Origin: Xanthomonas sacchari
GTDB lineage: Bacteria; Pseudomonadota; Gammaproteobacteria; Xanthomonadales; Xanthomonadaceae
Direction of reading: 5' to 3'
Length of the DNA: 64,000 nucleotides
NCBI RefSeq assembly: GCF_024266585.1
Contig: NZ_CP100647.1
Span: 1,717,001 to 1,781,000, forward strand
The notes below the pieces were generated by a model, which was given only the letters and a program-made list of their open reading frames with translations, was not told where the DNA came from and ran no database searches. This document shows positions 1-64,000 of this stretch, piece after piece (within the stretch, counting starts at the first letter, position 1; the number at the start of each line of letters is the position of its first letter). The position numbers and the translations under genes were made by a program.

Positions 1-1491
1 CGCTGGTACCTGGACCGGATCCCCGGCGAGATCTACTCCGCCGCCGGCCTGGACGCCTGGTGGAAGGCGCTGGCGCCGGAGCAGCGGCGCGCGCTGCACT
101 GGTCGCTGGCCGACCTGCTGCCAGGCGAGGGCAGCGCCGCCGAGCGCTACCCCGCGTACTTCCCGCTGGGCGATGCGCGGCTGGCGCTGCACTACCGCTT
201 CGAGCCGGGCGCGGCCGACGATGGCGTGACCCTGGAGGTGCCGGTGCACCTGCTCAATGCGCTGGACCCGGCGCGGCTGTCGTGGCTGGCGCCGGGCTTC
301 GTCGCCGACAAGGCCGCGGCGCTGATCCGCAGCCTGCCCAAGGCGCTGCGCCGCAACTACGTGCCGGCGCCGGACTTCGCCCGCGCGTTCTACGAGGCGT
401 TCCCGCAGCCCAGCGCCGACGACCTCCGCGGCGAACTGGCGCGCTTCCTGCAACGCGCCACCGGCGCGCCCTTGAGCGCGCTGGAGTTCGACGAGAGCAC
501 GCTGGAGCCGCATCTGCGCATGAACCTGCGCCTGCGCGACGACGCCGGCAAGGTGCTGGCCGAATCGCGCGACCTGGACGCGCTGCGCGCGCGCTTCGGC
601 GAGCGTGCCGGACAGGCCTTCGCCGCGCGCGCCGGCCGCGCCATGGCCGCCACCGGGCTGCGCGAGTTCCCGGCGACGCCGATTCCGCTGCAGGTGCCGG
701 GCGAAGCCGGGGTGCCGGCGTATCCGGCGCTGGTGGACGAGGGCGACAGCGCCGCGCTGCGGATCTTCGCCGACCGTGCGCAGGCCGAGGCCGCGCATCC
801 GCGCGGGGTGCGCCGGCTGCTGGAGATCGCCCTGGCCGACAAGGTCAAGCAGGCGCGCAAGCAGTTGCCGGTGTCGCCCAAGACCGGACTGCTGTATGCG
901 GCGATCGAGTCGCAGGAGCGCCTGCGCGGCGACCTGGTGGAGGCGGCGTTGAACGCGCTGCTGGAGCAGGGGCTGGAGGCGATCCGCGACGCGGACCGCT
1001 TCGCGCAGCGCCGCGATGCCGCCGCCAAGCAGTTGTTCGGCGAGGCGATGGAGCGGCTGAAGCTGGCCGAGGCGATCATGGGCGCGGCCGCGGAACTGAA
1101 GCCGCAGCTGGAGTCGCCGTTGATGGGCTGGGCCAGCGGCAATCTCGACGACCTGCGCGCGCAACTGGCGGCGCTGCTGCATCCGGGCTTCCTGCGCGAG
1201 ACCCCGGCCACCGCGCTGGCGCAGTTCCCGCGCTACCTGCGGGCGATGCTGTTGCGCGCCGAGCGCGCCAAGCGCGATCCGGCCCGCGACCAGGCGCGCA
1301 TGCTGGAGCTGAAGCCGTTCGTCGACGCGCTGGCCGAGGCGGCCGCGGCCGGGCGCGGAGACACGCCGGAGTGGCAGGCGCTGCGCTGGGACCTGGAAGA
1401 GCTGCGGGTGTCGCTGTTCGCCCAGGAACTGGGCGCCCGCGCCGGCATCTCGGCCAAGAAGCTGGCGCAGCGGGTGGCTCAACTGCGGTGA
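1..1491 (+). CDS. hrpA: ATP-dependent RNA helicase HrpA, C-terminal part (5' end outside window)
   Basis: The reading frame is open from base 1 and ends at TGA 1489-1491, giving the last 496 residues of a much longer protein. The visible part is the HrpA-specific C-terminal region (DUF3418-type), with stretches such as VHLLNALDPARLSWLAPGF and ALIRSLPKALRRNYVPAPDF that match this family. The DEAH helicase motifs would lie upstream of the window. HrpA is a large DEAH-box RNA helicase linked to mRNA processing and ribosome rescue in proteobacteria. A methionine-initiated stretch from 226 is only an internal segment and not a true start. The assignment rests on recognised family sequence. The missing 5' part cannot be judged. 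Confidence 0.9.
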   Translation, partial: RWYLDRIPGEIYSAAGLDAWWKALAPEQRRALHWSLADLLPGEGSAAERYPAYFPLGDARLALHYRFEPGAADDGVTLEVPVHLLNALDPARLSWLAPGFVADKAAALIRSLPKALRRNYVPAPDFARAFYEAFPQPSADDLRGELARFLQRATGAPLSALEFDESTLEPHLRMNLRLRDDAGKVLAESRDLDALRARFGERAGQAFAARAGRAMAATGLREFPATPIPLQVPGEAGVPAYPALVDEGDSAALRIFADRAQAEAAHPRGVRRLLEIALADKVKQARKQLPVSPKTGLLYAAIESQERLRGDLVEAALNALLEQGLEAIRDADRFAQRRDAAAKQLFGEAMERLKLAEAIMGAAAELKPQLESPLMGWASGNLDDLRAQLAALLHPGFLRETPATALAQFPRYLRAMLLRAERAKRDPARDQARMLELKPFVDALAEAAAAGRGDTPEWQALRWDLEELRVSLFAQELGARAGISAKKLAQRVAQLR

Positions 1492-1924
1492 TTCGGGATT
1501 GGGGATTCGGGATTGGTGGTGGGATTCCCGCGCTGTTCCCGCACTATCCGCGTGGGCAGCATCCTTGTGGGAAAAGCTTCTGTCCCGAGGCTGTTCCCGC
1601 GCTATCCCAGTGGGCAGCATTCTTGCAGGAGGGACTTCAGTCCCGACGCCTTCAGCGGCAGGCGGTGGGGCTGAAGCCCCTCCCACAAAAGCGAGGCGCC
1701 GTGTGGACGGTCAAGCGATTTGCTCTGCAACGGCGCGTGGTGTTTGGTGCCAAGCACTGATGCTGTCGCGTCTGCTGATGTCGTAAGAGCGGCTTCAGCC
1801 GCGACGCATGGCGCCACGACGGTCGAGGCTGAAGCTGCTCCTACGACATGCTGTCGCCACCCTCGACATTTCAGCCAGCGGCAATCCGCCGAATCCCCAC
1901 TCCCCACTCCCCAATCCCCGCCCC
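1492..1924. repeat. Intergenic repeat cluster (REP-like palindromes and GGGATT-type tracts)
   Basis: No gene is seen here. Directly after the hrpA stop lies a tract of GGGATTCGG/GGATTGG words (1495-1520). Palindromic GGGACTTCAGTCCC and GGGGCTGAAGCCCC elements follow near 1630-1690. A REP-like inverted pair spans 1778-1849: outer arms ATGTCGTA and TACGACAT enclose GAGCGGCTTCAGCCGCGAC and its divergent complement. A CCCCACTCCCCA-type tract (about 1895-1924) abuts the stop of the convergent CLC gene. The pair could act as a bidirectional transcription barrier between hrpA and the CLC gene. Confidence 0.7.
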
Positions 1925-3700
1925 TCAATCATCCACCCGCTCGCCCATCAGCTCGCGCTGGCGCTTGTCCAGTTCCTCGGCGTAGCGCTTGCGCACGAAG
2001 CTTTCGCTGAGTACGCCCAGCACCTTGCCCTGCTCGTCCACCACCGCCAGTTCGTCGCTCTGGGTCAGGTCGAATTGACGCATGGCGGTGACCACGTCGG
2101 TGTCGGCGGGCAGGGCCACGTCGCGGTTGCCGGCGTAGTCGACGATGGCCGCGTTGGCGTCGACGCCGTCGGCATAGGCGGCGGCCAGGGGGACCACGCC
2201 GGCGTAGTGGCCGCTCTCGTCCTCCAGCACCACGCGGGTGCCCGAGCCGAGCGGGAAGCGGCGGCGGAATTCGGCCACGCTGGTGGTGGCGGCCAGCGGA
2301 TGCACGTCCTTGCGCATCATCTGCCCGGCGCTGAGATGCTTGACCCAGCCCACGTCGCGCGCGCTCTTGATGGTCTCGCCACGCAGGTGCAGGCGCCAGG
2401 TGGAGAAGGAGTAGCCGAAGATCTGGCGGACGATGGTGTTGGCCACCAGCACCGCCACCATCACCGCGCTGGCCAGCACGAAATCGTGGGTGCCTTCCAG
2501 GACCAGCATCGCCATCGTCATCGGCGCGCCGACCACCGCCGCGGCCATCGCCGCCATGCCGGCCAGCGACGCGGCGGTGCCGTCGACCAGGGCCATGCCG
2601 CTGCCGAGATTCAGCACGCCGGCGAACAGCCCGCCGACCAGCGAGCCCATGAACAGCGAGGCGAAGAACAGGCCGCCGCGGAAGCCGAAGCCCAGCGAGA
2701 TGGCCGAGCCCAGGCACTTTAGCAGCAACAGAATGCCCAGCCAGCGCAGCGAGGTCGGGCTGGTCAGGTCCAGGTGCAGCGCGCCGTGTCCGGAGGACAG
2801 CACCTGCGGGGTGATCAGCGCCAGCGGGATCAGCAGCAGGCCGCCGGCTACCGGGCGCGCCCAGCGCGGCAACGGGCTGCGGTTGATGACCTGTTCGATC
2901 GCGCCGATCAGGCGCATCACCGCCACCGCCAGCAGAGCACAGAGCGCGCCCAGCAGCGCGTACAGCAGGTAGTCGCGCGCCTCCAGTGCCGAAGCCGCCG
3001 AGGCCGGCAGCAGGTACGGCTGCACCCCGGCCAGCTGCGACACGAACACCGCGCCCAGCGAGGCCACCGCCACCGGCGCCAGCGCCGACGGCGAATACGC
3101 GCCGATCACGATCTCAAACGCGTAGAACGCGCCGGCCAGCGGCGCGCCGAAGGCGGCGGCGATGGCCGCGCCGGCGCCGGCACCGACCAGGGTGCGGATG
3201 TCGGCGCGGCGCAGGCGCAGGATCCGGCCCAGGTGCGAGCCGCTGCCCGCGCCCATCTGCGTGTAGGCCGCCTCCAGGCCGACCGAGGCGCCGACGCCGT
3301 TGGACAGCAGGGTCTGCGCGGAGACGATCAGGTTGTCGCGCATCGACATGCGTCCGCCGTACAGCGCGTTGGCTTCGACGGCGTCGATCAGCTGGCGCTT
3401 GCGCGCGCGCGCGGCCATGCCCAGCAGGCCGACCAGCAGCCCGCCCAGCGGCAGCACCAGCAACTGCCGCACGCTCAGCTCCGACATCGCACTGAGCCGT
3501 TCGTCGGCCTCCAGGCCGTACAGCCAGGCCTGCGCGCCATGCGCCAGGCTGCCCTGCAGCAGGGTCAGTAGGCCGGCGATCACGCCGACCAGCAGGGCCA
3601 GGGCGATGAACCACACATCGCTGGCGCGCAGGCGCCGGCGCAGCGCATCGGCGAGGCTGTGCGAGGCATCGGCCAGGCCCGGCCGCGGACGCAGGTTCAC
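1925..3700 (-). CDS. CLC-family chloride channel/transporter with C-terminal CBS pair
   Basis: The predicted product is a 591-aa polytopic membrane protein of the CLC anion channel/antiporter family. The start is GTG at 3700, preceded by AGGA; the nearby out-of-frame ATG runs straight into a stop. About ten hydrophobic segments fill residues 30-430. The GFRGGLFFASLF segment matches the CLC GxFxP region, and GLEAAYTQ (E143) aligns with the gating-glutamate motif GREGP. A pair of CBS domains occupies roughly residues 440-585 (HPLAATTSVAEF and TQSDELAVVDEQGKVLGVLS). The usual selectivity motif GSGIP is not found ahead of E143, so this is a divergent subgroup and its ion preference is uncertain. 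It follows the preceding minus-strand gene by 11 bp and is probably cotranscribed with it. Confidence 0.85.
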   Translation of the reverse strand: MNLRPRPGLADASHSLADALRRRLRASDVWFIALALLVGVIAGLLTLLQGSLAHGAQAWLYGLEADERLSAMSELSVRQLLVLPLGGLLVGLLGMAARARKRQLIDAVEANALYGGRMSMRDNLIVSAQTLLSNGVGASVGLEAAYTQMGAGSGSHLGRILRLRRADIRTLVGAGAGAAIAAAFGAPLAGAFYAFEIVIGAYSPSALAPVAVASLGAVFVSQLAGVQPYLLPASAASALEARDYLLYALLGALCALLAVAVMRLIGAIEQVINRSPLPRWARPVAGGLLLIPLALITPQVLSSGHGALHLDLTSPTSLRWLGILLLLKCLGSAISLGFGFRGGLFFASLFMGSLVGGLFAGVLNLGSGMALVDGTAASLAGMAAMAAAVVGAPMTMAMLVLEGTHDFVLASAVMVAVLVANTIVRQIFGYSFSTWRLHLRGETIKSARDVGWVKHLSAGQMMRKDVHPLAATTSVAEFRRRFPLGSGTRVVLEDESGHYAGVVPLAAAYADGVDANAAIVDYAGNRDVALPADTDVVTAMRQFDLTQSDELAVVDEQGKVLGVLSESFVRKRYAEELDKRQRELMGERVDD

Positions 3701-3711
3701 GGCATTCGATC

Positions 3712-4224
3712 CTATTTGACGCGGCGGACCTTGGCGCGGGTGTTGTAGTTGCCGACCTGCATGTACCAGACGCCGACGATGCCGGGGGTGATCTTCACCT
3801 TGGGCGCAGTCAGGCGCACGCTGGACAGGCTCGCCGCCTCGGTCTGTTCCCACTCCTGTCCGTTGGCCAGCACGTAGTGGCGGCCCTTGCCGAACCCGGT
3901 GAACTCGCCGACCAGGGTGCTCTCGATCGGCTCGGCGCTGCCGAAGTCGAAGAAGCCGCGGTTCTTGGTGATCACTTCGCGGCGGCCTTCCTCCTTGGCC
4001 TTTTCCAGCGCCACCGCGGTCTCCTTGGCGACCTTGCCCTGCAGCCAGTCGTTCAGCGCGGCCAGCTCCTGCGGCGACAGCTTGTCCAGCCCGGCGGCCT
4101 TGAACTCCTGCGGCGACATCTGCGTCTGCAGGTCGCCGGAGACGGTGCGCTGGGCGAGCGCCGGGGCGGCGGACACGGCGAGCGCCGCGCACAGAACCAG
4201 GGGAGCGAGACGCGCAAGGGACAT
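3712..4224 (-). CDS. Small secreted protein of unknown function
   Basis: The predicted protein has 170 aa. Residues 1-25 form a clear Sec signal peptide (MSLARLAPLVLCAALAV, cleavage after ALA). The mature part begins with a short helical, charged segment (SPQEFKAAGLDKLSPQELAA), in which DKLSPQELAALNDWL recurs in many small xanthomonad exported proteins, followed by a predicted beta-rich domain ending in VWYMQVGNYNTRAKVRRVK. No catalytic motif is recognised. It lies 97 bp downstream of pqqE and 11 bp upstream of the CLC gene on the same strand, so it may be read with either. Function is unassigned; an envelope or periplasmic location is the only firm inference. Confidence 0.7.
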   Translation of the reverse strand: MSLARLAPLVLCAALAVSAAPALAQRTVSGDLQTQMSPQEFKAAGLDKLSPQELAALNDWLQGKVAKETAVALEKAKEEGRREVITKNRGFFDFGSAEPIESTLVGEFTGFGKGRHYVLANGQEWEQTEAASLSSVRLTAPKVKITPGIVGVWYMQVGNYNTRAKVRRVK

Positions 4225-4321
4225 GGCGGCAATCCGGGCAGTGGGATGCGCGGTAGTGTAGTCGCAAGCGGTGCGGGCGCACGGCCTGGCGGGCGCGCCG
4301 GGGACCGCGTCGGTGTTTGTT

Positions 4322-5443
4322 TCAGTCCTCGGCGCAGGCGGGCGCGGCGGCCGCGCGCGGCGGCCGCCGGTACACGAAGGCCGGTGCCGGCGCGGCGGCT
4401 TCGCGTTGCGCCAGCGCCTGCAGCGCCGCGTGCGCCGGGGCGCGTTCGCAGACCGGGTCCAGGGTCGCGGCATCGCCGCTCAGCGCCAGCGCCTGGCAGC
4501 GGCAGCCGCCCCAGTCGATCTCGCGTTTCGGGCATTCCTGGCACACCTGCGGCATCCAGGCGCTGCCGCGGAAGCGCACGAACGCCTCGCCGTCTTCCCA
4601 GATCGCCGCCAGCGGCCGCGTGCGCAGGTTCTCGAAGCGCATGTCCGGCAGGGTCTCGGCGGCGTGGCAGGGCAGCACGTCGCCGCGCGGGGAGATATTG
4701 ACGAAGCGCTGGCCCCAGCCGCCCATGCAGGCCTTGGGCCGGTGCGCGTAATAGTCGGGGGTGACGAAATCGATCTGCAGGCGGTCCTGCAGCCGCAGGC
4801 GGGCGGCTTCCACCGCGGCGACGGTGGCGTCGATCTGCGCGCGGCTGGGCATCAGCGCGGCGCGATTGCGCAGGCCCCAGCCGTAGTACTGGGTGTGCGC
4901 CACTTCCAGGCGCTCGGCGCCCAGTTCCAGCGCCAGTTCGATCATCGCCGGGACGCGTTCGGCATTGTGCCGATGGATCACCGCATTGATGGTCAGCGGC
5001 AGGTCGAGGGCGCGGACCGCCGCGGCGAACGCGCGCTTCTTCGCCAGGCTGTCGCGGTAGCCGGCGATGCGGTCGGCGCCGGCGGCGTCGGCATCCTGGA
5101 TGCTCAGCTGGACGTGCTCCAGCCCGGCCGCGGCCAGGGCGGCCAGCATCGGCGCGCCGCCGGCCACGCCGGAGGTGATCAGGTTGCTGTACAGGCCCAG
5201 CGCACGCGCATGCGCGACCAGCTCGGGCAGGTCCTTGCGCAGCATCGGTTCGCCGCCGGAGAAGTGCGCCTGCAGCACGCCCATCGCCGCGGCCTGGTCC
5301 AGCGCCGAGCGCCAGCCGGCGGTGTCCAGTTCCTCGCGCAGGCCGGCCAGGGCGATCGGGTTGGAGCAGTACGGGCAGGCCAGCGGGCAGCGGTGGGTCA
5401 ACTCCAGCAGGATCGACAGCGGCGGCGGCACCGGCATGTTCAT
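4322..5443 (-). CDS. pqqE: PQQ biosynthesis radical SAM protein PqqE
   Basis: PqqE catalyses the first chemical step of pyrroloquinoline quinone synthesis, a radical SAM cross-link between the Glu and Tyr side chains of the precursor peptide PqqA. The 373-aa protein has the radical SAM cluster C19-x3-C23-x2-C26 ([14 protein letters not shown]) and a SPASM-type C-terminus with further cysteines ([27 protein letters not shown]) that bind auxiliary Fe-S clusters. The ATG at 5443 overlaps the pqqD stop by 4 bp (ATGA), indicating translational coupling with its chaperone PqqD. It is the last pqq gene in the operon. Length and motifs are typical of the family. Confidence 0.95.
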
Positions 5444-5718
5444 GCGCGCAGCAGCCGCTTGGCGTGCAGTTGCTGCGCCAGCTCGCGCACGTCGCGTTCG
5501 ACCTCGTCCGGGTCGGCCTCGAATTCGGCGGCCAGTTCCGCGGCGATCGCCCCCAGGCTGCGGGCGCCGTCGCAGCGCGAGACGATGGCGTGGGCGATGT
5601 CATCCAGTTCGATCACCCGCTCCGGCGCCAGCAGCACCCATTGCCCGCGGGCGCGGTCGTGCTGCAGGCGCACGCCGGCGGCGAGCCGTGGCTGGCTGCT
5701 GGCGTCCAGCGCGCTCAT
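5440..5718 (-). CDS. pqqD: PQQ precursor peptide chaperone PqqD
   Basis: This 92-aa protein is a RiPP recognition-element-type chaperone that binds PqqA and presents it to PqqE. The start is ATG at 5718, overlapping the pqqC stop by 4 bp; its own stop overlaps the pqqE start by 4 bp. A longer open frame upstream lies inside pqqC and is not used. Typical family sequence includes [17 protein letters not shown] and a winged-helix-like acidic helix ([17 protein letters not shown]). Size and position between pqqC and pqqE are standard. Confidence 0.93.
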
Positions 5719-6461
5719 GCCGCGGCCTGCGCCGCGTCGGGAGCGAACGCGTCCGGCCAGGCCACGCCCGGCTGCACGTAGGCGAAGTGCAGCGCGTCCA
5801 GTTGCGACCACAGCACGCCGCACTTGAAACGCAGCGCGTCCTGCACCAGCCGCTGCTTCTCCACGGTGTCGGCGTGGCGCTTGACGTAGTCCAGGGCGAA
5901 GTCCGAATCGCGCGGGGCCTCGTGCAGGCGATGCTCGAAGTACGCCAGCGCCTCGCGCGAGACGAAGTCGTAGTGCTGCAGCATGCCGGCGACGCGGTGG
6001 CTGATGATGCCCGGCGCGAACAGCTCGGTCAGCGACGAGGCGATCGCCTCCAGCAGGCTCTTCTCGCGCACGAAGTGCAGGTAGGCCTGCACCGCGAAGC
6101 GGGTGCCGGGCAGCAGGCCGCGGCCGGACTGCACCAGGTCGCGGTCCAGCCCGAGCGCGTCGGTCAGGTGCAGCCAGCGGGCGATGCCGCCGTCGCCATC
6201 GGCATTGCCGTCGTGGTCGACGATGCGCTGGCGCCAGATCCGGCGCAGCGCCGGGTCGTCCATCCGCGCCAGGATCGCCGCGTCCTTGAGCGGGATGCAG
6301 CGCTGGTACTCGTAGCGGTTCAGCGCCCAGGCCTGGACCTGGCCGCGGTTCAGGCGCCCGCTGTGCAGCAGGGAATGGAACGGATGCTGGTCGTGGTACA
6401 GCCGCGCGCCGATCGTGCGCAGCGCGGTTTCCAGTTGCTCGGGACTCAGCAAGGCGCTCAC
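5715..6461 (-). CDS. pqqC: Pyrroloquinoline-quinone synthase PqqC
   Basis: PqqC carries out the final ring closure and eight-electron oxidation that yields PQQ, without a metal cofactor. The 248-aa frame starts at GTG 6461 (VSALLSPEQLETALR); an open frame extends further upstream but would overlap pqqB and has no family similarity. Family segments include YHDQHPFHSLLHSGRL, NRYEYQRCIPLKDAAI and RRIWRQRIVDHDG, all in the helical-bundle heme-oxygenase-like fold. The protein is cytosolic. It lies 34 bp after pqqB and overlaps pqqD by 4 bp. Confidence 0.95.
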   Translation of the reverse strand: MSALLSPEQLETALRTIGARLYHDQHPFHSLLHSGRLNRGQVQAWALNRYEYQRCIPLKDAAILARMDDPALRRIWRQRIVDHDGNADGDGGIARWLHLTDALGLDRDLVQSGRGLLPGTRFAVQAYLHFVREKSLLEAIASSLTELFAPGIISHRVAGMLQHYDFVSREALAYFEHRLHEAPRDSDFALDYVKRHADTVEKQRLVQDALRFKCGVLWSQLDALHFAYVQPGVAWPDAFAPDAAQAAA

Positions 6462-6495
6462 GGGTGCTGTCTCGGGGAGGGAACGAAGGGGCGGG

Positions 6496-7395
6496 TCACA
6501 GGGTGATCTCCATGCCGTCGTGGGCCACGTCCCAGCCATGCGCGGCGACCGTGGCGCGCTCGGCGGAGCCGGCGTCGAGGATCGGGTTGGTGGTGTTGAT
6601 ATGGATGAAGACCTTGCGTGCCACCTGCAGGTCGGCGAAGGCGCGCAGGGTGCCGGCCTCGCCGTCGATGCTCATGTGGCCCATGCGCTGGCCGGTCTTG
6701 GCGCTCACGCCGAGCTGCACCAGTTCGTCGTCGCGCCACAGGGTGCCGTCGAAGAAGACCAGTTCGGCACCGCGCAGCCGCGCGCGCAGCGCATCGGTCA
6801 GCGCCGCGCAGCCCGGGATGTAGTGCAGGCGGTGGTGGCCGTCGTCGATGATCAGGCCCAGCGTCTCCTCGGCGGAGCCGGCCAGGTCGCCGCTGTGCCG
6901 GCATTCCATGAACAGCGGTACCTTGCCCGGCACCGCGAACGGCGTGACCTGCAGGCCGAGCAGCGACAGCGGCGTGTCCAGGGCGAACGGATGGCGATGC
7001 ACGTAGGCCGGGTGCAGCGCGTCGAACACCGGGTTCTGCGCCAGCAGCTCGAGCACGCGACCGCTGGCGTACAGGTCGAAGCGCTGGCTCTCGCGCATCG
7101 ACAGCAGCCCGGCGATGTGGTCGATCTCGCCGCTGGTGAGCAGCACCGCCTCGATCGGCGAATGACGCTGCTCGCGTTGCGGCCACAGCGCCGGGGTCGC
7201 CAGCACCTGCTGGCGAAAATCGGGCGAGGCGTTGATCAGCAGCCAGCGCTGGCGGTCGACGCTGACCGCGATGCTGGCCTGGGTACGGCGTTGGGCACCT
7301 GGATGTTGCCGCCACGCGCGTTGGCTCGCGGGCGTGTGGCAGTTCCACTGGGGGTGCCCTCCGCCTGCCGCCGATCCCAATACGATGAGGTGCAT
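6496..7395 (-). CDS. pqqB: PqqB, metallo-beta-lactamase-fold protein of PQQ synthesis
   Basis: PqqB is a 299-aa metallo-beta-lactamase-fold protein needed for PQQ synthesis; it has been proposed as the hydroxylase of the cross-linked Glu-Tyr intermediate. The N-terminus MHLIVLGSAAGGGHPQWNC is characteristic of the family, and the degenerate metal-site motif appears as LLTSGEIDHIAGLLSMR. Later conserved pieces are FFDGTLWRDDEL and MGHMSIDGE. It is separated from pqqA by a 250-bp gap holding a long hairpin, and from pqqC by 34 bp. Confidence 0.95.
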   Translation of the reverse strand: MHLIVLGSAAGGGHPQWNCHTPASQRAWRQHPGAQRRTQASIAVSVDRQRWLLINASPDFRQQVLATPALWPQREQRHSPIEAVLLTSGEIDHIAGLLSMRESQRFDLYASGRVLELLAQNPVFDALHPAYVHRHPFALDTPLSLLGLQVTPFAVPGKVPLFMECRHSGDLAGSAEETLGLIIDDGHHRLHYIPGCAALTDALRARLRGAELVFFDGTLWRDDELVQLGVSAKTGQRMGHMSIDGEAGTLRAFADLQVARKVFIHINTTNPILDAGSAERATVAAHGWDVAHDGMEITL

Positions 7396-7419
7396 CCGGT
7401 CTCCGTCAGTCGCGCAAGG

Positions 7420-7602
7420 GTGTGCCTCCCATCCCCGAACACGCCGTGTCTAGCCTGTCAGGCTCAACCCGCAGGGCCGCGGTGGCGCGCGCCTGTGGCC
7501 GCGTCGTCGCGCGAGCGTGGACCGACGTCCACGTCCGCGCGCTTGCTTGCCACGCACACGCGCCACCATGGCGCGGCATGTTCGGGGATGGGAGACACAT
7601 CC
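7420..7602 (-). other. Long imperfect hairpin between pqqA and pqqB
   Basis: CTCCCATCCCCGAACA at 7426-7441 is perfectly complemented by TGTTCGGGGATGGGAG at 7579-7594. The pairing continues outward (TGTGCC against the complement of GACACA) and inward: the segment near 7481-7522 pairs with 7527-7569, closing on GCGTGGAC/GTCCACG around 7522-7526, with a bulge of roughly 30 nt at 7447-7480. The whole pqqA-pqqB spacer can therefore fold on itself in the transcript. It could set the ratio of PqqA precursor to the enzymes by partial termination or by protecting processed pqqA mRNA. The function is inferred; the symmetry is seen directly. Confidence 0.65.
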
Positions 7603-7645
7603 TGGCCGGTCGCGCTTCGGTCGCGGGAACGGGGGAGTGCGCGGC

Positions 7646-7726
7646 TCAGAGCTCGCCGGAGGCGTAGCAGTTGATTTCCGCGCCGACGCAGATCTCGCGG
7701 ATCACAGGCTTGTTCCACTTCTTCAT
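7646..7726 (-). CDS. pqqA: PQQ precursor peptide PqqA
   Basis: This 26-residue ribosomal peptide is the substrate from which PQQ is made. The sequence starts MKKWNKPVIREICVGAEI and carries the essential Glu and Tyr in the pattern E17-I-N-C-Y21, which PqqE cross-links. The start ATG (7724-7726) is preceded by GAGGAAC at good ribosome-binding spacing. It is the first gene of the pqq operon and is divergent from relA across a 266-bp gap that must hold both promoters. No pqqF protease gene lies nearby, so peptide trimming must rely on a protease encoded elsewhere. Confidence 0.95.
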   Translation of the reverse strand: MKKWNKPVIREICVGAEINCYASGEL

Positions 7727-7992
7727 ATGCGTTCCTCTTCGAGTCGGTCTAGGGGACGACGGCGACAGCGCATGCAGGGCATGCAGCGGGTCGCCGTCGC
7801 GGTCGAGGATAGGCGCGAGGGTGGGTGCGGTTGTGAAATTCAGGTAAACACGCCGCAGGTCGCAACCGGATCACAGTGAGCTGGCGGTGCGTGTCTGCGG
7901 GGCGCCACGCAGGCGCGACGCCGGCGCAATTGTGAGAACGCGCACAAGCGCGTTAGTGTAGGCGGCACCCGTTTCGTCGACCGCGTCCGTCC

Positions 7993-10149
7993 TTGAACCA
8001 CACCGATCACTCCGGCCTGGAGGCGCTGCTGCAACGCCCGGCGGCCGCGACCCTGGCGCCCGCCCTGCGCGCGGCGCTGCTGCAGGCCTGGCAGGCGCAG
8101 GCCGCGCCGGCGCCGCGGCTGCCGTGGCCGGTGCTGGCCGACACCCTGGACGCGCTGGCGCTGCTGTCCGCCGACGAGGCCTCGCTGCTGGCCGCGCTGC
8201 TGTTCGACCTGCCGGAACTGCGCGCGGCGTTGCCGCTGCTGCCGGTGGCGCCGCCGGCGCGGGCGCAGGCGGTGGCCGGGCTGCTGGAAGCGCAGGACGC
8301 CGCCGACCCGGTGTGGGCGCTGCATGCCGGGCGCGAGGCCGGGCGCAACAGCGAGGGCCTGCGCCGGCTGCTGCTGTCGATCGTGCAGGACTTGCGGGTG
8401 GTGCCGATCCTGCTGGCGCGGCAACTGGCGCAGATGCGCGTGGCCGACAAGGCGCCGGAGGCGCAGCGCCGCGCGCTGGCGCAACTGACCCGCGACATCC
8501 ACGCGCCGCTGGCCAACCGCCTGGGCATCTGGCAATTGAAATGGGAGCTGGAGGACCTGGCGTTCCGGCACCTGGAGCCGGACACCTACCGGCGCATCGC
8601 CCGCGAGGTCGACGAGAGCCGGGTGGCGCGCGAGCGCTACATCGAGGCGGTCAAGAAGACCCTGTCCAAGGCGCTGGCCGAGCAGGGCCTGCACGCGGAC
8701 ATCAGCGGGCGGCCCAAGCACATCTACAGCATCTGGCGGAAGATGCAGAAGAAGCGCCTGGCCTTCGACCAGCTCTACGACCTGCGCGCGGTGCGGGTGA
8801 TGGTCGACGACGTCGCTGCCTGCTATGCCGCGCTCGGCGTGGTGCACGCGCTGTGGGCGCCGGTGCCCAGCGAGTTCGACGACTACATCGCCCGGCCCAA
8901 GGCCAACGACTACCGCTCGCTGCACACCGCGGTGATCGGCCCGGAAGGGCGCACGATCGAGGTGCAGATCCGCACCCACGACATGCATGCGCAGGCCGAA
9001 CTGGGCGTGGCCGCGCATTGGAAGTACAAGGAGGGCGGCAAGGGCGCGGAGAAGGCCTTCGACCGCAAGATCACCTGGATGCGGCAACTGCTGGAGCAGT
9101 CGCAGGACGGCGAGCAGGGCGGGCTGGCCGGGGCGCTGGACGCCGAGCTGGTCGAGGACCGGGTCTATGCGCTGACCCCGATGGGCGAGGTGATCGACCT
9201 GCCGCAGGGCGCCACGCCGCTGGATTTCGCCTACCACGTGCACACCATGGTTGGGCACCGCTGCCGCGGCGCCAAGGTCAACAACCGCATCGTGCCGCTG
9301 ACCCACAAGCTGCGCAGCGGCGACCGCGTGGAAATCCTCACCGGCAAGGAGGCCGAGCCGCGCCGCGACTGGCTGCTGCCGGCCAACGGTTACCTGGCCA
9401 GCGGGCGCTCGCGCGACAAGGTGCGCGCCTGGTTCCACAAGCTGGACCGCGCGCGCAACGTGCAGGCCGGCAAGGAACTGCTGGAGCGCGAACTCAAGCG
9501 CCTGGGCCTGCAGCAGGCCGATCTGCTGCCGGCGGCGAAGAAGTTCCATGCCGACGGCATCGACGAGCTGTACATCCAGGTCGCGCTGGGCGACGTCGGC
9601 CCCAGCCAGGTCGGGCGCGCGCTGCACGAGGCCGAGCGCGCCGCGGCGCAGCCGGCGGCGCCGGCCATGCCGCGGCCGACCGCACGGCGCGATGGTTTGG
9701 GCAAGTCCAAGTTCACCGTGCAGGGCGTCGGCAATCTGCTGGTGCAACTGGCGCGCTGCTGCCAGCCGGTGGCCGGCGAGCCGATCGCCGGGTATCTCAC
9801 CCGCACCCGCGGCGTCACCGTGCACCGCAGCGACTGCGCCGCGTTCGCGCGGCTGGCCGCCAGCCATCCGCAGCGGGTGCTGCCGGTGGAGTGGGGCCAG
9901 GCCGGCGGCGGCTACGAGGTCGACGTGCTGGTGCGCGCGGTGGACCGGCGCTGGCTGCTGAAGGACATCACCAACCTGATCGCGCAGGAGGAGGCGCACG
10001 TGCTGGAGATCAACAGCGACAACGTGCGCGACAGCGGCCTGGCGCAACTGCGGCTGCGCCTGAAGGTCGGCGACTACGGGCAGCTGTCCACGCTGCTCGG
10101 CAAGCTCGATGCGCTGCCCGGCGTGCACGAGGCGCGGCGGCTGGGCTGA
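7993..10149 (+). CDS. relA: (p)ppGpp synthetase I, RelA
   Basis: RelA makes the stringent-response alarmone (p)ppGpp from ATP and GTP/GDP on stalled ribosomes. The 718-aa frame appears to start at TTG 7993 (MNHTDHSGLEALL). The N-terminal hydrolase-like domain lacks a recognisable HD metal site, as in monofunctional RelA. The synthetase domain carries GRPKHIYSIWRKMQKK, YDLRAVRVMV and the acidic EFDDYIARPKANDYRSLHT motif (EXDD type, RelA rather than SpoT). A TGS domain (VYALTPMGEVIDLPQGATPL) and a C-terminal ACT domain follow. Length is close to the E. coli protein. It is a single-gene unit divergent from pqqA. Confidence 0.93.
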   Translation: MNHTDHSGLEALLQRPAAATLAPALRAALLQAWQAQAAPAPRLPWPVLADTLDALALLSADEASLLAALLFDLPELRAALPLLPVAPPARAQAVAGLLEAQDAADPVWALHAGREAGRNSEGLRRLLLSIVQDLRVVPILLARQLAQMRVADKAPEAQRRALAQLTRDIHAPLANRLGIWQLKWELEDLAFRHLEPDTYRRIAREVDESRVARERYIEAVKKTLSKALAEQGLHADISGRPKHIYSIWRKMQKKRLAFDQLYDLRAVRVMVDDVAACYAALGVVHALWAPVPSEFDDYIARPKANDYRSLHTAVIGPEGRTIEVQIRTHDMHAQAELGVAAHWKYKEGGKGAEKAFDRKITWMRQLLEQSQDGEQGGLAGALDAELVEDRVYALTPMGEVIDLPQGATPLDFAYHVHTMVGHRCRGAKVNNRIVPLTHKLRSGDRVEILTGKEAEPRRDWLLPANGYLASGRSRDKVRAWFHKLDRARNVQAGKELLERELKRLGLQQADLLPAAKKFHADGIDELYIQVALGDVGPSQVGRALHEAERAAAQPAAPAMPRPTARRDGLGKSKFTVQGVGNLLVQLARCCQPVAGEPIAGYLTRTRGVTVHRSDCAAFARLAASHPQRVLPVEWGQAGGGYEVDVLVRAVDRRWLLKDITNLIAQEEAHVLEINSDNVRDSGLAQLRLRLKVGDYGQLSTLLGKLDALPGVHEARRLG

Positions 10150-10261
10150 GTTCCGCTTGCGTGCCGGGCCGAGGCCGGGTCCACCGCGGAACGGCCCGCC
10201 GCCGGCATGCCAGCTACCCGCGCACAGCTGTTCGTCATCGGGCCGGCGCTAAGCTGGCGCG

Positions 10262-11791
10262 GTGAGCATGCCGCCCGATCAGGTCAGGGACGAACCCCAG
10301 CGCAGGCAGCGGCCGGTGCCGCTGTGGCGGGATCGGCGTGTCTGGCGCTGGGCGCTGGCGGCGTTGCTGGTGCTGGCGCTGACCCTGGTGGTGTTCCGCC
10401 GTCCGTTGGCCGATCTGCTCTGGCCGGAGACGCGCATCCAGCAATTGCTCGATCAGGGCCATGCGGCGCTGCGTGCCGGCCGGCTCAGCGCCGCCGATGG
10501 CAGCGGCGCGCGCGAGCGCTTCGAGGCCGCGCTGGCGCTGGACGGCGACCGCATGCAGGCGCGTGTCGGGCTGGCCGCGACCGGGCGTGCGGCGCTGGGC
10601 CAGGCGCGTGCGGCATTGGCGGCCGGCCGCTACCCGCAGGCGCACGCGGCGCTGGCGCTGGCGCGCGCGCTGCAGGTGCCGCGCGCCGACGCCGATCGCA
10701 TCGAGGCGGCCTTGCGCGCGCGCGAGGCCGCGCATGCCGGGATCGATCAGCTGTTGCAGCGGGCGGCGCAGGCGCGCCGCGACGGGCATCTGGACGATGG
10801 CCCGGACGCGGCCCTGCCGCTGTACCAGCGCGTCCTCGAGTTCGCACCGGAGCGCACCGCGGCGTTGGAGGGCCGCGAGGATGCGCTGTCGGAACTGTTG
10901 CAACACGCGCGCGGCGCGTTGGCGCGCGGCGACCTGGCCGCGGCGGCGGCGCTGGTGCAGCGCGCACGCGGCTACGACCCCGGCCACGTGGATCTGCCGG
11001 AGACCCAGGCCGAACTGAACCGGGCGCTGGAGCGCCTGCAGCGCGAGGCCGAGCAGGCCTTGCGCCGGCAGCGCCTGGACGCGGCGGCGCGCGCCTTCGC
11101 GCAATGGCACGCGGCGGTGCCGGAGGCGGCCGGCGCCAGCGACGGGCTGGAGCGGGTGGCGGCGGCCTATGCCCTGCAGGCCAGCCGCGCCGCCGCCGAT
11201 TTCCGTTTCGGCGAGGCCGAGCGCGCGCTGCGCAAGGGCCAGGCGCTGGCGCCCGACAGCCGCGCGCTGGCCGATGCGAAGCAGGCCCTGCAGCGCGCCC
11301 GGCAGAGCCAGGCGACGCCGCCGTCGCGGCTGTCGCCGGCCGAGCGCGAGCGCCGCCTGCAGCGTCTGCTGGCCGATCTGCAGGCCGCCGAGACACGCGG
11401 CGACTGGCTGACCCCGCCCGGCGCCAGCGCCTACGACACCTTGCTGGCGGCGCAGACCCTGGCGCCGCGCGATGCGCGGGTGCGTGCGGCCGAGCAGCGT
11501 GTGCTGGCGGCGCTGCGCCGCTGCTTCGACGATGCCCTGCGCGGCAACCGGGTGCTGGCGGCGAGCACCTGCTACGACGCCTGGCGCGCCTTGGCGCCGG
11601 GCGGCAACGGCCTGGCCACCGCCCGCCGCCGCCTGGCGCAGCGCTGGCTGGCGGTCGGCGACGAGCGCCTGAGCGGCGGCGATGCCGCGTTCGCGCAGCA
11701 GGCGCTGCAGCGCGCCCGCGCGATCGATCCGGCCACTCCGGAACTGGGCGCCTTCGAGCGCCGTCTGCGCAGCCTCAGTCCGGGGCGCTAG
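10262..11791 (+). CDS. Membrane-anchored helical-repeat (TPR-like) protein
   Basis: The predicted protein has 509 aa, with a cytoplasmic N-tail of about 25 residues, one transmembrane helix (WRWALAALLVLALTLVVF) and a long periplasmic domain. This domain consists of amphipathic helices rich in Ala, Arg, Leu and Glu, with a TPR-like spacing (LDQGHAALRAGRLSAADG, AALAAGRYPQAHAALALARA, RGALARGDLAAAAALVQRA). No enzymatic motif is seen. GTG 10262 is the first possible start; an ATG six bases later (10268) is an equally good alternative. It follows relA by 112 bp. Such proteins usually act as scaffolds, but the partner is unknown. Confidence 0.75.
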   Translation: MSMPPDQVRDEPQRRQRPVPLWRDRRVWRWALAALLVLALTLVVFRRPLADLLWPETRIQQLLDQGHAALRAGRLSAADGSGARERFEAALALDGDRMQARVGLAATGRAALGQARAALAAGRYPQAHAALALARALQVPRADADRIEAALRAREAAHAGIDQLLQRAAQARRDGHLDDGPDAALPLYQRVLEFAPERTAALEGREDALSELLQHARGALARGDLAAAAALVQRARGYDPGHVDLPETQAELNRALERLQREAEQALRRQRLDAAARAFAQWHAAVPEAAGASDGLERVAAAYALQASRAAADFRFGEAERALRKGQALAPDSRALADAKQALQRARQSQATPPSRLSPAERERRLQRLLADLQAAETRGDWLTPPGASAYDTLLAAQTLAPRDARVRAAEQRVLAALRRCFDDALRGNRVLAASTCYDAWRALAPGGNGLATARRRLAQRWLAVGDERLSGGDAAFAQQALQRARAIDPATPELGAFERRLRSLSPGR

Positions 11792-12571
11792 CGGGAGCGG
11801 GACGTCTGGGGGCTTTCCCTCGGCTGGTGGTGCGGCGCGTCGGGACTGAAGTCCCTCCCACAGGGGGCGCTGCGGGGTTCCGGCGATCGCTGTGTGTCCG
11901 TGGCTGCGTGCGTCCTGGTTTGCATCGCCTTGGCAGCATCGGTGCGCGACAGCGCCTGCCGCAATGCCATGCGAGGCCTGTGGGGGCGCCTGCGAATCGT
12001 GATGGCAGGTGCGCACGCAGGAGCGGCTTCAGCCGCGACAGGCGTCGCCGGTAACGCCTGTCGCGGCTGAAGCCGCTCCTAGGCGGCGACGGTGCGTTCG
12101 CCAAGATGCGGCGAGAGAGAATGGTTGCAGTGCCGAGGTGGCTGGAAGATGCGTCGAGGCCGAAGCCTCTCCGGCATGTACAGATCAGACCGTGCTTACG
12201 TCGTGTACGACGCGCGTTTGCCTCTTTGCAGGACGGCCCGCGTCAGCGGCGATGCCCGCAGTACGGGTGTGGGAGGGACTTCAATCCCGACGCGATAGAC
12301 AGCAGCGCGCCATCGGTGAAGCAGCCCCTACGCAGCGACGGTGCGTTCCGCCAGGACGCGGCGAGAGAGAAGGACTCCAGTCCCGAGGTGGCCGGAAGAT
12401 ACGTCTGAGCTGAAGCCTCTCCCGCATGTGCAGATCTGACCGTGCTTACGTCGTGTACGACGCGCGCGCTTGCCTCTGCGCAGGACGGCCCGCGTCAGCG
12501 GCGATGCCCGCAGCACGGGTGTGGGAGGGACTTCAGTCCCGACGCGCTGGACATCGGCGCGCCACCGGCGC
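11792..12571. repeat. 780-bp intergenic repeat array
   Basis: No gene is supported here. The region holds a GGGACTGAAGTCCC palindrome near 11842, a perfect 26-bp inverted repeat (12019-12044 and 12055-12080, 10-nt loop) built on AGGAGCGGCTTCAGCCGCG, and a pair of long direct repeats. Copy one is about 12083-12300 and copy two about 12332-12547; both include CCGTGCTTACGTCGTGTACG, a GCCCGCGTCAGCGGCGATGC block and a terminal GGGAGGGACTTCA(A/G)TCCCGACGCG. The copies are roughly 85-90% alike by eye, with period near 248 bp. Confidence 0.75.
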
Positions 12572-14668
12572 TCAATCCAGGAACGCCTCGCGCACCGTGG
12601 CGCGCGCGGCGTCCAGCGAGAAGTGGGTTTCGATGTTGCGCAGGCCGTTGTCGGCCAGCCGCTGCCAGAGCGCCGGATCGGCGTACAGCTGCACGATGGC
12701 GTCGGCGAACGCCGCGGGGGCGTCGGCGATCAGCACGTCCTCGCCGTCGCGCAGGTGCATGCCTTCCACGGCGCACGCGGTGGCCACCACCGGCTGGCCA
12801 TGGGCCATGCTCAGGTTGACCTTGCCCTTGACGCCCGCGCCGAACCGCAGCGGCGCCACGGCGATGCGCATGCCGTCCATGTAGGCCGCGATGTCGGGAA
12901 CGTGGCCCAGCAGTTCGACGCCGGCCGTGGCCTCGCCGAGGCGGCGGATGTCCTCCGGCATGTCCGCACCGATGCAGTGGAAGCGCAGCTCCGGCAGGCG
13001 CGTGCGCACCGCCGGGAAGACCTCCTGCAGGAACCAGCGCACCGCGTCCACGTTGGGCGCATGGCGGAAGCCGCCGACGAACACCAGGTCGCGGCGCTGC
13101 GCCCACGGCAGGCCGGGCCCGGCGACCTCGTGCAGGTTCGAGATCAGCGCCGTGCGCACCTGCGGCGCCTCGCGCTGCAGTTGTTCGCGCTCGACCGCGC
13201 TGACCAGCACGGTCACGTCCACCTGCGCCATCACCTCCAGTTCGCGCGCACGCGTGCGCTCGGCCTCGCGCAGTAGCCGCGCGTCGCCGGCGAGTTCGGC
13301 ACCGCGGCGCTCGCGCAGGTAGTGCAGGTCCACGGTGTCGAACAGCCGCCGCGCCTGCGGCGCGAAGCGGCGCAGCAGCGGCAGGCAGGCGTGGGCGACG
13401 TGGTGGCGCACCAGCAGCACGCTGTGGAAACGCGCGCCGTGCTGCTGCAGGAACCAGGTGAGGTTCTTCAGGTACGGCGCGTGCCATACCTCCACGCCGA
13501 GCCGCTGCAGGGCCTCGCTGTGGCGGCTGGCGTAGCTACGCTCGCTGGGCACGAACACCACGTGCGCGCCTTCCTCCAGCAGCAGGCGGATCAGGTTGAG
13601 CTGGCGCAGCGAGGCGGAGTCGCGGTCCGGCTGCGGCAGCGCCTCGTCCAGGATCAACACCTGGCGCTGCTGGCGGTGCAGTCGGGCCGGCGTCGGCACT
13701 GCGCCGGGCGGCAGGTGCCGCGGCAACACCTCGGCCCACTTGGCGGCGAAGATCGCGCGGTTGCGCACCTGGTAGGCCTTGATCCCGCTGCCGGTGTCGG
13801 TGCCGTTGCTGGTGCCCTCGTCGTGCACCACGCGGCTGGCCGGCTGCACCAGCGTGCGCAAGCCCGCGGCGCGCACCGCGAAGGCCAGGTCGGTGTCCTC
13901 GTAGTAGGCGGGCCTGTAGCGCGTATCGAAACCGCCCAGCGCCAGGAAGCGCGCGCGTTCGATCGCCAGCGCCGCGCCGCTGCCGTAGTCGACGTCGCGC
14001 AGGTAGGCGTAGCGCGGATCGTCGGGCGACTCGAAGCGGCCGTAGCTCCAGGCGCTGCCGTCGGCGAAGACCACGCCGCCGGCATCCTGCAGGCGGCCGT
14101 CGGGATACAGCAGTTGCGCGCTGACCAGGCCGGCTCGCGGCAGCTGCGCGAAGGTGTCCAGCAGCGCGTCCAGCCAGCCCGGTTGCGGCACCGTGTCGTT
14201 GTTGAGGAACACCAGGTAGCGGCCCTGCGCGCGCGCGGCGCCGTCGTTGCAGGTGGCGATGAAGCCGCCGTTGCGCTCACGCACGTGGTAGTGCAGCCCC
14301 ACCACCTGCGGCAGCCACTGCGCGGTGGCGTCGCTGCTGCCGTCGTCGATCACCAGGATCTCGCAGGGCGCGGCCGGCGGATGCGCGGCCAGCGCGCGCA
14401 GGCAGGCCAGGGTATGGGCGATGTGGTTGTAGACCGGGATCACGATGCTGACCAGCGGCGCGGGACTGTTCGGCACCGCGAACGGCGCGAACGGCGCCGG
14501 CGCCACCAGGAACAGCGCGCGCTGCGGCGGCGGCAGCGGTTGCGCATGCACGCGCAGGCGTTGCCAGGTGCTGCGCCAGCCGCGCGTGCGCAGGCTGGTC
14601 AGGCCGCGCCGGACCAGGCCGGCCAGGCGGTTCAGGGCGTAGCGCGCATTCGCCCACGACATCGACAT
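12572..14668 (-). CDS. Two-domain glycosyltransferase (GT2 plus GT4-like)
   Basis: The predicted protein has 698 aa. The N-terminal half (about residues 65-330) is a GT2/GT-A transferase with VSIVIPVYNH, CEILVIDDGSSD, the DxD-type FLNNDTVPQPGWLD and an EDTDLAF acceptor-site motif. The C-terminal half (about 345-695) is a GT-B domain of GT4 type (LVFVGGFRHAPNVDAVRWFL, VAPLRFGAGVKGKV, HGQPVVAT). ATG 14668 is chosen because GGAG precedes it by nine bases; a TTG 15 bases upstream is possible. It probably adds two sugars in surface polysaccharide or LPS assembly. No other glycan gene is adjacent, so the product cannot be named. Confidence 0.85.
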   Translation of the reverse strand: MSMSWANARYALNRLAGLVRRGLTSLRTRGWRSTWQRLRVHAQPLPPPQRALFLVAPAPFAPFAVPNSPAPLVSIVIPVYNHIAHTLACLRALAAHPPAAPCEILVIDDGSSDATAQWLPQVVGLHYHVRERNGGFIATCNDGAARAQGRYLVFLNNDTVPQPGWLDALLDTFAQLPRAGLVSAQLLYPDGRLQDAGGVVFADGSAWSYGRFESPDDPRYAYLRDVDYGSGAALAIERARFLALGGFDTRYRPAYYEDTDLAFAVRAAGLRTLVQPASRVVHDEGTSNGTDTGSGIKAYQVRNRAIFAAKWAEVLPRHLPPGAVPTPARLHRQQRQVLILDEALPQPDRDSASLRQLNLIRLLLEEGAHVVFVPSERSYASRHSEALQRLGVEVWHAPYLKNLTWFLQQHGARFHSVLLVRHHVAHACLPLLRRFAPQARRLFDTVDLHYLRERRGAELAGDARLLREAERTRARELEVMAQVDVTVLVSAVEREQLQREAPQVRTALISNLHEVAGPGLPWAQRRDLVFVGGFRHAPNVDAVRWFLQEVFPAVRTRLPELRFHCIGADMPEDIRRLGEATAGVELLGHVPDIAAYMDGMRIAVAPLRFGAGVKGKVNLSMAHGQPVVATACAVEGMHLRDGEDVLIADAPAAFADAIVQLYADPALWQRLADNGLRNIETHFSLDAARATVREAFLD

Positions 14669-14761
14669 CCGGGACCACTCCAACTTAAACGAAGAGGCCG
14701 CCGCGCCGCGCTGCCCGCTGGGCTGCGCTAGACTCGGCGGAATTTACATTCTCGCATTCCC

Positions 14762-17194
14762 GTGCCCCGACGCTACGACGATCACGACACCGACGATCAG
14801 GACGACACCCTGGACAGCCCCGCCGCCGTATGGCGCCGGCGTCTGCTCACCTGGGGACTGGCCGCCGCCGCACTTGGCCTTGGCTTCCTGATCCCGTACA
14901 CGGTCTATCTGAACAAGCAGGTCACCCAGCGTTTCGGCGAATTGCGCTGGCAGATCCCCACCCGCGTGTACGCGCGGCCGCTGACCCTGGCGCCGGACAC
15001 GGCGATGGATCCGCAGACGCTGAAGACCGAACTGGATGCGGCCAGCTATCGCGCCGACCCCGTCGCCGAGCGTCCCGGCAGCTATCAACAGGAAGGCAGC
15101 CGCTTCGTCATCGCCAGCCGCGGCTACGTCGACGTCGACGGACGGGTCGCGCCGCGCCGCATCGAGGTCGCCCTGTCCGGCGGCCGCGTGGTGGCGCTGC
15201 GCGATGCGCAGACGCGCAAGGCGCTCAAGGCCGCGCGGCTGGATCCGGCGCGCATCGCCACGCTGTACGGGCAGAAGCAGGAAGAGCGGCGCCTGGTGCG
15301 CGTGGACGAGGTGCCGGAACTGCTGGTCACCGGCCTGCAGGCGGTCGAGGACCGCGACTTCAATTCGCACCACGGCATCGACCTCAGCGGCATGGTCCGC
15401 GCGGCCTGGGTGATGGTGCGCTCCGGCGGCAAGAGCCGGCAGGGCGCCAGCACCCTGACCCAGCAGCTGGCGCGCAGCGGCCTGCTCGGCATCGGCAAGG
15501 AACAGACCGTCACCCGCAAGTTCAACGAGATCCTGTACGCGCTGATCATGGAGGCGCGCTACGACAAGCGCACCATCCTGGAGGCGTATCTGAACCAGGT
15601 GTACCTGGGTCAGCGCGGCAGCCAGGCGGTGCATGGCGTGGCCTCGGGCGCGGAGTTCTGGTTCGGCCGCGAACTCGATGCGCTGGCGCCGGAACAGGTG
15701 GCGCTGCTGATCGGCCTGGTCAAGGGGCCGTCCTACTACGATCCGCGCCGCTATCCCGAGCGCGCGCTGGACCGGCGCAACTTCGTGCTCGGCAAGCTGC
15801 GCGAGAGCGAGCTGATCGACGAACCCACCTACCGCAAGGCACTGGCCGCGCCGCTGGGCGTGCCGGCCGAACCCGGCCTGGTCGCGGCCAACCGCTTCCC
15901 GGCCTATGTCGACCTGGTGCGGCGCCAACTGGCGCGCGATTACCCGGAAAGCGCGCTGCAGGGCGCCGGCCTGAGCGTGCTCACCGGCATGTCGCCGTCT
16001 GCGCAGGCCTATGCCGAGGGCGCGGTGACGCGCACCATCACCTCGCTGGAGACCAACAAGAAGCGACCGCCGCTGCAGGCCGGGCTGGTGCTCACCGACA
16101 CCCACAACGGCGAGGTGCTGGCGGTGGTCGGCAGCCGCGACGTGGCCCAGCCGGGCTTCAACCGCGCGATCGAGGCGCAGCGCCAGGTCGGTTCGCTGCT
16201 CAAGCCGTTCGTGTACCTGCTGGCGCTGGCGCAGCCGGATCGCTATTCGCTGGCCAGTTGGGTCGACGACACGCCGGTCACCGTGCAGTTGGGCCGCGGC
16301 CGCAGCTGGAGCCCGAGCAATGCCGATGGTCGCAGCCATGGCACGGTGCGCGTGGTCGATGCGTTGGCGCATTCCTACAATCAGGCCACGGTGCGCATCG
16401 GCATGCAGGTCGGGCCGGAACGGGTCGCGCAGCTGGTGAAGGTGCTGGCCGGCATCGAGGCCGAGGTCAATCCCTCGCTGATCCTCGGCGCGACCGACCA
16501 GAGTCCGTACGCGATGGCGCAGCTGTACCAGTTCCTCGCCTCCGGCGGCGAGATCCAGCCGCTGCATGCGGTGCGCGGCGTGCTCGATCCGCAGGGCAAG
16601 CTGCTCAAGCGCTACGACAAGACCCCGGCGCCGGCGCAGGAGGGCGACTCCATCGCCGCCAACCTGGTCGGGATGGCGCTGCAGCAGGTGGTCAGCAACG
16701 GCACCGCGCGGCAGCTGCTCAACGACGGCCTGGGCAAGCTGTCGCCGGCCGGCAAGACCGGCACCAGCAACGACGGCGTGGACAGCTGGTATGCCGGCTA
16801 CACCGGCGATCACCTGGCGGTGATCTGGATCGGCAACGACCAGAACAAGCAGACCGGCCTGTACGGCGCCACCGGCGCGATGCGGGTGTGGTCGGGCATC
16901 TTCTCGCGGCTGCCGAGCGCGCCGCTGCAGGTGCAGGGCAAGGGCATCGACTGGCAGTGGATGGACCCGGTGGGGTACAACAGCACCGACCCGAACTGCC
17001 CCGGCGCGCGCCAGTTCCCGTTCGTGGTCGGCTTCGTGCCGGCGTATGCCGCGTGCACGCCGCCGCAGGCGCTGCCGGAAGATGCCGCGTCCGCCGAGGG
17101 CGAACACCAGGGCGGCGGCTGGCGCAGCTGGTTCGGCCTGGACAAGAAAAAAGACCCGCCTGCCGACGCGGCTGCGCCGCCGCCGGCGCACTGA
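14762..17194 (+). CDS. mrcB: Penicillin-binding protein 1B (bifunctional peptidoglycan synthase)
   Basis: This class A PBP polymerises glycan strands and cross-links stem peptides at the inner membrane. The 810-aa protein starts at GTG 14762. A charged cytoplasmic tail and one TM helix (LLTWGLAAAALGLGFLI) are followed by the UB2H-like region, then the GT51 transglycosylase (EDRDFNSHHGID with catalytic E196; GASTLTQQLARSGL). The transpeptidase has the S478-x-x-K motif (GSLLKPF), S538-Y-N, and K665-T-G-T (GKTGTSND). The C-terminus ends in an Ala/Pro-rich tail. All active-site motifs are intact. The TPR lipoprotein gene follows 15 bp later and is probably cotranscribed. Confidence 0.94.
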   Translation: MPRRYDDHDTDDQDDTLDSPAAVWRRRLLTWGLAAAALGLGFLIPYTVYLNKQVTQRFGELRWQIPTRVYARPLTLAPDTAMDPQTLKTELDAASYRADPVAERPGSYQQEGSRFVIASRGYVDVDGRVAPRRIEVALSGGRVVALRDAQTRKALKAARLDPARIATLYGQKQEERRLVRVDEVPELLVTGLQAVEDRDFNSHHGIDLSGMVRAAWVMVRSGGKSRQGASTLTQQLARSGLLGIGKEQTVTRKFNEILYALIMEARYDKRTILEAYLNQVYLGQRGSQAVHGVASGAEFWFGRELDALAPEQVALLIGLVKGPSYYDPRRYPERALDRRNFVLGKLRESELIDEPTYRKALAAPLGVPAEPGLVAANRFPAYVDLVRRQLARDYPESALQGAGLSVLTGMSPSAQAYAEGAVTRTITSLETNKKRPPLQAGLVLTDTHNGEVLAVVGSRDVAQPGFNRAIEAQRQVGSLLKPFVYLLALAQPDRYSLASWVDDTPVTVQLGRGRSWSPSNADGRSHGTVRVVDALAHSYNQATVRIGMQVGPERVAQLVKVLAGIEAEVNPSLILGATDQSPYAMAQLYQFLASGGEIQPLHAVRGVLDPQGKLLKRYDKTPAPAQEGDSIAANLVGMALQQVVSNGTARQLLNDGLGKLSPAGKTGTSNDGVDSWYAGYTGDHLAVIWIGNDQNKQTGLYGATGAMRVWSGIFSRLPSAPLQVQGKGIDWQWMDPVGYNSTDPNCPGARQFPFVVGFVPAYAACTPPQALPEDAASAEGEHQGGGWRSWFGLDKKKDPPADAAAPPPAH

Positions 17195-17209
17195 TCCCGG
17201 ATACCGCTC

Positions 17210-17731
17210 ATGACCCCACGTACCCCCGCCATCGCCGCCCTCAGCCTGCTGCTCGCTTCCTGCGTCAGCGCGCCGCCGCCGCCGCCCCCGGCCGCGCCGG
17301 TGGACACCACCACGCCGGCGCAGCGCATTGCCGCGATCGACGCCAGCGGCGGCGCCGACGACACCGAACTGAGCGTGCAGCCGCTGCGCGATCCGGAAGT
17401 CGAGGACCTGCGCGAGAGCGCCAAGCGCAAGCGCGCCGCCGGCGACCTGGCCGGCGCCGCCGCGGCCCTGGACCAGGCGCTGAAGCTGGTGCCGGACGAC
17501 CCGGCGCTGCTGCAGGACCGCGCCGAGGTGGCGCTGCTGCAGAAGGACGATGCGCAGGCCGAAGCCTTCGCCAAGCGCGCCATCGACCTGGGCTCGCAGA
17601 CCGGCCCGCTGTGCCGCCGCCACTGGGCGACCATCGAACAGGCGCGCCTGGCCCGCGGTCAAAAGGAAAACGCCGCCTCGGCGCACGCGCAGATCGCCGG
17701 GTGCACGGTGCCGGGGATCAAGCGGTACTGA
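17210..17731 (+). CDS. TPR-containing lipoprotein
   Basis: The predicted protein has 173 aa and a lipoprotein signal peptide (IAALSLLLASC, lipobox cysteine at residue 18). A Pro/Ala-rich linker leads to helical repeats of TPR type (RKRAAGDLAGAAAALDQALK, VPDDPALLQDRAEVALLQKD). It starts 15 bp after mrcB. A tetratricopeptide lipoprotein next to a class A PBP suggests, but does not prove, a role as an envelope partner of PBP1b comparable to lipoprotein activators elsewhere. The residue after the lipobox Cys is Val, which does not signal inner-membrane retention. Confidence 0.8.
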   Translation: MTPRTPAIAALSLLLASCVSAPPPPPPAAPVDTTTPAQRIAAIDASGGADDTELSVQPLRDPEVEDLRESAKRKRAAGDLAGAAAALDQALKLVPDDPALLQDRAEVALLQKDDAQAEAFAKRAIDLGSQTGPLCRRHWATIEQARLARGQKENAASAHAQIAGCTVPGIKRY

Positions 17732-17895
17732 AGGCCGGGAATGGGGAGTCGGGAATGGGGAATGGGTGAAAGCCTGCATTTCTGGTGGTTTGCCATCCTG
17801 GCGATATTCCGTATTTCCGCTCCGCCGGCGGCCGGGACAGTGAGCGGGTAGTAGCGCTGCTCTGACCATTCCCCATTCCCGATTCCCCATTCCCA
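17732..17895. repeat. Inverted GGGAATGGGGA-type repeat tracts
   Basis: A GGGAATGGGGAGTCGGGAAT tract (17738-17768) is mirrored by a CCATTCCCCATTCCCGATTC tract (17866-17895) that runs right up to the helicase start codon. The two can pair to form a large stem of about 30 bp. The same word family appears after hrpA, before the CLC stop and before tsaB, which suggests a dispersed chromosomal repeat and not a gene-specific signal. Confidence 0.6.
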
Positions 17896-19905
17896 ATGTC
17901 TTTAGCCCATGCAAGCACCGAAGCGCTCAGCGAAGGCGGTGCGCTTGCGCGCCAGCTCGATGCGTTCGTGCCGCGGCCGGCGCAGTTGCGGTTGACCGCG
18001 GCGATCGCCGAGGCGTTCGAGCAGCGCGACGTGCTGCTTGCCGAGGCCGGCACCGGCACCGGCAAGACCTATGCGTATCTGGTCCCGGCGTTGCTGTCGG
18101 GGCTGAAGACCATCGTCTCCACCGGCACCCGCGCGCTGCAGGACCAGCTCTACCACCGCGATCTGCCGCGGGTGCGGGCGGCGCTGGGCGTGGGCCTGAG
18201 CAGCGCGCTGCTGAAGGGGCGCGCCAACTACCTGTGCAAGTACCGCCTGCAGCAGGCCCGCGGCGAGCCGCGCTTCACCGCGCGCGAGCAGGTCGCGCAG
18301 TTCCAGCGCATCGTCGCCTGGAGCGGGCGCACCCGCTTCGGCGACATCGCCGAGCTGGACGCGCTGGCCGACGATTCGCCGCTGCTGCCGCTGGTCACCT
18401 CCACCGTGGACAACTGCCTGGGCACCGAGTGCCCGTTCTGGGGCGAGTGCTTCGTGGTGCAGGCGCGGCAGCGCGCGCAGGCGGCCGACCTGGTGGTGGT
18501 CAACCACCACCTGCTGCTGGCCGACCTGGCGCTGAAGCAGGAGGGCTTCGGCGAGATCCTGCCCGGCGCGCAGGCCTTCGTGATCGATGAGGCGCACCAG
18601 TTGCCGGAGCTGGCGGCGAATTTCTTCGGCGAAGGCTTCGGCATGCGCCCGCTGCAGGAACTGGCGCGCGACTGCCTGGCCGAGAGCCGCCAGGTCGCCG
18701 GCGCGCTGGCCAGCCTGCAGGCGCCGGCGCAGGCGCTGGAGCAGACCCTGCGCGAACTGCGCGCGGCGATGGAGGGGCTGCCGGCGCGCGGCACGCAGTG
18801 GCGGCTGCTGGCCAAGCCGCAGGTGCGCGACGGCTTCGATGCGTTGCTGGCCGATCTGGCACGGCTGCAGGAGCCGCTGGCGGTGCTGCGCGAGGCCTCG
18901 CCCGGGTTCGACGCCTGCGCGGCGCGTGCGCGCGAACTGCGCACGCGGTTGGGCCGCTGGCTCGGCGAGGATGCGCCGATTCCGGATTTCGAGGCCGAGC
19001 CGGAACCGGATGCGCCGTCCAACGACGTGCTGTGGTACGAGCTGACCCCGCGCGGCTTTCGCTGCCAGCGCACGCCGCTGGACGTGTCCGCGCCGCTGCG
19101 CGCGCACCGCGAGGCCTCGCACGCGGCCTGGGTGTTCACCTCGGCGACGCTGGCGGTGAAGGGCGAGTTCGAACACATCGCCACCCGCCTGGGCCTGAGC
19201 GACCCGATGACCCTGCTGCAGCCCAGCCCGTTCGACTGGGCGCGGCAGGCGCTGTGCTACCTGCCGGCGCTACCGGATCCTGCGGCGCGCGGCTTCGGCA
19301 CCGCGCTGATCGCCGCGCTGCAGCCGGTGCTGGAGGCCTCGCAGGGCCGCGCCTTCCTGCTGTTCGCCTCGCACCGCGCGCTGCGCGAGGCGGCCGAGGC
19401 GCTGCGCGACAGTCCCTGGCCGCTGTTCGTGCAGGGCGAGGCGCCGCGCGCGACCCTGCTGCAACGCTTCCGCGCCTCCGGCAACGGCGTGCTGCTCGGC
19501 TCGGCCAGTTTTCGCGAGGGCGTGGACGTGGTCGGCGATGCGCTGAGCGTGGTGGTGATCGACAAGCTGCCGTTCGCCGCGCCCGACGATCCGGTGTTCG
19601 AGGCGCGCCTGGACGCGATCCGCCGCGACGGCGGCAACCCGTTCCGCGACGAGCAATTGCCGCAGGCGGTGATCGCCCTCAAGCAGGGCGTGGGCCGCCT
19701 GATCCGCAGCGAGCGCGACCGCGGCGTGCTGGTGCTGTGCGACCCGCGCCTGCTGTCCAAGTCCTACGGCCGCACCTTCCTGGAGTCGCTGCCGCCGTTC
19801 GCGCGTACCCGCGACGTGGAGGACGTGCGCCAGTTCTTCGCTACCGAGGCCCCAGCGCTAGGCGATAATCCCGAAGCGGCGCCGCCAGCGGCCGCGTCCG
19901 ACTAG
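17896..19905 (+). CDS. DinG/YoaA-family ATP-dependent Fe-S DNA helicase
   Basis: This is a superfamily 2 XPD-like 5'-3' DNA helicase thought to act in DNA repair. The 669-aa protein has Walker A AGTGTGKTYAY (K57), the DEAH box (D231-E-A-H) and C-terminal motif V/VI segments (SFREGVDVVGD, QGVGRLIRSERDRGVLVLCD). Four cysteines of the Fe-S cluster are visible (NYLCKYR, NCLGTECPFWGEC). Family features favour YoaA over the longer DinG. No Shine-Dalgarno is evident because the start is abutted by the CCATTCCC repeat; ATG 17908 is an alternative. Confidence 0.88.
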   Translation: MSLAHASTEALSEGGALARQLDAFVPRPAQLRLTAAIAEAFEQRDVLLAEAGTGTGKTYAYLVPALLSGLKTIVSTGTRALQDQLYHRDLPRVRAALGVGLSSALLKGRANYLCKYRLQQARGEPRFTAREQVAQFQRIVAWSGRTRFGDIAELDALADDSPLLPLVTSTVDNCLGTECPFWGECFVVQARQRAQAADLVVVNHHLLLADLALKQEGFGEILPGAQAFVIDEAHQLPELAANFFGEGFGMRPLQELARDCLAESRQVAGALASLQAPAQALEQTLRELRAAMEGLPARGTQWRLLAKPQVRDGFDALLADLARLQEPLAVLREASPGFDACAARARELRTRLGRWLGEDAPIPDFEAEPEPDAPSNDVLWYELTPRGFRCQRTPLDVSAPLRAHREASHAAWVFTSATLAVKGEFEHIATRLGLSDPMTLLQPSPFDWARQALCYLPALPDPAARGFGTALIAALQPVLEASQGRAFLLFASHRALREAAEALRDSPWPLFVQGEAPRATLLQRFRASGNGVLLGSASFREGVDVVGDALSVVVIDKLPFAAPDDPVFEARLDAIRRDGGNPFRDEQLPQAVIALKQGVGRLIRSERDRGVLVLCDPRLLSKSYGRTFLESLPPFARTRDVEDVRQFFATEAPALGDNPEAAPPAAASD

Positions 19906-19924
19906 CCGACGCACGGCCGTTGCT

Positions 19925-19965
19925 CTTTCGATTCCCCAATCCCGATTCCCGAATCCCGGCTTCCC
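19925..19965. repeat. GATTCCC repeat tract abutting tsaB start
   Basis: The 41 bases between the helicase stop and the tsaB ATG are made almost entirely of GATTCCCCAATCCCGATTCC words. This occupies the place where a ribosome-binding site would be expected. It belongs to the same word family as the tracts near 1500, 1900 and 17740-17895. Confidence 0.5.
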
Positions 19966-20670
19966 ATGAACCTCCTCGCCTTCGAAACCTCCACCGAAGC
20001 CTGTTCCGTCGCCGTCCAGGTCGGCGACCGCGTGCTGGAGCGCTTCGAACTGGCGCCGCGGCGGCATGCCGAGCTGGCGCTGCCGTGGGCCGAGCAACTG
20101 CTGGCCGAGGCCGGGATCGGCCGCCGCCAGCTCGATGCGGTGGCCTTCGGCCGCGGCCCCGGCGCGTTCACCGGGGTGCGCCTGGCGATCGCGGTGGCGC
20201 AGGGCATCGCCCTGGCCCTGGACCTGCCGGTGCTGCCGGTGTCCACGTTGCAGGTGCTGGCGCAGCGCGCGCCGGCCGACGCGCCGCGGGTGCTGGCGGC
20301 GATCGATGCGCGCATGGGCGAGGTCTACACCGCCGCGTACGCGCGGCAGGCCGACGGCCGTCTGTTGGCGCTGACCGAGGAACAGGTGCTGAGCCCGGAG
20401 GCCTTCGTGTTGCCGGAGCCGGATGCGGCCTGGAGCGCGGTCGGCACCGGCCTGGCGGCGGTCGACGCCACCCTGCAGCGCCGTTTCGGCGCGCACTGGC
20501 GCAGCGTCGATGCGCAGGCGCTGCCGCATGCCGCCGACGTGCTGACCCTGGCCACGGCCGCGTACGCGCGCGGCGAGGCGATCGCGCCGGAACGCGCCGA
20601 GCCGGCCTACCTGCGCGACAACGTGGCCCTGACCCTGGCCGAGCAACAGGCGCAGCGGGCCGCGCGATGA
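19966..20670 (+). CDS. tsaB: tRNA t6A37 threonylcarbamoyladenosine synthesis protein TsaB
   Basis: TsaB partners TsaD and TsaE to transfer threonylcarbamoyl to A37 of ANN-decoding tRNAs. The 234-aa protein begins MNLLAFETSTEACSVAVQVG and has the ASKHA-fold signatures AFGRGPGAFTGVRLAIAVAQ and VLAAIDARMGEVYTAAY. As expected for TsaB it lacks the full metal-binding site of TsaD. Its stop overlaps the next ATG by 4 bp (ATGA), coupling it to an ADP-ribosylglycohydrolase. Confidence 0.94.
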   Translation: MNLLAFETSTEACSVAVQVGDRVLERFELAPRRHAELALPWAEQLLAEAGIGRRQLDAVAFGRGPGAFTGVRLAIAVAQGIALALDLPVLPVSTLQVLAQRAPADAPRVLAAIDARMGEVYTAAYARQADGRLLALTEEQVLSPEAFVLPEPDAAWSAVGTGLAAVDATLQRRFGAHWRSVDAQALPHAADVLTLATAAYARGEAIAPERAEPAYLRDNVALTLAEQQAQRAAR

Positions 20671-21587
20671 GCGGCGGCGTGGCGCCCAGCGACCGCTTCC
20701 GCGGGTGCCTGCTGGGGCTGGCGGTGGGCGACGCGCTGGGGACGACCCTGGAATTCAAGGCGCCCGGCAGTTTCGCGCCGATCGACGACATGATCGGCGG
20801 CGGCCCGTTCGAGCTGCAGCCGGGGCAGTGGACCGACGACACCTCGATGGCGTTGTGCCTGGCCCACAGCCTGCTGTACCGGCAGGGCTTCGACGCGGCC
20901 GACCAGATGAACCGTTATTGCAACTGGTACCGGCACGGCTACCTGAGCAGCACCGGGGTGTGCTTCGACATCGGCAACACCGTGCGCGCCGCGCTGGAGC
21001 GTTACCTGCAGGGCGGGCCGGCGTTCAGCGGCAGCGACGATCCGCGCGCGGCCGGCAACGGCGCGTTGATGCGGCTGGCGCCGGTGGCGATGTTCTATGC
21101 GCAGCGTCCGGACGAACTGGCCGAGCGCGCCGCCGACAGCTCGCGCACCACCCATGCCGCGGCCGAGGCGCTGGATGCCAGCCGGTTGTTCGCGTTCCAG
21201 TTGCGTGCCGCGTTGCTGGGCGAGGACCGCGCGCAGGTGCTGCGGGCGCCCGGCGCGCCGCCGATGCAGACCCCGGCGCTGCGTGCGCTGGCCGTGCGCG
21301 ACCACGCGGCGGTGCCGGTGGCGCAGATCCGCGGCACCGGTTATGTGGTCGATGCGCTGTCGGCGGCGCTGTGGTGCTTCGCCACCACCGACAGTTTCGC
21401 CGCGGCGGTATTGCGCGCGGCCAATCTTGGCGACGATGCCGATACCACCGCGGCGATCTGCGGGCAGTTGGCCGGCGCCTTCTACGGCGTCGACGGGATT
21501 CCCGCGGCCTGGCGCGAACGGGTCCAGGACGCGGCGGAGATCGTGGCGCTCGCCGACCGGTTGCACGCCGCTACGGTCGTCGGTTGA
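20667..21587 (+). CDS. ADP-ribosylglycohydrolase (DraG/ARH family)
   Basis: The predicted 306-aa cytosolic hydrolase removes ADP-ribose from proteins or small molecules, using two divalent metals. Conserved metal ligands appear as GQWTDDTSMALCLAHSLL near the N-terminus and LGDDADTTAAICGQLAGAFYG near the C-terminus; the N-terminal FRGCLLGLAVGDALG is also diagnostic. It is translationally coupled to tsaB (ATGA overlap), an unusual partner. The substrate cannot be inferred from sequence. Length is normal for the family. Confidence 0.9.
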   Translation: MSGGVAPSDRFRGCLLGLAVGDALGTTLEFKAPGSFAPIDDMIGGGPFELQPGQWTDDTSMALCLAHSLLYRQGFDAADQMNRYCNWYRHGYLSSTGVCFDIGNTVRAALERYLQGGPAFSGSDDPRAAGNGALMRLAPVAMFYAQRPDELAERAADSSRTTHAAAEALDASRLFAFQLRAALLGEDRAQVLRAPGAPPMQTPALRALAVRDHAAVPVAQIRGTGYVVDALSAALWCFATTDSFAAAVLRAANLGDDADTTAAICGQLAGAFYGVDGIPAAWRERVQDAAEIVALADRLHAATVVG

Positions 21588-21600
21588 CCCTTGCCGCAGG

Positions 21601-21622
21601 CGCCGGCCTTCCATGGCCGGCG
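21601..21622. terminator. Hairpin between convergent genes
   Basis: CGCCGGCC (21601-21608) and GGCCGGCG (21615-21622) form a perfect 8-bp GC stem with a 6-nt loop. It lies midway between the convergent ADP-ribosylglycohydrolase and TonB-dependent receptor genes. There is no T-run on either side, so intrinsic termination is plausible but weakly supported. Confidence 0.4.
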
Positions 21623-21646
21623 TCCTTGGGACTGCCGCGCAGCGGA

Positions 21647-24643
21647 TCAGTAGTCGTAGCTGACGCTCAGGCGCAGCGAACGCGGCGCCTGGCGCAGGAG
21701 TGCCGCGCCATACACCGGGTCCGCGTTACCCGGGTCCGACTCCGAGTACGGGTACTTCCACAGCGTGGCCTGGCCGTTGAAGACGTTGAACACGTCCAGG
21801 GTGAAGGCCAGTTTGCGGTCGGCGTAGGCCGGCCGCCACGAGACCCCGAGATCGAGCTGCTGCAGCCACGGCAGACGGCCCTGGCTGCCCGGAGGCGCCG
21901 GCTGGCCCTGGTAGTAGTGATAGGCGATGCCGTAGCCGGAGGGGTCGCTGTGGTCCGGGCCGTAGGAGCCCAACGCGCTGAACGGCGAACCGGAGATCAG
22001 CTTGAGATTGGCCGACACCAGCCACGCCGGGTTGATCTGGTAGTAGCCGTAGAACTTGACCTGATGGGTGTGGTCGTTGCTCTGCGGGCCGTTGGTGTGC
22101 TCCATCAACTGCGCGAAGTCCCAGGCCTGGGTGGTGGACACCGCGGTCTGGCCGATGCCCGACAGCAACTGGCCCTCGGTGGTGCCGTAGCTGCGCGACC
22201 AGGTGTAGTCGAGGCGGCCGTACCAGCGTTGGTCGAACGGGTGCTCCAGCGACAGGTTGAGCCCGTAGTAGTTGCGCTTGAACGCGGGGAAGCCGAACTG
22301 CGCATTGGTCAGCGGCACCTTGACGTAGTTGCCCGAGGTGTCGACCAGGGTGAAGGTGTTGGCCCGGCCCGGGTTGATCAGCCAGCAGCTGACCGGATTC
22401 CTGGCCAGGGTCACCGTGTGCCCTTGCGCCGCGGCGGCGGCGAACACGGTATCGCTGTCGCAGTAGTCGTCCACGCCGCTGCGCAGGACGCGGTAGGTGC
22501 CCTTGGCGCCGTAGACCCAGCTGTCGCCCCAGGCCTTGGTGAAGCCGAGGATGAACTCGTCCTGGAACGAGGGCTTGATGCCCCGTGTGGCGACGGTCTT
22601 GGGATCGGGCAGGATGCCGTAGTTGTTGTTGGCCGAGACCGCGCCGGAGATCTGGGTCAGGCCGGTGGGATAGCCGTTGGCGTCGATGCCGCCGTAGGTG
22701 TAGTAGGTGGAGGTGGCCAGGGTGGCGCCGGCGGCGTTGAACGCCGGATTCAGCGGCAGCGCCAGGTAGTAGCGGCCGGCGTTGCCGTAGACCTTGAAGC
22801 GCGCATCGCCGTCGACGTCCCAGCTGAAACCCAGCCGCGGCGCCCATTGCCCGCTGGTTTGCTTGATGTAGGGCGCGCCGTCGCGGTTGTAGTTGGTGAA
22901 CTGGTCCAGGCGCAGGCCGAGGTTGAGCAGCAACCGGTCGGTGACCTGCCAGTTGTCCTCCACGTACTGCGCGCGCTGCGCCGCGCGCACCGAGGCCAGC
23001 GCGCTGTAGATGTACTTGCGCACGTAGTAGCCGTCCTGGCCGTTGGGATAGCCGCCGGTGGCCGGCACGCCGAGGCCGGTATTGATCGGCACGTTGGGGT
23101 TGGCCTGGCCGTAGATCCAGTAGTAGCCGTCGCCCGAGGCCACCGAGCCGCGGTTGAGCGCGCGCGCGTTCTGGTTGTCGATGCCGATGGTGATGCTGTG
23201 CGCGCCGATGGCGTAGTTCAGGTCCAGGCGCAGATTGTCGGTGCGGTTGCCGCGCGCGGGGTCGATCAGCAGCGAGGTGGTCTGCGCATTGGTGATCGGG
23301 GTGCCGCCGGTGTAGGCCGGATTCTGGAACGCGGGGCTGGACACATAGGTCAGCGTCCCGTTGTAGTTGGGATTGCGGCTGTAGTCGTCGGTGCGCTGTT
23401 GGCCGTACAGGGCGCTGAAGGTCAGGCGGTCGGTGAGGTAGCCGGTGTACTTGGCGCTCCACAGGTCGCCGCCGGTCTTGGTGGTGTCGGCAGCGCCGCG
23501 CAGGGCGCCGATGTCGCGGCCGCTGTACTGGTAGTACTTGCCGCGGGTGACGTAGCGGCTGGAGGCGCCGGTGATTTCCAGTAGCTGGCTGTCGCTGATG
23601 TTCCAGTCCAGCTTGGCGTACCAGCTCGGCCGACGGTACTGGTAGTCGTAGTAGTACGGCCCCGGCGTGGTCTCGCGTGCGCCGTAGAAGCGGTCGCCGT
23701 CCTGGCGCTGCAGTTCGTAGGCGCCGAAGAAGAACAGCCGGTCCTGGATCAGCGGGCCGCCGGCGTAGACGCTCTGGGTGCTGAGGGTGGAGCCGCTCTT
23801 GCTGTCCGGGCGGTACAGCGCGCCGTTGCCGGGCGCGTACACGTCCTTCGGCGCCGAGCGCAGGCCGTCCGGCTCCCAGGTCGCCTGGCCACCGAAATGC
23901 CATTCGTTGCTGCCGCGCTTGCCGACCGCGTTGATCACGCCGCCGTCGGAACGGCCGTACTTGGCGCTGTAGCCGCCGGTGTAGACCTCCAACTGGTCGA
24001 TGCTGCCGTAGGGCAGGGTCAGCCCGCCGAGGCCGCGTAGCGGGTCGGTGGTGTTGAAGCCATTGATGTAGTACGCGTTCTCCGCGGCGGAGGCGCCGCC
24101 GAAGCTGAGCAACTGCGCGCCGGTGGGGCCGATGTAGGTGCCGCTGCCGCTGTTGCCGGCCACGCCGGGCGCCAGTTGCGCGATGGCCTCGGCCGAGCGG
24201 CCCAGCGGCAGGCGCTGTAGCTGTTCGGCATTGATCACGGTACGCGAATCCACGCTGCTCACGTCGATCGCGGCGGCGGCGCGGTCGGCACTGACCTGGA
24301 CGCCGGCCAGGCTGGTGACCGGGGCGAAGGACACGTCGGTGACGGCACCGACGGTGAGGCCGACGCCGTCGCGACTGCCCAGCACGCGGCCGTCGGCGCC
24401 CTTGGCGATGATGGTGTAGGTGCCCAGCGGCAACTGGCCGACGCTGTAGCGGCCGCGCGCGTCCACGGCGACCTCGCGGCTGAGGCCGCTGTCGCTGCGG
24501 ACCAGGATGCGTTGGGTATCGGCTGGCGCCTGCCCGGCAACGGTGCCGGTGGTGGACTGGGCCTGGGCCGGGGGCAGGGCGAGGGCGGCACTCAGTGCCA
24601 GGGCGAGCAGGGCGGGCCTGCGGATGGAACGATGGTTGTGCAT
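21647..24643 (-). CDS. Oar-like TonB-dependent outer-membrane receptor
   Basis: The predicted 998-aa protein has a Sec signal peptide (ALLALALSAALALPPAQAQ). A carboxypeptidase-regulatory-like beta domain (about 35-115; GRYSVGQLPLGTYTIIAKG) is followed by a plug domain (SVDSRTVINAEQLQRLPLGR; GSIDQLEVYTGGYSAKYGRS) and a long beta barrel rich in Tyr, Trp and Asn that ends in SVSYDY, an aromatic C-terminus typical of BAM substrates. The start ATG 24643 directly precedes the signal peptide; a longer upstream frame runs into repeats. The ligand is unknown. A TonB gene lies 640 bp upstream on the same strand. Confidence 0.9.
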   Translation of the reverse strand: MHNHRSIRRPALLALALSAALALPPAQAQSTTGTVAGQAPADTQRILVRSDSGLSREVAVDARGRYSVGQLPLGTYTIIAKGADGRVLGSRDGVGLTVGAVTDVSFAPVTSLAGVQVSADRAAAAIDVSSVDSRTVINAEQLQRLPLGRSAEAIAQLAPGVAGNSGSGTYIGPTGAQLLSFGGASAAENAYYINGFNTTDPLRGLGGLTLPYGSIDQLEVYTGGYSAKYGRSDGGVINAVGKRGSNEWHFGGQATWEPDGLRSAPKDVYAPGNGALYRPDSKSGSTLSTQSVYAGGPLIQDRLFFFGAYELQRQDGDRFYGARETTPGPYYYDYQYRRPSWYAKLDWNISDSQLLEITGASSRYVTRGKYYQYSGRDIGALRGAADTTKTGGDLWSAKYTGYLTDRLTFSALYGQQRTDDYSRNPNYNGTLTYVSSPAFQNPAYTGGTPITNAQTTSLLIDPARGNRTDNLRLDLNYAIGAHSITIGIDNQNARALNRGSVASGDGYYWIYGQANPNVPINTGLGVPATGGYPNGQDGYYVRKYIYSALASVRAAQRAQYVEDNWQVTDRLLLNLGLRLDQFTNYNRDGAPYIKQTSGQWAPRLGFSWDVDGDARFKVYGNAGRYYLALPLNPAFNAAGATLATSTYYTYGGIDANGYPTGLTQISGAVSANNNYGILPDPKTVATRGIKPSFQDEFILGFTKAWGDSWVYGAKGTYRVLRSGVDDYCDSDTVFAAAAAQGHTVTLARNPVSCWLINPGRANTFTLVDTSGNYVKVPLTNAQFGFPAFKRNYYGLNLSLEHPFDQRWYGRLDYTWSRSYGTTEGQLLSGIGQTAVSTTQAWDFAQLMEHTNGPQSNDHTHQVKFYGYYQINPAWLVSANLKLISGSPFSALGSYGPDHSDPSGYGIAYHYYQGQPAPPGSQGRLPWLQQLDLGVSWRPAYADRKLAFTLDVFNVFNGQATLWKYPYSESDPGNADPVYGAALLRQAPRSLRLSVSYDY

Positions 24644-24837
24644 GCGGAAGGCGACTCGGGTGGTGGGGGCGGGGGCCCGCCGCGCCGACTCGAATCTGCC
24701 CGTCCTGGATGATGCGGTGTGCGCGGTAACGTTCCCCCGCTCCATTAACCTTAATGCGACGCCATCACAGAAATGCCGCGTCGTTATGTCCGCGGCAGCA
24801 ATGGTTATGTCCTTCGCCGCCGGGGACTTGCGTGTGG

Positions 24838-25257
24838 GAGAGGGGCTAGCGCTTTTCCTTCTCCCACCGGGAGAAGGTGCCCCGAAGGGGCGGATGAGGG
24901 TCCGGGCGCAGCCTCGTGCACCCAAACACGGCGAGTCGCTGCGCGCCGGACCCTCACCCCAACCCCTCTCCCGGCGGGAGAGGGGCTAGCGCGGTTCCTT
25001 CTCCCACCGGGAGAAGGTGCCCCGCAGGGGCGGATGAGGGTACGGGCGCAGCCTCGTACACCCAAGCACCGCGAGTCGCTGCGCGCCGGACCCTCACCCC
25101 AACCCCTCTCCCGGTGGGAGAGGGGCTAGCGCGCTTTCTTCTCCCACCGGGAGAAGGTGCCCCGCAGGGGCGGATGAGGGTACGGGCGCAGCCTCGTGCA
25201 CCCAAGCACCGCGAGACGCTGCGCGCCGGACCCTCACCCCAGCTCCTCTCCCGGTGG
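24838..25257. repeat. Three tandem copies of a 140-bp unit
   Basis: The unit begins GAGAGGGGCTAGCGC at 24838, 24978 and 25118, and a fourth truncated start (GAGAGGGGC) lies at 25258, so the period is exactly 140 bp over three copies. Each unit contains the palindrome CTTCTCCCACCGGGAGAAG, a GGGGCGGATGAGGGT box and CCCTCACCCCAACCCCTCTC. Copies differ at only a few bases, suggesting recent amplification or gene conversion. A partial relative (GGGAGAGGGGGTGGGGGTGA) lies near 50321. No gene is seen in 24644-25284 apart from this array. Confidence 0.85.
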
Positions 25258-25284
25258 GAGAGGGGCCGCCGATCTGCTCGCCGC

Positions 25285-26162
25285 TCAGCGGTCGTCGACC
25301 AGGCTGCCGCCGGGCAGGAACACCCAGGTGCGGGTGACCTGCAGGATGTCGATGTTGTCGTCGGTGCGGGGCAGCGGCGGGAACGGCTGCGCCAGTTGCA
25401 CGATCCGCAATGCGGCGGCGTCGAGCATCGGCACGCCGCTGGAGCGCAGGATGCGGCTGCTTTCCAGGCTGCCGTCGCGGCGCACGCCGACGCTGATCAC
25501 CACCTGGCCGCCGAGCCGGCGCCGCCGCGCTTCGTCGGGATAGTTGAGGTTGCCGACGCGCTCGGCGCGGTCGACCCAGGCGCGCAGGTAGTTGGCGTAG
25601 GCGTATTCGCGGGTGCTGGCGGAGACGAACTTGCGGTTGGGGCGCTTGGCGTACTGCTCCGAGCGCAGGTGCACCTCGGCGGCCAGTCGCGCCATCTCGG
25701 CATCGCGCTGTTCGCGCTGCGCGTCCACCGGCCGCAGCGGGTCGTCGGTGCGCGGCTGGGTCTGCGCCGCCGGCAGCGGCTGTTCGCCGCGCGCGCTGCT
25801 GACCACACGCGGGGTCGGTTCCGGCGCGGCCGCCGCGGTCTGCGCGCGCAGCGCCTGCGGCGCCAGGCCGTCCTGGCGCTGCGGTACCACGCCCGGCTGG
25901 CTGTCGCGCGGACGCTGGGGTTTGTCGTGGTCGCCACCGCCCTGCTGGTTGGCCTGGGCCAGGAAGTCGGCCTGTTTCGGGGTCAGCGGGGTGCTGGTCT
26001 GGCTGAAGATCACGTCCAGGGTCGGCACCAGCGGCGCATCGTCGTCGATCGCGAAGCCCACGCCGAGGATCAGCAGGCCGTGCACGATCAGCGACAGCAC
26101 CAGGGTGGCGCTGAGCCGTTCGCGCTCGCCGATGCGCGGCGCGGGCGTCGCGGCCGCCGCGC

Positions 26163-26166
<4 letters not shown>
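25285..26166 (-). CDS. tonB: TonB-family energy transducer of the Pil-Chp neighbourhood
   Basis: The predicted protein has 293 aa, a single N-terminal TM helix (TLVLSLIVHGLLILGVGFAI), a Pro/Gln-rich periplasmic linker and a C-terminal TonB domain (NLNYPDEARRRRLGGQVVIS; RDGSLESSRILRSSG; LDAAALRIVQLAQPFPPLP). It would couple the proton-motive force to outer-membrane transport. ATG 26166 overlaps the gshB stop (ATGA). The order tonB-gshB followed by divergent pilG matches the Pseudomonas aeruginosa tonB3 locus, where this TonB has been tied to twitching motility. Coupling to pili is therefore more likely than to the nearby receptor, though neither is shown. Confidence 0.9.
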
Positions 26167-27113
<947 letters not shown>

Positions 27114-27270
27114 GGGGGCACCTGAGAGACTGAGCGGAAGATGGTAGCGGGTCGGCGGGGGCGCCGCGCACCGGTGGGCGGGCGCGGCTGCGCGGTGTCG
27201 CACGCCATGGGCCAAACTGTGACATAGTTTGTGCGGTTACGTGGTTCAATGCGGACCCGCGGCGGCGGCC

Positions 27271-27301
27271 TTGACAGTCGCAGCGGGTCTTGGGATACAT
27301 G
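27271..27301 (+). promoter_or_regulatory. Candidate sigma-70 promoter of the pil-chp operon
   Basis: A perfect -35 TTGACA (27271-27276) is followed after 17-18 bp by GATACAT as a -10 candidate (27294-27300). A transcript starting near 27307 would leave about 50 nt before the pilG ATG at 27356, which argues against the upstream in-frame start at 27290 because that lies before the predicted transcription start. The -10 match is weak. Confidence 0.4.
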
Positions 27302-27355
27302 GCGTTTCGCAGCGAAGCCGGATCCGATGAAGCGTCGCGCGCTTGGGGGCAGGTG

Positions 27356-27757
27356 ATGAGTGAAAACACGACTGCGGGTGGGGAGCTCGCAGGCTTGCGG
27401 GTGATGGTGATCGACGATTCGAAAACGATCCGTCGTACCGCCGAAACGTTGCTGAAGCGCGAAGGGTGCGAAGTGGTGACGGCGACCGACGGCTTCGAGG
27501 CCCTGGCCAAGATCGCCGATCAGCAGCCGCAGATCATCTTCGTGGACATCATGATGCCGCGGCTGGACGGCTATCAGACCTGCGCGCTGATCAAGGGCAA
27601 CCAGCTGTTCAAGGCCACACCGGTGATCATGCTGTCCTCCAAGGACGGCCTGTTCGACAAGGCGCGCGGGCGCATCGTCGGTTCCGAGCACTACCTCACC
27701 AAACCCTTTACACGCGAAGAGCTGCTGGGCGCGATCCGTACATACGTCAACGCCTGA
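27356..27757 (+). CDS. pilG: Twitching motility response regulator PilG
   Basis: PilG is a single-domain CheY-like receiver that controls type IV pilus extension downstream of the Chp kinase. The 133-aa protein has the acidic pair in MVIDDSKTIRR, the phospho-acceptor D64 in FVDIMMPRLDGY, the Thr/Ser switch MLSSKDG and the conserved Lys in HYLTKPFTREEL. The start at ATG 27356 gives the family's usual length; an in-frame codon at 27290 would add 22 unrelated residues. It is the first gene of the pil-chp operon. Confidence 0.94.
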   Translation: MSENTTAGGELAGLRVMVIDDSKTIRRTAETLLKREGCEVVTATDGFEALAKIADQQPQIIFVDIMMPRLDGYQTCALIKGNQLFKATPVIMLSSKDGLFDKARGRIVGSEHYLTKPFTREELLGAIRTYVNA

Positions 27758-27774
27758 CCAGGGGGAAAGGCAGC

Positions 27775-28137
27775 ATGGCCCGTATCTTGTTGATCGAGGA
27801 CTCACCGACCGACCGGGCGGTGTTCACGCAGTGGCTGGAAAAGGCCGGGCACCAGGTGCTGTCCACCGACAACGCCGAGGACGGGCTCAAGCTGGTCCGC
27901 GAGCAGGCGCCGAGCCTGGTGCTGATGGACGTGGTGCTGCCGGGCATGAGCGGCTTCCAGGCCACCCGCGCGCTGTCGCGCGACGAGGCCACCCGGCACA
28001 TCCCGGTGCTGATCATCAGCACCAAGAGCATGGAGACCGACAAGGTCTGGGGCATGCGCCAGGGCGCCACCGACTACATCGTCAAGCCGCCGCGGGAAGA
28101 CGAACTGATCGCCCGCATCAACCAACTGGTGGGCTGA
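27775..28137 (+). CDS. pilH: Twitching motility response regulator PilH
   Basis: PilH is a second CheY-like receiver of the Pil-Chp system, usually linked to pilus retraction or to draining phosphate from the kinase. The 120-aa protein has LLIEDSPTDRAVF, the phospho-acceptor D52 in VLMDVVLPGMSGFQATRAL and the Lys in DYIVKPPREDEL. A strong ribosome-binding site GGGGGAAAGG precedes the ATG. It lies 17 bp after pilG and ends one base before pilI starts. Confidence 0.94.
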   Translation: MARILLIEDSPTDRAVFTQWLEKAGHQVLSTDNAEDGLKLVREQAPSLVLMDVVLPGMSGFQATRALSRDEATRHIPVLIISTKSMETDKVWGMRQGATDYIVKPPREDELIARINQLVG

Positions 28138-28138
28138 C

Positions 28139-28669
28139 ATGCGCTCGCCCTTCGACATCCTCGAAGCCTACGAGCGACGCAGCCTGGCGCACGCCGTGCA
28201 GATGCCCGAACGCGCCTTCGACGACGACGTCTGGCGCGGGGTCGGCTACCGCGTCGGCAAGCGCCACCTGGTGTCGGACTTCCGCGAAGTGGTGGAGATC
28301 GTGCGCATGCCGCCGGTCACGCCGGTGCCGGGCGCTCAGCCGTGGCTGCTGGGCGTGGGCAACCTGCGCGGCAACCTGTTTCCGGTGGTCGACCTGAAGC
28401 AGTTTCTGGAAGGCGAGCGCACCGCGCTGCAGGAAGGCCAGCGCGTGCTGATCATGCGCCAGAGCGGCGGCGACGTGGCGCTGACCATCGACGAATTGTT
28501 CGGCCAGCGCAGTTTCACCGAGGCGCAGGCGGTGGAGCCGGGCGATCTGGCGCAGGGCCGCTACGCGCATTTCATCGACCGCGCGTTCCGCGGCGACGCC
28601 CAGGACTGGGGCGTGTTCTCGCTGTCGCTGCTGTCGCGCACTCCCGAATTCCGGCAAGCCGCCGCCTGA
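28139..28669 (+). CDS. pilI: CheW-like adaptor PilI
   Basis: PilI links the chemoreceptor PilJ to the kinase ChpA at the inner membrane. The 176-aa protein is a single CheW domain with the typical VREVVEIVRMP-type strand (DFREVVEIVRMPPVTPVPG), WLLGVGNLRGNLFPVVDL and LTIDELFGQRSF. Its ATG lies one base after the pilH TGA, so the two are probably translated together. Confidence 0.92.
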   Translation: MRSPFDILEAYERRSLAHAVQMPERAFDDDVWRGVGYRVGKRHLVSDFREVVEIVRMPPVTPVPGAQPWLLGVGNLRGNLFPVVDLKQFLEGERTALQEGQRVLIMRQSGGDVALTIDELFGQRSFTEAQAVEPGDLAQGRYAHFIDRAFRGDAQDWGVFSLSLLSRTPEFRQAAA

Positions 28670-28709
28670 ACGCGCGCGCTGCCTCCGCATCGAAGACCGA
28701 GGTCGCATC

Positions 28710-30746
28710 ATGAGTACTGCTCCGGACGCCCGCAAGGCCAGCAAGCTCGGCAGCGTGGGCACGAGTTTCTGGCTGGGCCTGTTGGCGCTGTCGCTGGTCG
28801 TGTTCGGCGCCAACACCGGCGTGGCCACCTGGCAGGGCAACCGCCTGGCCGGCGCCAGCACCGGCGCGGCCGACCTGCAGGTGCTGTCGCAACAGCTGGC
28901 CAACCAGGCCCGCGACGCGGTGTCCGGCAACGCCGAGACCTTCAAGCAGTTCAGGCAGACCAAGGCGAAGGTGGAGAGCACCGTCGCCGAGCTCAACGCG
29001 CGCTACGCCAACGAGGCCGGCGTGTCCGGGCCGCTGCGGACCCTCAACAGTACCTGGGCGCCGCTGGCCAAGAGCGCGCAGCAGGTGGTGGACAGCGAAC
29101 CGGCGGTGCTGGCGCTGGCCGGCAATGCCGACCGCTTCGTCGGCGGCGTGCCGCAGCTGCAGGCGCAGTTGAACGAGGTGGTGCGCGCGATGACCGTCGG
29201 CGGCGCCCCCGCCGCGCAGATCTACAACACCCTGCAGCAGGTGGTGGTGGCCGGCACCATGGCCCGCCGCGTCACCGAAATGCGCGCCGGCGGCCGCGGC
29301 GCGGCCGGCGCCGGCGATGCGCTGGCGCGCGACGCGGTGGTGTTCGGGCAGATGCTCGAGGGGCTGCGCAACGGCAACGAGGAACTGGGCATTGCCCCGG
29401 TGCGCAACGCTGCCGCATTGGCCGCGCTGGAGCAGTCGCAGGCGCAGTGGGCGGAGATGAAGAAGGACCTGGACGCGCTGCAGGCCAGCTCGCGCAGCCT
29501 GTTCGCCGCGCAGAACGCCGCCGCGGCGCTGACCGCCGGCTCGGGCAAGATGCTGGAGGACAGCAAGAAGCTGTTCGATGCGTTCTCCGCGTTCGGCTCC
29601 ATCCGCGATACCCGGTGGTTCCCGAACTTCTGGCTGGGCGTGATCTCCGGCCTGCTGGCGCTGCTGTCGATCATCGGCTTCGTCTGGACCACGGTGCGCA
29701 GCCGCAGCCGCGAGCAGGAAATCCGCCTGCAGACCCAGGTCGAATACAACAGCCGCAACCAGCAGGCGATCATGCGCCTGCTCGACGAAATCAGCTCGCT
29801 CGGCGAAGGCGACCTGACGGTCAAGGCCTCGGTCACCGAGGACATGACCGGCGCCATCGCCGACGCGATCAACTACGCCGTCGACGAGCTGCGCCACCTG
29901 GTCACCACCATCAACGACACCTCGGCCAAGGTCGCCGTGTCCACCGAGGAGACCCAGGCCACCGCGCGGCAACTGGCCGAGGCGGCCGGCCACCAGGCCG
30001 AGCAGATCGGTTCGGCCTCGGTGCGCATCAACGAAATCGCCGCCAGCATCGAGCAGGTCTCGCGCAACTCCACCGAGTCGGCGGATGTGGCGCAGCGCTC
30101 GGTGGTGATCGCCGCCGAGGGCGCCGGCGTGGTCCGCGAGACCATCCAGGGCATGGACCAGATCCGCGACCAGATCCAGGAGACTTCCAAGCGCATCAAG
30201 CGCCTGGGCGAGTCGACCCAGGAAATCGGCTCGATCGTGGAACTGATCAACGACATTTCCGAGCAGACCAACATCCTGGCGCTCAACGCCGCGGTGCAGG
30301 CCGCTTCGGCCGGCGAGGCCGGCCGCGGTTTCGCCCTGGTCGCCGACGAAGTGCAGCGCCTGGCCGAACGCACCTCCGGCGCCACCCGCCGCATCGAAGG
30401 CCTGGTGCAGACCATTCAGGCCGATACCAACGAAGCGGTCAGCTCGATGGAGCAGACCACCTCCGAAGTGGTGTCCGGCGCGCGCCTGGCCGAGGACGCC
30501 GGCACCGCGCTGACCGAGATCGAGCGCGTGTCCAACGCGCTCAACACCCTCATCAAGAACATCTCCATCGCCGCGCACCAGCAGTCGGCGGCGGCGATCG
30601 ACATCACCCAGACGATGGACGTGATCCGGCAGATCACCGGACAGACCTCGCAAGGCGCGGGACAGACCGCCGAATCGATCGGCCGCCTGGCGCAACTGGC
30701 GGCGGACCTGCGGCGCTCGGTCGCCGACTTCAAGCTGCCGGCGTAA
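28710..30746 (+). CDS. pilJ: Methyl-accepting chemoreceptor PilJ
   Basis: PilJ is the transmembrane receptor of the Pil-Chp system. The 678-aa protein has TM1 at about residues 18-40 (FWLGLLALSLVVFGANTGV), a periplasmic sensor of PilJ type with two helical modules, TM2 near 305-328 (NFWLGVISGLLALLSIIGF), a HAMP domain and a long cytoplasmic coiled coil. The signalling tip reads DISEQTNILALNAAVQAASA, followed by GRGFALVADEVQRLAERTSG. The methylation helices are poor in the usual Glu/Gln pairs as far as can be judged, which fits the lack of a CheR gene here. RBS is modest (GAGGTCGCATC). Confidence 0.93.
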   Translation: MSTAPDARKASKLGSVGTSFWLGLLALSLVVFGANTGVATWQGNRLAGASTGAADLQVLSQQLANQARDAVSGNAETFKQFRQTKAKVESTVAELNARYANEAGVSGPLRTLNSTWAPLAKSAQQVVDSEPAVLALAGNADRFVGGVPQLQAQLNEVVRAMTVGGAPAAQIYNTLQQVVVAGTMARRVTEMRAGGRGAAGAGDALARDAVVFGQMLEGLRNGNEELGIAPVRNAAALAALEQSQAQWAEMKKDLDALQASSRSLFAAQNAAAALTAGSGKMLEDSKKLFDAFSAFGSIRDTRWFPNFWLGVISGLLALLSIIGFVWTTVRSRSREQEIRLQTQVEYNSRNQQAIMRLLDEISSLGEGDLTVKASVTEDMTGAIADAINYAVDELRHLVTTINDTSAKVAVSTEETQATARQLAEAAGHQAEQIGSASVRINEIAASIEQVSRNSTESADVAQRSVVIAAEGAGVVRETIQGMDQIRDQIQETSKRIKRLGESTQEIGSIVELINDISEQTNILALNAAVQAASAGEAGRGFALVADEVQRLAERTSGATRRIEGLVQTIQADTNEAVSSMEQTTSEVVSGARLAEDAGTALTEIERVSNALNTLIKNISIAAHQQSAAAIDITQTMDVIRQITGQTSQGAGQTAESIGRLAQLAADLRRSVADFKLPA

Positions 30747-30857
30747 GCGGGCCGGAACCGGGTGGAAGGAAGCGCACATGACGTACCGTGAACAACTCCC
30801 GCATGCCGTCGCCGCGCCCACGCGGCGCGGCGCGTGCCCGGCCGTGGAGATGCGGCG

Positions 30858-33800
30858 ATGAGCGCGCTCCGCGATGCGATGAGCCATGCCGCGCTCGGCT
30901 GGGTCAAGCCGGAACTGGACGAGACCCTGCGCCAGGTCCGCGGCGAGATCGAAGCCTTCGTCGAGGAACCGGCCGACACCGGTCGCATGCGCTTCTGCGC
31001 CGGCTACCTGCACCAGGTGCAGGGCACCTTGCGCATGGTCGAGCTGTATGCGCCGGCGATGGTGGCCGAGGAACTGGAACTGCTGGCGACCGCGGTGCAG
31101 AACGGCCAGGCGGCCGACCGCGACGAGGCCTGCGCGACGCTGATGCGCGGCACCGTGCTGCTGCCGGACTACCTGGAGCGCCTGCAGGACGGCCACCGCG
31201 ACATTCCAATCGTGCTGCTGCCCCTGCTCAACGAGATCCGCGCCGCGCGCGGCGAAGCCGGCCTCAACGAGGGCGCGCTGTTCGCGCTGGCCCCCGATGC
31301 CGCCGCCGCCACCGAGGCCGAGCTGGACCACGCGCGCGGCAGTCTCAGCGGCCGCAACCGCGAACTGCTCGACACCGTCGGCACCGCGATCAAGGAAGAG
31401 CTGCTGCGGGTCAAGGACGCGCTGGACCTGCACCTGCGCACCGGCGGCGACGTCGCCGCGCTGCAGACCCAGGTCGACGAGCTGGGCAGCGTCGCCGATA
31501 CCCTGGGCGTGATGGGCCTGGGCGTGGCGCGCAGCGTGGTGGTGCAGCAGCGCGATGCGTTGCGCAGCATCGTCGACGGCGCCCGCGAGGCCGACGAAGG
31601 CCTGTTGCTGGATATCGCCGGCGCGCTGCTGTACGTGGACGCCTCGCTCGACGACCAGGTCGCCTACCTGGGCGCCGGCGGCGATGTGCACGACGAGGCC
31701 AGCGCCGCCGAGGCGCGCCGCACGGTGGAAGTGCTGGCGCACGAGGCGATCGCCAACTTCGGCAGCGCCCGCGAGCATTTCGTCGCCTTCATCGAGACCA
31801 ACTGGGACCATGCGCGCCTGGACGAGGTGCCGCGCCTGCTCGGCGAGGTCGCCGGTGCCCTGCGCATGCTGGAACTGCCGCAGCCGGCCGATTACCTGGA
31901 AGGCGTGCGCCGCTATGTCGCCACAGAACTGATCGGCAAGCGCCGCGTGCCCAGCGGCCGCCAGCTCGACACCCTGGCCGACGCGATGGCCAGTCTCGAG
32001 TACTACCTGGAGGCGCTGCGCGAGCGCCGCCCCGGGCGCGAGGAGATCCTCGACATCACCCGCAGCAGCCTGGAAGCGCTGCGCTACTGGCCGTTGCCCG
32101 AGACCGCGCCGGCCGCGCCGGGCGTGTTGCCGAGCGGGAGCGAGACAGCCGACCCGGTCGCGCCTGCGCCGCCGGTGGTCGCCGCCCCGGTCGTGGAGCC
32201 CGCGCCCGCACCGTTCGCCGCGCCGGCCGTGCCGGCCTGGGACCTGGCGCCGACGGAGGACACGCCGGACACGACGCCGCGCACGCAGGCCGCCACGCCA
32301 TCTGCACCGCAGGCGCCGCAGTGGACCTTGGCGACGGACGAGCACGACACCGCGGCCGAACACACGTCCGCGCCCGCCGACGATGGCACCGCGCAGGACC
32401 CGCGCGAGCAGGCGAGTGCGCCGCCGTCGCAGGCGCTCAGCTTCGATCCGGTCGCCGCCGAACAGGACAGTTTGACCGGTACCAGCGAGCCGCTGCACAT
32501 CAGCCTCGATTCCCTGGTGCTGGAACAGGACGCGTTGCGGCCGGAGACGCCGCCGGCGTTCACGCAGCACGACGCTGCTGCCGACGCTCCCGCGGCGTTC
32601 TCGTCGGATGTCGCCGGCTTCGATCCGGTGGCGGCCGAGTACTCGGATCAGGCGCACACCGGTGCGCCGGCCGCGTTCGCCGACCTGGGCGCACACGACG
32701 ATCCCAGCCTGGTCATCGTCGACGCGCCGGCCGCTGCAGAAGACGCCGCCGCGTCCACGTCGCCACTGGTGATCGAACTGGACGACGCGCCGGCGTTCGC
32801 CGATGCGCCGGACATAGGCGCCGACGAGGGACATGCATTCGATTGGCATGCCGCCCCGGCGGCGCAGGATGAGGAGGCAGCGTCCGCGCTGGCCGATGTG
32901 GACGCCGACATCGCGCACGGCGAGCGCCTCGACGCGGCAGGGGAGACCGAGCCCTCCGATGTCGCTGCCGAAGCCGAACACGCCGCGCATGCGATTCCGA
33001 TCGAGACCGCGGAGGTCGCCGCCACCGACGCCGCACGCGGGACCGATCCGCATGCTCCCCTCGAGGGCCAGACGCATGCCGATCCTGGCCTTGCCCCCAT
33101 CGGCGAAGAAGCGCACACCGACGCCGTGGCGGACGTGCCATCGGCGCCGGAGCATGCCGAGCCGGTGTTCGAGGAGCATGCGACGCCCGACCCGGCGTCG
33201 GAACACGTGGCGACCGCCGCCCCCGCTGTACCGGTGTCGGATGCCGAAGCCGCGTTCCTCGCCGATCTTGAGGCGGCGGCTGCGCAGTTCGACGTGACCA
33301 CCGCCACCAACAGTGGCGCGCCTGCCGCCGTCGCGCCCGCCGAAGCGCAGCATCCCACGCCCAGCGCCGCGCCGGTGGCCTCCGCTCCCGCCGCCGAGGC
33401 CGGTTTCATCGACGGCGATGGCGAGATCGACGACGAAATCCGCGCGGTGTTCCTGGAGGAGTTCGACGAGGAGCTGGTCAATCTCGGTGCGCTGCTGCCG
33501 GCCTGGCGCGCCGCGCCCAGCCACCTGGAGAGCCTGCGGCCGATCCGCCGCGTGTTCCATACCTTGAAGGGCAGCGGCCGCCTGGTCGGTGCACGCGTGC
33601 TCGGCGAGTTCAGTTGGAAGATCGAGAGCATGCTCAACCGCGTGCTCGACGGCTCGCGCCCCGCCAGCCCGGCGGTGGTGGCCATGGTCGAGCAGGCCTA
33701 CGCGGTGCTGCCGCAGCTCAACGCCGCGCTGCGCGGCAGCGGCGCGGTGCAGGCCGATCTGGATGCGATCCAGGCCGTGGCCGAACGCATCGCCGCCGGC

Positions 33801-36800
33801 GAGGACGCTTTCTATTTCGCCACCCCGCAGGCCACTGCCGCGCCGCGCGCGGGCACCCCGGCGTCGGTGGACAGCGTGCTGCGCGAGATCCTCGAAGCCG
33901 AGGTCGCCACCCACCTGGAGACCGTGCACGCCTGGCTGCAGCATGCGCCGCAGCCGGCGACCGAAGCGCTGCTGCGCGCGGTGCACACCATGAGCGGTGC
34001 GTTCGCGATGACCGACGTGCCGGAGATCACCGCGGTCACCGGCCCGGCCGAGAGCTACGTCAAGCGCGCCCTGGCCGCCGGCAGCGTGCCCAGCGCCGAG
34101 GGCGTGCGTGCGCTCGAGGATGCGGCGCGCGCCGTCGCCGCGACCATCGCGGAACTGCAGGCGCCGTCGCCGGTGATTCCGCCGTTCACCGACCTGGCGC
34201 AGCGCCTGCGCGCGCTGGTGGAGACCCTGCCGGAAGTGCAGTGGCCGCCGATCGCGCACGACGAGGACGACGAAGACCTGTCGGCGTCTGCACCGGGCGA
34301 TACCGGGCTGGATTCGCAGGCCGTGCAGGCGGTGGAACTCACCGCGGCCGACGACCTGTCGGCGTTCGTGGGCGACACCGCGCAGTTGCACGAGACGCTG
34401 CCGGCGGACGGCACCGGCAGGCAGGCCGACGAGGCCGGCGCGGACCAGCATGCCGCCGCCGTCCACGCGGACGAATCGTCCGCGCCGTCCTCGGACGCGG
34501 CACCGGAGTCCACGTCGGCAGAAGCCGACGCCACCATCGACACGGAGGCTGCCACGCCGGCTTCGGCGAGCGAAGACACCACGCTTGCGGCCGAGCAAAC
34601 GTCCGTGCAGGAGCATGCGCCGAGCCAAGACGCGGCACCGGTCGAAGCGCTGGCGGCGCCGCACGATGAGCGCGAAGCCGAGGAACAGGCGGCATTGGCG
34701 CAGGACGGCCAGCTCGACGAGCTGACGGTCGAGGCGCCGCTGAGCGCGGAGCAGTTGTCGGCCGATCCGTCACCGGAAGCATTGCAGTCGGATGCGGAAC
34801 AGGACGCGGCGGTGGACGCAGTCGCCGTCGATACCGCCGCGACCGACACGTCGGTGGACGTACAGGCGCGGGAGCACGCTGGCGAAGCGCATGGTTCCGA
34901 GGGTCACCAGGCTGACGCGCAGGCCGGGGAGATCCAGGGTGCGTCCATGCACGCGCAAGATTCGCAGGCATCGGATCACGCGGCAGCGGACCACGATGCC
35001 GGGCATCGCGCGACCGACGCGCAGGCCGGGGAGACCCAGGATGTGTCCGTGTACGCGCAGGATGCGCAGGCGTCGGAGTACGCGGTAGCGGATCACGATA
35101 CCGAGGGCCAGACGACCGACGCGCAGGCCGGGGAGACCCAGGACGCATCCATGCACGCGCAGGAGTCGCCGCCATCGGATCACGCGGCAGCGGACCACGA
35201 TGCCGAGGACCAAGCGACCGACACGCAGGCGACCGACACGCAGGATGCGCCCGCACACCTGCAGGACGTGCCGGCGTCCGATCACGACGTCGCGCACCGC
35301 GACGCCGAAGCGCCCAGCGACGACACCGCCGAAGCGCACGAGCAGCAACTCAACGAGGACGCCCCCGCGATCGGCTTGCGCCAGCAGCCGTCGGCGCCGT
35401 CGGGCGGCTGGCACCACGATGGCGCCGCTTCGGCCAACGACGATACCGAGGCCGCCGCCGCGCAGGGCGATGCCACGCAGCATGCCGCACCGCACCTGGA
35501 CGAGGTGACGGGCGAGGGCGCCGCCGCTGCCGGCGCCGCCGATGCGATGCGCGAGCACGCCGAGGCCGAAGCGAATGCGGACCACGTCGAGCCGCTCGAC
35601 GTGGCCGACGCTGCCTCCACGCAGGATGCCGGCGCCGAAGCGGACGATGCCGCGCACGCGCTGCCGTCCGACGTGGCAGAGGCGACGGACCCGCAGCACG
35701 CGGCGTTCGAGGAGGCACACGCCGCGCCCCGGGGCGATGCCGATCAGGACGACACTACCGCGGCGGCAGACGCCGATGCGGTGATCTCTGCCGACGGTGC
35801 TGCCGATGACGCGCATCACCACGCGCCGGAGGCAGCCGAACCCGCGCATTCCGATTCCGACGCCGACGCCGCGCGTCCCGACCTGTCGGCCGCCGATCTT
35901 GGCCCGCTGGACTTCGCCGATCTCGATCGCGAACTGGTCGATATCTTCGTCGACGAAGGCAAGGACCTGCTCGACCATTGCGATCGCCTGATCGCCGAGC
36001 TGCGCGCCGCGCCGCAGGACCGCGAGGTGCTCGGCGGCCTGCAGCGCGACCTGCACACGCTCAAGGGCGGCGCGCGCATGGCCGGCATCAACGCCATCGG
36101 CGATCTCGGCCATGGCATCGAGTCCTTGCTGGAGGCGGTGGCCGCCCATCGCACCGAACTCGACCGCCAGGACGTGCAGTTGCTCGAGCGCGGCTTCGAT
36201 CGCCTGCACCAGTTGTTGACCCTGACCGGCAACCACCGTGCGCTGGCGATGCCGCAGGACCTGATCGGCGCGTTCGACGCGCGCACGCGTGGGCAGGCGT
36301 TCGCCGCCGTCGGCGATGCCGAGACCGGGACCGCGGTCGCCGCGCCCGAGGCCGAGGACACCCAGGCTGCTGCTGCGCTGGCGGCCGTGGCGGCGCCGCT
36401 GTCGGCACCGCTGCCGGTGGACGGCGCGCCGGACGAAGAGTCGACGATCGCGCGGCCGATGCAGGAACAGGTGCGCGTGCGCGCCGACCTGCTCGACCGC
36501 CTGGTCAACCACGCCGGCGAAGTGGCGATCTACCGCTCGCGGCTGGAGCAGCAGTTGGGTGCGTTCCGCGGCGCGATGGCCGAACTGGACCGCACCAATG
36601 CGCGTCTGCGCGACCAGCTGCGGCGCCTGGACCTGGAAACCGAGGCGCAGATCGTCGCCCGCTACCAGCGCGAACAGGATCAGGCCGAGCAGAGCTTCGA
36701 TCCGCTGGAGCTGGACCGCTTCTCCACGCTGCAGCAGCTCAGCCGCGCGCTCAACGAGTCCGCGGCCGACCTGGGCGGCCTGCAGGGCGTGCTCGACGAC

Positions 36801-38270
36801 CTGGCGCGCCAGTACGACGGCCTGTTGCAGCAGCAGTCGCGCGTCAGCTCGGAGCTGCAGGACGGTCTGATGCGCGCGCGCATGGTGCCGTTCGACGGCC
36901 TGGTGCCGCGACTGCGGCGCGTGGTGCGTCAGGCGGCCAGCGAAACCGGCAAGCAGGTGCACCTGAGCCTGGAAGGCACCCATGGCGAACTCGACCGCAA
37001 CGTGCTCGACCGCATGGTCGCGCCGCTGGAACACATGCTGCGCAACTCGGTCGCGCACGGCCTGGAAGCGCCGGAGCAGCGCCGCGCCGCGGGCAAGGCC
37101 GAGGAGGGCAACATCGCCATCCGCCTGCGCCGCGAGGGGTCGGAAATCGTGCTGGAAGTGGCCGACGACGGCGCCGGGCTCGACCGCGAGGCGATCCGCC
37201 GCCGCGCCGAGCAACGCGGGCTGATCGCCGCCGACGCGGCGCTGTCCGACGACGAACTGGATGCGCTGATCTTCGCGCCCGGGTTCAGCACCTACGATCA
37301 GGTCAGCCAGCTGGCCGGCCGCGGCGTGGGCATGGACGTGGTGCGCAACGAAGTGCGCCAGCTCGGCGGCTCGGTGGACATCCACTCGGTGCGCGGCCAG
37401 GGCGTCACCTTCACCCTGCGCCTGCCGCAGACCCTGGCGGTGACCCAGGCGGTGTTCGTGCAGATCGGAGACACCACCTTCGCGGTGCCGGTGGCGTCGG
37501 TCAGCGGCATCGGTCGCATCGGCCGCGAACGCTTCGAGGCCGGCACCGGCGGCTACCGCTACAGCGGCGAGGAGTACGCGCTGTACGACCTCGGCTCGCT
37601 GGTCGGGCAGGCGCCGGCACGGGCCGAAGGCCAGATGCAGGTGCCGCTGCTGCTGGTGCGCGCGGGCGACCTGCGCGCGGCGGTGGCGATCGACCAGGTG
37701 CTCGGCAACCGCGAAATCGTGGTCAAGCCGGTCGGCCTGCAGATCGCCTCGGTGCCCGGCATCTACGGCGCCACCATCACCGGCGACGGCCGCGTGGTGG
37801 TGATCCTCGACATCGCCCCGCTGGTGCGCCGCTACCTGGCGCAGCCGCTGCGGCCGGTGGTGGAGGCGGTGCCGGCCGAACAGCGCCGCGTGCCGCTGGT
37901 GATGGTGGTCGACGACTCGCTGACCATGCGCAAGGTCACCGGCCGCGTGCTGGAACGGCACAACTTCGACGTGGTGTCGGCGCGCGACGGCGTCGAGGCG
38001 CTGGAACGCCTGGAAGAGCGCGTGCCCGACCTGATGCTGCTGGACATCGAGATGCCGCGCATGGACGGCTACGAACTGGCGACCGCGATGCGCGCCGATC
38101 CGCGCTATGCCGCCGTGCCGATCGTGATGATCACCTCGCGCAGCGGCGAAAAGCACCGCCAGCGCGCCTTCGAACTGGGCGTGCAGCGCTACCTCGGCAA
38201 GCCTTACCAAGAGTTGGATCTGATGCGCAACGTCTACGACCTGCTGGGGATCGCCCGTGTTCGCGAATGA
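30858..38270 (+). CDS. chpA: Giant hybrid histidine kinase ChpA (PilL)
   Basis: This kinase phosphorylates PilG and PilH. It has 2470 aa; the start is ATG 30858, which has GGAG upstream. Histidine-phosphotransfer-like modules include one around H52 (YLHQVQGTLRMVE), one at H901 (RVFHTLKGSGRLVGA), a weaker one at H1043 (AVHTMSGAF) and the main one at H1733 (DLHTLKGGARMAG). The CheA-type dimerisation and ATPase part follows (HMLRNSVAHGLEAPEQ with N2063; EVADDGAGLD; GRGVGMDVV), then a CheW domain and a C-terminal receiver (D2396 in LLDIEMPRMDGY). Two long acidic Ala/Asp/Glu/His linkers (about 415-850 and 1135-1690) look disordered. It overlaps the next gene by 14 bp. Confidence 0.93.
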   Translation: MSALRDAMSHAALGWVKPELDETLRQVRGEIEAFVEEPADTGRMRFCAGYLHQVQGTLRMVELYAPAMVAEELELLATAVQNGQAADRDEACATLMRGTVLLPDYLERLQDGHRDIPIVLLPLLNEIRAARGEAGLNEGALFALAPDAAAATEAELDHARGSLSGRNRELLDTVGTAIKEELLRVKDALDLHLRTGGDVAALQTQVDELGSVADTLGVMGLGVARSVVVQQRDALRSIVDGAREADEGLLLDIAGALLYVDASLDDQVAYLGAGGDVHDEASAAEARRTVEVLAHEAIANFGSAREHFVAFIETNWDHARLDEVPRLLGEVAGALRMLELPQPADYLEGVRRYVATELIGKRRVPSGRQLDTLADAMASLEYYLEALRERRPGREEILDITRSSLEALRYWPLPETAPAAPGVLPSGSETADPVAPAPPVVAAPVVEPAPAPFAAPAVPAWDLAPTEDTPDTTPRTQAATPSAPQAPQWTLATDEHDTAAEHTSAPADDGTAQDPREQASAPPSQALSFDPVAAEQDSLTGTSEPLHISLDSLVLEQDALRPETPPAFTQHDAAADAPAAFSSDVAGFDPVAAEYSDQAHTGAPAAFADLGAHDDPSLVIVDAPAAAEDAAASTSPLVIELDDAPAFADAPDIGADEGHAFDWHAAPAAQDEEAASALADVDADIAHGERLDAAGETEPSDVAAEAEHAAHAIPIETAEVAATDAARGTDPHAPLEGQTHADPGLAPIGEEAHTDAVADVPSAPEHAEPVFEEHATPDPASEHVATAAPAVPVSDAEAAFLADLEAAAAQFDVTTATNSGAPAAVAPAEAQHPTPSAAPVASAPAAEAGFIDGDGEIDDEIRAVFLEEFDEELVNLGALLPAWRAAPSHLESLRPIRRVFHTLKGSGRLVGARVLGEFSWKIESMLNRVLDGSRPASPAVVAMVEQAYAVLPQLNAALRGSGAVQADLDAIQAVAERIAAGEDAFYFATPQATAAPRAGTPASVDSVLREILEAEVATHLETVHAWLQHAPQPATEALLRAVHTMSGAFAMTDVPEITAVTGPAESYVKRALAAGSVPSAEGVRALEDAARAVAATIAELQAPSPVIPPFTDLAQRLRALVETLPEVQWPPIAHDEDDEDLSASAPGDTGLDSQAVQAVELTAADDLSAFVGDTAQLHETLPADGTGRQADEAGADQHAAAVHADESSAPSSDAAPESTSAEADATIDTEAATPASASEDTTLAAEQTSVQEHAPSQDAAPVEALAAPHDEREAEEQAALAQDGQLDELTVEAPLSAEQLSADPSPEALQSDAEQDAAVDAVAVDTAATDTSVDVQAREHAGEAHGSEGHQADAQAGEIQGASMHAQDSQASDHAAADHDAGHRATDAQAGETQDVSVYAQDAQASEYAVADHDTEGQTTDAQAGETQDASMHAQESPPSDHAAADHDAEDQATDTQATDTQDAPAHLQDVPASDHDVAHRDAEAPSDDTAEAHEQQLNEDAPAIGLRQQPSAPSGGWHHDGAASANDDTEAAAAQGDATQHAAPHLDEVTGEGAAAAGAADAMREHAEAEANADHVEPLDVADAASTQDAGAEADDAAHALPSDVAEATDPQHAAFEEAHAAPRGDADQDDTTAAADADAVISADGAADDAHHHAPEAAEPAHSDSDADAARPDLSAADLGPLDFADLDRELVDIFVDEGKDLLDHCDRLIAELRAAPQDREVLGGLQRDLHTLKGGARMAGINAIGDLGHGIESLLEAVAAHRTELDRQDVQLLERGFDRLHQLLTLTGNHRALAMPQDLIGAFDARTRGQAFAAVGDAETGTAVAAPEAEDTQAAAALAAVAAPLSAPLPVDGAPDEESTIARPMQEQVRVRADLLDRLVNHAGEVAIYRSRLEQQLGAFRGAMAELDRTNARLRDQLRRLDLETEAQIVARYQREQDQAEQSFDPLELDRFSTLQQLSRALNESAADLGGLQGVLDDLARQYDGLLQQQSRVSSELQDGLMRARMVPFDGLVPRLRRVVRQAASETGKQVHLSLEGTHGELDRNVLDRMVAPLEHMLRNSVAHGLEAPEQRRAAGKAEEGNIAIRLRREGSEIVLEVADDGAGLDREAIRRRAEQRGLIAADAALSDDELDALIFAPGFSTYDQVSQLAGRGVGMDVVRNEVRQLGGSVDIHSVRGQGVTFTLRLPQTLAVTQAVFVQIGDTTFAVPVASVSGIGRIGRERFEAGTGGYRYSGEEYALYDLGSLVGQAPARAEGQMQVPLLLVRAGDLRAAVAIDQVLGNREIVVKPVGLQIASVPGIYGATITGDGRVVVILDIAPLVRRYLAQPLRPVVEAVPAEQRRVPLVMVVDDSLTMRKVTGRVLERHNFDVVSARDGVEALERLEERVPDLMLLDIEMPRMDGYELATAMRADPRYAAVPIVMITSRSGEKHRQRAFELGVQRYLGKPYQELDLMRNVYDLLGIARVRE
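34920..35225 (+). repeat. 102-bp tandem repeats within chpA linker
   Basis: The motif CAGGCCGGGGAGA recurs at 34920, 35022 and 35124, a period of exactly 102 bp (34 residues). The encoded unit follows the pattern QAGETQDASMHAQ then S-D-H-A-A-A-D-H-D-A. A decayed fourth unit continues to about 35300. The repeats sit inside the second acidic linker of ChpA and keep the frame. Confidence 0.8.
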
Positions 38271-39597
38271 CGGCGATGCCGCTTCCACGCCGGTCGCCTT
38301 GCTGGCCCGTCCCGGCAAGGCGCGCGAGCGCCTGCGTGAAGCGCTGCACCTGGTCGGCGCGACGATCGTGCTGGAAGACGAGCCCGGCGCGATCGATGCG
38401 CAGACCCTGGCCGATGCCGCGCCCAGCGCGGTGCTGATCGCGCTGGAGCCGGCCATCGAGGATGCGCTGGAGCGGCTGGATGCGGCGCTGGCGATGCCCG
38501 GCGTCACCGTGATCTTCGACGAGGCCGAGTTGGCCGCGCGCCGCGAAGGCTGGGAGGCGCAGCGCTGGGCGCGGCATCTGGCGGCCAAGCTGCAAGGCCA
38601 CCAGGACGTGCTGCCGCCCGGCCGCGAGACCGAGACCGGCCTGCAGCCGGAGCCGGGCCTGCCGGAGACGCCGGCGCAATTGCACGACAACGCGTCGATC
38701 GGCCTGCACGTCGACGAAGCCACCAGCTTCGCCGAGGCCGCGCCGGAAGACGGCATGTACACCTGGCAGCCGCCAGCCGACGTCGCCCCCGGTTTCGAGG
38801 AACTGCAGTTCGCGCGCGCCGAGGCCGCGGCGAGCGAAGCATCTGCGGTGCCGGCGGCACCGCATGTTGATGCCACGCCGGCCGCGCCCGCAGCCGCACC
38901 CGCGGCGTTGCCCGCCAGTGCCTGGTCGCTGGTCGACGACGACGCGCCACTGAGCGCGCCGCAGCCGCGCGAACCGCAGCGCAGCGTGCAGTTCTCCACC
39001 GAAGGCCTGTCGCTGGTCGCACTGGAGTCGGAAGAGCCCGCATCCACAAGCAGTACCGGCGCCCGCGCCGACGTCGCGCGCGGTGCGGTGCTGGTGATGG
39101 CCGGCATCGGCGGCCCCGACGCGATCCGCCGCCTGCTCGCCGCGCTGCCGGAAAGCTTCCCGCTGCCGCTGCTGGTGCAGTTGCGCCTGGACGGCGGCCG
39201 CTACGGCAACCTGGTCAAGCAGATCGCGCGCGTGTCCGCGCTGCCGGTGCTGCTGGCCGAAGCCGGCGAAGCGGTCGCCCCCGGCAATGTCTACATCCTG
39301 CCCGACGACGTCGGCGTGCACGGCACCGCCGGCCTGCGCTTCGTCGCCCAGGACGCCGGTGCCTCCGTGGTCGCCGGCCTGCCGGCCGCGCACAGCGCGG
39401 TGCTGCTGCTCAGCGGCAGCGATCCGCAGCAGGTCGACGCCGTGCTGGCACTGGCCGCGCAGGGCGCCTGGGTGGCCGGGCAATCCGGCGACGGCTGCTA
39501 CGACCCCGCCGCCGGCGCGCAACTGATCCTGCAGGGCCATCCCGGCGGCGATCCGGCGCAGCTGGCCCAGGCCTTGACCGCGCGGTGGAGCGGCTGA
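38257..39597 (+). CDS. chpB: ChpB-like protein with degenerate CheB methylesterase domain
   Basis: The predicted protein has 446 aa, starts at GTG 38257 and overlaps chpA by 14 bp. The N-terminal 100 residues resemble a degenerate receiver-like domain, followed by an Ala/Pro-rich linker. The C-terminal part (about 275-446) lines up with the CheB methylesterase domain: MAGIGGPDAIRRLLAALPE matches the CheB segment around the nucleophile, and PLLVQLRLDGGRYG matches the VQHMP region. The nucleophile Ser is replaced by Gly (G283) and the catalytic His by Leu (L309), so methylesterase activity is unlikely. A structural or regulatory role in the chp complex is inferred from position. Confidence 0.8.
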   Translation: MFANDGDAASTPVALLARPGKARERLREALHLVGATIVLEDEPGAIDAQTLADAAPSAVLIALEPAIEDALERLDAALAMPGVTVIFDEAELAARREGWEAQRWARHLAAKLQGHQDVLPPGRETETGLQPEPGLPETPAQLHDNASIGLHVDEATSFAEAAPEDGMYTWQPPADVAPGFEELQFARAEAAASEASAVPAAPHVDATPAAPAAAPAALPASAWSLVDDDAPLSAPQPREPQRSVQFSTEGLSLVALESEEPASTSSTGARADVARGAVLVMAGIGGPDAIRRLLAALPESFPLPLLVQLRLDGGRYGNLVKQIARVSALPVLLAEAGEAVAPGNVYILPDDVGVHGTAGLRFVAQDAGASVVAGLPAAHSAVLLLSGSDPQQVDAVLALAAQGAWVAGQSGDGCYDPAAGAQLILQGHPGGDPAQLAQALTARWSG

Positions 39598-39670
39598 GCT
39601 AGGCGGCACACGCCATTCCCCGCTGCGCCCGCACCGCGCGTTTTTTCCGCTTTCAGGACGAAGTCACTCC

Positions 39671-40147
39671 ATGAGCAGCTACGCCAGCAACGACGAAATC
39701 CGCGGTGTCCTCATCCTGGCCGGCAGCGAGCGCGTGCTGCTGCCCAACGCCACCATCGCCGAAGTGATGTCGCGCGTGCCGGTCGAACCGCTGCCCGACG
39801 CCCCGCACTGGCTGCTCGGCCAGATCGCCTGGTACGGCTGGAAAGTGCCGCTGGTCTCCTTTGCCCGCCTGACCGGCCTGGGCGCCGAAACCGTCGCCAC
39901 CAACAACAAGATCGTCGTGCTCAAGGCCTTGGGCGGCAATCCCGACCTGCCCTACGTGGCCCTGCTGACCCAATCCTTCCCGCAACTGATCTCCGTCCCC
40001 CGCGACGGCCTGCTCGCCGACGCCTCCGAAGAAACCCTCCCGCCCGGCGTGCACATGCGCGTGCTGCTGGGCGAGCAGAGCGCGTTGCTTCCGGATCTGG
40101 AGGCGATCGAGGGGATGGTGGTGGAGCGGTTTGCGGCGGTTTCATAA
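39671..40147 (+). CDS. chpC: CheW-like adaptor ChpC
   Basis: This 158-aa CheW-domain protein is the second adaptor of the Pil-Chp system and is thought to connect further receptors to ChpA. Recognisable parts are ILAGSERVLLPNATIAEVM, WLLGQIAWYGWKVPLVSFAR and an AGLTQ-like strand (VALLTQSFPQLISVPRDGL). The start ATG 39671 is preceded by AGGACG at a slightly long spacing. It follows the chpB-like gene by 73 bp and closes the operon. Confidence 0.88.
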   Translation: MSSYASNDEIRGVLILAGSERVLLPNATIAEVMSRVPVEPLPDAPHWLLGQIAWYGWKVPLVSFARLTGLGAETVATNNKIVVLKALGGNPDLPYVALLTQSFPQLISVPRDGLLADASEETLPPGVHMRVLLGEQSALLPDLEAIEGMVVERFAAVS

Positions 40148-40184
40148 CTCCGAAACTGCTCGCTACACGACACTGTTGGATTTT

Positions 40185-40209
40185 TTGCCGACCTTTCTGA
40201 AGTCGGCAA
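40185..40209 (+). terminator. Hairpin after the pil-chp operon
   Basis: TTGCCGAC (40185-40192) and GTCGGCAA (40202-40209) form a perfect 8-bp stem with a 9-nt loop, 38 bp after the chpC stop. A T-run precedes the stem on this strand instead of following it, so it may end transcription by other means or act on the opposite strand. Confidence 0.35.
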
Positions 40210-40297
40210 GCGGTTAGGAGACTGTTGCGAAGTTATCTTTTCGCTCGGTCGATTTTTGAACATGCCTTTTAAACTGGTGTTCTAACGGAGCTGGATT

Positions 40298-43200
40298 ATG
40301 CGTGGATTTTTGCCTTTCCTGTTCAGTGTTTTTATGGGCGGGATGTGCTGTCTTGTTCCGCCTTCGGCAGAGGCGCAGGCAGTGGGGCAATATTGTTATC
40401 AGTCCTGTTTTGGCTCGCTTGATGAAGCTGAGGCTGAAATGCGTTCAGCCCTTGCTTATGGCGCTTATCTTGTCAGAGATGAGGCTGTCATCACCGACGG
40501 TGATTCGTCCGCGCCATCCTACCAAATTAGGTATAAGGTAAAGCGTCAGCCCCCATCCTATATCAGTTCATCAGGGTTTTTGATTGGTGGAAATGGGCCT
40601 GGCAGTACTAAGCCATCCATTTGTGCGGCCAACTCCGATCCGATCTTAAAAGATTACTGCGCCGATGAGTCGGAGATGGTGCAGGGGTGGATGAATTTGA
40701 TGCGTTATAATTCTCCGGATTGTACAATCTCCAATGAGCGTATAACCGGTGCTTACGGTGAGCCATTTGTTCAGAGCGTTCTTTATCATAGTGGGCTTGG
40801 AATGCTCACTTTTGATCTTCCTGGATTTAAGTGGTTGAAATATAGCATTTCATGCCCTGGCTGGGATGATCCCACTCCTTCTCCTCGGGAGACTACGCTT
40901 GTAAAAACAAGAGTTTATTCTTGTCCGGCAGGGTTGAAGCCGGTTGTGGGGTACGGCCCTTCATATAGTCCGTCTGGAAGTTCTACGTCTGTGGTTGAGT
41001 ATCCGTACCTTTGTGATAACTCTGATGCGCCAATTATCTATGTAAAAGGTATTGATCAGACGAAGTCTTGTGCAGTCAACGCAAATCCATGCTTTCCTGC
41101 GACTGGAGATAAGTTTAGGCAGGAAGATGATTTGGTCTTTGCAGGCAGAAGCTTTCAACGCTTCTATCACTCTGTTCAGCAACTTCAGGTCGGCATGGGG
41201 ATGGCGCCGGGTTGGAGTCATTCGTTTGCTGACCTTGTAGGCTCCGGTGGGGGCTACATGGTTACCTATGACGGATTTTTTGAGCAGTTCGTCAGGGTGG
41301 CTGACGGTAAATATAGAGGTCGTAGAAACGCGGCTGAGATGATGTCGCGTTCTTCCGATGGTATTTGGACTCTTGTCCAGGCAAACGGGGATCGGCGGAT
41401 ATATAACGCCCAGGGGCGCCTCGCTTCCATTAAGTCTAGCGCTTCTCCGGCGTTTGACATTGATTTTGTATATTCAGGAGAGAGTCTGGTCAAGGCAATT
41501 GATGGGCTTGGGCATGTCTTGACTTTTGCCTATAGCAATGGATTTCTCGATAAGGTGACATTGGACGATGGGAGTTACGTCAAATATGATTACGATGCTG
41601 CCCAGAATCTAGTGAGCGTCACCCGTTCTGACGGAAGCGTTCGGGCCTACCGTTACGGAGAGTCAGGGCATGCGCCTGCGGGGCGTGCGCACCTGCTGAC
41701 TGGTATTGAAGAAGATGGCGTTCGATACGCGACCTTCAGTTATGCAAGTGATGGGCGGGTGGCGGGCAGCAGCCTGCATGCAAACGGAGCGGAGGTGGAA
41801 ACGACCTCCATCACCTACTCTGGCGCCAGTAGCGCACAAGTTTTGCAGCCTAATGGCGCGAGCTATACATATCAGTTCGGACAAGGCCTTTTCCGCCAGA
41901 TCGAAGCCATCAGCGGCCCTGATGGGACCAGGGCAATGAGTTTCGACGCAGGGCGGCCCGTCTCCATTACGGATAGGTTGGGGAACTCCACTCAATTCAG
42001 CTATCAGGATTCTTTGGATGACCAAGGTGCCTCTTCGAGCACTGTGACTGAGGGGGCTGGTACGTCTTACCAAAGATCTAAAACCCTTACTCGCGACTCG
42101 GAGAATCAGGTCGTGGCGCAGCAAGGGAGCGAGGGGAGTGGAACAACGTCTCTTTCTCGTGCAGTTTACGCTGCAGGGCGGGTGACCTTCCGCTGTCAGT
42201 ACGATGTGTCGGTTTCTGCTGCTTCTGCCTATGTCTGCGGTTCGATGGCAAGTGCGCCCGCTGGTGTCCGACAGGTTGCCTATACCTATTGCGCGGATAG
42301 CGACTTGGCTGATGGTTCAAGTAATTGTCCGAAGTTGGGACTTCTAAAGCAGGTCGATGGCGCGCGCACCGACGTCAGCGACGCCACCAGCTTTACCTAT
42401 TACCCCATCGACGACAGCACCTGCACCACGTCCCCGACCACCTGCCCACACCGCAAGGGCGACCTGTGGAAGGTGACCAACGCGCTGGGCCAGGTCACCG
42501 AGTACCTGGCCTATGACGGCGTTGGTCGCGTGCTGTCGGTGAAGAACGCCAACGGCGTGGTCACCGACTACACGTATCACCCGCGCGGTTGGCTGACCGC
42601 CAGCAAGGTGCGTGGGGCCGACGACAGTAGCGAAAGCGACGATCGCATCACCACGATCGACTACTGGCCGATCGGCCTGGTCAAGCAGGTGACGCAACCC
42701 GATGGCGCGTTCACCCGCTTCACCTACGACGCCGCGCACCGGCTGACCGATATCGCCGACAACGCCGGCAACGCCATCCACTACACGCTGGACAATGCCG
42801 GCAACCGGGTCAAGGAAGACACCAAGGACGCATCAGGCACGCTCAAGCGCACACTCTCTCGGGTGTACAACCAGCTCGGCCAACTGGCGACGCAGGCCAC
42901 TGCCCAAGGCGATCCGACCGACTTCGGCTACGACCCCAACGGCAATACCAAGACCGTCACCGACGCGCTTGGCCATGTCACCCAGAACGACTACGACCCG
43001 CTCAACCGCCTGGCGCGGACCCTGCAGGACGTGGGTGGCATCGCCGCCGAGACCACCTTCGGCTACGACGCCCTGGACAACCTGACCAAGGTCACAGACC
43101 CCAAGGGGCTGGATACCACCTATGCCTACAACGGCCTGGGCGACCTGACCAAGCTCACCAGCCCGGACACCGGCAGCACCACGTACACCTACGACAGTGC

Positions 43201-45109
43201 CGGCAACCGCGCCACCCAGACCGACGCGCGCAACATCAAGACCAGCTACGGCTACGACGCGCTGAACCGGCTGACCCAGGTCACCTATCCGACCACCAGC
43301 CTCAACGTCAGCTACACCTACGATGTCAGCCAGACCACCTGCGCCAGCGGCGAGACCTATGGTGTTGGCCGCCTGACCCGGATGAAGGACGGCAGCGGCA
43401 GCACTGACTACTGCTACGACCGCTTCGGCGATCTGGTCCGCAAGGTGCAGACGACCAACGGCAAGGTGTTCGTGGTCCGCTATGCCTATACCAAAGCTGG
43501 GCAGCTGAGCCGGCTGACCTATCCGGATGGGGCTGTGGTGGACTATGTGCGCAACGCCCAGGGCCAGACCACCGAGGTCGGGGTGACCCCTCCTAGCGGC
43601 ACCCGCCAGATCCTGCTGAACCAGGCCACCTACTATCCGTTTGGCCCGGTCGCCGGCTGGACCTACGGCAATGGCCGTCCCATGCAGCGCGTGCTGGACC
43701 AGGACTACCGCCCGCTGGCAGTCAACGACACGCGCAGCGATGGGTTGGCGGTGGGCTTTGCCTTCGATCCGGTCGGCAATCTCAGCGCGCTGACCGCGCC
43801 GGGCAACACCGTGCCGGTGGTCAAGCTGGACTACGACCCGTTGGGCCGGCTGACCGCGTTCAAGGACGGCCCGACCGATACGGTGATCGACGGCTACACC
43901 TACGACGCCACGGGCAACCGCCTCAGCGCCAAGGTCAATACCACCACGCAGAGCTATAGCTATCCGACCACGAGCCACCGCCTGAGCAGCGTGGCCGGCA
44001 CATCACGCGGCTATGACGCGGCGGGCAACACCACGGCAATCGGCGGCACGGCCGTGCAGTACGTATACGGCGCCAATGGCCGATTGGTGCAGGTCAAGCG
44101 CAGCGGCACCACCGTGGCGAACTACGCCTACAACGGCCGCGGCGAGCAAGTACGGCGGGTGGGCAAGACCAACACCTACACCCTGTACGACGAGAGCGGC
44201 CACTGGCTGGGCGACTACGACAACAACGGCGCAGTCGTACAGCAGGCGATCTGGCTGGACGATCTGCCGGTCGGCGTGCTGGCCAAGACCACGCTGCGCT
44301 ACGTGCAGCCTGATCACCTGGGCACGCCGCGCGCGGTGATCGACCCGGTCCGCGACGTGGCGATCTGGCGCTGGGACCTGAAGGGCGAAGCGTTCGGTAA
44401 CACCGCTCCGGACCAGGATCCGGACAAGGACGGCACTGCCTTCGTGCTCGACATGCGTTTCCCGGGGCAGCGCTATGACGCGCTGAGCGGGCTCAACCAG
44501 AACTACTTCCGCGACTACGAGTCGGGCACGGGGCGGTATGTGCAGAGTGATCCGATTGGGTTGATGGGAGGAGTTAGCTCTTACAGCTATGTCTTCAGTA
44601 GTCCGTTCTCTTTTATTGATCCGCTTGGATTGACTCCAGATCCCGCTTGTGCTGCTGCATGGATAACGACATGCACGGTTGTTGGCGGAGGGATTGGGTA
44701 CTGGGGTGGTGGAATTTTGGGTGGCCTTGCAGGCTCTGAGGTTCCTGTAGCTGGAAATGCGGCGGGCTTTGTCGTTGGATCTCAACTGGGCGGAATGGGA
44801 GGCGCAGCTGCTGGAGGGGTGACCGGTGGAGCAACTGCAAGTGTCGTCTGTCCCGAAGAAAAAAAGTGTCCGCCTTGTAAATTGATGGATGGCACTCAAA
44901 TCGCCCCGGGAACTATTGGTTATAGGCATGACTTGGTTCCGCCATCCACGCCTCATTATCCATACGCTGGCGACCATTACAATTTGTATCGGGCAAACCA
45001 GAATCCAAATAATTGTTGGTGCTTTTGGCGGCCTATCGGTGCGTCTGATGCCGCAGGTGGGTTGCCTCCTCCGCCAGGATCGATACCAATTCAGGATTTT
45101 GTTAACTAA
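40298..45109 (+). CDS. Sec-exported RHS/YD-repeat protein with variable C-terminal tip
   Basis: The predicted protein has 1603 aa. ATG 40298 has GGAG upstream. A signal peptide (FLPFLFSVFMGGMCCLV, cut near AEA) is followed by a Cys-containing N-terminal domain and a DUF6531-like segment (DDLVFAGRSFQRFYHS). YD repeats fill about residues 340-1400 (for example YDALNRLTQVTYP). The RHS core ends with GRYVQSDPIGLMGG and FIDPLGLTPD near residue 1445. The last 158 residues are a distinct tip: a glycine-zipper-like hydrophobic stretch, then a Cys-containing domain with YRHDLVPPSTPHYPYAGDHY and NNCWCFW. The central core (about 42355-44550) is much higher in GC than both ends, so the gene is a mosaic. 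Toxin activity of the tip is inferred. Confidence 0.88.
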   Translation: MRGFLPFLFSVFMGGMCCLVPPSAEAQAVGQYCYQSCFGSLDEAEAEMRSALAYGAYLVRDEAVITDGDSSAPSYQIRYKVKRQPPSYISSSGFLIGGNGPGSTKPSICAANSDPILKDYCADESEMVQGWMNLMRYNSPDCTISNERITGAYGEPFVQSVLYHSGLGMLTFDLPGFKWLKYSISCPGWDDPTPSPRETTLVKTRVYSCPAGLKPVVGYGPSYSPSGSSTSVVEYPYLCDNSDAPIIYVKGIDQTKSCAVNANPCFPATGDKFRQEDDLVFAGRSFQRFYHSVQQLQVGMGMAPGWSHSFADLVGSGGGYMVTYDGFFEQFVRVADGKYRGRRNAAEMMSRSSDGIWTLVQANGDRRIYNAQGRLASIKSSASPAFDIDFVYSGESLVKAIDGLGHVLTFAYSNGFLDKVTLDDGSYVKYDYDAAQNLVSVTRSDGSVRAYRYGESGHAPAGRAHLLTGIEEDGVRYATFSYASDGRVAGSSLHANGAEVETTSITYSGASSAQVLQPNGASYTYQFGQGLFRQIEAISGPDGTRAMSFDAGRPVSITDRLGNSTQFSYQDSLDDQGASSSTVTEGAGTSYQRSKTLTRDSENQVVAQQGSEGSGTTSLSRAVYAAGRVTFRCQYDVSVSAASAYVCGSMASAPAGVRQVAYTYCADSDLADGSSNCPKLGLLKQVDGARTDVSDATSFTYYPIDDSTCTTSPTTCPHRKGDLWKVTNALGQVTEYLAYDGVGRVLSVKNANGVVTDYTYHPRGWLTASKVRGADDSSESDDRITTIDYWPIGLVKQVTQPDGAFTRFTYDAAHRLTDIADNAGNAIHYTLDNAGNRVKEDTKDASGTLKRTLSRVYNQLGQLATQATAQGDPTDFGYDPNGNTKTVTDALGHVTQNDYDPLNRLARTLQDVGGIAAETTFGYDALDNLTKVTDPKGLDTTYAYNGLGDLTKLTSPDTGSTTYTYDSAGNRATQTDARNIKTSYGYDALNRLTQVTYPTTSLNVSYTYDVSQTTCASGETYGVGRLTRMKDGSGSTDYCYDRFGDLVRKVQTTNGKVFVVRYAYTKAGQLSRLTYPDGAVVDYVRNAQGQTTEVGVTPPSGTRQILLNQATYYPFGPVAGWTYGNGRPMQRVLDQDYRPLAVNDTRSDGLAVGFAFDPVGNLSALTAPGNTVPVVKLDYDPLGRLTAFKDGPTDTVIDGYTYDATGNRLSAKVNTTTQSYSYPTTSHRLSSVAGTSRGYDAAGNTTAIGGTAVQYVYGANGRLVQVKRSGTTVANYAYNGRGEQVRRVGKTNTYTLYDESGHWLGDYDNNGAVVQQAIWLDDLPVGVLAKTTLRYVQPDHLGTPRAVIDPVRDVAIWRWDLKGEAFGNTAPDQDPDKDGTAFVLDMRFPGQRYDALSGLNQNYFRDYESGTGRYVQSDPIGLMGGVSSYSYVFSSPFSFIDPLGLTPDPACAAAWITTCTVVGGGIGYWGGGILGGLAGSEVPVAGNAAGFVVGSQLGGMGGAAAGGVTGGATASVVCPEEKKCPPCKLMDGTQIAPGTIGYRHDLVPPSTPHYPYAGDHYNLYRANQNPNNCWCFWRPIGASDAAGGLPPPPGSIPIQDFVN

Positions 45110-45360
45110 TGGGTGTGGCTATGGACTATCGTGACGGTCAGCCTGTTTTGTTGGGCGACAGGGTGGATCTAGGAAGTGGCATGACGGGTACTGTTGTGGC
45201 TGTCATCGATAGAGGTGAGTTTTCTAGTAGATATCCAGCCGACGAGTGGGGCTATTTGTCAGTAGGTGCCTTAATTGAGTCGCCCACGGGCGGAGTGATG
45301 CATTGCATAGATGCATTGCATGACTTTGAGTTGCTTGAGCGTAAATTAAATGGGCTTTAA
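45109..45360 (+). CDS. Small ORF coupled to the RHS gene, candidate immunity protein
   Basis: The predicted acidic cytosolic protein has 83 aa. Its ATG overlaps the RHS stop (TAATG), so it is probably translated by re-initiation; an in-frame ATG at 45121 is an alternative. The sequence (GDRVDLGSGMTGTVVAVIDR; EWGYLSVGALIESPTGG) resembles small beta-rich proteins found after RHS and other polymorphic-toxin tips. Low GC matches the RHS tip. Immunity to the tip is inferred from position, size and coupling, not demonstrated. Confidence 0.7.
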   Translation: MGVAMDYRDGQPVLLGDRVDLGSGMTGTVVAVIDRGEFSSRYPADEWGYLSVGALIESPTGGVMHCIDALHDFELLERKLNGL

Positions 45361-45502
45361 GTTCTTGTTAGTCGTGATGCTTGATCAAATTTACATTGAT
45401 GTGACCGTCCGCGATTGAAATTCAGTCCGTTCTAAATTCTTCGCATCATGTAAGGCCAGGTGTACATTGTCCCGAGTGCCCTTTCAAAACCGAAGCCTTC
45501 CC

Positions 45503-46567
45503 ATGCCGCAACGCCGTCACTTCCTGAAAACCGCCGCCTTCGGCGCTCTGGCCGCCGGGTTGGGCGGTGTGCTTCCGGGCGCACGCGCCGCCGTGGTCAA
45601 GGCGCAAGCCAAGGCCGGCGTCGGCCCCTTGCCAAACGGCGCAGCACGGGTGGTCTCCACCTGGGACTTCGGCGTCGCCGCCAACCAGGCGGCCTGGCAG
45701 GTGCTGTCGCGCGGTGGCGCGGCGCTGGATGCGGTGGAGGCTGGGGTGCGGGTGCCGGAGGCGGATCCGGACAATCACACGGTGGGGCTGGGCGGCTATC
45801 CGGACCGGGATGGGCGGGTCACGTTGGATGCCTGCATCATGGATCACACCGGTGGCTGCGGGTCGGTCGCGGCGCTGGAGGACATCGTGCATGCGATCTC
45901 GGTGGCGCGGCGGGTGATGGAGAAGACGCCGCATGTGATGCTGGTCGGCGATGGTGCGCTGCAGTTCGCGCTGGCGCAGGGCTTCGAGCGCACCAAGCTG
46001 CTCACGCCTGAGTCGGAACAGGCATGGAAGGAGTGGTTGAAGACGTCGCACTACGCGCCGGAAGCCAATATCGAGAATCGTGCCTATCGCCGCGGCACGC
46101 TGCCAGGCGGCAAGGACAACCACGACACCATCGGCATGCTGGCGCTGGATGCGCACGGCAATCTGTCCGGCGCCTGCACCACCAGCGGCATGGCCTGGAA
46201 GATGCACGGTCGGGTCGGCGACAGCCCGATCATCGGTGCGGGGTTGTACGTGGACAACGAGGTGGGCGGGGCGACCTCCACCGGTGTCGGCGAGGAGGTG
46301 ATCCGCAACGTCGGCAGTTTCGCGGTGGTGGAGATGATGCGGCAGGGCAAGAGCCCGGCCGAGGCCTGCCGCGAGGTGGTGATGCGCATCGTGCGGCGTA
46401 AGCCGGAACTCACCCGCGACCTGCAGGTCGGGTTCCTGGCGATGAACAAGCGTGGCGAGGTCGGCGCGTTCGCGATCCAGGCCGGTTTCAGTTACGCGGT
46501 CTGCGATGCGCAGCGGCAGGATTTGCTGCTGCCTGGGCAGAGCCATTTTCCGGCGCCGGCGGCATGA
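45503..46567 (+). CDS. N4-(beta-N-acetylglucosaminyl)-L-asparaginase, Tat-exported
   Basis: This Ntn hydrolase cleaves the GlcNAc-Asn bond left after N-glycoprotein breakdown. The 354-aa precursor starts at ATG 45503 with a twin-arginine signal (RRHFLKTAAFGALAAGLGG). The autoproteolysis site is T209 in DNHDTIGMLALDAHG, which becomes the catalytic N-terminal Thr of the beta chain. SGACTTSGMAWKMHGRVGDS and IIGAGLYVDNEVGGATSTG are also diagnostic. Its stop overlaps the cutC ATG. With the exported fucosidase and sialidase-family enzyme nearby, it fits a local theme of host N-glycan degradation. Confidence 0.9.
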   Translation: MPQRRHFLKTAAFGALAAGLGGVLPGARAAVVKAQAKAGVGPLPNGAARVVSTWDFGVAANQAAWQVLSRGGAALDAVEAGVRVPEADPDNHTVGLGGYPDRDGRVTLDACIMDHTGGCGSVAALEDIVHAISVARRVMEKTPHVMLVGDGALQFALAQGFERTKLLTPESEQAWKEWLKTSHYAPEANIENRAYRRGTLPGGKDNHDTIGMLALDAHGNLSGACTTSGMAWKMHGRVGDSPIIGAGLYVDNEVGGATSTGVGEEVIRNVGSFAVVEMMRQGKSPAEACREVVMRIVRRKPELTRDLQVGFLAMNKRGEVGAFAIQAGFSYAVCDAQRQDLLLPGQSHFPAPAA

Positions 46568-47301
46568 GCGGAACGGTGGCGATGGGGCTGGAAGTGGCCG
46601 CCGATGCGATCGGCTCGGCGCTGGCCGCGCAGGACGGCGGGGCGATGCGGGTGGAACTGTGCGGCGGCCTGGATGGCGGCGGCTTGACGCCGTCGTTCGG
46701 CACGCTGGCAGTGGTGCGCGATCGGCTGCACATTCCGCTGTACGTGCTGATCCGTCCGCGGGTGGGCGATTTCGTGTTCGACGCCGCGGAAGTGGAGGCG
46801 ATGCGCCGCGACGTGGAGCAGTGCGTGCGGCTTGGTTGCGACGGCGTGGTGCTGGGCGCGCTGACCGCGGCTGGCGAGGTCGACATGGCGACGATGCGCG
46901 AGCTGATCGCTGCGGCCGGTTCGCTCGGCGTCACCTTCCATCGCGCCTTCGACGTCAGTGCCGATCCGCGGCGTGCGTTGGAGGACGTGATCGTGCTGGG
47001 CTGCGAGCGGGTGCTGACCTCCGGTGCGCGCGAGACCGCGGAAGAGGGCGCCGAACGGATCGCCGAGTTGGTGCAGCAGGCCGGCACGCGCCTGAGCGTG
47101 ATGCCCGGCTCTGGCGTCACCGAGGCCAACCTGGCGCAGTTGCGTGCGCGCACCGGGGCGCGGGAGTTCCATGGCTCGGCGCGCGGGCCGTTGGCGTCGC
47201 GGGCGCTGGTGCCGCATCCGCATGTGCGCAGCCTGGGCGGCGACCGCATGCAGACCGATGTGGCGCGCGTGCGGCGGATGGTGGCGTTGTTGGGGGAGTA
47301 G
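46564..47301 (+). CDS. cutC: CutC family protein
   Basis: This 245-aa TIM-barrel cytosolic protein belongs to the CutC family, named for copper homeostasis although its biochemical role is unsettled. Family sequence includes RVELCGGLDGGGLTPSFG, PLYVLIRPRVGDFVF, GCDGVVLGALTAAGEVD, VTFHRAFDV and ERVLTSGARETAEEGAERI. Its ATG overlaps the asparaginase stop (ATGA), so the two are coupled; this pairing is common in bacteria that degrade glycans. Confidence 0.92.
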   Translation: MSGTVAMGLEVAADAIGSALAAQDGGAMRVELCGGLDGGGLTPSFGTLAVVRDRLHIPLYVLIRPRVGDFVFDAAEVEAMRRDVEQCVRLGCDGVVLGALTAAGEVDMATMRELIAAAGSLGVTFHRAFDVSADPRRALEDVIVLGCERVLTSGARETAEEGAERIAELVQQAGTRLSVMPGSGVTEANLAQLRARTGAREFHGSARGPLASRALVPHPHVRSLGGDRMQTDVARVRRMVALLGE

Positions 47302-47365
47302 GGCGCGCCGCTGCGTGGTGAGGATCGGATCGCAGTGGTGCGTCAAATGGTGACGAGATTCGCTC

Positions 47366-47485
47366 GTCGCGGCTGAAGCCGCTCCCACAGGAGACTGCGG
47401 TGGCGGCTGTCCGGCCGCGTGTTTCAGCGGTTGCGTCGTTGGGCGCCGATGGAGGCGTTTCGGTCGCGGCTGAAGCCGCTCCTAC
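47366..47485. repeat. Two REP-like GGCTGAAGCC elements
   Basis: GTCGCGGCTGAAGCCGCTCC occurs at 47366-47385 and again at 47463-47482, in direct orientation and 97 bp apart, between cutC and the convergent sialidase-family gene. Each contains the palindrome GGCTGAAGCC. They are of the same family as the elements at 1783 and 12019. No gene is seen in 47302-47565. Confidence 0.65.
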
Positions 47486-47565
47486 GAGGGGCGGCGGTTT
47501 GGATGGAGGCTGCACCGCGCAGACCACCGCTGATGGGTGACGCGCGGCGCGCTACCGCTTCGCGG

Positions 47566-48654
47566 TCAGCGTGACTCGCCCGCTGCGAGCGTGCCGGTCA
47601 ACCGCTTCGGATCCAGCACCACATGCTTGATGCGGGTGCGCTTCCAGGTGTAGCTGATGTGCACCTTGCCGTCGCGGGTCTGGATCACCGCCGGGTAGGA
47701 GAACTCGTCCTTGGGGCTGTCTTCCAGGGTCAGCACGCGGGTCCAGTGCAGGCCGTCGTCGGACAGGGCGACGGCGAGCACGCCGCGGCCGTCCCACCAG
47801 TCCTTGCCGGCCTCGGTCGGGTTGTAGACCAGCAGCGAGCGGCCGTCGGCCAGGACCACCGCGTCGGTGCCGGAATTGGGATTGGCCAGGTCGAGCAGGG
47901 TCATCGGTTCCCAGGTGCGGCCCTGGTCGCGCGACCAGGTGCTGAACACGTGGTTCTGCTGGCTGCGGCCCACCGCCTGCAGGCGGCCGTCCTTGTGCAG
48001 CAGCACGCTGGGCTGGATCGCGCCGATCTTGGCCGGGTCGTTCATCGCCGGGCCGCGGGTCCAGTGCGCGCCGTTGTCGTCGGACCATTCCATGTGCGCG
48101 ACCCAGCCGGCGTCCTCGCTGCTGCTGGGGCTGAGGATGCGGCCGCTGGGCAGCTGTACCGGTTTGTTCTTGATCGGGCCGAGGATGCCGGCGGGCAGGC
48201 GCTCGGGCGTGGACCAGTGATGGCCGCCGTCGCTGGAGGTGGTCTGCATGCCCCACCAGCGCTTGGGATCCGGGCCGACCTTGTAGAACAGCCGCAGCGG
48301 CCCCTGCGCGGGCTGGAACAGCACCGGGTTCCAGGTCGGCAGCGCCGCGCCCTGCGCCTGCGCGCCGTCGGCCACGCGCTGTGCCGGTTGCCAGCCCTGC
48401 GCGTCGCGGCGCGCCACCCAGATCGCGACATCGTCGGCGCCTTCGTGGCGGCCGCCGAACCAGGCCGCGAGCAGGCCGTCGCGGGTTTCCACCAGGGTGG
48501 AGGCGTGGCACTGCGCGGTCGGCGCCTGCGCGTTGACGAATTCGCTGTAGACGATGGGCGAGGGCGGCCCCTGTGGCGGGGCGACGGCGGCCGGTCCGGC
48601 GAGGGCGCGCACCGCGAACAGCGACAACAGGGGAAACAGCGAAGGCGACATCAT
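47566..48654 (-). CDS. Exported sialidase-family (BNR/Asp-box) glycoside hydrolase
   Basis: The predicted protein has 362 aa, a Sec signal peptide (PSLFPLLSLFAVRALAGPA) and a six-bladed beta-propeller fold indicated by Asp-box motifs SSDGGHHW, SDDNGAHW, SRDQGRTW and SDDGLHW. The first strand has QCHASTLVETRDGLLAAWFG. It belongs to the sialidase superfamily, but the true substrate may not be sialic acid because the Arg triad cannot be placed with certainty. It is divergent from the alpha-fucosidase gene across 114 bp, and the two probably answer the same signal. Confidence 0.85.
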   Translation of the reverse strand: MMSPSLFPLLSLFAVRALAGPAAVAPPQGPPSPIVYSEFVNAQAPTAQCHASTLVETRDGLLAAWFGGRHEGADDVAIWVARRDAQGWQPAQRVADGAQAQGAALPTWNPVLFQPAQGPLRLFYKVGPDPKRWWGMQTTSSDGGHHWSTPERLPAGILGPIKNKPVQLPSGRILSPSSSEDAGWVAHMEWSDDNGAHWTRGPAMNDPAKIGAIQPSVLLHKDGRLQAVGRSQQNHVFSTWSRDQGRTWEPMTLLDLANPNSGTDAVVLADGRSLLVYNPTEAGKDWWDGRGVLAVALSDDGLHWTRVLTLEDSPKDEFSYPAVIQTRDGKVHISYTWKRTRIKHVVLDPKRLTGTLAAGESR

Positions 48655-48768
48655 GTGGTCCGGTCCTGTCCCGCAAAAGGGGATACCTATTTATCATCAA
48701 TTAAATACCATATGCTGACACCACCGGCAGCGCCGCCTGCCAACCGACGACGATTGCGAGGATCCGCC
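48655..48768. promoter_or_regulatory. Divergent promoter region of the glycosidase pair
   Basis: The 114 bp between the two glycosidase starts include an AT-rich core (TATTTATCATCAATTAAATA, 48689-48708) that stands out from the GC-rich surroundings and is the likely place for both promoters. No clear operator symmetry was found. Confidence 0.4.
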
Positions 48769-50145
48769 ATGCCGAACCGCCCGCTCTCTCCGCTCCGCTG
48801 GCTGGCCGCGCTCGGCCTGACCGCCCTGACCGCGCCACCGCTGCTCGCCCAGAACTTCGCCGAGGTCAAACCCTCGCCGCAGCAGGTGGCCTGGCAGGAC
48901 CTGGAATTCGGGGTGATCGTGCATTTCGGCACCAACACCTTCCTGGATCGCGAGTGGGGCGACGGCACCGCCAGCCCGAAGGTGTTCGCACCGGACCAGG
49001 TGGACCCGGCGCAGTGGGCGCGCGCCTCCAAGGCGGCCGGCGCCAAGTACCTGATCCTGGTCGCCAAGCACCATGACGGCTTCGCGCTGTGGCCCACCGA
49101 GGACAGCGCCTATTCGGTGAAGAACAGCCCGTGGCTCGGCGGCAAGGGCGACCTGGTGAAGATGACGGGCGAGGCCGTGCGCAAGGAAGGCATGGGCTTC
49201 GGCATCTATCTGTCGCCGTGGGACCGCCACGAACCCAAGTACGCCGACCCCAAGGCCTACGACAAGTTCTACGCCGCACAGCTGGTGGACCTGGCCTCGC
49301 ACTACGGCCCGCTCACCGAGTGGTGGCTGGACGGCGCCGGCAGCGCCGGCCACGTGTACAACTTCGACAAGTACATGGAAGAGCTGCGCACCTACCAGCC
49401 CAACGCCATGGTCTTCGCCGACACCGCGCTGTTCGAGTACGGCGACGTGCGCTGGGTCGGCAACGAGGCCGGGGTGATCGAAGGCGAAAACTGGAACACC
49501 ATCGATCGCCACGGCTACCTGCGCTGGCGCCCGGTCGAGGTGGACACGCCGCTGCACAAGCTGCAGTGGTTCTGGCACCCGAACAGCGACCAGACGCTGA
49601 AGAGCGTCGACGAGCTGGTGCAGATCTGGGAAGACAGCGTCGGCCGTGGTGGCCAGCTGGTGCTGGGCATCGCCCCGGACAAGCGCGGCCTGCTGCCCGA
49701 GGCCGACGTCAAGCGGCTGGAGGAAATGGGCCAGGCGCTGCAGGCGCGCTACGGCGCCGACCGCAACCTGGTGCGCGGCCGGCTCAAGAGCGACGACGGC
49801 ATCGCCGCGGCGGTGGACGGCGACCGCGACACCTTCTGGAGCGCGCCGGACGGTTCGCACCACGCCACGCTGGAGCTGCAGTTCAAGCAGCCGGTGACCT
49901 TCGACACCGCGCTGTCGATGGAATGGCTCAACGACGGCCAGTTGGTGCAGAAGTACGCGGTGGAAGTGTTCCGCGACGGCGCCTGGGTCAAGGTGGCGCA
50001 GGCGCAGGCGATCGGCCACATGAAGATCGACCACTTCCCCGCGGTCACCGCTTCGCGCGTGCGCTTGAACATTTTGTCCAGCGTCGATGCCGCGCATATC
50101 CGCGAGTTCCAGTTGTTCAACGTGGGTGCCGGCGCGACGCGCTGA
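48769..50145 (+). CDS. Exported GH29 alpha-L-fucosidase with C-terminal F5/8-type domain
   Basis: The predicted enzyme has 458 aa and removes alpha-linked L-fucose from glycans. A signal peptide (LAALGLTALTAPPLLAQ) precedes the GH29 barrel: WQDLEFGVIVHFGTNTF, ILVAKHHDGFALWPT and LSPWDRHEP are typical, and the nucleophile is D188 in TEWWLDGAG. Residues from about 330 form a discoidin/F5/8-like carbohydrate-binding domain (DRDTFWSAPDGSHHATLELQ). The start ATG 48769 directly precedes the signal peptide. It is followed by a good intrinsic terminator. Confidence 0.92.
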   Translation: MPNRPLSPLRWLAALGLTALTAPPLLAQNFAEVKPSPQQVAWQDLEFGVIVHFGTNTFLDREWGDGTASPKVFAPDQVDPAQWARASKAAGAKYLILVAKHHDGFALWPTEDSAYSVKNSPWLGGKGDLVKMTGEAVRKEGMGFGIYLSPWDRHEPKYADPKAYDKFYAAQLVDLASHYGPLTEWWLDGAGSAGHVYNFDKYMEELRTYQPNAMVFADTALFEYGDVRWVGNEAGVIEGENWNTIDRHGYLRWRPVEVDTPLHKLQWFWHPNSDQTLKSVDELVQIWEDSVGRGGQLVLGIAPDKRGLLPEADVKRLEEMGQALQARYGADRNLVRGRLKSDDGIAAAVDGDRDTFWSAPDGSHHATLELQFKQPVTFDTALSMEWLNDGQLVQKYAVEVFRDGAWVKVAQAQAIGHMKIDHFPAVTASRVRLNILSSVDAAHIREFQLFNVGAGATR

Positions 50146-50169
50146 AGCCTGCCGCGGCGTACGACCGAA

Positions 50170-50203
50170 GCCGTACCCGGCGCGACGCCGGGTGCGGCTT
50201 TTT
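50170..50203 (+). terminator. Rho-independent terminator of the fucosidase gene
   Basis: GCCGTACCCGGC (50170-50181) pairs with GCCGGGTGCGGC (50187-50198) with a 5-nt loop, and TTTTT follows at 50199-50203. It lies 25 bp after the fucosidase stop. Confidence 0.8.
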
Positions 50204-51063
50204 CGTTGGAGCTGTGCGCTGCGTCTGCGGCGAGGGCGGCGGTGTGAAGGCGCGGCGGTTCCAACATCGCCGCGAAGAAGAGCGCACGCGCCGCAAGACG
50301 TACTCCCCTTTCCCCCCCGGGAGAGGGGGTGGGGGTGAGGGGCGGCGCGAGCGCAGTCGCTCAGCGCAGTCGCTGCGTCCGCGGCGACCCAGCCGTGGCG
50401 TTGCGCCACGGCCGCTTGGTGCGGGCGAGGTGCACGCCATGCGTGCACGGCATGCGATGGCGCAGGAGCAGCAGACGGAGGGCGCCTTTAACTGCGCCGC
50501 AGAGGGGCACTTCGTTACCTTTGCAGAACTGGCTTCAGCCGCGACGGGGTTCTACAGCTACATCTCGCAACGGTTGAAGCCACTCCTATGCGCGACGGAG
50601 TTAGATGCGCCGCGTGCTCAGGCCTGCATTACGTGTACGTTGTTCGTGGTCGCGACAACCGCGCTTAGCCCGAGTTGCGCAGGGGGGGCGCAGGTCCCAC
50701 ACGGTAATGCTGCGCGGAGGCCTGTGCGATACATGGAATCACGTGGCGCACAGCAAAATCCGCAAGCAGCCGGTCGATGCGCGTCTGCCCGATCATCGCC
50801 TGCGATGCGCAGTGTCGTCCGATGGTAGGCATTGCTTGCCATCGCTGGCGCACATGCCGTTGCGGAAGCCTTCGAGGCGCGCTCGGCCGATATGAGGACA
50901 AACCGGTCAGGCCGCATGCGCAGGCGCGCCCGGCGATCGCCGCATTCACGGCGCCGCCGCCGCCGCGTTTAGAGGGAGGTCGCCCTCCATCCGTGGCGCT
51001 GCCAAGTCGCCGACGCGGCGTGGCCATGGTGCCGGGGTGGTCCCGTCCTCGTGGAGTAACGCC
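50204..51063. other. Gene-poor region before the deaminase-like gene
   Basis: I see no convincing gene. The stretch contains a partial copy of the 140-bp repeat family (GGGAGAGGGGGTGGGGGTGA near 50321), a decayed GGCTTCAGCCGCGAC element near 50532, and GC-rich sequence without consistent codon bias in any frame. Confidence 0.5.
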
Positions 51064-51507
51064 ATGCCCGACAGCGCAGGTGTATCCGGGTTCCGCTCGG
51101 TGTCGTTCGAACGGCGAAGGCGGCTACGACGATGGACGCGGCTGCGCCATGGCCTGTGCGTGACACTGGCGTGCATCGCGGTGGCCTTGGCGCCATCGTG
51201 GGATGCGCGTAGCGCGCCGTCGGCCCCGCAGCCACTGCCCCGCGTAGTGCCCGTGGCTGGGCCGAGCGATGGCCGGTGCACGACCGGTCCGCCTTCCGTG
51301 CTCGATCTTCGCCAGTGCGCGGTGCGTGCCGTTGCCTGCCTCCGCGCAGCAGCGTCGGCGCACGCAAGGCCCCAGCAAACCGGGCTGCGGCCCAGTTCCC
51401 GGGCGGCGGACCCCGCTGCCGTTCTCTTCCCTTCAAGGACCCGACATGGCCTATTTCAAGCTTGCCGAGCAGACACAGCTGAATCGCTACGTCTGCGACT
51501 TCCATAG
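51064..51507 (+). CDS. Possible small exported protein (doubtful)
   Basis: An ATG at 51064 with GGAG eight bases upstream opens a 147-aa frame whose N-terminus looks like a long signal peptide: basic residues (RRRRLRRWTRLRHG), a hydrophobic core (LCVTLACIAVALA) and a cleavage-like SARSA-type end. The remainder is Arg/Ala-rich with no family features and overlaps the next gene by 62 bp, which is unusual. It may be chance coding in GC-rich DNA. Confidence 0.25.
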   Translation: MPDSAGVSGFRSVSFERRRRLRRWTRLRHGLCVTLACIAVALAPSWDARSAPSAPQPLPRVVPVAGPSDGRCTTGPPSVLDLRQCAVRAVACLRAAASAHARPQQTGLRPSSRAADPAAVLFPSRTRHGLFQACRADTAESLRLRLP

Positions 51508-53650
51508 TCACTTCACCGGCATCCTGCCGACCCAGCGCAAGGAGCTGGACGACACGCGGTCGTCGCTGGCGCAGTTGCTGGCGCAGCGCTTCTACGCCAA
51601 CGATCGGCATGCAACGGCCAAGGGCGAACTGTTGCTGTTCCGCTACGCGCTGACATTGATGACCGAGCGCACAAGCAATCCCTTCGCCCGGTTGCTGGGC
51701 AAGCGCAACCGCACCGAGTACGAACGGGCCGAATGCGTGGCGGAGAACATCTACATCGCCTGTCAGGTGATCGCGGCCGAGTACGGCTACGTGCGCAGCG
51801 AGTTGGCGCTGCCGCCGCAATCGCCCATGCTCTACACGCTGGTCGACACCGAGATCGTCACCCCGGCTCTGGCCTCGGCGGATGGCCCCCACCCCAGCCT
51901 TCGCACGCTGGTGCGCTACTTCAACAACAAGTTCTACAGCGCCAGCAAGTACACCCCGTTCGACGATGCCTACAAGCTGCGCGGCCATTTCGTGAAGCAG
52001 CTGTGCCAGGGGGATCCGGCCGACTACAAAAACTGGAGCGAGTCGCAGAAGGCCGACTACCGCCTGTGGGTATGGGCGATCTTCAACTACCTGCGCGAGG
52101 ACGGCGTGCTGCTGATCCAGGCTGCCGCCACCGAGGACGAGATCCCGCAACTGGCGGGGCTGGCGCAGGACTACAACGTCCAGTACGGCACCGATTATCG
52201 GCTTCTGGTGCATTCGCCGCATCACTACATGCCTGATGGTGCCTTGAAGAAATACCTGGACGACAAGGTCGCGCCGCTGCTGACCGGCCAGGGGAAAGGA
52301 GATTCGATCATCGTCGGGCTGGACCTGCTCGGCGCGGAGAACAAGGTCGGCAACTACGCCGAACTGTTCACCTGGCTGCAGCAGAACGCCAACGTGCTGA
52401 GCGCAAATTTCGGCAGCGGCGCAGGCAAGCGCGCGCTGCGTGCGATGGTGCACATCCACTGCGGCGAAGGCAGTGGTTTCGGCGCGGAGAACCGGTCGGT
52501 GACCGGCTACTATCTGCATCAGGTCGGCGACCCGGATGCCCGGTTCTACGCAGCACTGTCCGCGCATGTGCTCGATGCCTGGAACGCCGCCAATGGCAAG
52601 CGCGGCGCCACGCCGCGCGGCACGCGCGGGACCGCGGTTCCGCAGGGGCTGTTCGAGGAGTTGTTCGCCAACACCGCCTTCAGTCACGACGGGCATGTGC
52701 TGCGCCGCTTCGACATCAACGCGCCGCTGTCGCGCGAACTGGCCGGCTACAACGCCAAGCGCAACGTGATGGCGCTGAGCGAGGCGCTGGATCGGCGGTC
52801 GCTCGATGTCAATCGCGACGTCTACCACGCGTTGGTGGAGAACAATCCGCTGTACGCATTCCGCCTGGGACACGACTACTACTACCGCAACTACATGGCC
52901 GCGCGTTATCCGTGGCTGGCCTTCGACACCAACCTCGGCAGCAATGCGATCACCGGTGCCTCCGCATTGTTCGATTCCGTGCAGGGCTACCGGCTCAACC
53001 GCGGCTATCGGCAACTGGACGGCTACATCGACACCGACGTGCTCGAGGCTGTCGGCAATGCGGTGCTGAGCATGGAAACGCAGGGCCTGGATCGGGCGCA
53101 GATCGCCAAGTTCGTCGCTCTCAGCCAACAGAGCGGCGATCTGGCGACCACACTGCGCGACAACCAAGCCTATCTGCAGAGACAGCTGCAGGCGGCGCTG
53201 CAGCCGATCTACGACCCGGCACAGGCCGAGTTCCTGTTCGGCACCTATTGCAAGCTGGTCCTGTATTGCGCCGGCGACGCCCCGGCCGCGGCGCTGCGTT
53301 ACCAGGCCATGGTGCGCGCGTTGCTGGTCGTGCAGAACTGGCGCTCCTATCTGCTGGGCGCCGACGGTCAGGGCGTGGAGCATACCGGCGTGCAGCGCGA
53401 ATACCTGCGCATGCTGGTGCTGCTGATCTACAAGCTGCTGCCGAACAACCAGAACGAACTGCAGGTGGATCTGCTGCAGACCCTGGCCACGCTGCTGCGC
53501 AGGCTGGCCTTGAGCTACTGGCGCGCCACGGTAGGGCCGACCAGCGCGCTGGAAGTCACCGGCAGCCTGCTCCGGCTGGAATCGCTGGACGGCTTCAAGG
53601 GCCCGGCCTCGGTGGTCGTGGTGCGGCGTGCGCCGCCGGCCTCGTCATGA
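51446..53650 (+). CDS. Adenosine deaminase-superfamily-like metalloprotein
   Basis: The predicted protein has 734 aa, starts at ATG 51446 and shows no signal peptide. The metal-site motifs of adenosine deaminases appear in order: H20-x-H22 in DFHSHFTG (as LHVHLDG), H338-C-G-E341 in HIHCGEGSG (as HAGE), H476 in RLGHDYYYRNY (as RVGHGYHT), the AFDTNLGSNAITGA segment (as FEICPWSSYLTGA), and D531 in YIDTDVLEA (as NTDDP). Large insertions make it twice the normal enzyme size, in the range of RdrB, the deaminase of the RADAR phage-defence system, but no RdrA ATPase gene is adjacent. The last 200 residues are helical without a known motif. It is coupled to the next small gene and lies 530 bp before the R-body sigma factor gene. 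Confidence 0.7.
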   Translation: MAYFKLAEQTQLNRYVCDFHSHFTGILPTQRKELDDTRSSLAQLLAQRFYANDRHATAKGELLLFRYALTLMTERTSNPFARLLGKRNRTEYERAECVAENIYIACQVIAAEYGYVRSELALPPQSPMLYTLVDTEIVTPALASADGPHPSLRTLVRYFNNKFYSASKYTPFDDAYKLRGHFVKQLCQGDPADYKNWSESQKADYRLWVWAIFNYLREDGVLLIQAAATEDEIPQLAGLAQDYNVQYGTDYRLLVHSPHHYMPDGALKKYLDDKVAPLLTGQGKGDSIIVGLDLLGAENKVGNYAELFTWLQQNANVLSANFGSGAGKRALRAMVHIHCGEGSGFGAENRSVTGYYLHQVGDPDARFYAALSAHVLDAWNAANGKRGATPRGTRGTAVPQGLFEELFANTAFSHDGHVLRRFDINAPLSRELAGYNAKRNVMALSEALDRRSLDVNRDVYHALVENNPLYAFRLGHDYYYRNYMAARYPWLAFDTNLGSNAITGASALFDSVQGYRLNRGYRQLDGYIDTDVLEAVGNAVLSMETQGLDRAQIAKFVALSQQSGDLATTLRDNQAYLQRQLQAALQPIYDPAQAEFLFGTYCKLVLYCAGDAPAAALRYQAMVRALLVVQNWRSYLLGADGQGVEHTGVQREYLRMLVLLIYKLLPNNQNELQVDLLQTLATLLRRLALSYWRATVGPTSALEVTGSLLRLESLDGFKGPASVVVVRRAPPASS

Positions 53651-53940
53651 TCGGCGCCTGGGCCACGACGGCGCTGGACGAGGTCGCCACCTATCTATGG
53701 CAGGCGGAACTGGCGTGCGTGGAGTCGGCCATCGCCACGCCGACACCCGCGCCAGCGTCGGGCGAGGCGACGCCTCCCCCCGGCTCGCCGCCGCAGGCAC
53801 CGCAGCCACCGACTCCAACCTCGGCGCAGAGACAGGAGCCAGTGCTGCCAGCGGCGGATGCAAAGCCGGACATCCAGCAGTTGCTGCATGCGCTCCGCGA
53901 TCAGAAGGTACTGGAGGCCTTGGTCAAGCTGCTGCGCTGA
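53647..53940 (+). CDS. Small Pro-rich protein coupled to the deaminase-like gene
   Basis: The predicted protein has 97 aa. Its ATG overlaps the preceding stop (ATGA). It has an N-terminal helix (WATTALDEVATYLWQAELA), a central Pro/Ala/Gln linker of about 40 residues and a C-terminal amphipathic helix (DIQQLLHALRDQKVLEALVK). It looks like an adaptor or partner of the deaminase-like protein. No family is recognised. A terminator follows immediately, so the pair forms a two-gene unit. Confidence 0.6.
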   Translation: MIGAWATTALDEVATYLWQAELACVESAIATPTPAPASGEATPPPGSPPQAPQPPTPTSAQRQEPVLPAADAKPDIQQLLHALRDQKVLEALVKLLR

Positions 53941-53961
53941 GCTGATCGCGAACGCACGATC

Positions 53962-53996
53962 CGGGCCCGCTGTCTGTGCAGTGTGCCCGTTTTTTT
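53962..53996 (+). terminator. Rho-independent terminator after the deaminase-like unit
   Basis: CGGGC (53962-53966) pairs with GCCCG (53985-53989) across a structured loop, followed by a run of seven T (53990-53996). It separates the deaminase-like pair from the sigma factor and R-body genes. Confidence 0.6.
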
Positions 53997-54180
53997 GCGC
54001 GAATGGCCCACAGAATCACGGAGAAGCTGCCTTCGCCGTATGCATGCGTAGACAAAGCGCGCACACACGCCACCTCCCGTGCGGCTGCGCGGGCATCGCC
54101 CCGCGGTTGTCACCCAGGGAACAGCTATTGCTGCCGGCCCCCACAGAGACTCGTCGCACAAGGGGATTTCGGAGCATGCG

Positions 54181-54747
54181 ATGGAGAGGGCAATGGAAAA
54201 GTCAGGCGTGGACGCCTTGCGATTCGCCGAGGCCGACGAGATGTTCACCCGCGCCTGGCGCGCCATGCTGCCGGATCTGCGGCGGCGCGCGTTGCGGTTG
54301 GCCAACGGGCGTGCGGATGCGGCCGAGGACCTACTGTCGGACACCGCGGTCAAGGCGTTGCTGTTCATGCGCCGCTCGCCGGATGCGATGACCGACCCGC
54401 AGGGGTTCTTGTTCGTGGTGTTGCGCCACGTGTTCCTGGACCTGGCGCGGCGGCGCCGCGGCGGTGGCGAACCGCTGGATCGCTCTTCCGAGGCTAAGGA
54501 AGTGGACGCCGTGGCCGATCAAGGAATGACCGCCCTGCAACGTGCCGAACTGGAGGAGCAGATGGAGCGCGTGGTGACGGCGGTGGCGGCGCTGAGTCGG
54601 GAGCAGCGCCGCCTGTTCGCCTACCGCTTCGTCGAGGAGTTGCCCTATCCGGCCATCGCCAACCTACTGCGTATCAACCAGCCGCTGGCGCGCAAGCGCG
54701 TGGAGCTGCTGCGCAAGCGGCTGCGCCTGGCGCTGGTGGCCGAATGA
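54181..54747 (+). CDS. ECF-like sigma-70 factor of the R-body locus
   Basis: The predicted protein has 188 aa. ATG 54181 has GGAG six bases upstream; ATG 54193, with GGAGAGG before it, is an alternative. Region 2 includes DAAEDLLSDTAVKALLFM and FLFVVLRHVFLDLARRRRGG; region 4 includes LSREQRRLFAYRFVEELPYP and the recognition helix IANLLRINQPLARKRVELLR. No anti-sigma gene is adjacent. It lies just upstream of the first rebB-like gene in the same orientation, so it probably drives the R-body genes. That link is inferred from position. Confidence 0.85.
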   Translation: MERAMEKSGVDALRFAEADEMFTRAWRAMLPDLRRRALRLANGRADAAEDLLSDTAVKALLFMRRSPDAMTDPQGFLFVVLRHVFLDLARRRRGGGEPLDRSSEAKEVDAVADQGMTALQRAELEEQMERVVTAVAALSREQRRLFAYRFVEELPYPAIANLLRINQPLARKRVELLRKRLRLALVAE

Positions 54748-54908
54748 GCGTGTTGGCCGCAGCGGCTTCACAAGCCGCCCACGGCGGCGTTTTCCCTCCA
54801 CGCCGGGCCGCGTAGGCCGCGGCATCGCGGGCGCCGCGGCGGGGCGCGGCACAGGCCATCCCCGTCGCGGCGCCTCCCCGGCAGGCGACTCACCAAGGAA
54901 TCAGGCTC

Positions 54909-55142
54909 ATGGCAGACAACACGTTCGTCAATTCGCAGATCACCGATGCGGTCACCCAGACCAACGTCAAGGTGGTGGCTGAGGCGCCCGCCCAGGCGAT
55001 CGCCTCGCTGTATCAGGTCTCCAGCCACTCCACCGGGCTGGCGTTGCAGAACGCGGTGCACAGCCAGCAGGCGCTGAACCAGGTCTCCAATGCGGTGGTG
55101 TCCAAGGCGGTGGCGCTGATCATGGCGATCGGCGAGAAGTGA
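54909..55142 (+). CDS. RebB-family R-body protein (first paralogue)
   Basis: The predicted protein has 77 aa. Its opening NSQITDAVTQTNVKVVAEAP is the RebB signature, followed by an amphipathic helix (AIASLYQVSSHSTGLALQNA). RebB-type proteins polymerise into R-bodies, coiled protein ribbons that unroll on a pH shift and were first known from Caedibacter killer symbionts. AAGGA precedes the ATG. It lies 161 bp after the sigma factor gene and 53 bp before the next reb-type gene. Confidence 0.88.
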   Translation: MADNTFVNSQITDAVTQTNVKVVAEAPAQAIASLYQVSSHSTGLALQNAVHSQQALNQVSNAVVSKAVALIMAIGEK

Positions 55143-55195
55143 TGCAGCGCCGGGACGGCTGAGACGGGTACCGATTCATCCATCAGGAGAGTGGC

Positions 55196-56035
55196 ATGTG
55201 GCCTTTCGCAAGCAAGAAGACTTCCGCCTCCCCGCCGGCCGCCGCGGCGGCGCCGGCCGGTGCGGCAACAGTGCCGTCATCCACCATGGGGGCGGCACAG
55301 ACTCCGGATGCGCCGGCGCCGGAGGCGGCCAGCGGCACTGCAGCCGCGGCGCCGGTCGCCGCAGATAGTCCCTCCGCCGCGGTGCCAGCGAGTAGCGAGG
55401 CCAGCAGCGCGCCCGCCGCTGCGGCAGGCGCCGCGGTGCCCCCCGCGGTCGCGCCCGCCGCCGACGCCGCGCCTGCGGCAGCGGCAGGTGGCGATGGCGC
55501 ATCGCCGCCCGCGGCGCCGCCAGCCGCTCCGGTCTCGCCGTCGCCTCCACCGCCGCCGTCCATGCTGAAGACGCTCAACACCCACATGCTGGCGCAGGCC
55601 TCCGCGGAACGGCCGGCCAGCGACGCGCTCAACAGCAAGATCGTGCAGGCCGTGCAGCTCAGCAATGCCGAGACCATGGCCTACGCGCCGTCGCAGATCG
55701 TGGTCGGCTCGAACATGCTGATCAGCCAGGCGTCGGGCCTGATCGCGCAATCGGCGGCGGTGTACTTCGACGGCGTCAGCAAGATGGCGCTGGCCAGCCA
55801 GGGCGTGCTGCTCAAGCAGATGACCGAGAACCTGGCCGAGAACAAGATGGAGCAAGCCGCCGAGGATGCGCTGGGTGTGCTGGCCACCGACGTGCTGGTC
55901 GGTGCCGCAGCGGCAGTCGCGGCGGCCGCCGGCGCGCTGGAGGCCGAATCCGCCGGCTTCGCCATCGACAAGATCGACCAGAGCATCGCCAAGTACGCGG
56001 ACCTGATGCGCGGCCGCAAGTCCGCGTCCACGTAG
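55196..56035 (+). CDS. RebB-like protein with long Ala/Pro-rich N-terminal extension
   Basis: The predicted protein has 279 aa, with a strong AGGAGAG ribosome-binding site. Residues 1-120 are low-complexity Ala/Pro/Ser sequence likely to be extended. Residues about 140-210 resemble the RebB core (ALNSKIVQAVQLSNAETMAY; SQASGLIAQSAAVYFDGVSK), and an Ala-rich hydrophobic helix (LVGAAAAVAAAAGALEAE) lies near the end. It may cap, anchor or space the ribbon, or modulate its polymerisation as the non-major Reb proteins are thought to do. That role is inferred. Confidence 0.75.
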   Translation: MWPFASKKTSASPPAAAAAPAGAATVPSSTMGAAQTPDAPAPEAASGTAAAAPVAADSPSAAVPASSEASSAPAAAAGAAVPPAVAPAADAAPAAAAGGDGASPPAAPPAAPVSPSPPPPPSMLKTLNTHMLAQASAERPASDALNSKIVQAVQLSNAETMAYAPSQIVVGSNMLISQASGLIAQSAAVYFDGVSKMALASQGVLLKQMTENLAENKMEQAAEDALGVLATDVLVGAAAAVAAAAGALEAESAGFAIDKIDQSIAKYADLMRGRKSAST

Positions 56036-56078
56036 GCCGTTTGCACCACCGATTCCACCACACTCACAGGGGAACACC

Positions 56079-56642
56079 ATGCAAGACAACCAAGCATCCG
56101 ATTCCGCCACGCTGCAACAGTTCGCCCAGAGGTGGCTGGGCCGCGCGCTGACGCCCATCGAGGAAGAGCAACTGCGGCGCTTCGCGTCAGAAACGTCTGC
56201 ACCGCCAGCGGTGCCTGCCGCAGAAGTCGATGGGGCCTCGCCGTCGCTGATCGACACCGAGCGCCAGCGGGTGCAGGGCCTGATCCAGCAAATGATGCAG
56301 AAGATGCAGAACACCCGCGGCGAGCTGAACGGCGCCACCGCGGCCAGCGAAGCGGCGGTGCTCAAGGCGGTGCAGTCGGCCAATTCGTTGGACCAGTTGC
56401 GACCGGGCCAATTGCGTCCGCCGCAGCACGGCGAAGGCGGCATGAACCACATGGTGATGTCGCAGATCGCCGATCGCCTGGCCAACCTCGTGCAGGCCGA
56501 AGTGCGTGCGTGCTTCGATCGCGAATTCGCCAACCTGGCCCAGCAGATGCAGGCCGTGATCGATGCGGCGCGCGCGCAGGGACTCATCGCGGACGCGCAG
56601 GCCGCGGCGCCGCAAGCGCCATCGCCGTCCTCCGGGGCCTGA
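56079..56642 (+). CDS. R-body-locus protein of unknown function
   Basis: The predicted soluble protein has 187 aa and GGGGAACACC before its ATG. It is Gln/Ala-rich and helical, with segments SLIDTERQRVQGLIQQMMQK and MSQIADRLANLVQAEVRACF that suggest coiled coil. No family was recognised. It sits between RebB-type genes in the same orientation (43 bp after the previous one), so a role in R-body assembly or a chaperone function is the natural guess, without direct evidence. Confidence 0.7.
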   Translation: MQDNQASDSATLQQFAQRWLGRALTPIEEEQLRRFASETSAPPAVPAAEVDGASPSLIDTERQRVQGLIQQMMQKMQNTRGELNGATAASEAAVLKAVQSANSLDQLRPGQLRPPQHGEGGMNHMVMSQIADRLANLVQAEVRACFDREFANLAQQMQAVIDAARAQGLIADAQAAAPQAPSPSSGA

Positions 56643-57146
<504 letters not shown>

Positions 57147-57473
57147 ATGGCATTTCCCACCGCGGTCAACGACCAGATCACCGATGCGGTCACCCAGTCC
57201 AACGTCAAGGTCATCGGCGAAGCGCCGGCCTTCGCGATGGCGTCGATCTACCAGAGCATGGCGCACTCGACCGGCATCCTGTTCGAGAACGCCGTCTCCG
57301 CGCAGCAGCAGCAGAACACCCTGGCGCAGGCGGCGGCCAACCAGGGCGTCATGCAGATCTACAGCCTGGACACCACCGCCGCCGCCGGCGCCACCGAGAA
57401 GGTCGCGCAGACCGGTGTTTCCGACAACCTCACCAGCCTGCTGACCGTGCTCAACGCGTTCAAGCAGTCGTAA
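57147..57473 (+). CDS. RebB-family R-body protein (second paralogue)
   Basis: The predicted protein has 108 aa and starts MAFPTAVNDQITDAVTQSNV, with CAGGAG upstream of the ATG. The RebB core is followed by a Gln-rich turn (SAQQQQNTLAQAAANQG) and a conserved tail (VSDNLTSLLTVLNAFKQS). It is close to identical over most of its length to the next gene. It is most likely a main structural subunit of the R-body ribbon. Confidence 0.9.
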   Translation: MAFPTAVNDQITDAVTQSNVKVIGEAPAFAMASIYQSMAHSTGILFENAVSAQQQQNTLAQAAANQGVMQIYSLDTTAAAGATEKVAQTGVSDNLTSLLTVLNAFKQS

Positions 57474-57482
57474 GCAACGCGC

Positions 57483-57510
57483 GCTAACGCCGCCGCGAGG
57501 CGGCGCTAGC
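57483..57510 (+). other. Intercistronic hairpin between the two main reb genes
   Basis: GCTAACGCCGCC (57483-57494) and GGCGGCGCTAGC (57499-57510) pair with one mismatch around a GCGA tetraloop. No T-run follows. It may stabilise the upstream message or set the ratio of the two subunits. Confidence 0.55.
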
Positions 57511-57542
57511 CACGCAATTTCCTTCCTAACGAGGACCGTTCC

Positions 57543-57884
57543 ATGGCCTATCCCACCGCAGTCAACAACCAGATCACCGACGCCGTCACCCAGTCCAACG
57601 TCAAGGTCATCGGCGAAGCACCAGCCTTCGCGATGGGCTCGATCTACCAGAGCCTGGCGCACTCCAGCGGTATCCTGTACGAGAACGCGGTCGCCGCGCA
57701 GCAGCAGCAGAACACGCTGGCGCAGGCGGCGAACAACATGGGTGTCATGCAGGTGTACTCCCTGGACACCACCGCGGCCGCCGGCGCATCGGAGAAGATC
57801 GCCCAGACCGGCGTATCGGACAACCTGACCAGCCTGCTGACCGTGTTGCAGGCGTTTCAGGGCGGCAAGCCGGCCGGCCTCTGA
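57543..57884 (+). CDS. RebB-family R-body protein (third paralogue)
   Basis: The predicted protein has 113 aa and starts MAYPTAVNNQITDAVTQSNV, with GAGG upstream. It shares the whole architecture of the preceding protein (AAQQQQNTLAQAANNMG; VSDNLTSLLTVLQAFQGG) and differs mainly at scattered conservative positions and in the last few residues, so it is a tandem duplicate. It is probably co-assembled in the R-body as a second main subunit. Confidence 0.9.
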   Translation: MAYPTAVNNQITDAVTQSNVKVIGEAPAFAMGSIYQSLAHSSGILYENAVAAQQQQNTLAQAANNMGVMQVYSLDTTAAAGASEKIAQTGVSDNLTSLLTVLQAFQGGKPAGL

Positions 57885-57900
57885 GTCCGCACGTCGGTCC

Positions 57901-57932
57901 GGAACGGCGAACCCGTCAGGTCTCGCCGTTCC
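57901..57932 (+). terminator. Hairpin after the reb pair
   Basis: GGAACGGCGA (57901-57910) and TCGCCGTTCC (57923-57932) form a perfect 10-bp stem with a 12-nt loop, 17 bp after the last reb stop. No T-run follows, so termination efficiency is uncertain. Confidence 0.5.
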
Positions 57933-58070
57933 TCGCTGCAGCTGTCGACGCCGTCGACCGTTTCCCCCTGCAGGCCGCTTGCCCAGCGCGCCTCGCCTAT
58001 GCCGTTACCCACCCGTGCCTGGCGCGTTCGACGCCCGGCGTCGTACGTCCTGCGTCCGAGAAGAGGGAGT

Positions 58071-58928
58071 ATGGAGGTTCCAGCCAACGTCCATCTGGAG
58101 ACGATCGAGCGCAGCGTGCCTGGCCACGACGACGGCGACGCATGCACGGACATCGCCGGCCAAGAGCATCGCCGCCTGCTGGAACGCGCGCCGTTGTTCC
58201 AGGGTTTGCCGGACTTGGTACTGGACGACCTGCTCGCCCATGTCAGCGAATGCGCGCTGGATGCGGGCAGCGTCCTGTTCTTCAAGCACGATCCCAGTAG
58301 CTTCGTCGGTGTGGTCGTGCGCGGTCGTGTGTACAAGGTGCTGTACGGCCCGGATGGGCAGGAACTGATCGTCGGCGCGGTCGAGCCCGGCGGGCTGGTG
58401 GACGAGGCCGCGCTGCTGGAACCGCACGGACGCAGCTTCACCGCCATTGCCTTTGGCGCCAGCGTGGTGCTGAAGCTGCCGCGGCGCCACTTCAACGTCC
58501 TGCTGGATCCGCCGCTGCTGCAGCTGCGCATCCACGCATTGCTGCGTCTGCGCCTGCGGCAGACTCTGGACAGCCTGGAAAGCATCTGCCTGCACCGACT
58601 GGAAGTGCGCCTGGCGCGCTACGTGTTGCGCCAACTCGAACTGCAGGCCACACCCCATGGGAGCGACTGCACCATCGCCCTGCCGCCGAACCAGAGCATC
58701 CTGGCCGCGATGCTCAACATCAGCCGCTCCAAACTCAATGCACAGTTGCAGCGCTGGGTGCGCAGCGGCCTGGTCAGTCGCCGTCGCCAGCTGCTGCGCA
58801 TCCACGACCTCGGCGCGCTGTATGCCAAGGCCAACCTGCAGGGGCTGGTCGCTATGCCGGCGAGCGAGGATGGGGAGAGGCCTGTGCGTGCTGTCAGCCT
58901 GCCGTGGGCGGATCGGCGCGCCGAGTGA
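58071..58928 (+). CDS. Crp/Fnr-family transcriptional regulator of the R-body locus
   Basis: The predicted protein has 285 aa; ATG 58071 is preceded by AAGAGGGAG. A cyclic-nucleotide-binding-type beta roll spans about residues 45-150 (LFFKHDPSSFVGVVVRGRVY; GGLVDEAALLEPHGRSFTAI), then the long dimer helix and a winged helix-turn-helix (NQSILAAMLNISRSKLNAQL; GLVSRRRQLLRIHD). No Fnr-type Fe-S cysteine cluster is seen at the N-terminus, so it is Crp-like or senses another ligand. Position after the reb genes suggests it regulates them. Confidence 0.85.
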   Translation: MEVPANVHLETIERSVPGHDDGDACTDIAGQEHRRLLERAPLFQGLPDLVLDDLLAHVSECALDAGSVLFFKHDPSSFVGVVVRGRVYKVLYGPDGQELIVGAVEPGGLVDEAALLEPHGRSFTAIAFGASVVLKLPRRHFNVLLDPPLLQLRIHALLRLRLRQTLDSLESICLHRLEVRLARYVLRQLELQATPHGSDCTIALPPNQSILAAMLNISRSKLNAQLQRWVRSGLVSRRRQLLRIHDLGALYAKANLQGLVAMPASEDGERPVRAVSLPWADRRAE

Positions 58929-59142
58929 GGTGAGCGATCAAGCGCGGATCGATTGTCCATCGCACTCGATCCCAAGGTATCGAACACCCTGTCCATGCCA
59001 CGCGATGTGGTGGCTGGCGCGCTCGTGTCAGAAGCTACGCACCCTGGTCAGGAGTGCGCCTTGATAGCGGCGGCGGTCGGTCTCGACATGCAAGAGGCAG
59101 CGACGCGGATGTGCGCCTGCGTCTTGGAGGCGCCGCACGATG

Positions 59143-59529
59143 TCACCTCGCCATTGCCTCCCCATGCACGCATTCCGGGGTCGCGGCCGGCGCGCGCGCC
59201 ATCTCGCTGCTGCGATACGACTCGCCCCATTCGCGCAGGCTGATCAGCACCGGCGCCAGGGATTCGCCGAGCGGCGTCAGCGCATATTCGACCTTGGGTG
59301 GCACCTGTGGATAGACGTGCCGCACGATGACCCCGTCCTCCTCGAGTTCGCGCAATTGCAAGGTCAGCATGCGTTGCGTGGCATTGGGAATCAGGCGCGT
59401 CAGTTCCATGAAGCGCTTCTTGCCGGAGAGCAGGTGGAACAGGATCACCGGCTTCCACACCCCGCCAATCACCGAAAGCGTGACTTCGACCGCGCAGCCG
59501 CTCTTGCCATCCAGACGTTTCAGACGCAT
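59143..59529 (-). CDS. HxlR-family transcriptional regulator
   Basis: The predicted protein has 128 aa with the HxlR winged-helix signature GCAVEVTLSVIGGVWKPVIL, FMELTRLIPNATQRMLTLQL and RELEEDGVIVRHVYPQVPPK. The conserved N-terminal Cys (C12) may sense electrophiles or quinones, as in related regulators. It is divergent from an MDR-type oxidoreductase across 150 bp, the usual arrangement in which HxlR proteins control the neighbouring enzyme. Confidence 0.9.
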   Translation of the reverse strand: MRLKRLDGKSGCAVEVTLSVIGGVWKPVILFHLLSGKKRFMELTRLIPNATQRMLTLQLRELEEDGVIVRHVYPQVPPKVEYALTPLGESLAPVLISLREWGESYRSSEMARAPAATPECVHGEAMAR

Positions 59530-59536
59530 GGTGTTT

Positions 59537-59569
59537 GTACCTACAAAATTGATAGTACCTGCGAAAATT
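59537..59569. promoter_or_regulatory. Candidate HxlR operator
   Basis: GTACCTACAAAATT (59537-59550) and GTACCTGCGAAAATT (59555-59569) form a direct repeat with 18-bp periodicity, and a further GTAC lies at 59570. The AT-rich boxes stand immediately upstream of the hxlR start. The family commonly binds GTAC-type repeats, so this is the likely site for auto-control and control of the oxidoreductase. Confidence 0.55.
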
Positions 59570-59679
59570 GTACGTTCTTGCGATGCAGGAAGTGCATCCC
59601 GACAATGCCTGCAACGCGGTCTCGCTGCAACTGATGCGGCGCCGCCCCTCGCCACTGTTCCGCTAAGGATGTCGTCCTC

Positions 59680-60687
59680 ATGAAAGCCATCACCCTGCGC
59701 CAGCCCGCTGGCCTCGAGAATCTCCGCCTCGTCGATCTGCCCGATCCCGGCCAGCCGGGCCCCGGCGAGATTCGCGTGCGCGTGCATGCGAGCTCGCTCA
59801 ACTTCCACGACCTGGGCGTGGTGACCGGCCGCATGCCCAGCGCCGACGGCCGCATCCCGATGTCCGACGGCGCCGGCGTGGTCGAGGCGGTGGGCGAGGG
59901 CGTGGACGAGTTCGCCGTGGGCGATGCGGTCGTCTCGACGTTCTTCCCGACCTGGCTGGATGGCGGACCGACTCTCGCCGATTTCGCGACCGTGCCCGGC
60001 GACGGTGTCGACGGCTATGCACGCGAATACGTGGTGCGCCCCGCGCAGTGGTTCACGCACGCGCCGCACGGCTACAGCCACGCCGAAGCGGCGACGCTGA
60101 CCACGGCGGGGCTCACCGCGTGGCGCGCACTGGTGGTGGACGCACATCTCAAGGCCGGCGATACCGTGCTGGTGCTCGGCACCGGCGGCGTGTCGATCTT
60201 TGCGCTGCAGTTCGCCAAACAGATGGGCGCCACCGTGATCGCGACGTCGTCCTCCGACGAGAAACTGGCGCGTGCGCAGGCGCTCGGCGCCGATTTCACC
60301 ATCAACTACCGCCGCGACACCGACTGGGCGGCCAAGGTGCTCGACTACACGAACGGCCGTGGCGTCGACAACGTGATCGAAGTAGGTGGGCCAGACACGC
60401 TGGGTCAATCCATCCAGGCCTGCCGCATCGGTGGCCATATCGCCCTGATCGGCGTGCTGACCGGCATCGCCGGCCAGGTGCCGACGGTGGCGCTGATGCA
60501 ACGCCACCAAACCCTGCAGGGATTGATCGTCGGCAGCCGCAGCCAACAGCGCGACATGGTCCGCGCGATCAATGCAACCGGCATCAAGCCGGTGATCGAC
60601 CAGACGTTCGCGCTGGAAGACATCGCCGATGCGTTTGCGCATCAGGCGGCGGGGAAGCATTTTGGGAAGCTGTGCTTGTCGATCTGA
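59680..60687 (+). CDS. Medium-chain (zinc-independent type) NAD(P)-dependent oxidoreductase
   Basis: The predicted 335-aa protein belongs to the MDR superfamily. The GroES-like N-terminal domain has VRVHASSLNFHDLGVV in place of the zinc-ligand Cys of alcohol dehydrogenases, and no four-Cys structural zinc lobe is present, so it resembles quinone oxidoreductases. The Rossmann motif VLGTGGVSIFALQFAKQMGA lies near residues 163-182. Divergent hxlR with its repeat operator suggests induction by a reactive carbonyl or quinone. The substrate is unknown. Confidence 0.88.
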   Translation: MKAITLRQPAGLENLRLVDLPDPGQPGPGEIRVRVHASSLNFHDLGVVTGRMPSADGRIPMSDGAGVVEAVGEGVDEFAVGDAVVSTFFPTWLDGGPTLADFATVPGDGVDGYAREYVVRPAQWFTHAPHGYSHAEAATLTTAGLTAWRALVVDAHLKAGDTVLVLGTGGVSIFALQFAKQMGATVIATSSSDEKLARAQALGADFTINYRRDTDWAAKVLDYTNGRGVDNVIEVGGPDTLGQSIQACRIGGHIALIGVLTGIAGQVPTVALMQRHQTLQGLIVGSRSQQRDMVRAINATGIKPVIDQTFALEDIADAFAHQAAGKHFGKLCLSI

Positions 60688-61508
60688 ATTCACTGCCAAG
60701 AAGACAGCAGTCAACGCTGCCGCACGGGCCTGGTTGCTGTCCGATGGCCCACCTTGGTTGCTGACCAGGGTGACTCTGCCTGTGGTGCGGGTTTCCACAC
60801 CTTTGCCGCCAGCCGTCACGCGACAGCCTGAGACAGCGGTGCGTAGCGCCATCCGCGTGCGGATGACGCATTGCATGGAGCGGCGCCAGCGCTATTAGGT
60901 GGAGAGGTTCTGAAAAACTACCTGCGACCAGCGCGCCCAGATAGCCATACACCTCGCCTTCAACCGCGGGCAAAGACATGCATCTCGAGGTGTCTGGTGG
61001 GCCCGTTCGCAGCTGGAATACGCCTCTGTCCCTGATGAGCGGCGTAGGAGAACGCGGCTTCGACTAAGCTACCAAATCCACCAAAGTCGGCCTCGTTCTG
61101 ACTTCCCCGCGGTGATCGCTCTGCATCGCTGCGGTTCGGGCGCACAGCGATTGGGTTGTGTGAGTTTCCTTGGTGTTTCCTTTTACCAATGGTGCTCTAA
61201 GGCGCCGCTGGAACTTTCTCCCAAAGCAACATCCGCTGTCACCAAAATGACTTGAAAACGTAAGGCGCAGGCGTGCCCGGTCTCTCTTTCTCAAGCTCGA
61301 AAGCACGCCATCGAGTATTTACTTCCTGTTTGTGCAATTTTCATTGACATTGATCCGGTCCGTGGCCTAGTGTTCCGTGCTGGTGAATTTGGTGATTCGC
61401 GCGATGTGTTTGTGCTGTGTCTCGTGAGGGGTAGCTTTAATGGGTGTTACTATTTTTGTTTTTTGATTTAGGCCGATCTCGTCATGTTGTTCTACATCTG
61501 GGGATGAC
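60688..61508. other. 820-bp region without a recognised gene; GC drops
   Basis: No coding region is convincing. From about 61170 onward the base composition becomes clearly AT-richer, marking the left edge of the accessory segment that holds the next three genes. A candidate promoter lies at 61344-61373. Confidence 0.5.
61344..61373 (+). promoter_or_regulatory. Candidate promoter for the low-GC genes
   Basis: TTGACA (61344-61349), an 18-bp spacer and TAGTGT (61368-61373) resemble a sigma-70 promoter with a perfect -35 and a weak -10, about 135 bp upstream of the next start codon. Confidence 0.35.
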
Positions 61509-62381
61509 GTGAAAAAGTATTTTTTTATAATTTTGGTCGTTGCCGCCCTGATAGTTGGACTGGTGTTGTCTGGTTCCTTTCAGAAAGGCGGGTTTTTTTT
61601 TGATCTGACTGAGAACAAGGGAGTAACTCCATCTGGTGTTGAATTAAAGGAAGGAGCGAAAAGTAGTAGTGCTGAATCTAGTGCTGCTAGGTCACGGTCG
61701 GCGGAATACCTGCTTAGATTCGAGAGTGTAAAAAATAAAGCATTGCGGGGAGATCCCGCGGCTCAGTTGGAACTGTCGCGAATGTATGATCGCTGTTTCC
61801 CGGTCAGCATCTCTCGCGAGAAATATCTGTCTAGTATTGATGCAATGGCTGCTCAAGCGGGTGGGGCCGCAGCAGCCATGAAGGCAACCGCCAGACGCAT
61901 TGCAGATGACTGCGCCTTGGTTGAAGGCGGTTCTCCGATCCCACTCGATGCGCAAAAGGAATGGCTGGCAGCATCTGCGGCTTCAGGAAATCTGGCTGCA
62001 AAAATCAGGCTTCAAGTGAGATATCCAGATGAGGCAAAGGAGAACGTTTCCGATCTCGTGAAAACGGCTGTTGATAAGAAGGATCCCGAAGCGATATTTG
62101 AACTTACGGATTTGCTGGCGACTCAGTCGCCTGAAGCAAATTTAGGCCCATTCGAAGCCGTTGCTGGCGATGAAACCTCCGCGTATGCCTGGGGAATCGT
62201 TGCGTGTCAGATGGGTGCGGATTGTGGTGCTGGATCTGCAGTGGTTGATGGGTATTGCTTGAATGGTGCCTGCGCCTCGAATTACGAGCAATTGGTTCGG
62301 AATAACTTGTTGCCAAAAGGAGAAGGTGAGAGGTTGAATAAAAAAATAGAGTACATAAATTCTGTGATCGGGCGTAAATAG
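61509..62381 (+). CDS. Membrane-anchored protein of unknown function, low GC
   Basis: The predicted protein has 290 aa and starts at GTG 61509 (MKKYFFIILVVAALIVGLVL), giving a signal anchor. A Ser-rich linker (SSSAESSAARSRSAE) leads to a helical domain with Sel1-like spacing (NKALRGDPAAQLELSRMYDR; SAASGNLAAKIRLQVRYPDE; DKKDPEAIFELTDLLA) and two Cys pairs near the end (CQMGADCGAG; CLNGACAS). Codon use is AT-rich, unlike the chromosomal core. It is 19 bp upstream of the next gene. Function unknown. Confidence 0.7.
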   Translation: MKKYFFIILVVAALIVGLVLSGSFQKGGFFFDLTENKGVTPSGVELKEGAKSSSAESSAARSRSAEYLLRFESVKNKALRGDPAAQLELSRMYDRCFPVSISREKYLSSIDAMAAQAGGAAAAMKATARRIADDCALVEGGSPIPLDAQKEWLAASAASGNLAAKIRLQVRYPDEAKENVSDLVKTAVDKKDPEAIFELTDLLATQSPEANLGPFEAVAGDETSAYAWGIVACQMGADCGAGSAVVDGYCLNGACASNYEQLVRNNLLPKGEGERLNKKIEYINSVIGRK

Positions 62382-62400
62382 AAACCACAAGGAGCTTGGT

Positions 62401-62856
62401 GTGCTTACTTCAAAGTCTCGTTGGATTCTGTCATTTCTGCTGTTGCTGAGTTTCGTAGCGATTGCTGCAGTTGTGACAATCGATTCAAGGAATGCTCCTT
62501 ACAATTCTGTGGGATCCGCCCAAAATGTCGGGGAAAGCGATATTCCGGAAGTTCGCCAGGCTGGCATGTTGGCGTTGGTCGGCATGTATCGTGTGACGAA
62601 AGGCGTTACTTCGCTGCCTAATGGCTCCGTTGTTACAGTGATTTGGAGTGACGGTTCTCGTGAAAAGGCGACCATCGTGTGCCAAAATGGTACTCCTTGT
62701 GTGCAGCCCATTCCTGGCAGTTTAAAAGATAGTCCCGGTGGTGGTGAGGGCGGCGGCGCTGGAGGTGGGGGTGGTAGCGGCGCCGGAGGCGGTGGCAGCG
62801 TAGGGGGAGGCGGTAGCGTGACTGTCGGACCTTCTATTCCTATCAAGAATAATTAG
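62401..62856 (+). CDS. Small membrane-anchored protein with Gly-rich tail
   Basis: The predicted protein has 151 aa and starts at GTG 62401 with AAGGAG upstream. It has an N-terminal hydrophobic helix (WILSFLLLLSFVAIAAVV) and a short beta-like domain with two cysteines (ATIVCQNGTPCVQPIPG). A C-terminal tail of about 30 residues is almost entirely Gly with Ser, then VTVGPSIPIKNN. It is cotranscribed with the preceding gene and ended by a good terminator. No family is recognised. Confidence 0.7.
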   Translation: MLTSKSRWILSFLLLLSFVAIAAVVTIDSRNAPYNSVGSAQNVGESDIPEVRQAGMLALVGMYRVTKGVTSLPNGSVVTVIWSDGSREKATIVCQNGTPCVQPIPGSLKDSPGGGEGGGAGGGGGSGAGGGGSVGGGGSVTVGPSIPIKNN

Positions 62857-62884
62857 CTGATGTAATTGGGATGCATCGATTCGG

Positions 62885-62916
62885 CGGCTGCCACTAAACA
62901 GGTGGTGGCCGTTTTT
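62885..62916 (+). terminator. Rho-independent terminator
   Basis: CGGCTGCCAC (62885-62894) pairs with GTGGTGGCCG (62902-62911), with two wobble pairs and a 7-nt loop, followed by TTTTT (62912-62916). It closes the two-gene low-GC unit. Confidence 0.75.
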
Positions 62917-63179
62917 CATATATCACATGGCGCCTGCCGCAACGGCGAGAAACCCAAGCGGACTATCGGCGACTATCGGGTCAGTTTCACTTATCAGTCG
63001 ATTTGGATGCCTTGTGTGGGCAATTTGAGGGCCTAATGCGTTGCGTAGTCCCGACTTGGACCGTGTAGCGGGTCAGTTTCAATTAGAAAGTCAACCTGGC
63101 CCCGTTCCTGCCGGGGATGCTACCTACCTCTTGAAAGCACGCCGGAGCCGCTGTACCTTCACTGTTACAGGGGGGCGTG
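62917..63179. other. Possible mobile-element debris
   Basis: The 13-mer CGGGTCAGTTTCA occurs at 62977-62989 and 63069-63081, and a tandem decamer GACTATCGG(C/G) lies at 62961-62980. No transposase remnant is readable. Such repeated ends between unrelated genes suggest a decayed insertion, but this is weak. Confidence 0.3.
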
Positions 63180-64000
63180 ATGATCGAGTTTAAGAGGTCT
63201 GGCTCTGGGCTTCTAATACCAGAGCAACTTGAGCTACATAAAAAGAGGTCCAGTCGTCTTGCTACGCTCGTAAACAGCGTGGGACTGAGTATGGTCGTCA
63301 ACTTATTTATGATTTTGATTCAACTCGTAACTGTGTGGATTTTGTGGAAGACCTATCAAGATACGGTCGTCCCTAATCGCCAGAAAGAGCTATTGTCAGA
63401 ACAGGTGGCTCAGCTCGAATTAGAGCACACCCGTCGTACTAAGGAAGTAGTCCTTACGCGACAGCGCGTGCAGTCTCTAAACAATGAGCTGCAAGCGCGA
63501 CATATGGAGTTGACTAAACTCGCGACAGAGCATCAGTATCTTCTTGCCGAAGCTGCTACTGCCCGGGCGAACGCGGAACACGCTCGACTTTCTGAAGCTA
63601 CTGCGAAGATTTCTGCAAACAAGGCACAGTCAGGGCTCGAAGCTTCGCAATGGAGTATCTACTATCAGAATGCATCTGTGGTTCTCATGCTTCCCCATAT
63701 GATCATGATCAGAAAGTTGGGTGAGATAAAGCGTGCAAGCATCGGAGCTGAGGATGGCAAGGCCGCGTTCCATGATTATCTTGAGCACGTTGAAAGCATC
63801 TGGCCAAATATGAATAGTGACGCCGAGCTAATTGCGCGCGAGCTACGCAAAGACGAAACAAAGTTCTATCCAAAATGGATGAAAGAAGAGTTTGCATCAT
63901 ACTTCATTAAAGAGGCCGGAAACTTGTCCTGCCAAAGGCCTGATTTCGTTGCAATCAAGGCAGAAGTTGACAAGAAGTTTGATGCTGCAGCGGCGACCGC
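63180..64000 (+). CDS. Membrane-anchored coiled-coil protein of unknown function (3' end outside window)
   Basis: An open frame from ATG 63180 (GTG 63177 is also possible; ACAGGGGGG precedes it) runs to the window end, giving 273 residues. A basic N-tail (LELHKKRSSRLATLV) is followed by one TM helix (SMVVNLFMILIQLVTVWILW) and a coiled coil of about 90 residues (QKELLSEQVAQLELEHTRRT; ARANAEHARLSEATAKISAN). A C-terminal globular part contains YPKWMKEEFASYFIKEAG. The low GC matches the two genes upstream. No family is recognised. Confidence 0.65.
   Translation, partial: MIEFKRSGSGLLIPEQLELHKKRSSRLATLVNSVGLSMVVNLFMILIQLVTVWILWKTYQDTVVPNRQKELLSEQVAQLELEHTRRTKEVVLTRQRVQSLNNELQARHMELTKLATEHQYLLAEAATARANAEHARLSEATAKISANKAQSGLEASQWSIYYQNASVVLMLPHMIMIRKLGEIKRASIGAEDGKAAFHDYLEHVESIWPNMNSDAELIARELRKDETKFYPKWMKEEFASYFIKEAGNLSCQRPDFVAIKAEVDKKFDAAAAT

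Follow-up and report, generated by a model that had tools for sequence, protein, structure and literature searches.

What do R-bodies carry, and how are the genes that build them switched on together? R-bodies are spring-like protein ribbons that have been linked to harm of eukaryotic cells. The question of their cargo dates from the work on Paramecium killers, and passages of two R-body surveys still call the R-body toxin unknown. We addressed both questions with a stretch of 64,000 nucleotides from Xanthomonas sacchari, here called the window. The explanation that we favor, with a probability of roughly one-half, is a Group 2 R-body locus organized as a small private regulon with an optional deaminase-like effector.

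For comparison we used 80 named loci (80 of 279 confirmed). These were picked by their likeness to rebII, so counts based on them are no census, and several genomes look the same as named loci (G013 and L032, G006 and L037, L119 and L033), so the loci are not all independent. The reb genes and their regulators in the window are as follows.

54193..54747 (alternative start 54181), + strand: ECF sigma factor (TIGR02937)
54909..55142, + strand: rebI, 77-aa RebB-family protein (PF11747, E = 1.2e-26)
55196..56035, + strand: 279-aa protein with a Pro/Ala-rich N terminus and a distant Reb-like core (profile-profile comparison)
56079..56642, + strand: 187-aa conserved partner, found in 35/80 named loci
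57147..57473, + strand: rebII, 108-aa RebB-family protein (PF11747, E = 5.9e-29)
57543..57884, + strand: rebIII, 113-aa RebB-family protein (PF11747, E = 5.8e-27)
58071..58928, + strand: Crp/Fnr-type regulator with a cNMP-binding domain and a Crp HTH (PF00027 and PF13545, above cut-off)

This is almost certainly an R-body locus, as the initial annotation had claimed; protein families and synteny bear that out. The open reading frames sit at the positions it gave, and the sigma factor and the Crp/Fnr regulator do flank the reb genes, with all genes on the + strand. It had counted four RebB-type proteins, and for three of them the count stands. The products of rebI, rebII, and rebIII share the signature ITDAVTQ(S/T)NVKV, as it described, and exceed the PF11747 cut-off of 24 bits, including the rebII and rebIII products, for which it had proposed a RebB HMM search as a check. 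In the whole host genome, these are the only PF11747 matches at E <= 0.001. The fourth, the 279-aa protein, had no RebB match in the Pfam search and is a distant Reb-like relative only. The related core ascribed to it was recovered when a profile of its relatives was compared with the short-Reb profile (E = 1.4e-5, probability 80, 58 columns), and the match to the long-Reb profile was weak (E = 0.016, probability 3). We therefore count three primary Rebs and one distant Reb-like protein. The QITD signature and the NAV and QQQ motifs, which are described Reb features (PMC13430693), are present in rebII and rebIII, and rebI has QITD, NAV, and QQ. With its Pro-rich long N terminus and weak Reb core, the 279-aa protein is alike by description to Reb group S4 of Dorr et al. 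2026 (PMC13430693) and probably belongs to the RapA/group S4 type. The 187-aa protein, also judged by description, is probably one of the HP2.x proteins of Raymann et al., and the two conserved partners in the locus may correspond to HP2.1 and HP2.2 of Group 2. Missing from the initial annotation were the 187-aa partner (56079-56642) and everything in the locus that precedes the sigma gene (50945-53940).

The sigma factor contains sigma-70 regions 2 and 4 (TIGR02937, 62.6 bits; cut-off, 42.9). We placed the start of the Crp/Fnr gene at 58071, not 57999, because a GGGAG resembling a ribosome site precedes 58071. Group 2 loci have a cyclic-nucleotide regulator next to the reb genes in addition to a sigma factor, as does the window locus. 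That association was described in 2013 (PMC3583457, in its treatment of reb synteny), so the layout of sigma factor plus Crp is not new. Group 2 as set out there by Raymann et al. likewise comprises Reb genes, two hypothetical partners, the sigma factor HP2.3, and the cyclic-nucleotide regulator HP2.4; unlike the window locus, the section on it has neither the deaminase-like pair nor the promoter described below, and the word "deaminase" is absent from the main text. The cluster of strain PA14 (rebP1P2, rapA, rcgA, and fecI2), in the account of it in PMC8322103, is alike in having RebB-family proteins, an extra R-body-associated protein, a sigma factor, and a transcription factor, but has another gene set and order, as compared by description; "deaminase" is absent from that main text too. 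According to the same account, 0.26% of cells express rebP1, and this expression requires both RcgA and FecI2. Because reb expression in PA14 is thus stochastic and needs both regulators, the "tight, perhaps bistable" expression suggested by the initial annotation is plausible here. What goes beyond the published layout is a promoter, TTCACR-N15-CGTYY, and a 734-aa gene. The promoter was set against published text, and the consulted passages of PMC8322103 give no promoter letters; motif logos for ten alternative sigma factors, FecI2 included, appear in the report on the PA14 FecI2 regulon (PMC4362757, as described there).

The promoter motif accompanies the sigma gene and so supports the dedicated sigma control that had been proposed. 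Among full-flank named loci, the two blocks lay 5' of a reb gene in 49/49 whose sigma match had E < 1e-12 and in 3/14 without so strong a match (Fisher, 5.9e-10, for loci that are phylogenetically nonindependent). The three exceptions are Chromobacterium loci, in which the flank probably cuts the sigma gene off. Spacing mattered, with gaps of 12-14 and 16-18 giving the motif in at most 3/49 loci. When all 80 named loci were counted, many of them on short contigs, the motif was present in 56/56 with and 12/24 without so strong a sigma match. Four full-flank loci in which the sigma match was weak (E = 5e-8 to 4e-7) lacked the motif; in two of them, the Pseudomonas loci L083 and L098, the weak sigma gene lies on the same strand about 1 kb from the reb genes. 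A 105-site upstream scan included just 10 of the loci L001-L031 and required a score of 9, a selection that biases the letters counted at the positions scored. The fairer tests are the full-flank count and a scan that kept matches at E <= 1e-8 with distinct upstreams. From these comparisons of sequence, the ECF sigma factor very likely uses TTCACR-N15-CGTYY promoters. Three are predicted in the window.

50945..50970, + strand: predicted sigma-dependent promoter P1, TTCACG-N15-CGTTT, 501 bp 5' of the 734-aa gene
54767..54794, + strand: predicted promoter P2, TTCACA-N15-CGTTTTC, for the rebI operon (motif match)
57074..57101, + strand: predicted promoter P3, TTCACA-N15-CGTTTCC, for rebII-rebIII (motif match)

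P1 was found only after the consensus had been fixed, and a site of its type lies 501-529 bp 5' of the 734-aa gene in 7/7 Xanthomonas loci examined (6 distinct, as L033 and L119 look identical). The host genome holds seven TTCACR-N15-CGTYY sites, compared with six for a reversed-pattern control, and three of the seven are in the R-body locus. With the strict pattern and two mismatches, the window count of 2 was reached in 11/100 shuffles. We found no such promoter directly 5' of the sigma gene in the window, and no sigma-70-type promoters across 50400-59100. Elsewhere, 8 of 61 distinct sigma upstreams scored at least 10 at gap 15.

Instead of being a sigma promoter, the same motif could bind the Crp-type regulator. 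It contains TCACA, which makes up half of a Crp site, and a Crp gene occurs in 39/80 named loci; the sigma gene occurs in 61/80 at E < 1e-5 and in 56/80 at E < 1e-12. However, the motif was present in 19/19 full-flank loci that had a sigma gene and no crp match, which favors the sigma factor as the reader of the site. In addition, the 70 bases 5' of the 105 sites contain no conserved second half, and the constant 15-base spacing to the second block is the layout of a -35/-10 promoter. We regard a Crp site as very improbable.

P1 faces a gene that was absent from the initial annotation, accompanied by two small neighbors.

51064..51507, + strand: small ORF with an Arg-rich N terminus and a signal-like hydrophobic helix, overlapping the 734-aa gene
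51446..53650, + strand: 734-aa adenosine-deaminase-like protein, candidate effector (motifs; reb linkage)
53647..53940, + strand: 97-aa partner, whose start overlaps the preceding stop (ATGA)

The 97-aa partner, recognized by eye in 16/18 loci, has two short conserved ends with a Pro/Ala-rich linker between them. The small ORF, with an unconserved C-terminal part, was seen by eye in the same seven Xanthomonas loci as P1 and is kept in two loci without the 734-aa gene. Relatives of the 734-aa protein occur within reb clusters of Lysobacter, Luteimonas, Dyella, and Pseudomonas mangiferae; the gene is 5' of the sigma gene in Xanthomonas and behind the 279-aa gene in Lysobacter. In an order-level sample of 299 genomes that included the host, the family was found in seven, all among the 31 reb-positive genomes and all adjoining reb (hypergeometric, 6.7e-8). 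A genus sample of 20 genomes had it in six, all among 14 reb-positive genomes, which alone is not significant (0.08), and in a phylum sample of 398 genomes it was found in the host genome only (E <= 0.001). The gene is optional, being absent from 24/31 (order) and 8/14 (genus) reb-positive genomes. We are fairly confident in counting the 734-aa protein as part of the R-body system. As a candidate origin, phages or plasmids were rejected on the finding of no match to the gene in phage, plasmid, and viral-contig collections at E = 1e-3.

To what family does this protein belong? It matched no Pfam family at E <= 1 (PF00962, adenosine deaminase, included), no NCBIfam, and no PADLOC family at E <= 1. 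It does contain HxH, HxGE, RxGH, and SN motifs in adenosine-deaminase order, most of them at predicted strands. In alignment A1, HSH and HxGE were present in 16/18 rows and RxGH in 17/18. All four motifs occurred in order in 20/20 rows of alignment A2. Because A2 leaves out the motif-degenerate L034, L059, L117 (likely a duplicate of L059), and L118 along with some near-duplicates, the residues invariant in it are so only under that selection. Motif residues are lost in Lysobacter antibioticus L034 and L059 and in Xanthomonas L118. The NTDD-type last motif is unclear: a DTD lies at 529-531, with D531 in 15/18 A1 rows, and the alternative D494 is in 18/18. The motif letters were chosen partly on the pattern of known adenosine deaminases and then tried on six fetched deaminases (L123-L128), where HxH, HxGE, and xSN matched 6/6, a G..L..E block 4/6, RxGH 3/6, and the last-motif patterns 0/6. 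A strict composite pattern had zero matches among the ORFs scanned, and all matches to a looser one, from a set of 2490 ORFs of at least 250 aa, belonged to the 734-aa family (21 sources, namely 20 loci and the window, some from the same genome).

Structure and profile searches pointed in the same direction at low scores. With the full model, human ADA1 had the top Foldseek probability (0.95) among the 50 matches listed, at rank 11 (E = 0.19, TM ~0.34). With a trimmed model it was rank 1 (E = 0.31, probability 0.60), with IspG at equal E, and the 50 matches listed included nine named adenosine deaminases and two COG1816 amidohydrolase entries. Neither model had a match at E = 1e-3 among those listed, and the last motifs fall in low-confidence regions of both. 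A profile search of the PDB gave 9c67, an adenosine deaminase domain protein that we take to be Cad1, at E = 0.22 and 0.57, with unrelated noise ahead of it (0.03-0.06). The family profile matched the fetched adenosine deaminases at E = 0.055 (probability, 1%), compared with 0.85 for amidohydrolases (a set picked by script, which took from each locus its longest HxH-containing ORF) and 0.38 and 0.58 for reversed controls, a likeness that is suggestive only. The protein shares a motif set and predicted barrel strands with the adenosine deaminase superfamily (PF00962), RdrB, and Cad1, and large inserts with RADAR RdrB as portrayed in PMC9994260. It differs from them in having no significant sequence or fold match, in its reb linkage, in a long HxGE-to-RLGH insert, and in an extra C-terminal helical part. 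We conclude that it is probably an adenosine-deaminase-type enzyme, a metal-dependent hydrolase.

Such an enzyme need not attack a host. In an otherwise ordinary Group 2 locus, the 734-aa gene might serve R-body assembly, storage, or release, which would fit the linkage to reb in 7/7 genomes of the order sample and the reb-type promoter 5' of the gene. The two-ended 97-aa partner could then tie the protein to the ribbon, and the three loci that have lost motif residues while the ORF stays open suggest a possible noncatalytic role. Yet most members retain the motif residues (the A1 counts above), which is unexpected for a scaffold, and most sampled reb-positive genomes manage without the gene; we find a structural role doubtful.

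Two further readings are improbable, to about the same degree. The gene might encode an anti-phage enzyme parked beside reb or recruited by it, in the manner of RADAR RdrB or CRISPR Cad1, which convert ATP into ITP in the accounts given by PMC9994260 and PMC11645235; 9c67 was the sole adenosine-deaminase-type PDB profile match, over a single stretch. Against this, no PADLOC model, RdrB included, matched at E <= 1, the CARF domain of Cad1 was not found (no Pfam family at E <= 1), the phage, plasmid, and viral collections had no match, and a reb-type promoter 5' of the gene and adjacency to reb in every order-sample genome that has it are not expected of a general defense gene. Alternatively, the 734-aa pair might be a functionless hitchhiker of the reb cluster, as its optional presence and the decay or loss of motifs in several loci would allow, but a same-type site lies 5' of the gene in 7/7 loci examined even though its location differs between Xanthomonas and Lysobacter.

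Under the private regulon that we favor, the ECF sigma factor would start transcription at P1, P2, and P3. P3 would drive the two long Rebs, P2 the short Reb and two partners, and P1 the deaminase-like enzyme with its small partner, while the Crp-type regulator would gate the switch. Because P1 faces the sigma gene and no terminator-like site was found between the enzyme pair (734-aa and 97-aa genes) and that gene, P1 may read through into it, creating a positive loop and all-or-none expression. The Reb proteins would polymerize into an R-body, as ribbons have been shown in relatives, and the 734-aa protein, probably an adenosine-deaminase-type hydrolase that depends on metal, would be made in the same cells. 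There it could act as an optional R-body-associated effector on nucleosides or nucleotides; a role as effector or payload is a tentative proposal. Rather unlikely, in our estimate, is the stronger version in which Xanthomonadales R-bodies are armed: the sigma factor of the ribbon would also make a purine-nucleotide deaminase that rides on or with it, from a gene site that is a slot filled by other proteins in other lineages. If true, R-bodies would serve for delivery, with payloads that can be exchanged. A reb-linked, apparently coregulated enzyme-like gene is a concrete, purifiable effector candidate, and the promoter motif offers a simple sequence tag for finding more R-body regulon members in other genomes.

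The transcripts may carry further signals. An inverted repeat, GTACGGC-N4-GCCGTAC (57109..57126, + strand), can be read as a 5'-leader hairpin right before the ribosome-binding site. The comparison covered 27 of 80 leaders, from rebII-type genes of gamma- and betaproteobacteria; many of the others (rebI, alphaproteobacterial, and some more) are without this hairpin. An Rfam search gave only a subthreshold nadA-like match outside the locus. Terminator-like matches were near chance level (7 versus 4.3). One lies at 51402-51420, between P1 and the 734-aa gene, and another is overlapped by P2, whose spacer resembles a terminator stem.

Family searches bore out the core of the initial annotation, which had read this locus as R-body (reb) genes flanked by an ECF sigma factor and a Crp/Fnr regulator. 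The small products at 54909, 57147, and 57543 belong to the RebB family (PF11747; E = 1e-26 to 6e-29), including the two (57147 and 57543) whose failure to hit a RebB HMM would have refuted that reading, and both regulators were recovered. These three were the only RebB matches at E ≤ 0.001 in the 4.89-Mb genome. The 279-aa product at 55196 has an N terminus rich in Pro/Ala; in profile-profile comparison, its core resembled the short Reb protein (E = 1.4e-5) more closely than the long ones (E = 0.016). The 187-aa product at 56079 had no Pfam or NCBIfam family above cutoff. The features of the locus are as follows.

50945-50970, + strand, predicted promoter P1
51446-53650, + strand, gene for a 734-aa protein
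53647-53940, + strand, 97-aa partner gene
54193-54747, + strand, ECF sigma factor gene
54767-54794, + strand, predicted promoter P2
54909-55142, + strand, rebI
55196-56035, + strand, gene for the 279-aa protein
56079-56642, + strand, gene for the 187-aa protein
57074-57101, + strand, predicted promoter P3
57109-57126, + strand, inverted repeat in the rebII leader
57147-57473, + strand, rebII
57543-57884, + strand, rebIII
58071-58928, + strand, Crp/Fnr regulator gene

To place the locus among its relatives, we scanned named genomes with the 57147 product, took the best 80 of 279 loci, and searched their open reading frames with nine proteins of the window (E < 1e-5). Among these best 80, the sigma factor was found at 61, the Crp regulator at 39, the 279-aa protein at 61, and the 187-aa protein at 35. 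This gene content agrees with the description of Group 2 reb loci in PMC3583457, which lists two hypothetical partners, a sigma factor (HP2.3), and a cyclic-nucleotide regulator (HP2.4). In strain PA14, both regulators are reported to be needed, with stochastic expression in 0.26% of cells (PMC8322103). Xanthomonas and Lysobacter are named among reb-rich genera in a 2026 survey (PMC13430693), and diffusible signals are described as down-regulating RebB genes in Lysobacter capsici (PMC8416617). Given these accounts, the main point of the initial annotation was already known for relatives.

Alignment of rebII leaders from Xanthomonas revealed a conserved block. With up to one mismatch, TTCACA-N15-CGTTTTC occurred exactly twice in the genome, before rebI and rebII (control, 1). 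The spacing of 15 is sharp across loci. The spacers themselves are unrelated in sequence from lineage to lineage. Among distinct rebI upstream regions, 40 of 71 scored at least 10/12 at a gap of 15, and other gaps from 12 to 18 gave at most 8; for rebII-type upstream regions, many of which belong to later genes of operons, the corresponding values were 55 of 179 and at most 9. A relaxed form, TTCACR-N15-CGTYY, yielded seven genomic sites versus six in the control, with three of the seven at this locus. Within the window, those three compare with 0.12 expected, and none of 100 shuffles reached as many. The consensus was set without the third site (50945-50970), which lies upstream of the 734-aa gene; in Xanthomonas, a site occurs 501 to 529 bp upstream of that gene in 7/7 loci (6 distinct). 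A terminator-like match (51402-51420) falls between P1 and the 734-aa gene and another overlaps P2; such matches are about as numerous as expected by chance.

The motif goes with the sigma factor gene. The relaxed motif preceded a reb gene in 49/49 full-flank named loci whose sigma match is at E < 1e-12, and in 3/14 that lack such a match; these three, all from Chromobacterium, are probably truncated at the upstream end. Weak sigma matches without the motif occur in another four of the 14; in two of these four (L083 and L098) the sigma gene is near the reb genes on the same strand, and the sigma factor of such loci may read a different sequence. Where a sigma match was present and a crp match absent, the motif was found in 19/19 full-flank named loci. 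Two Xanthomonas genomes, L165 and L166, had neither sigma match nor motif within the stretch fetched. In L013, L037 (apparently the same genome as L166), and L015, the TTCACA block before rebII is changed to TCCACA or TCCGCA; for L166, this looks like promoter decay following sigma loss. A FecI2 motif logo for PA14 is already in print (figure in PMC4362757), and so we make no claim that the motif itself is new.

The 734-aa gene, which lies upstream of the sigma gene and was not part of the initial annotation, co-occurs with reb genes. Relatives were present in 18 of the best 80 of 279 loci, together with the 279-aa protein at 17 and, judged by eye, followed by the small partner gene at 16; in the window, gene and partner overlap as ATGA. 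In Lysobacter, Luteimonas, Dyella, and Pseudomonas mangiferae, the 734-aa gene lies inside the cluster, with the 279-aa gene on one side and late reb genes on the other. In the order sample, it occurred in 7 of 299 genomes (own genome counted), all among the 31 RebB-positive ones and all a few kilobases from reb genes on the same contig. In the genus sample, all 6 carriers of 20 genomes were among the 14 RebB-positive ones. Across a sample of 398 genomes from the phylum, our genome was the sole match at E ≤ 0.001 (another had a short match at 0.093); RebB occurred in 11 genomes of a nearly identical draw (396 genomes), leaving ten reb-positive genomes without the 734-aa gene. Phage, plasmid, and viral collections yielded no match. 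Since the Xanthomonas loci L163 and L164 (the latter apparently from the same genome as L032, Xanthomonas sp. NCPPB 1128) retain the sigma gene, reb genes, and a small signal-like open reading frame but lack the 734-aa gene, R-body genes can persist without it.

The 734-aa protein is probably a member of the adenosine deaminase superfamily, though not a proven deaminase. Pfam, NCBIfam, and PADLOC searches assigned no family. AlphaFold2 models were built for the full protein (pLDDT 82.5, pTM 0.87; weak near residues 500-520) and for residues 1-545 (pLDDT 79.3, pTM 0.83; below 50 past residue 504), and Foldseek returned nothing at E = 1e-3 with either. Of the 50 full-model matches listed, human ADA1 had the highest probability (0.95; E = 0.19, rank 11). 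For residues 1-545 it ranked first (E = 0.31, probability 0.60), and the 50 matches listed included nine named adenosine deaminases and two chains of a COG1816 amidohydrolase. The protein carries, in order, HSHFxGIL, GLDLLGAE, HCGE, RLGH, and GSN, a set that true adenosine deaminases, fetched for comparison, partly share. Across 18 aligned family members, HSH (16), HxGE (16), RxGH (17), and GSN (16) are mostly intact. Several of these residues are gone in L059 and L034, and L118 has HSD for HSH; all three frames are open. The deaminases' last metal-binding acid has no clear counterpart, and our genome has no PF00962 match.

Sequence comparison shows the families, the synteny, the co-occurrence, and a promoter-like motif accompanying the sigma gene. 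In the proposed mechanism, the sigma factor would read the motif and the three units would be co-expressed. Between 53940 and 54193 no terminator-like match was found, and read-through from P1 might extend into the sigma gene. The 734-aa enzyme would be active and act together with the R-body. In the open-access papers searched, we found no report linking R-bodies with adenosine deaminase or describing a reb operon with promoter and ECF factor.

The inverted repeat between P3 and the rebII start probably forms a leader hairpin. In an alignment of 27 leaders from gamma- and betaproteobacteria, pairing holds in 94.2% of cells, with both sides changed in three pairs (20 cells); sliding the stem out of register reduced pairing to at most 44%. 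None of 500 shuffles matched the paired percentage, number of double-change cells, or covariation score, all inflated by relatedness of the leaders. The number of double-change pairs (as high in 54/500 shuffles) and of pair types (482/500) was not unusual. Seven G-U cells argue for an RNA hairpin rather than a DNA operator, and its role is likely protection of an abundant mRNA.

In other lineages, the region separating the 279-aa gene from the late reb genes holds different open reading frames, which raised the reading that R-body payloads are exchangeable between lineages; we consider this improbable. In Chromobacterium and Trinickia (L074, L075, L079, L088, and L071), this slot encodes a phage-type lysozyme (matching PF00959 in L074; in the other loci, look-alikes were recognized by eye), along with a membrane-like protein, a sub-cutoff PHB-esterase match, and varied large open reading frames, one of them weakly glycosyltransferase-like (L079); it is possibly a lysis and payload region. 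Frigidibacter and Tateyamaria (L076:6829-8220 and L063:1828-3201) carry look-alike 464- and 458-aa proteins without a Pfam family in this slot. Upstream of the reb cluster in L032 is a second, shortened gene pair resembling the 279-aa and 187-aa genes (71-1291).

Several smaller elements lie nearby. A below-threshold nadA RNA family match at 50531-50581 on the − strand (23.9 bits; gathering threshold, 37.5) is probably chance. Between rebIII and crp, 57901-57932 forms a perfect 10-bp stem (GGAACGGCGA / TCGCCGTTCC) that lacks a T run; the segment 57890-57950 has z = −2.69. Finally, six perfect CCATGC copies (56807-56842) separate the 187-aa gene from rebII and could be a variable-length tract; the same gap in L007, another Xanthomonas, contains GCCATC-type repeats.
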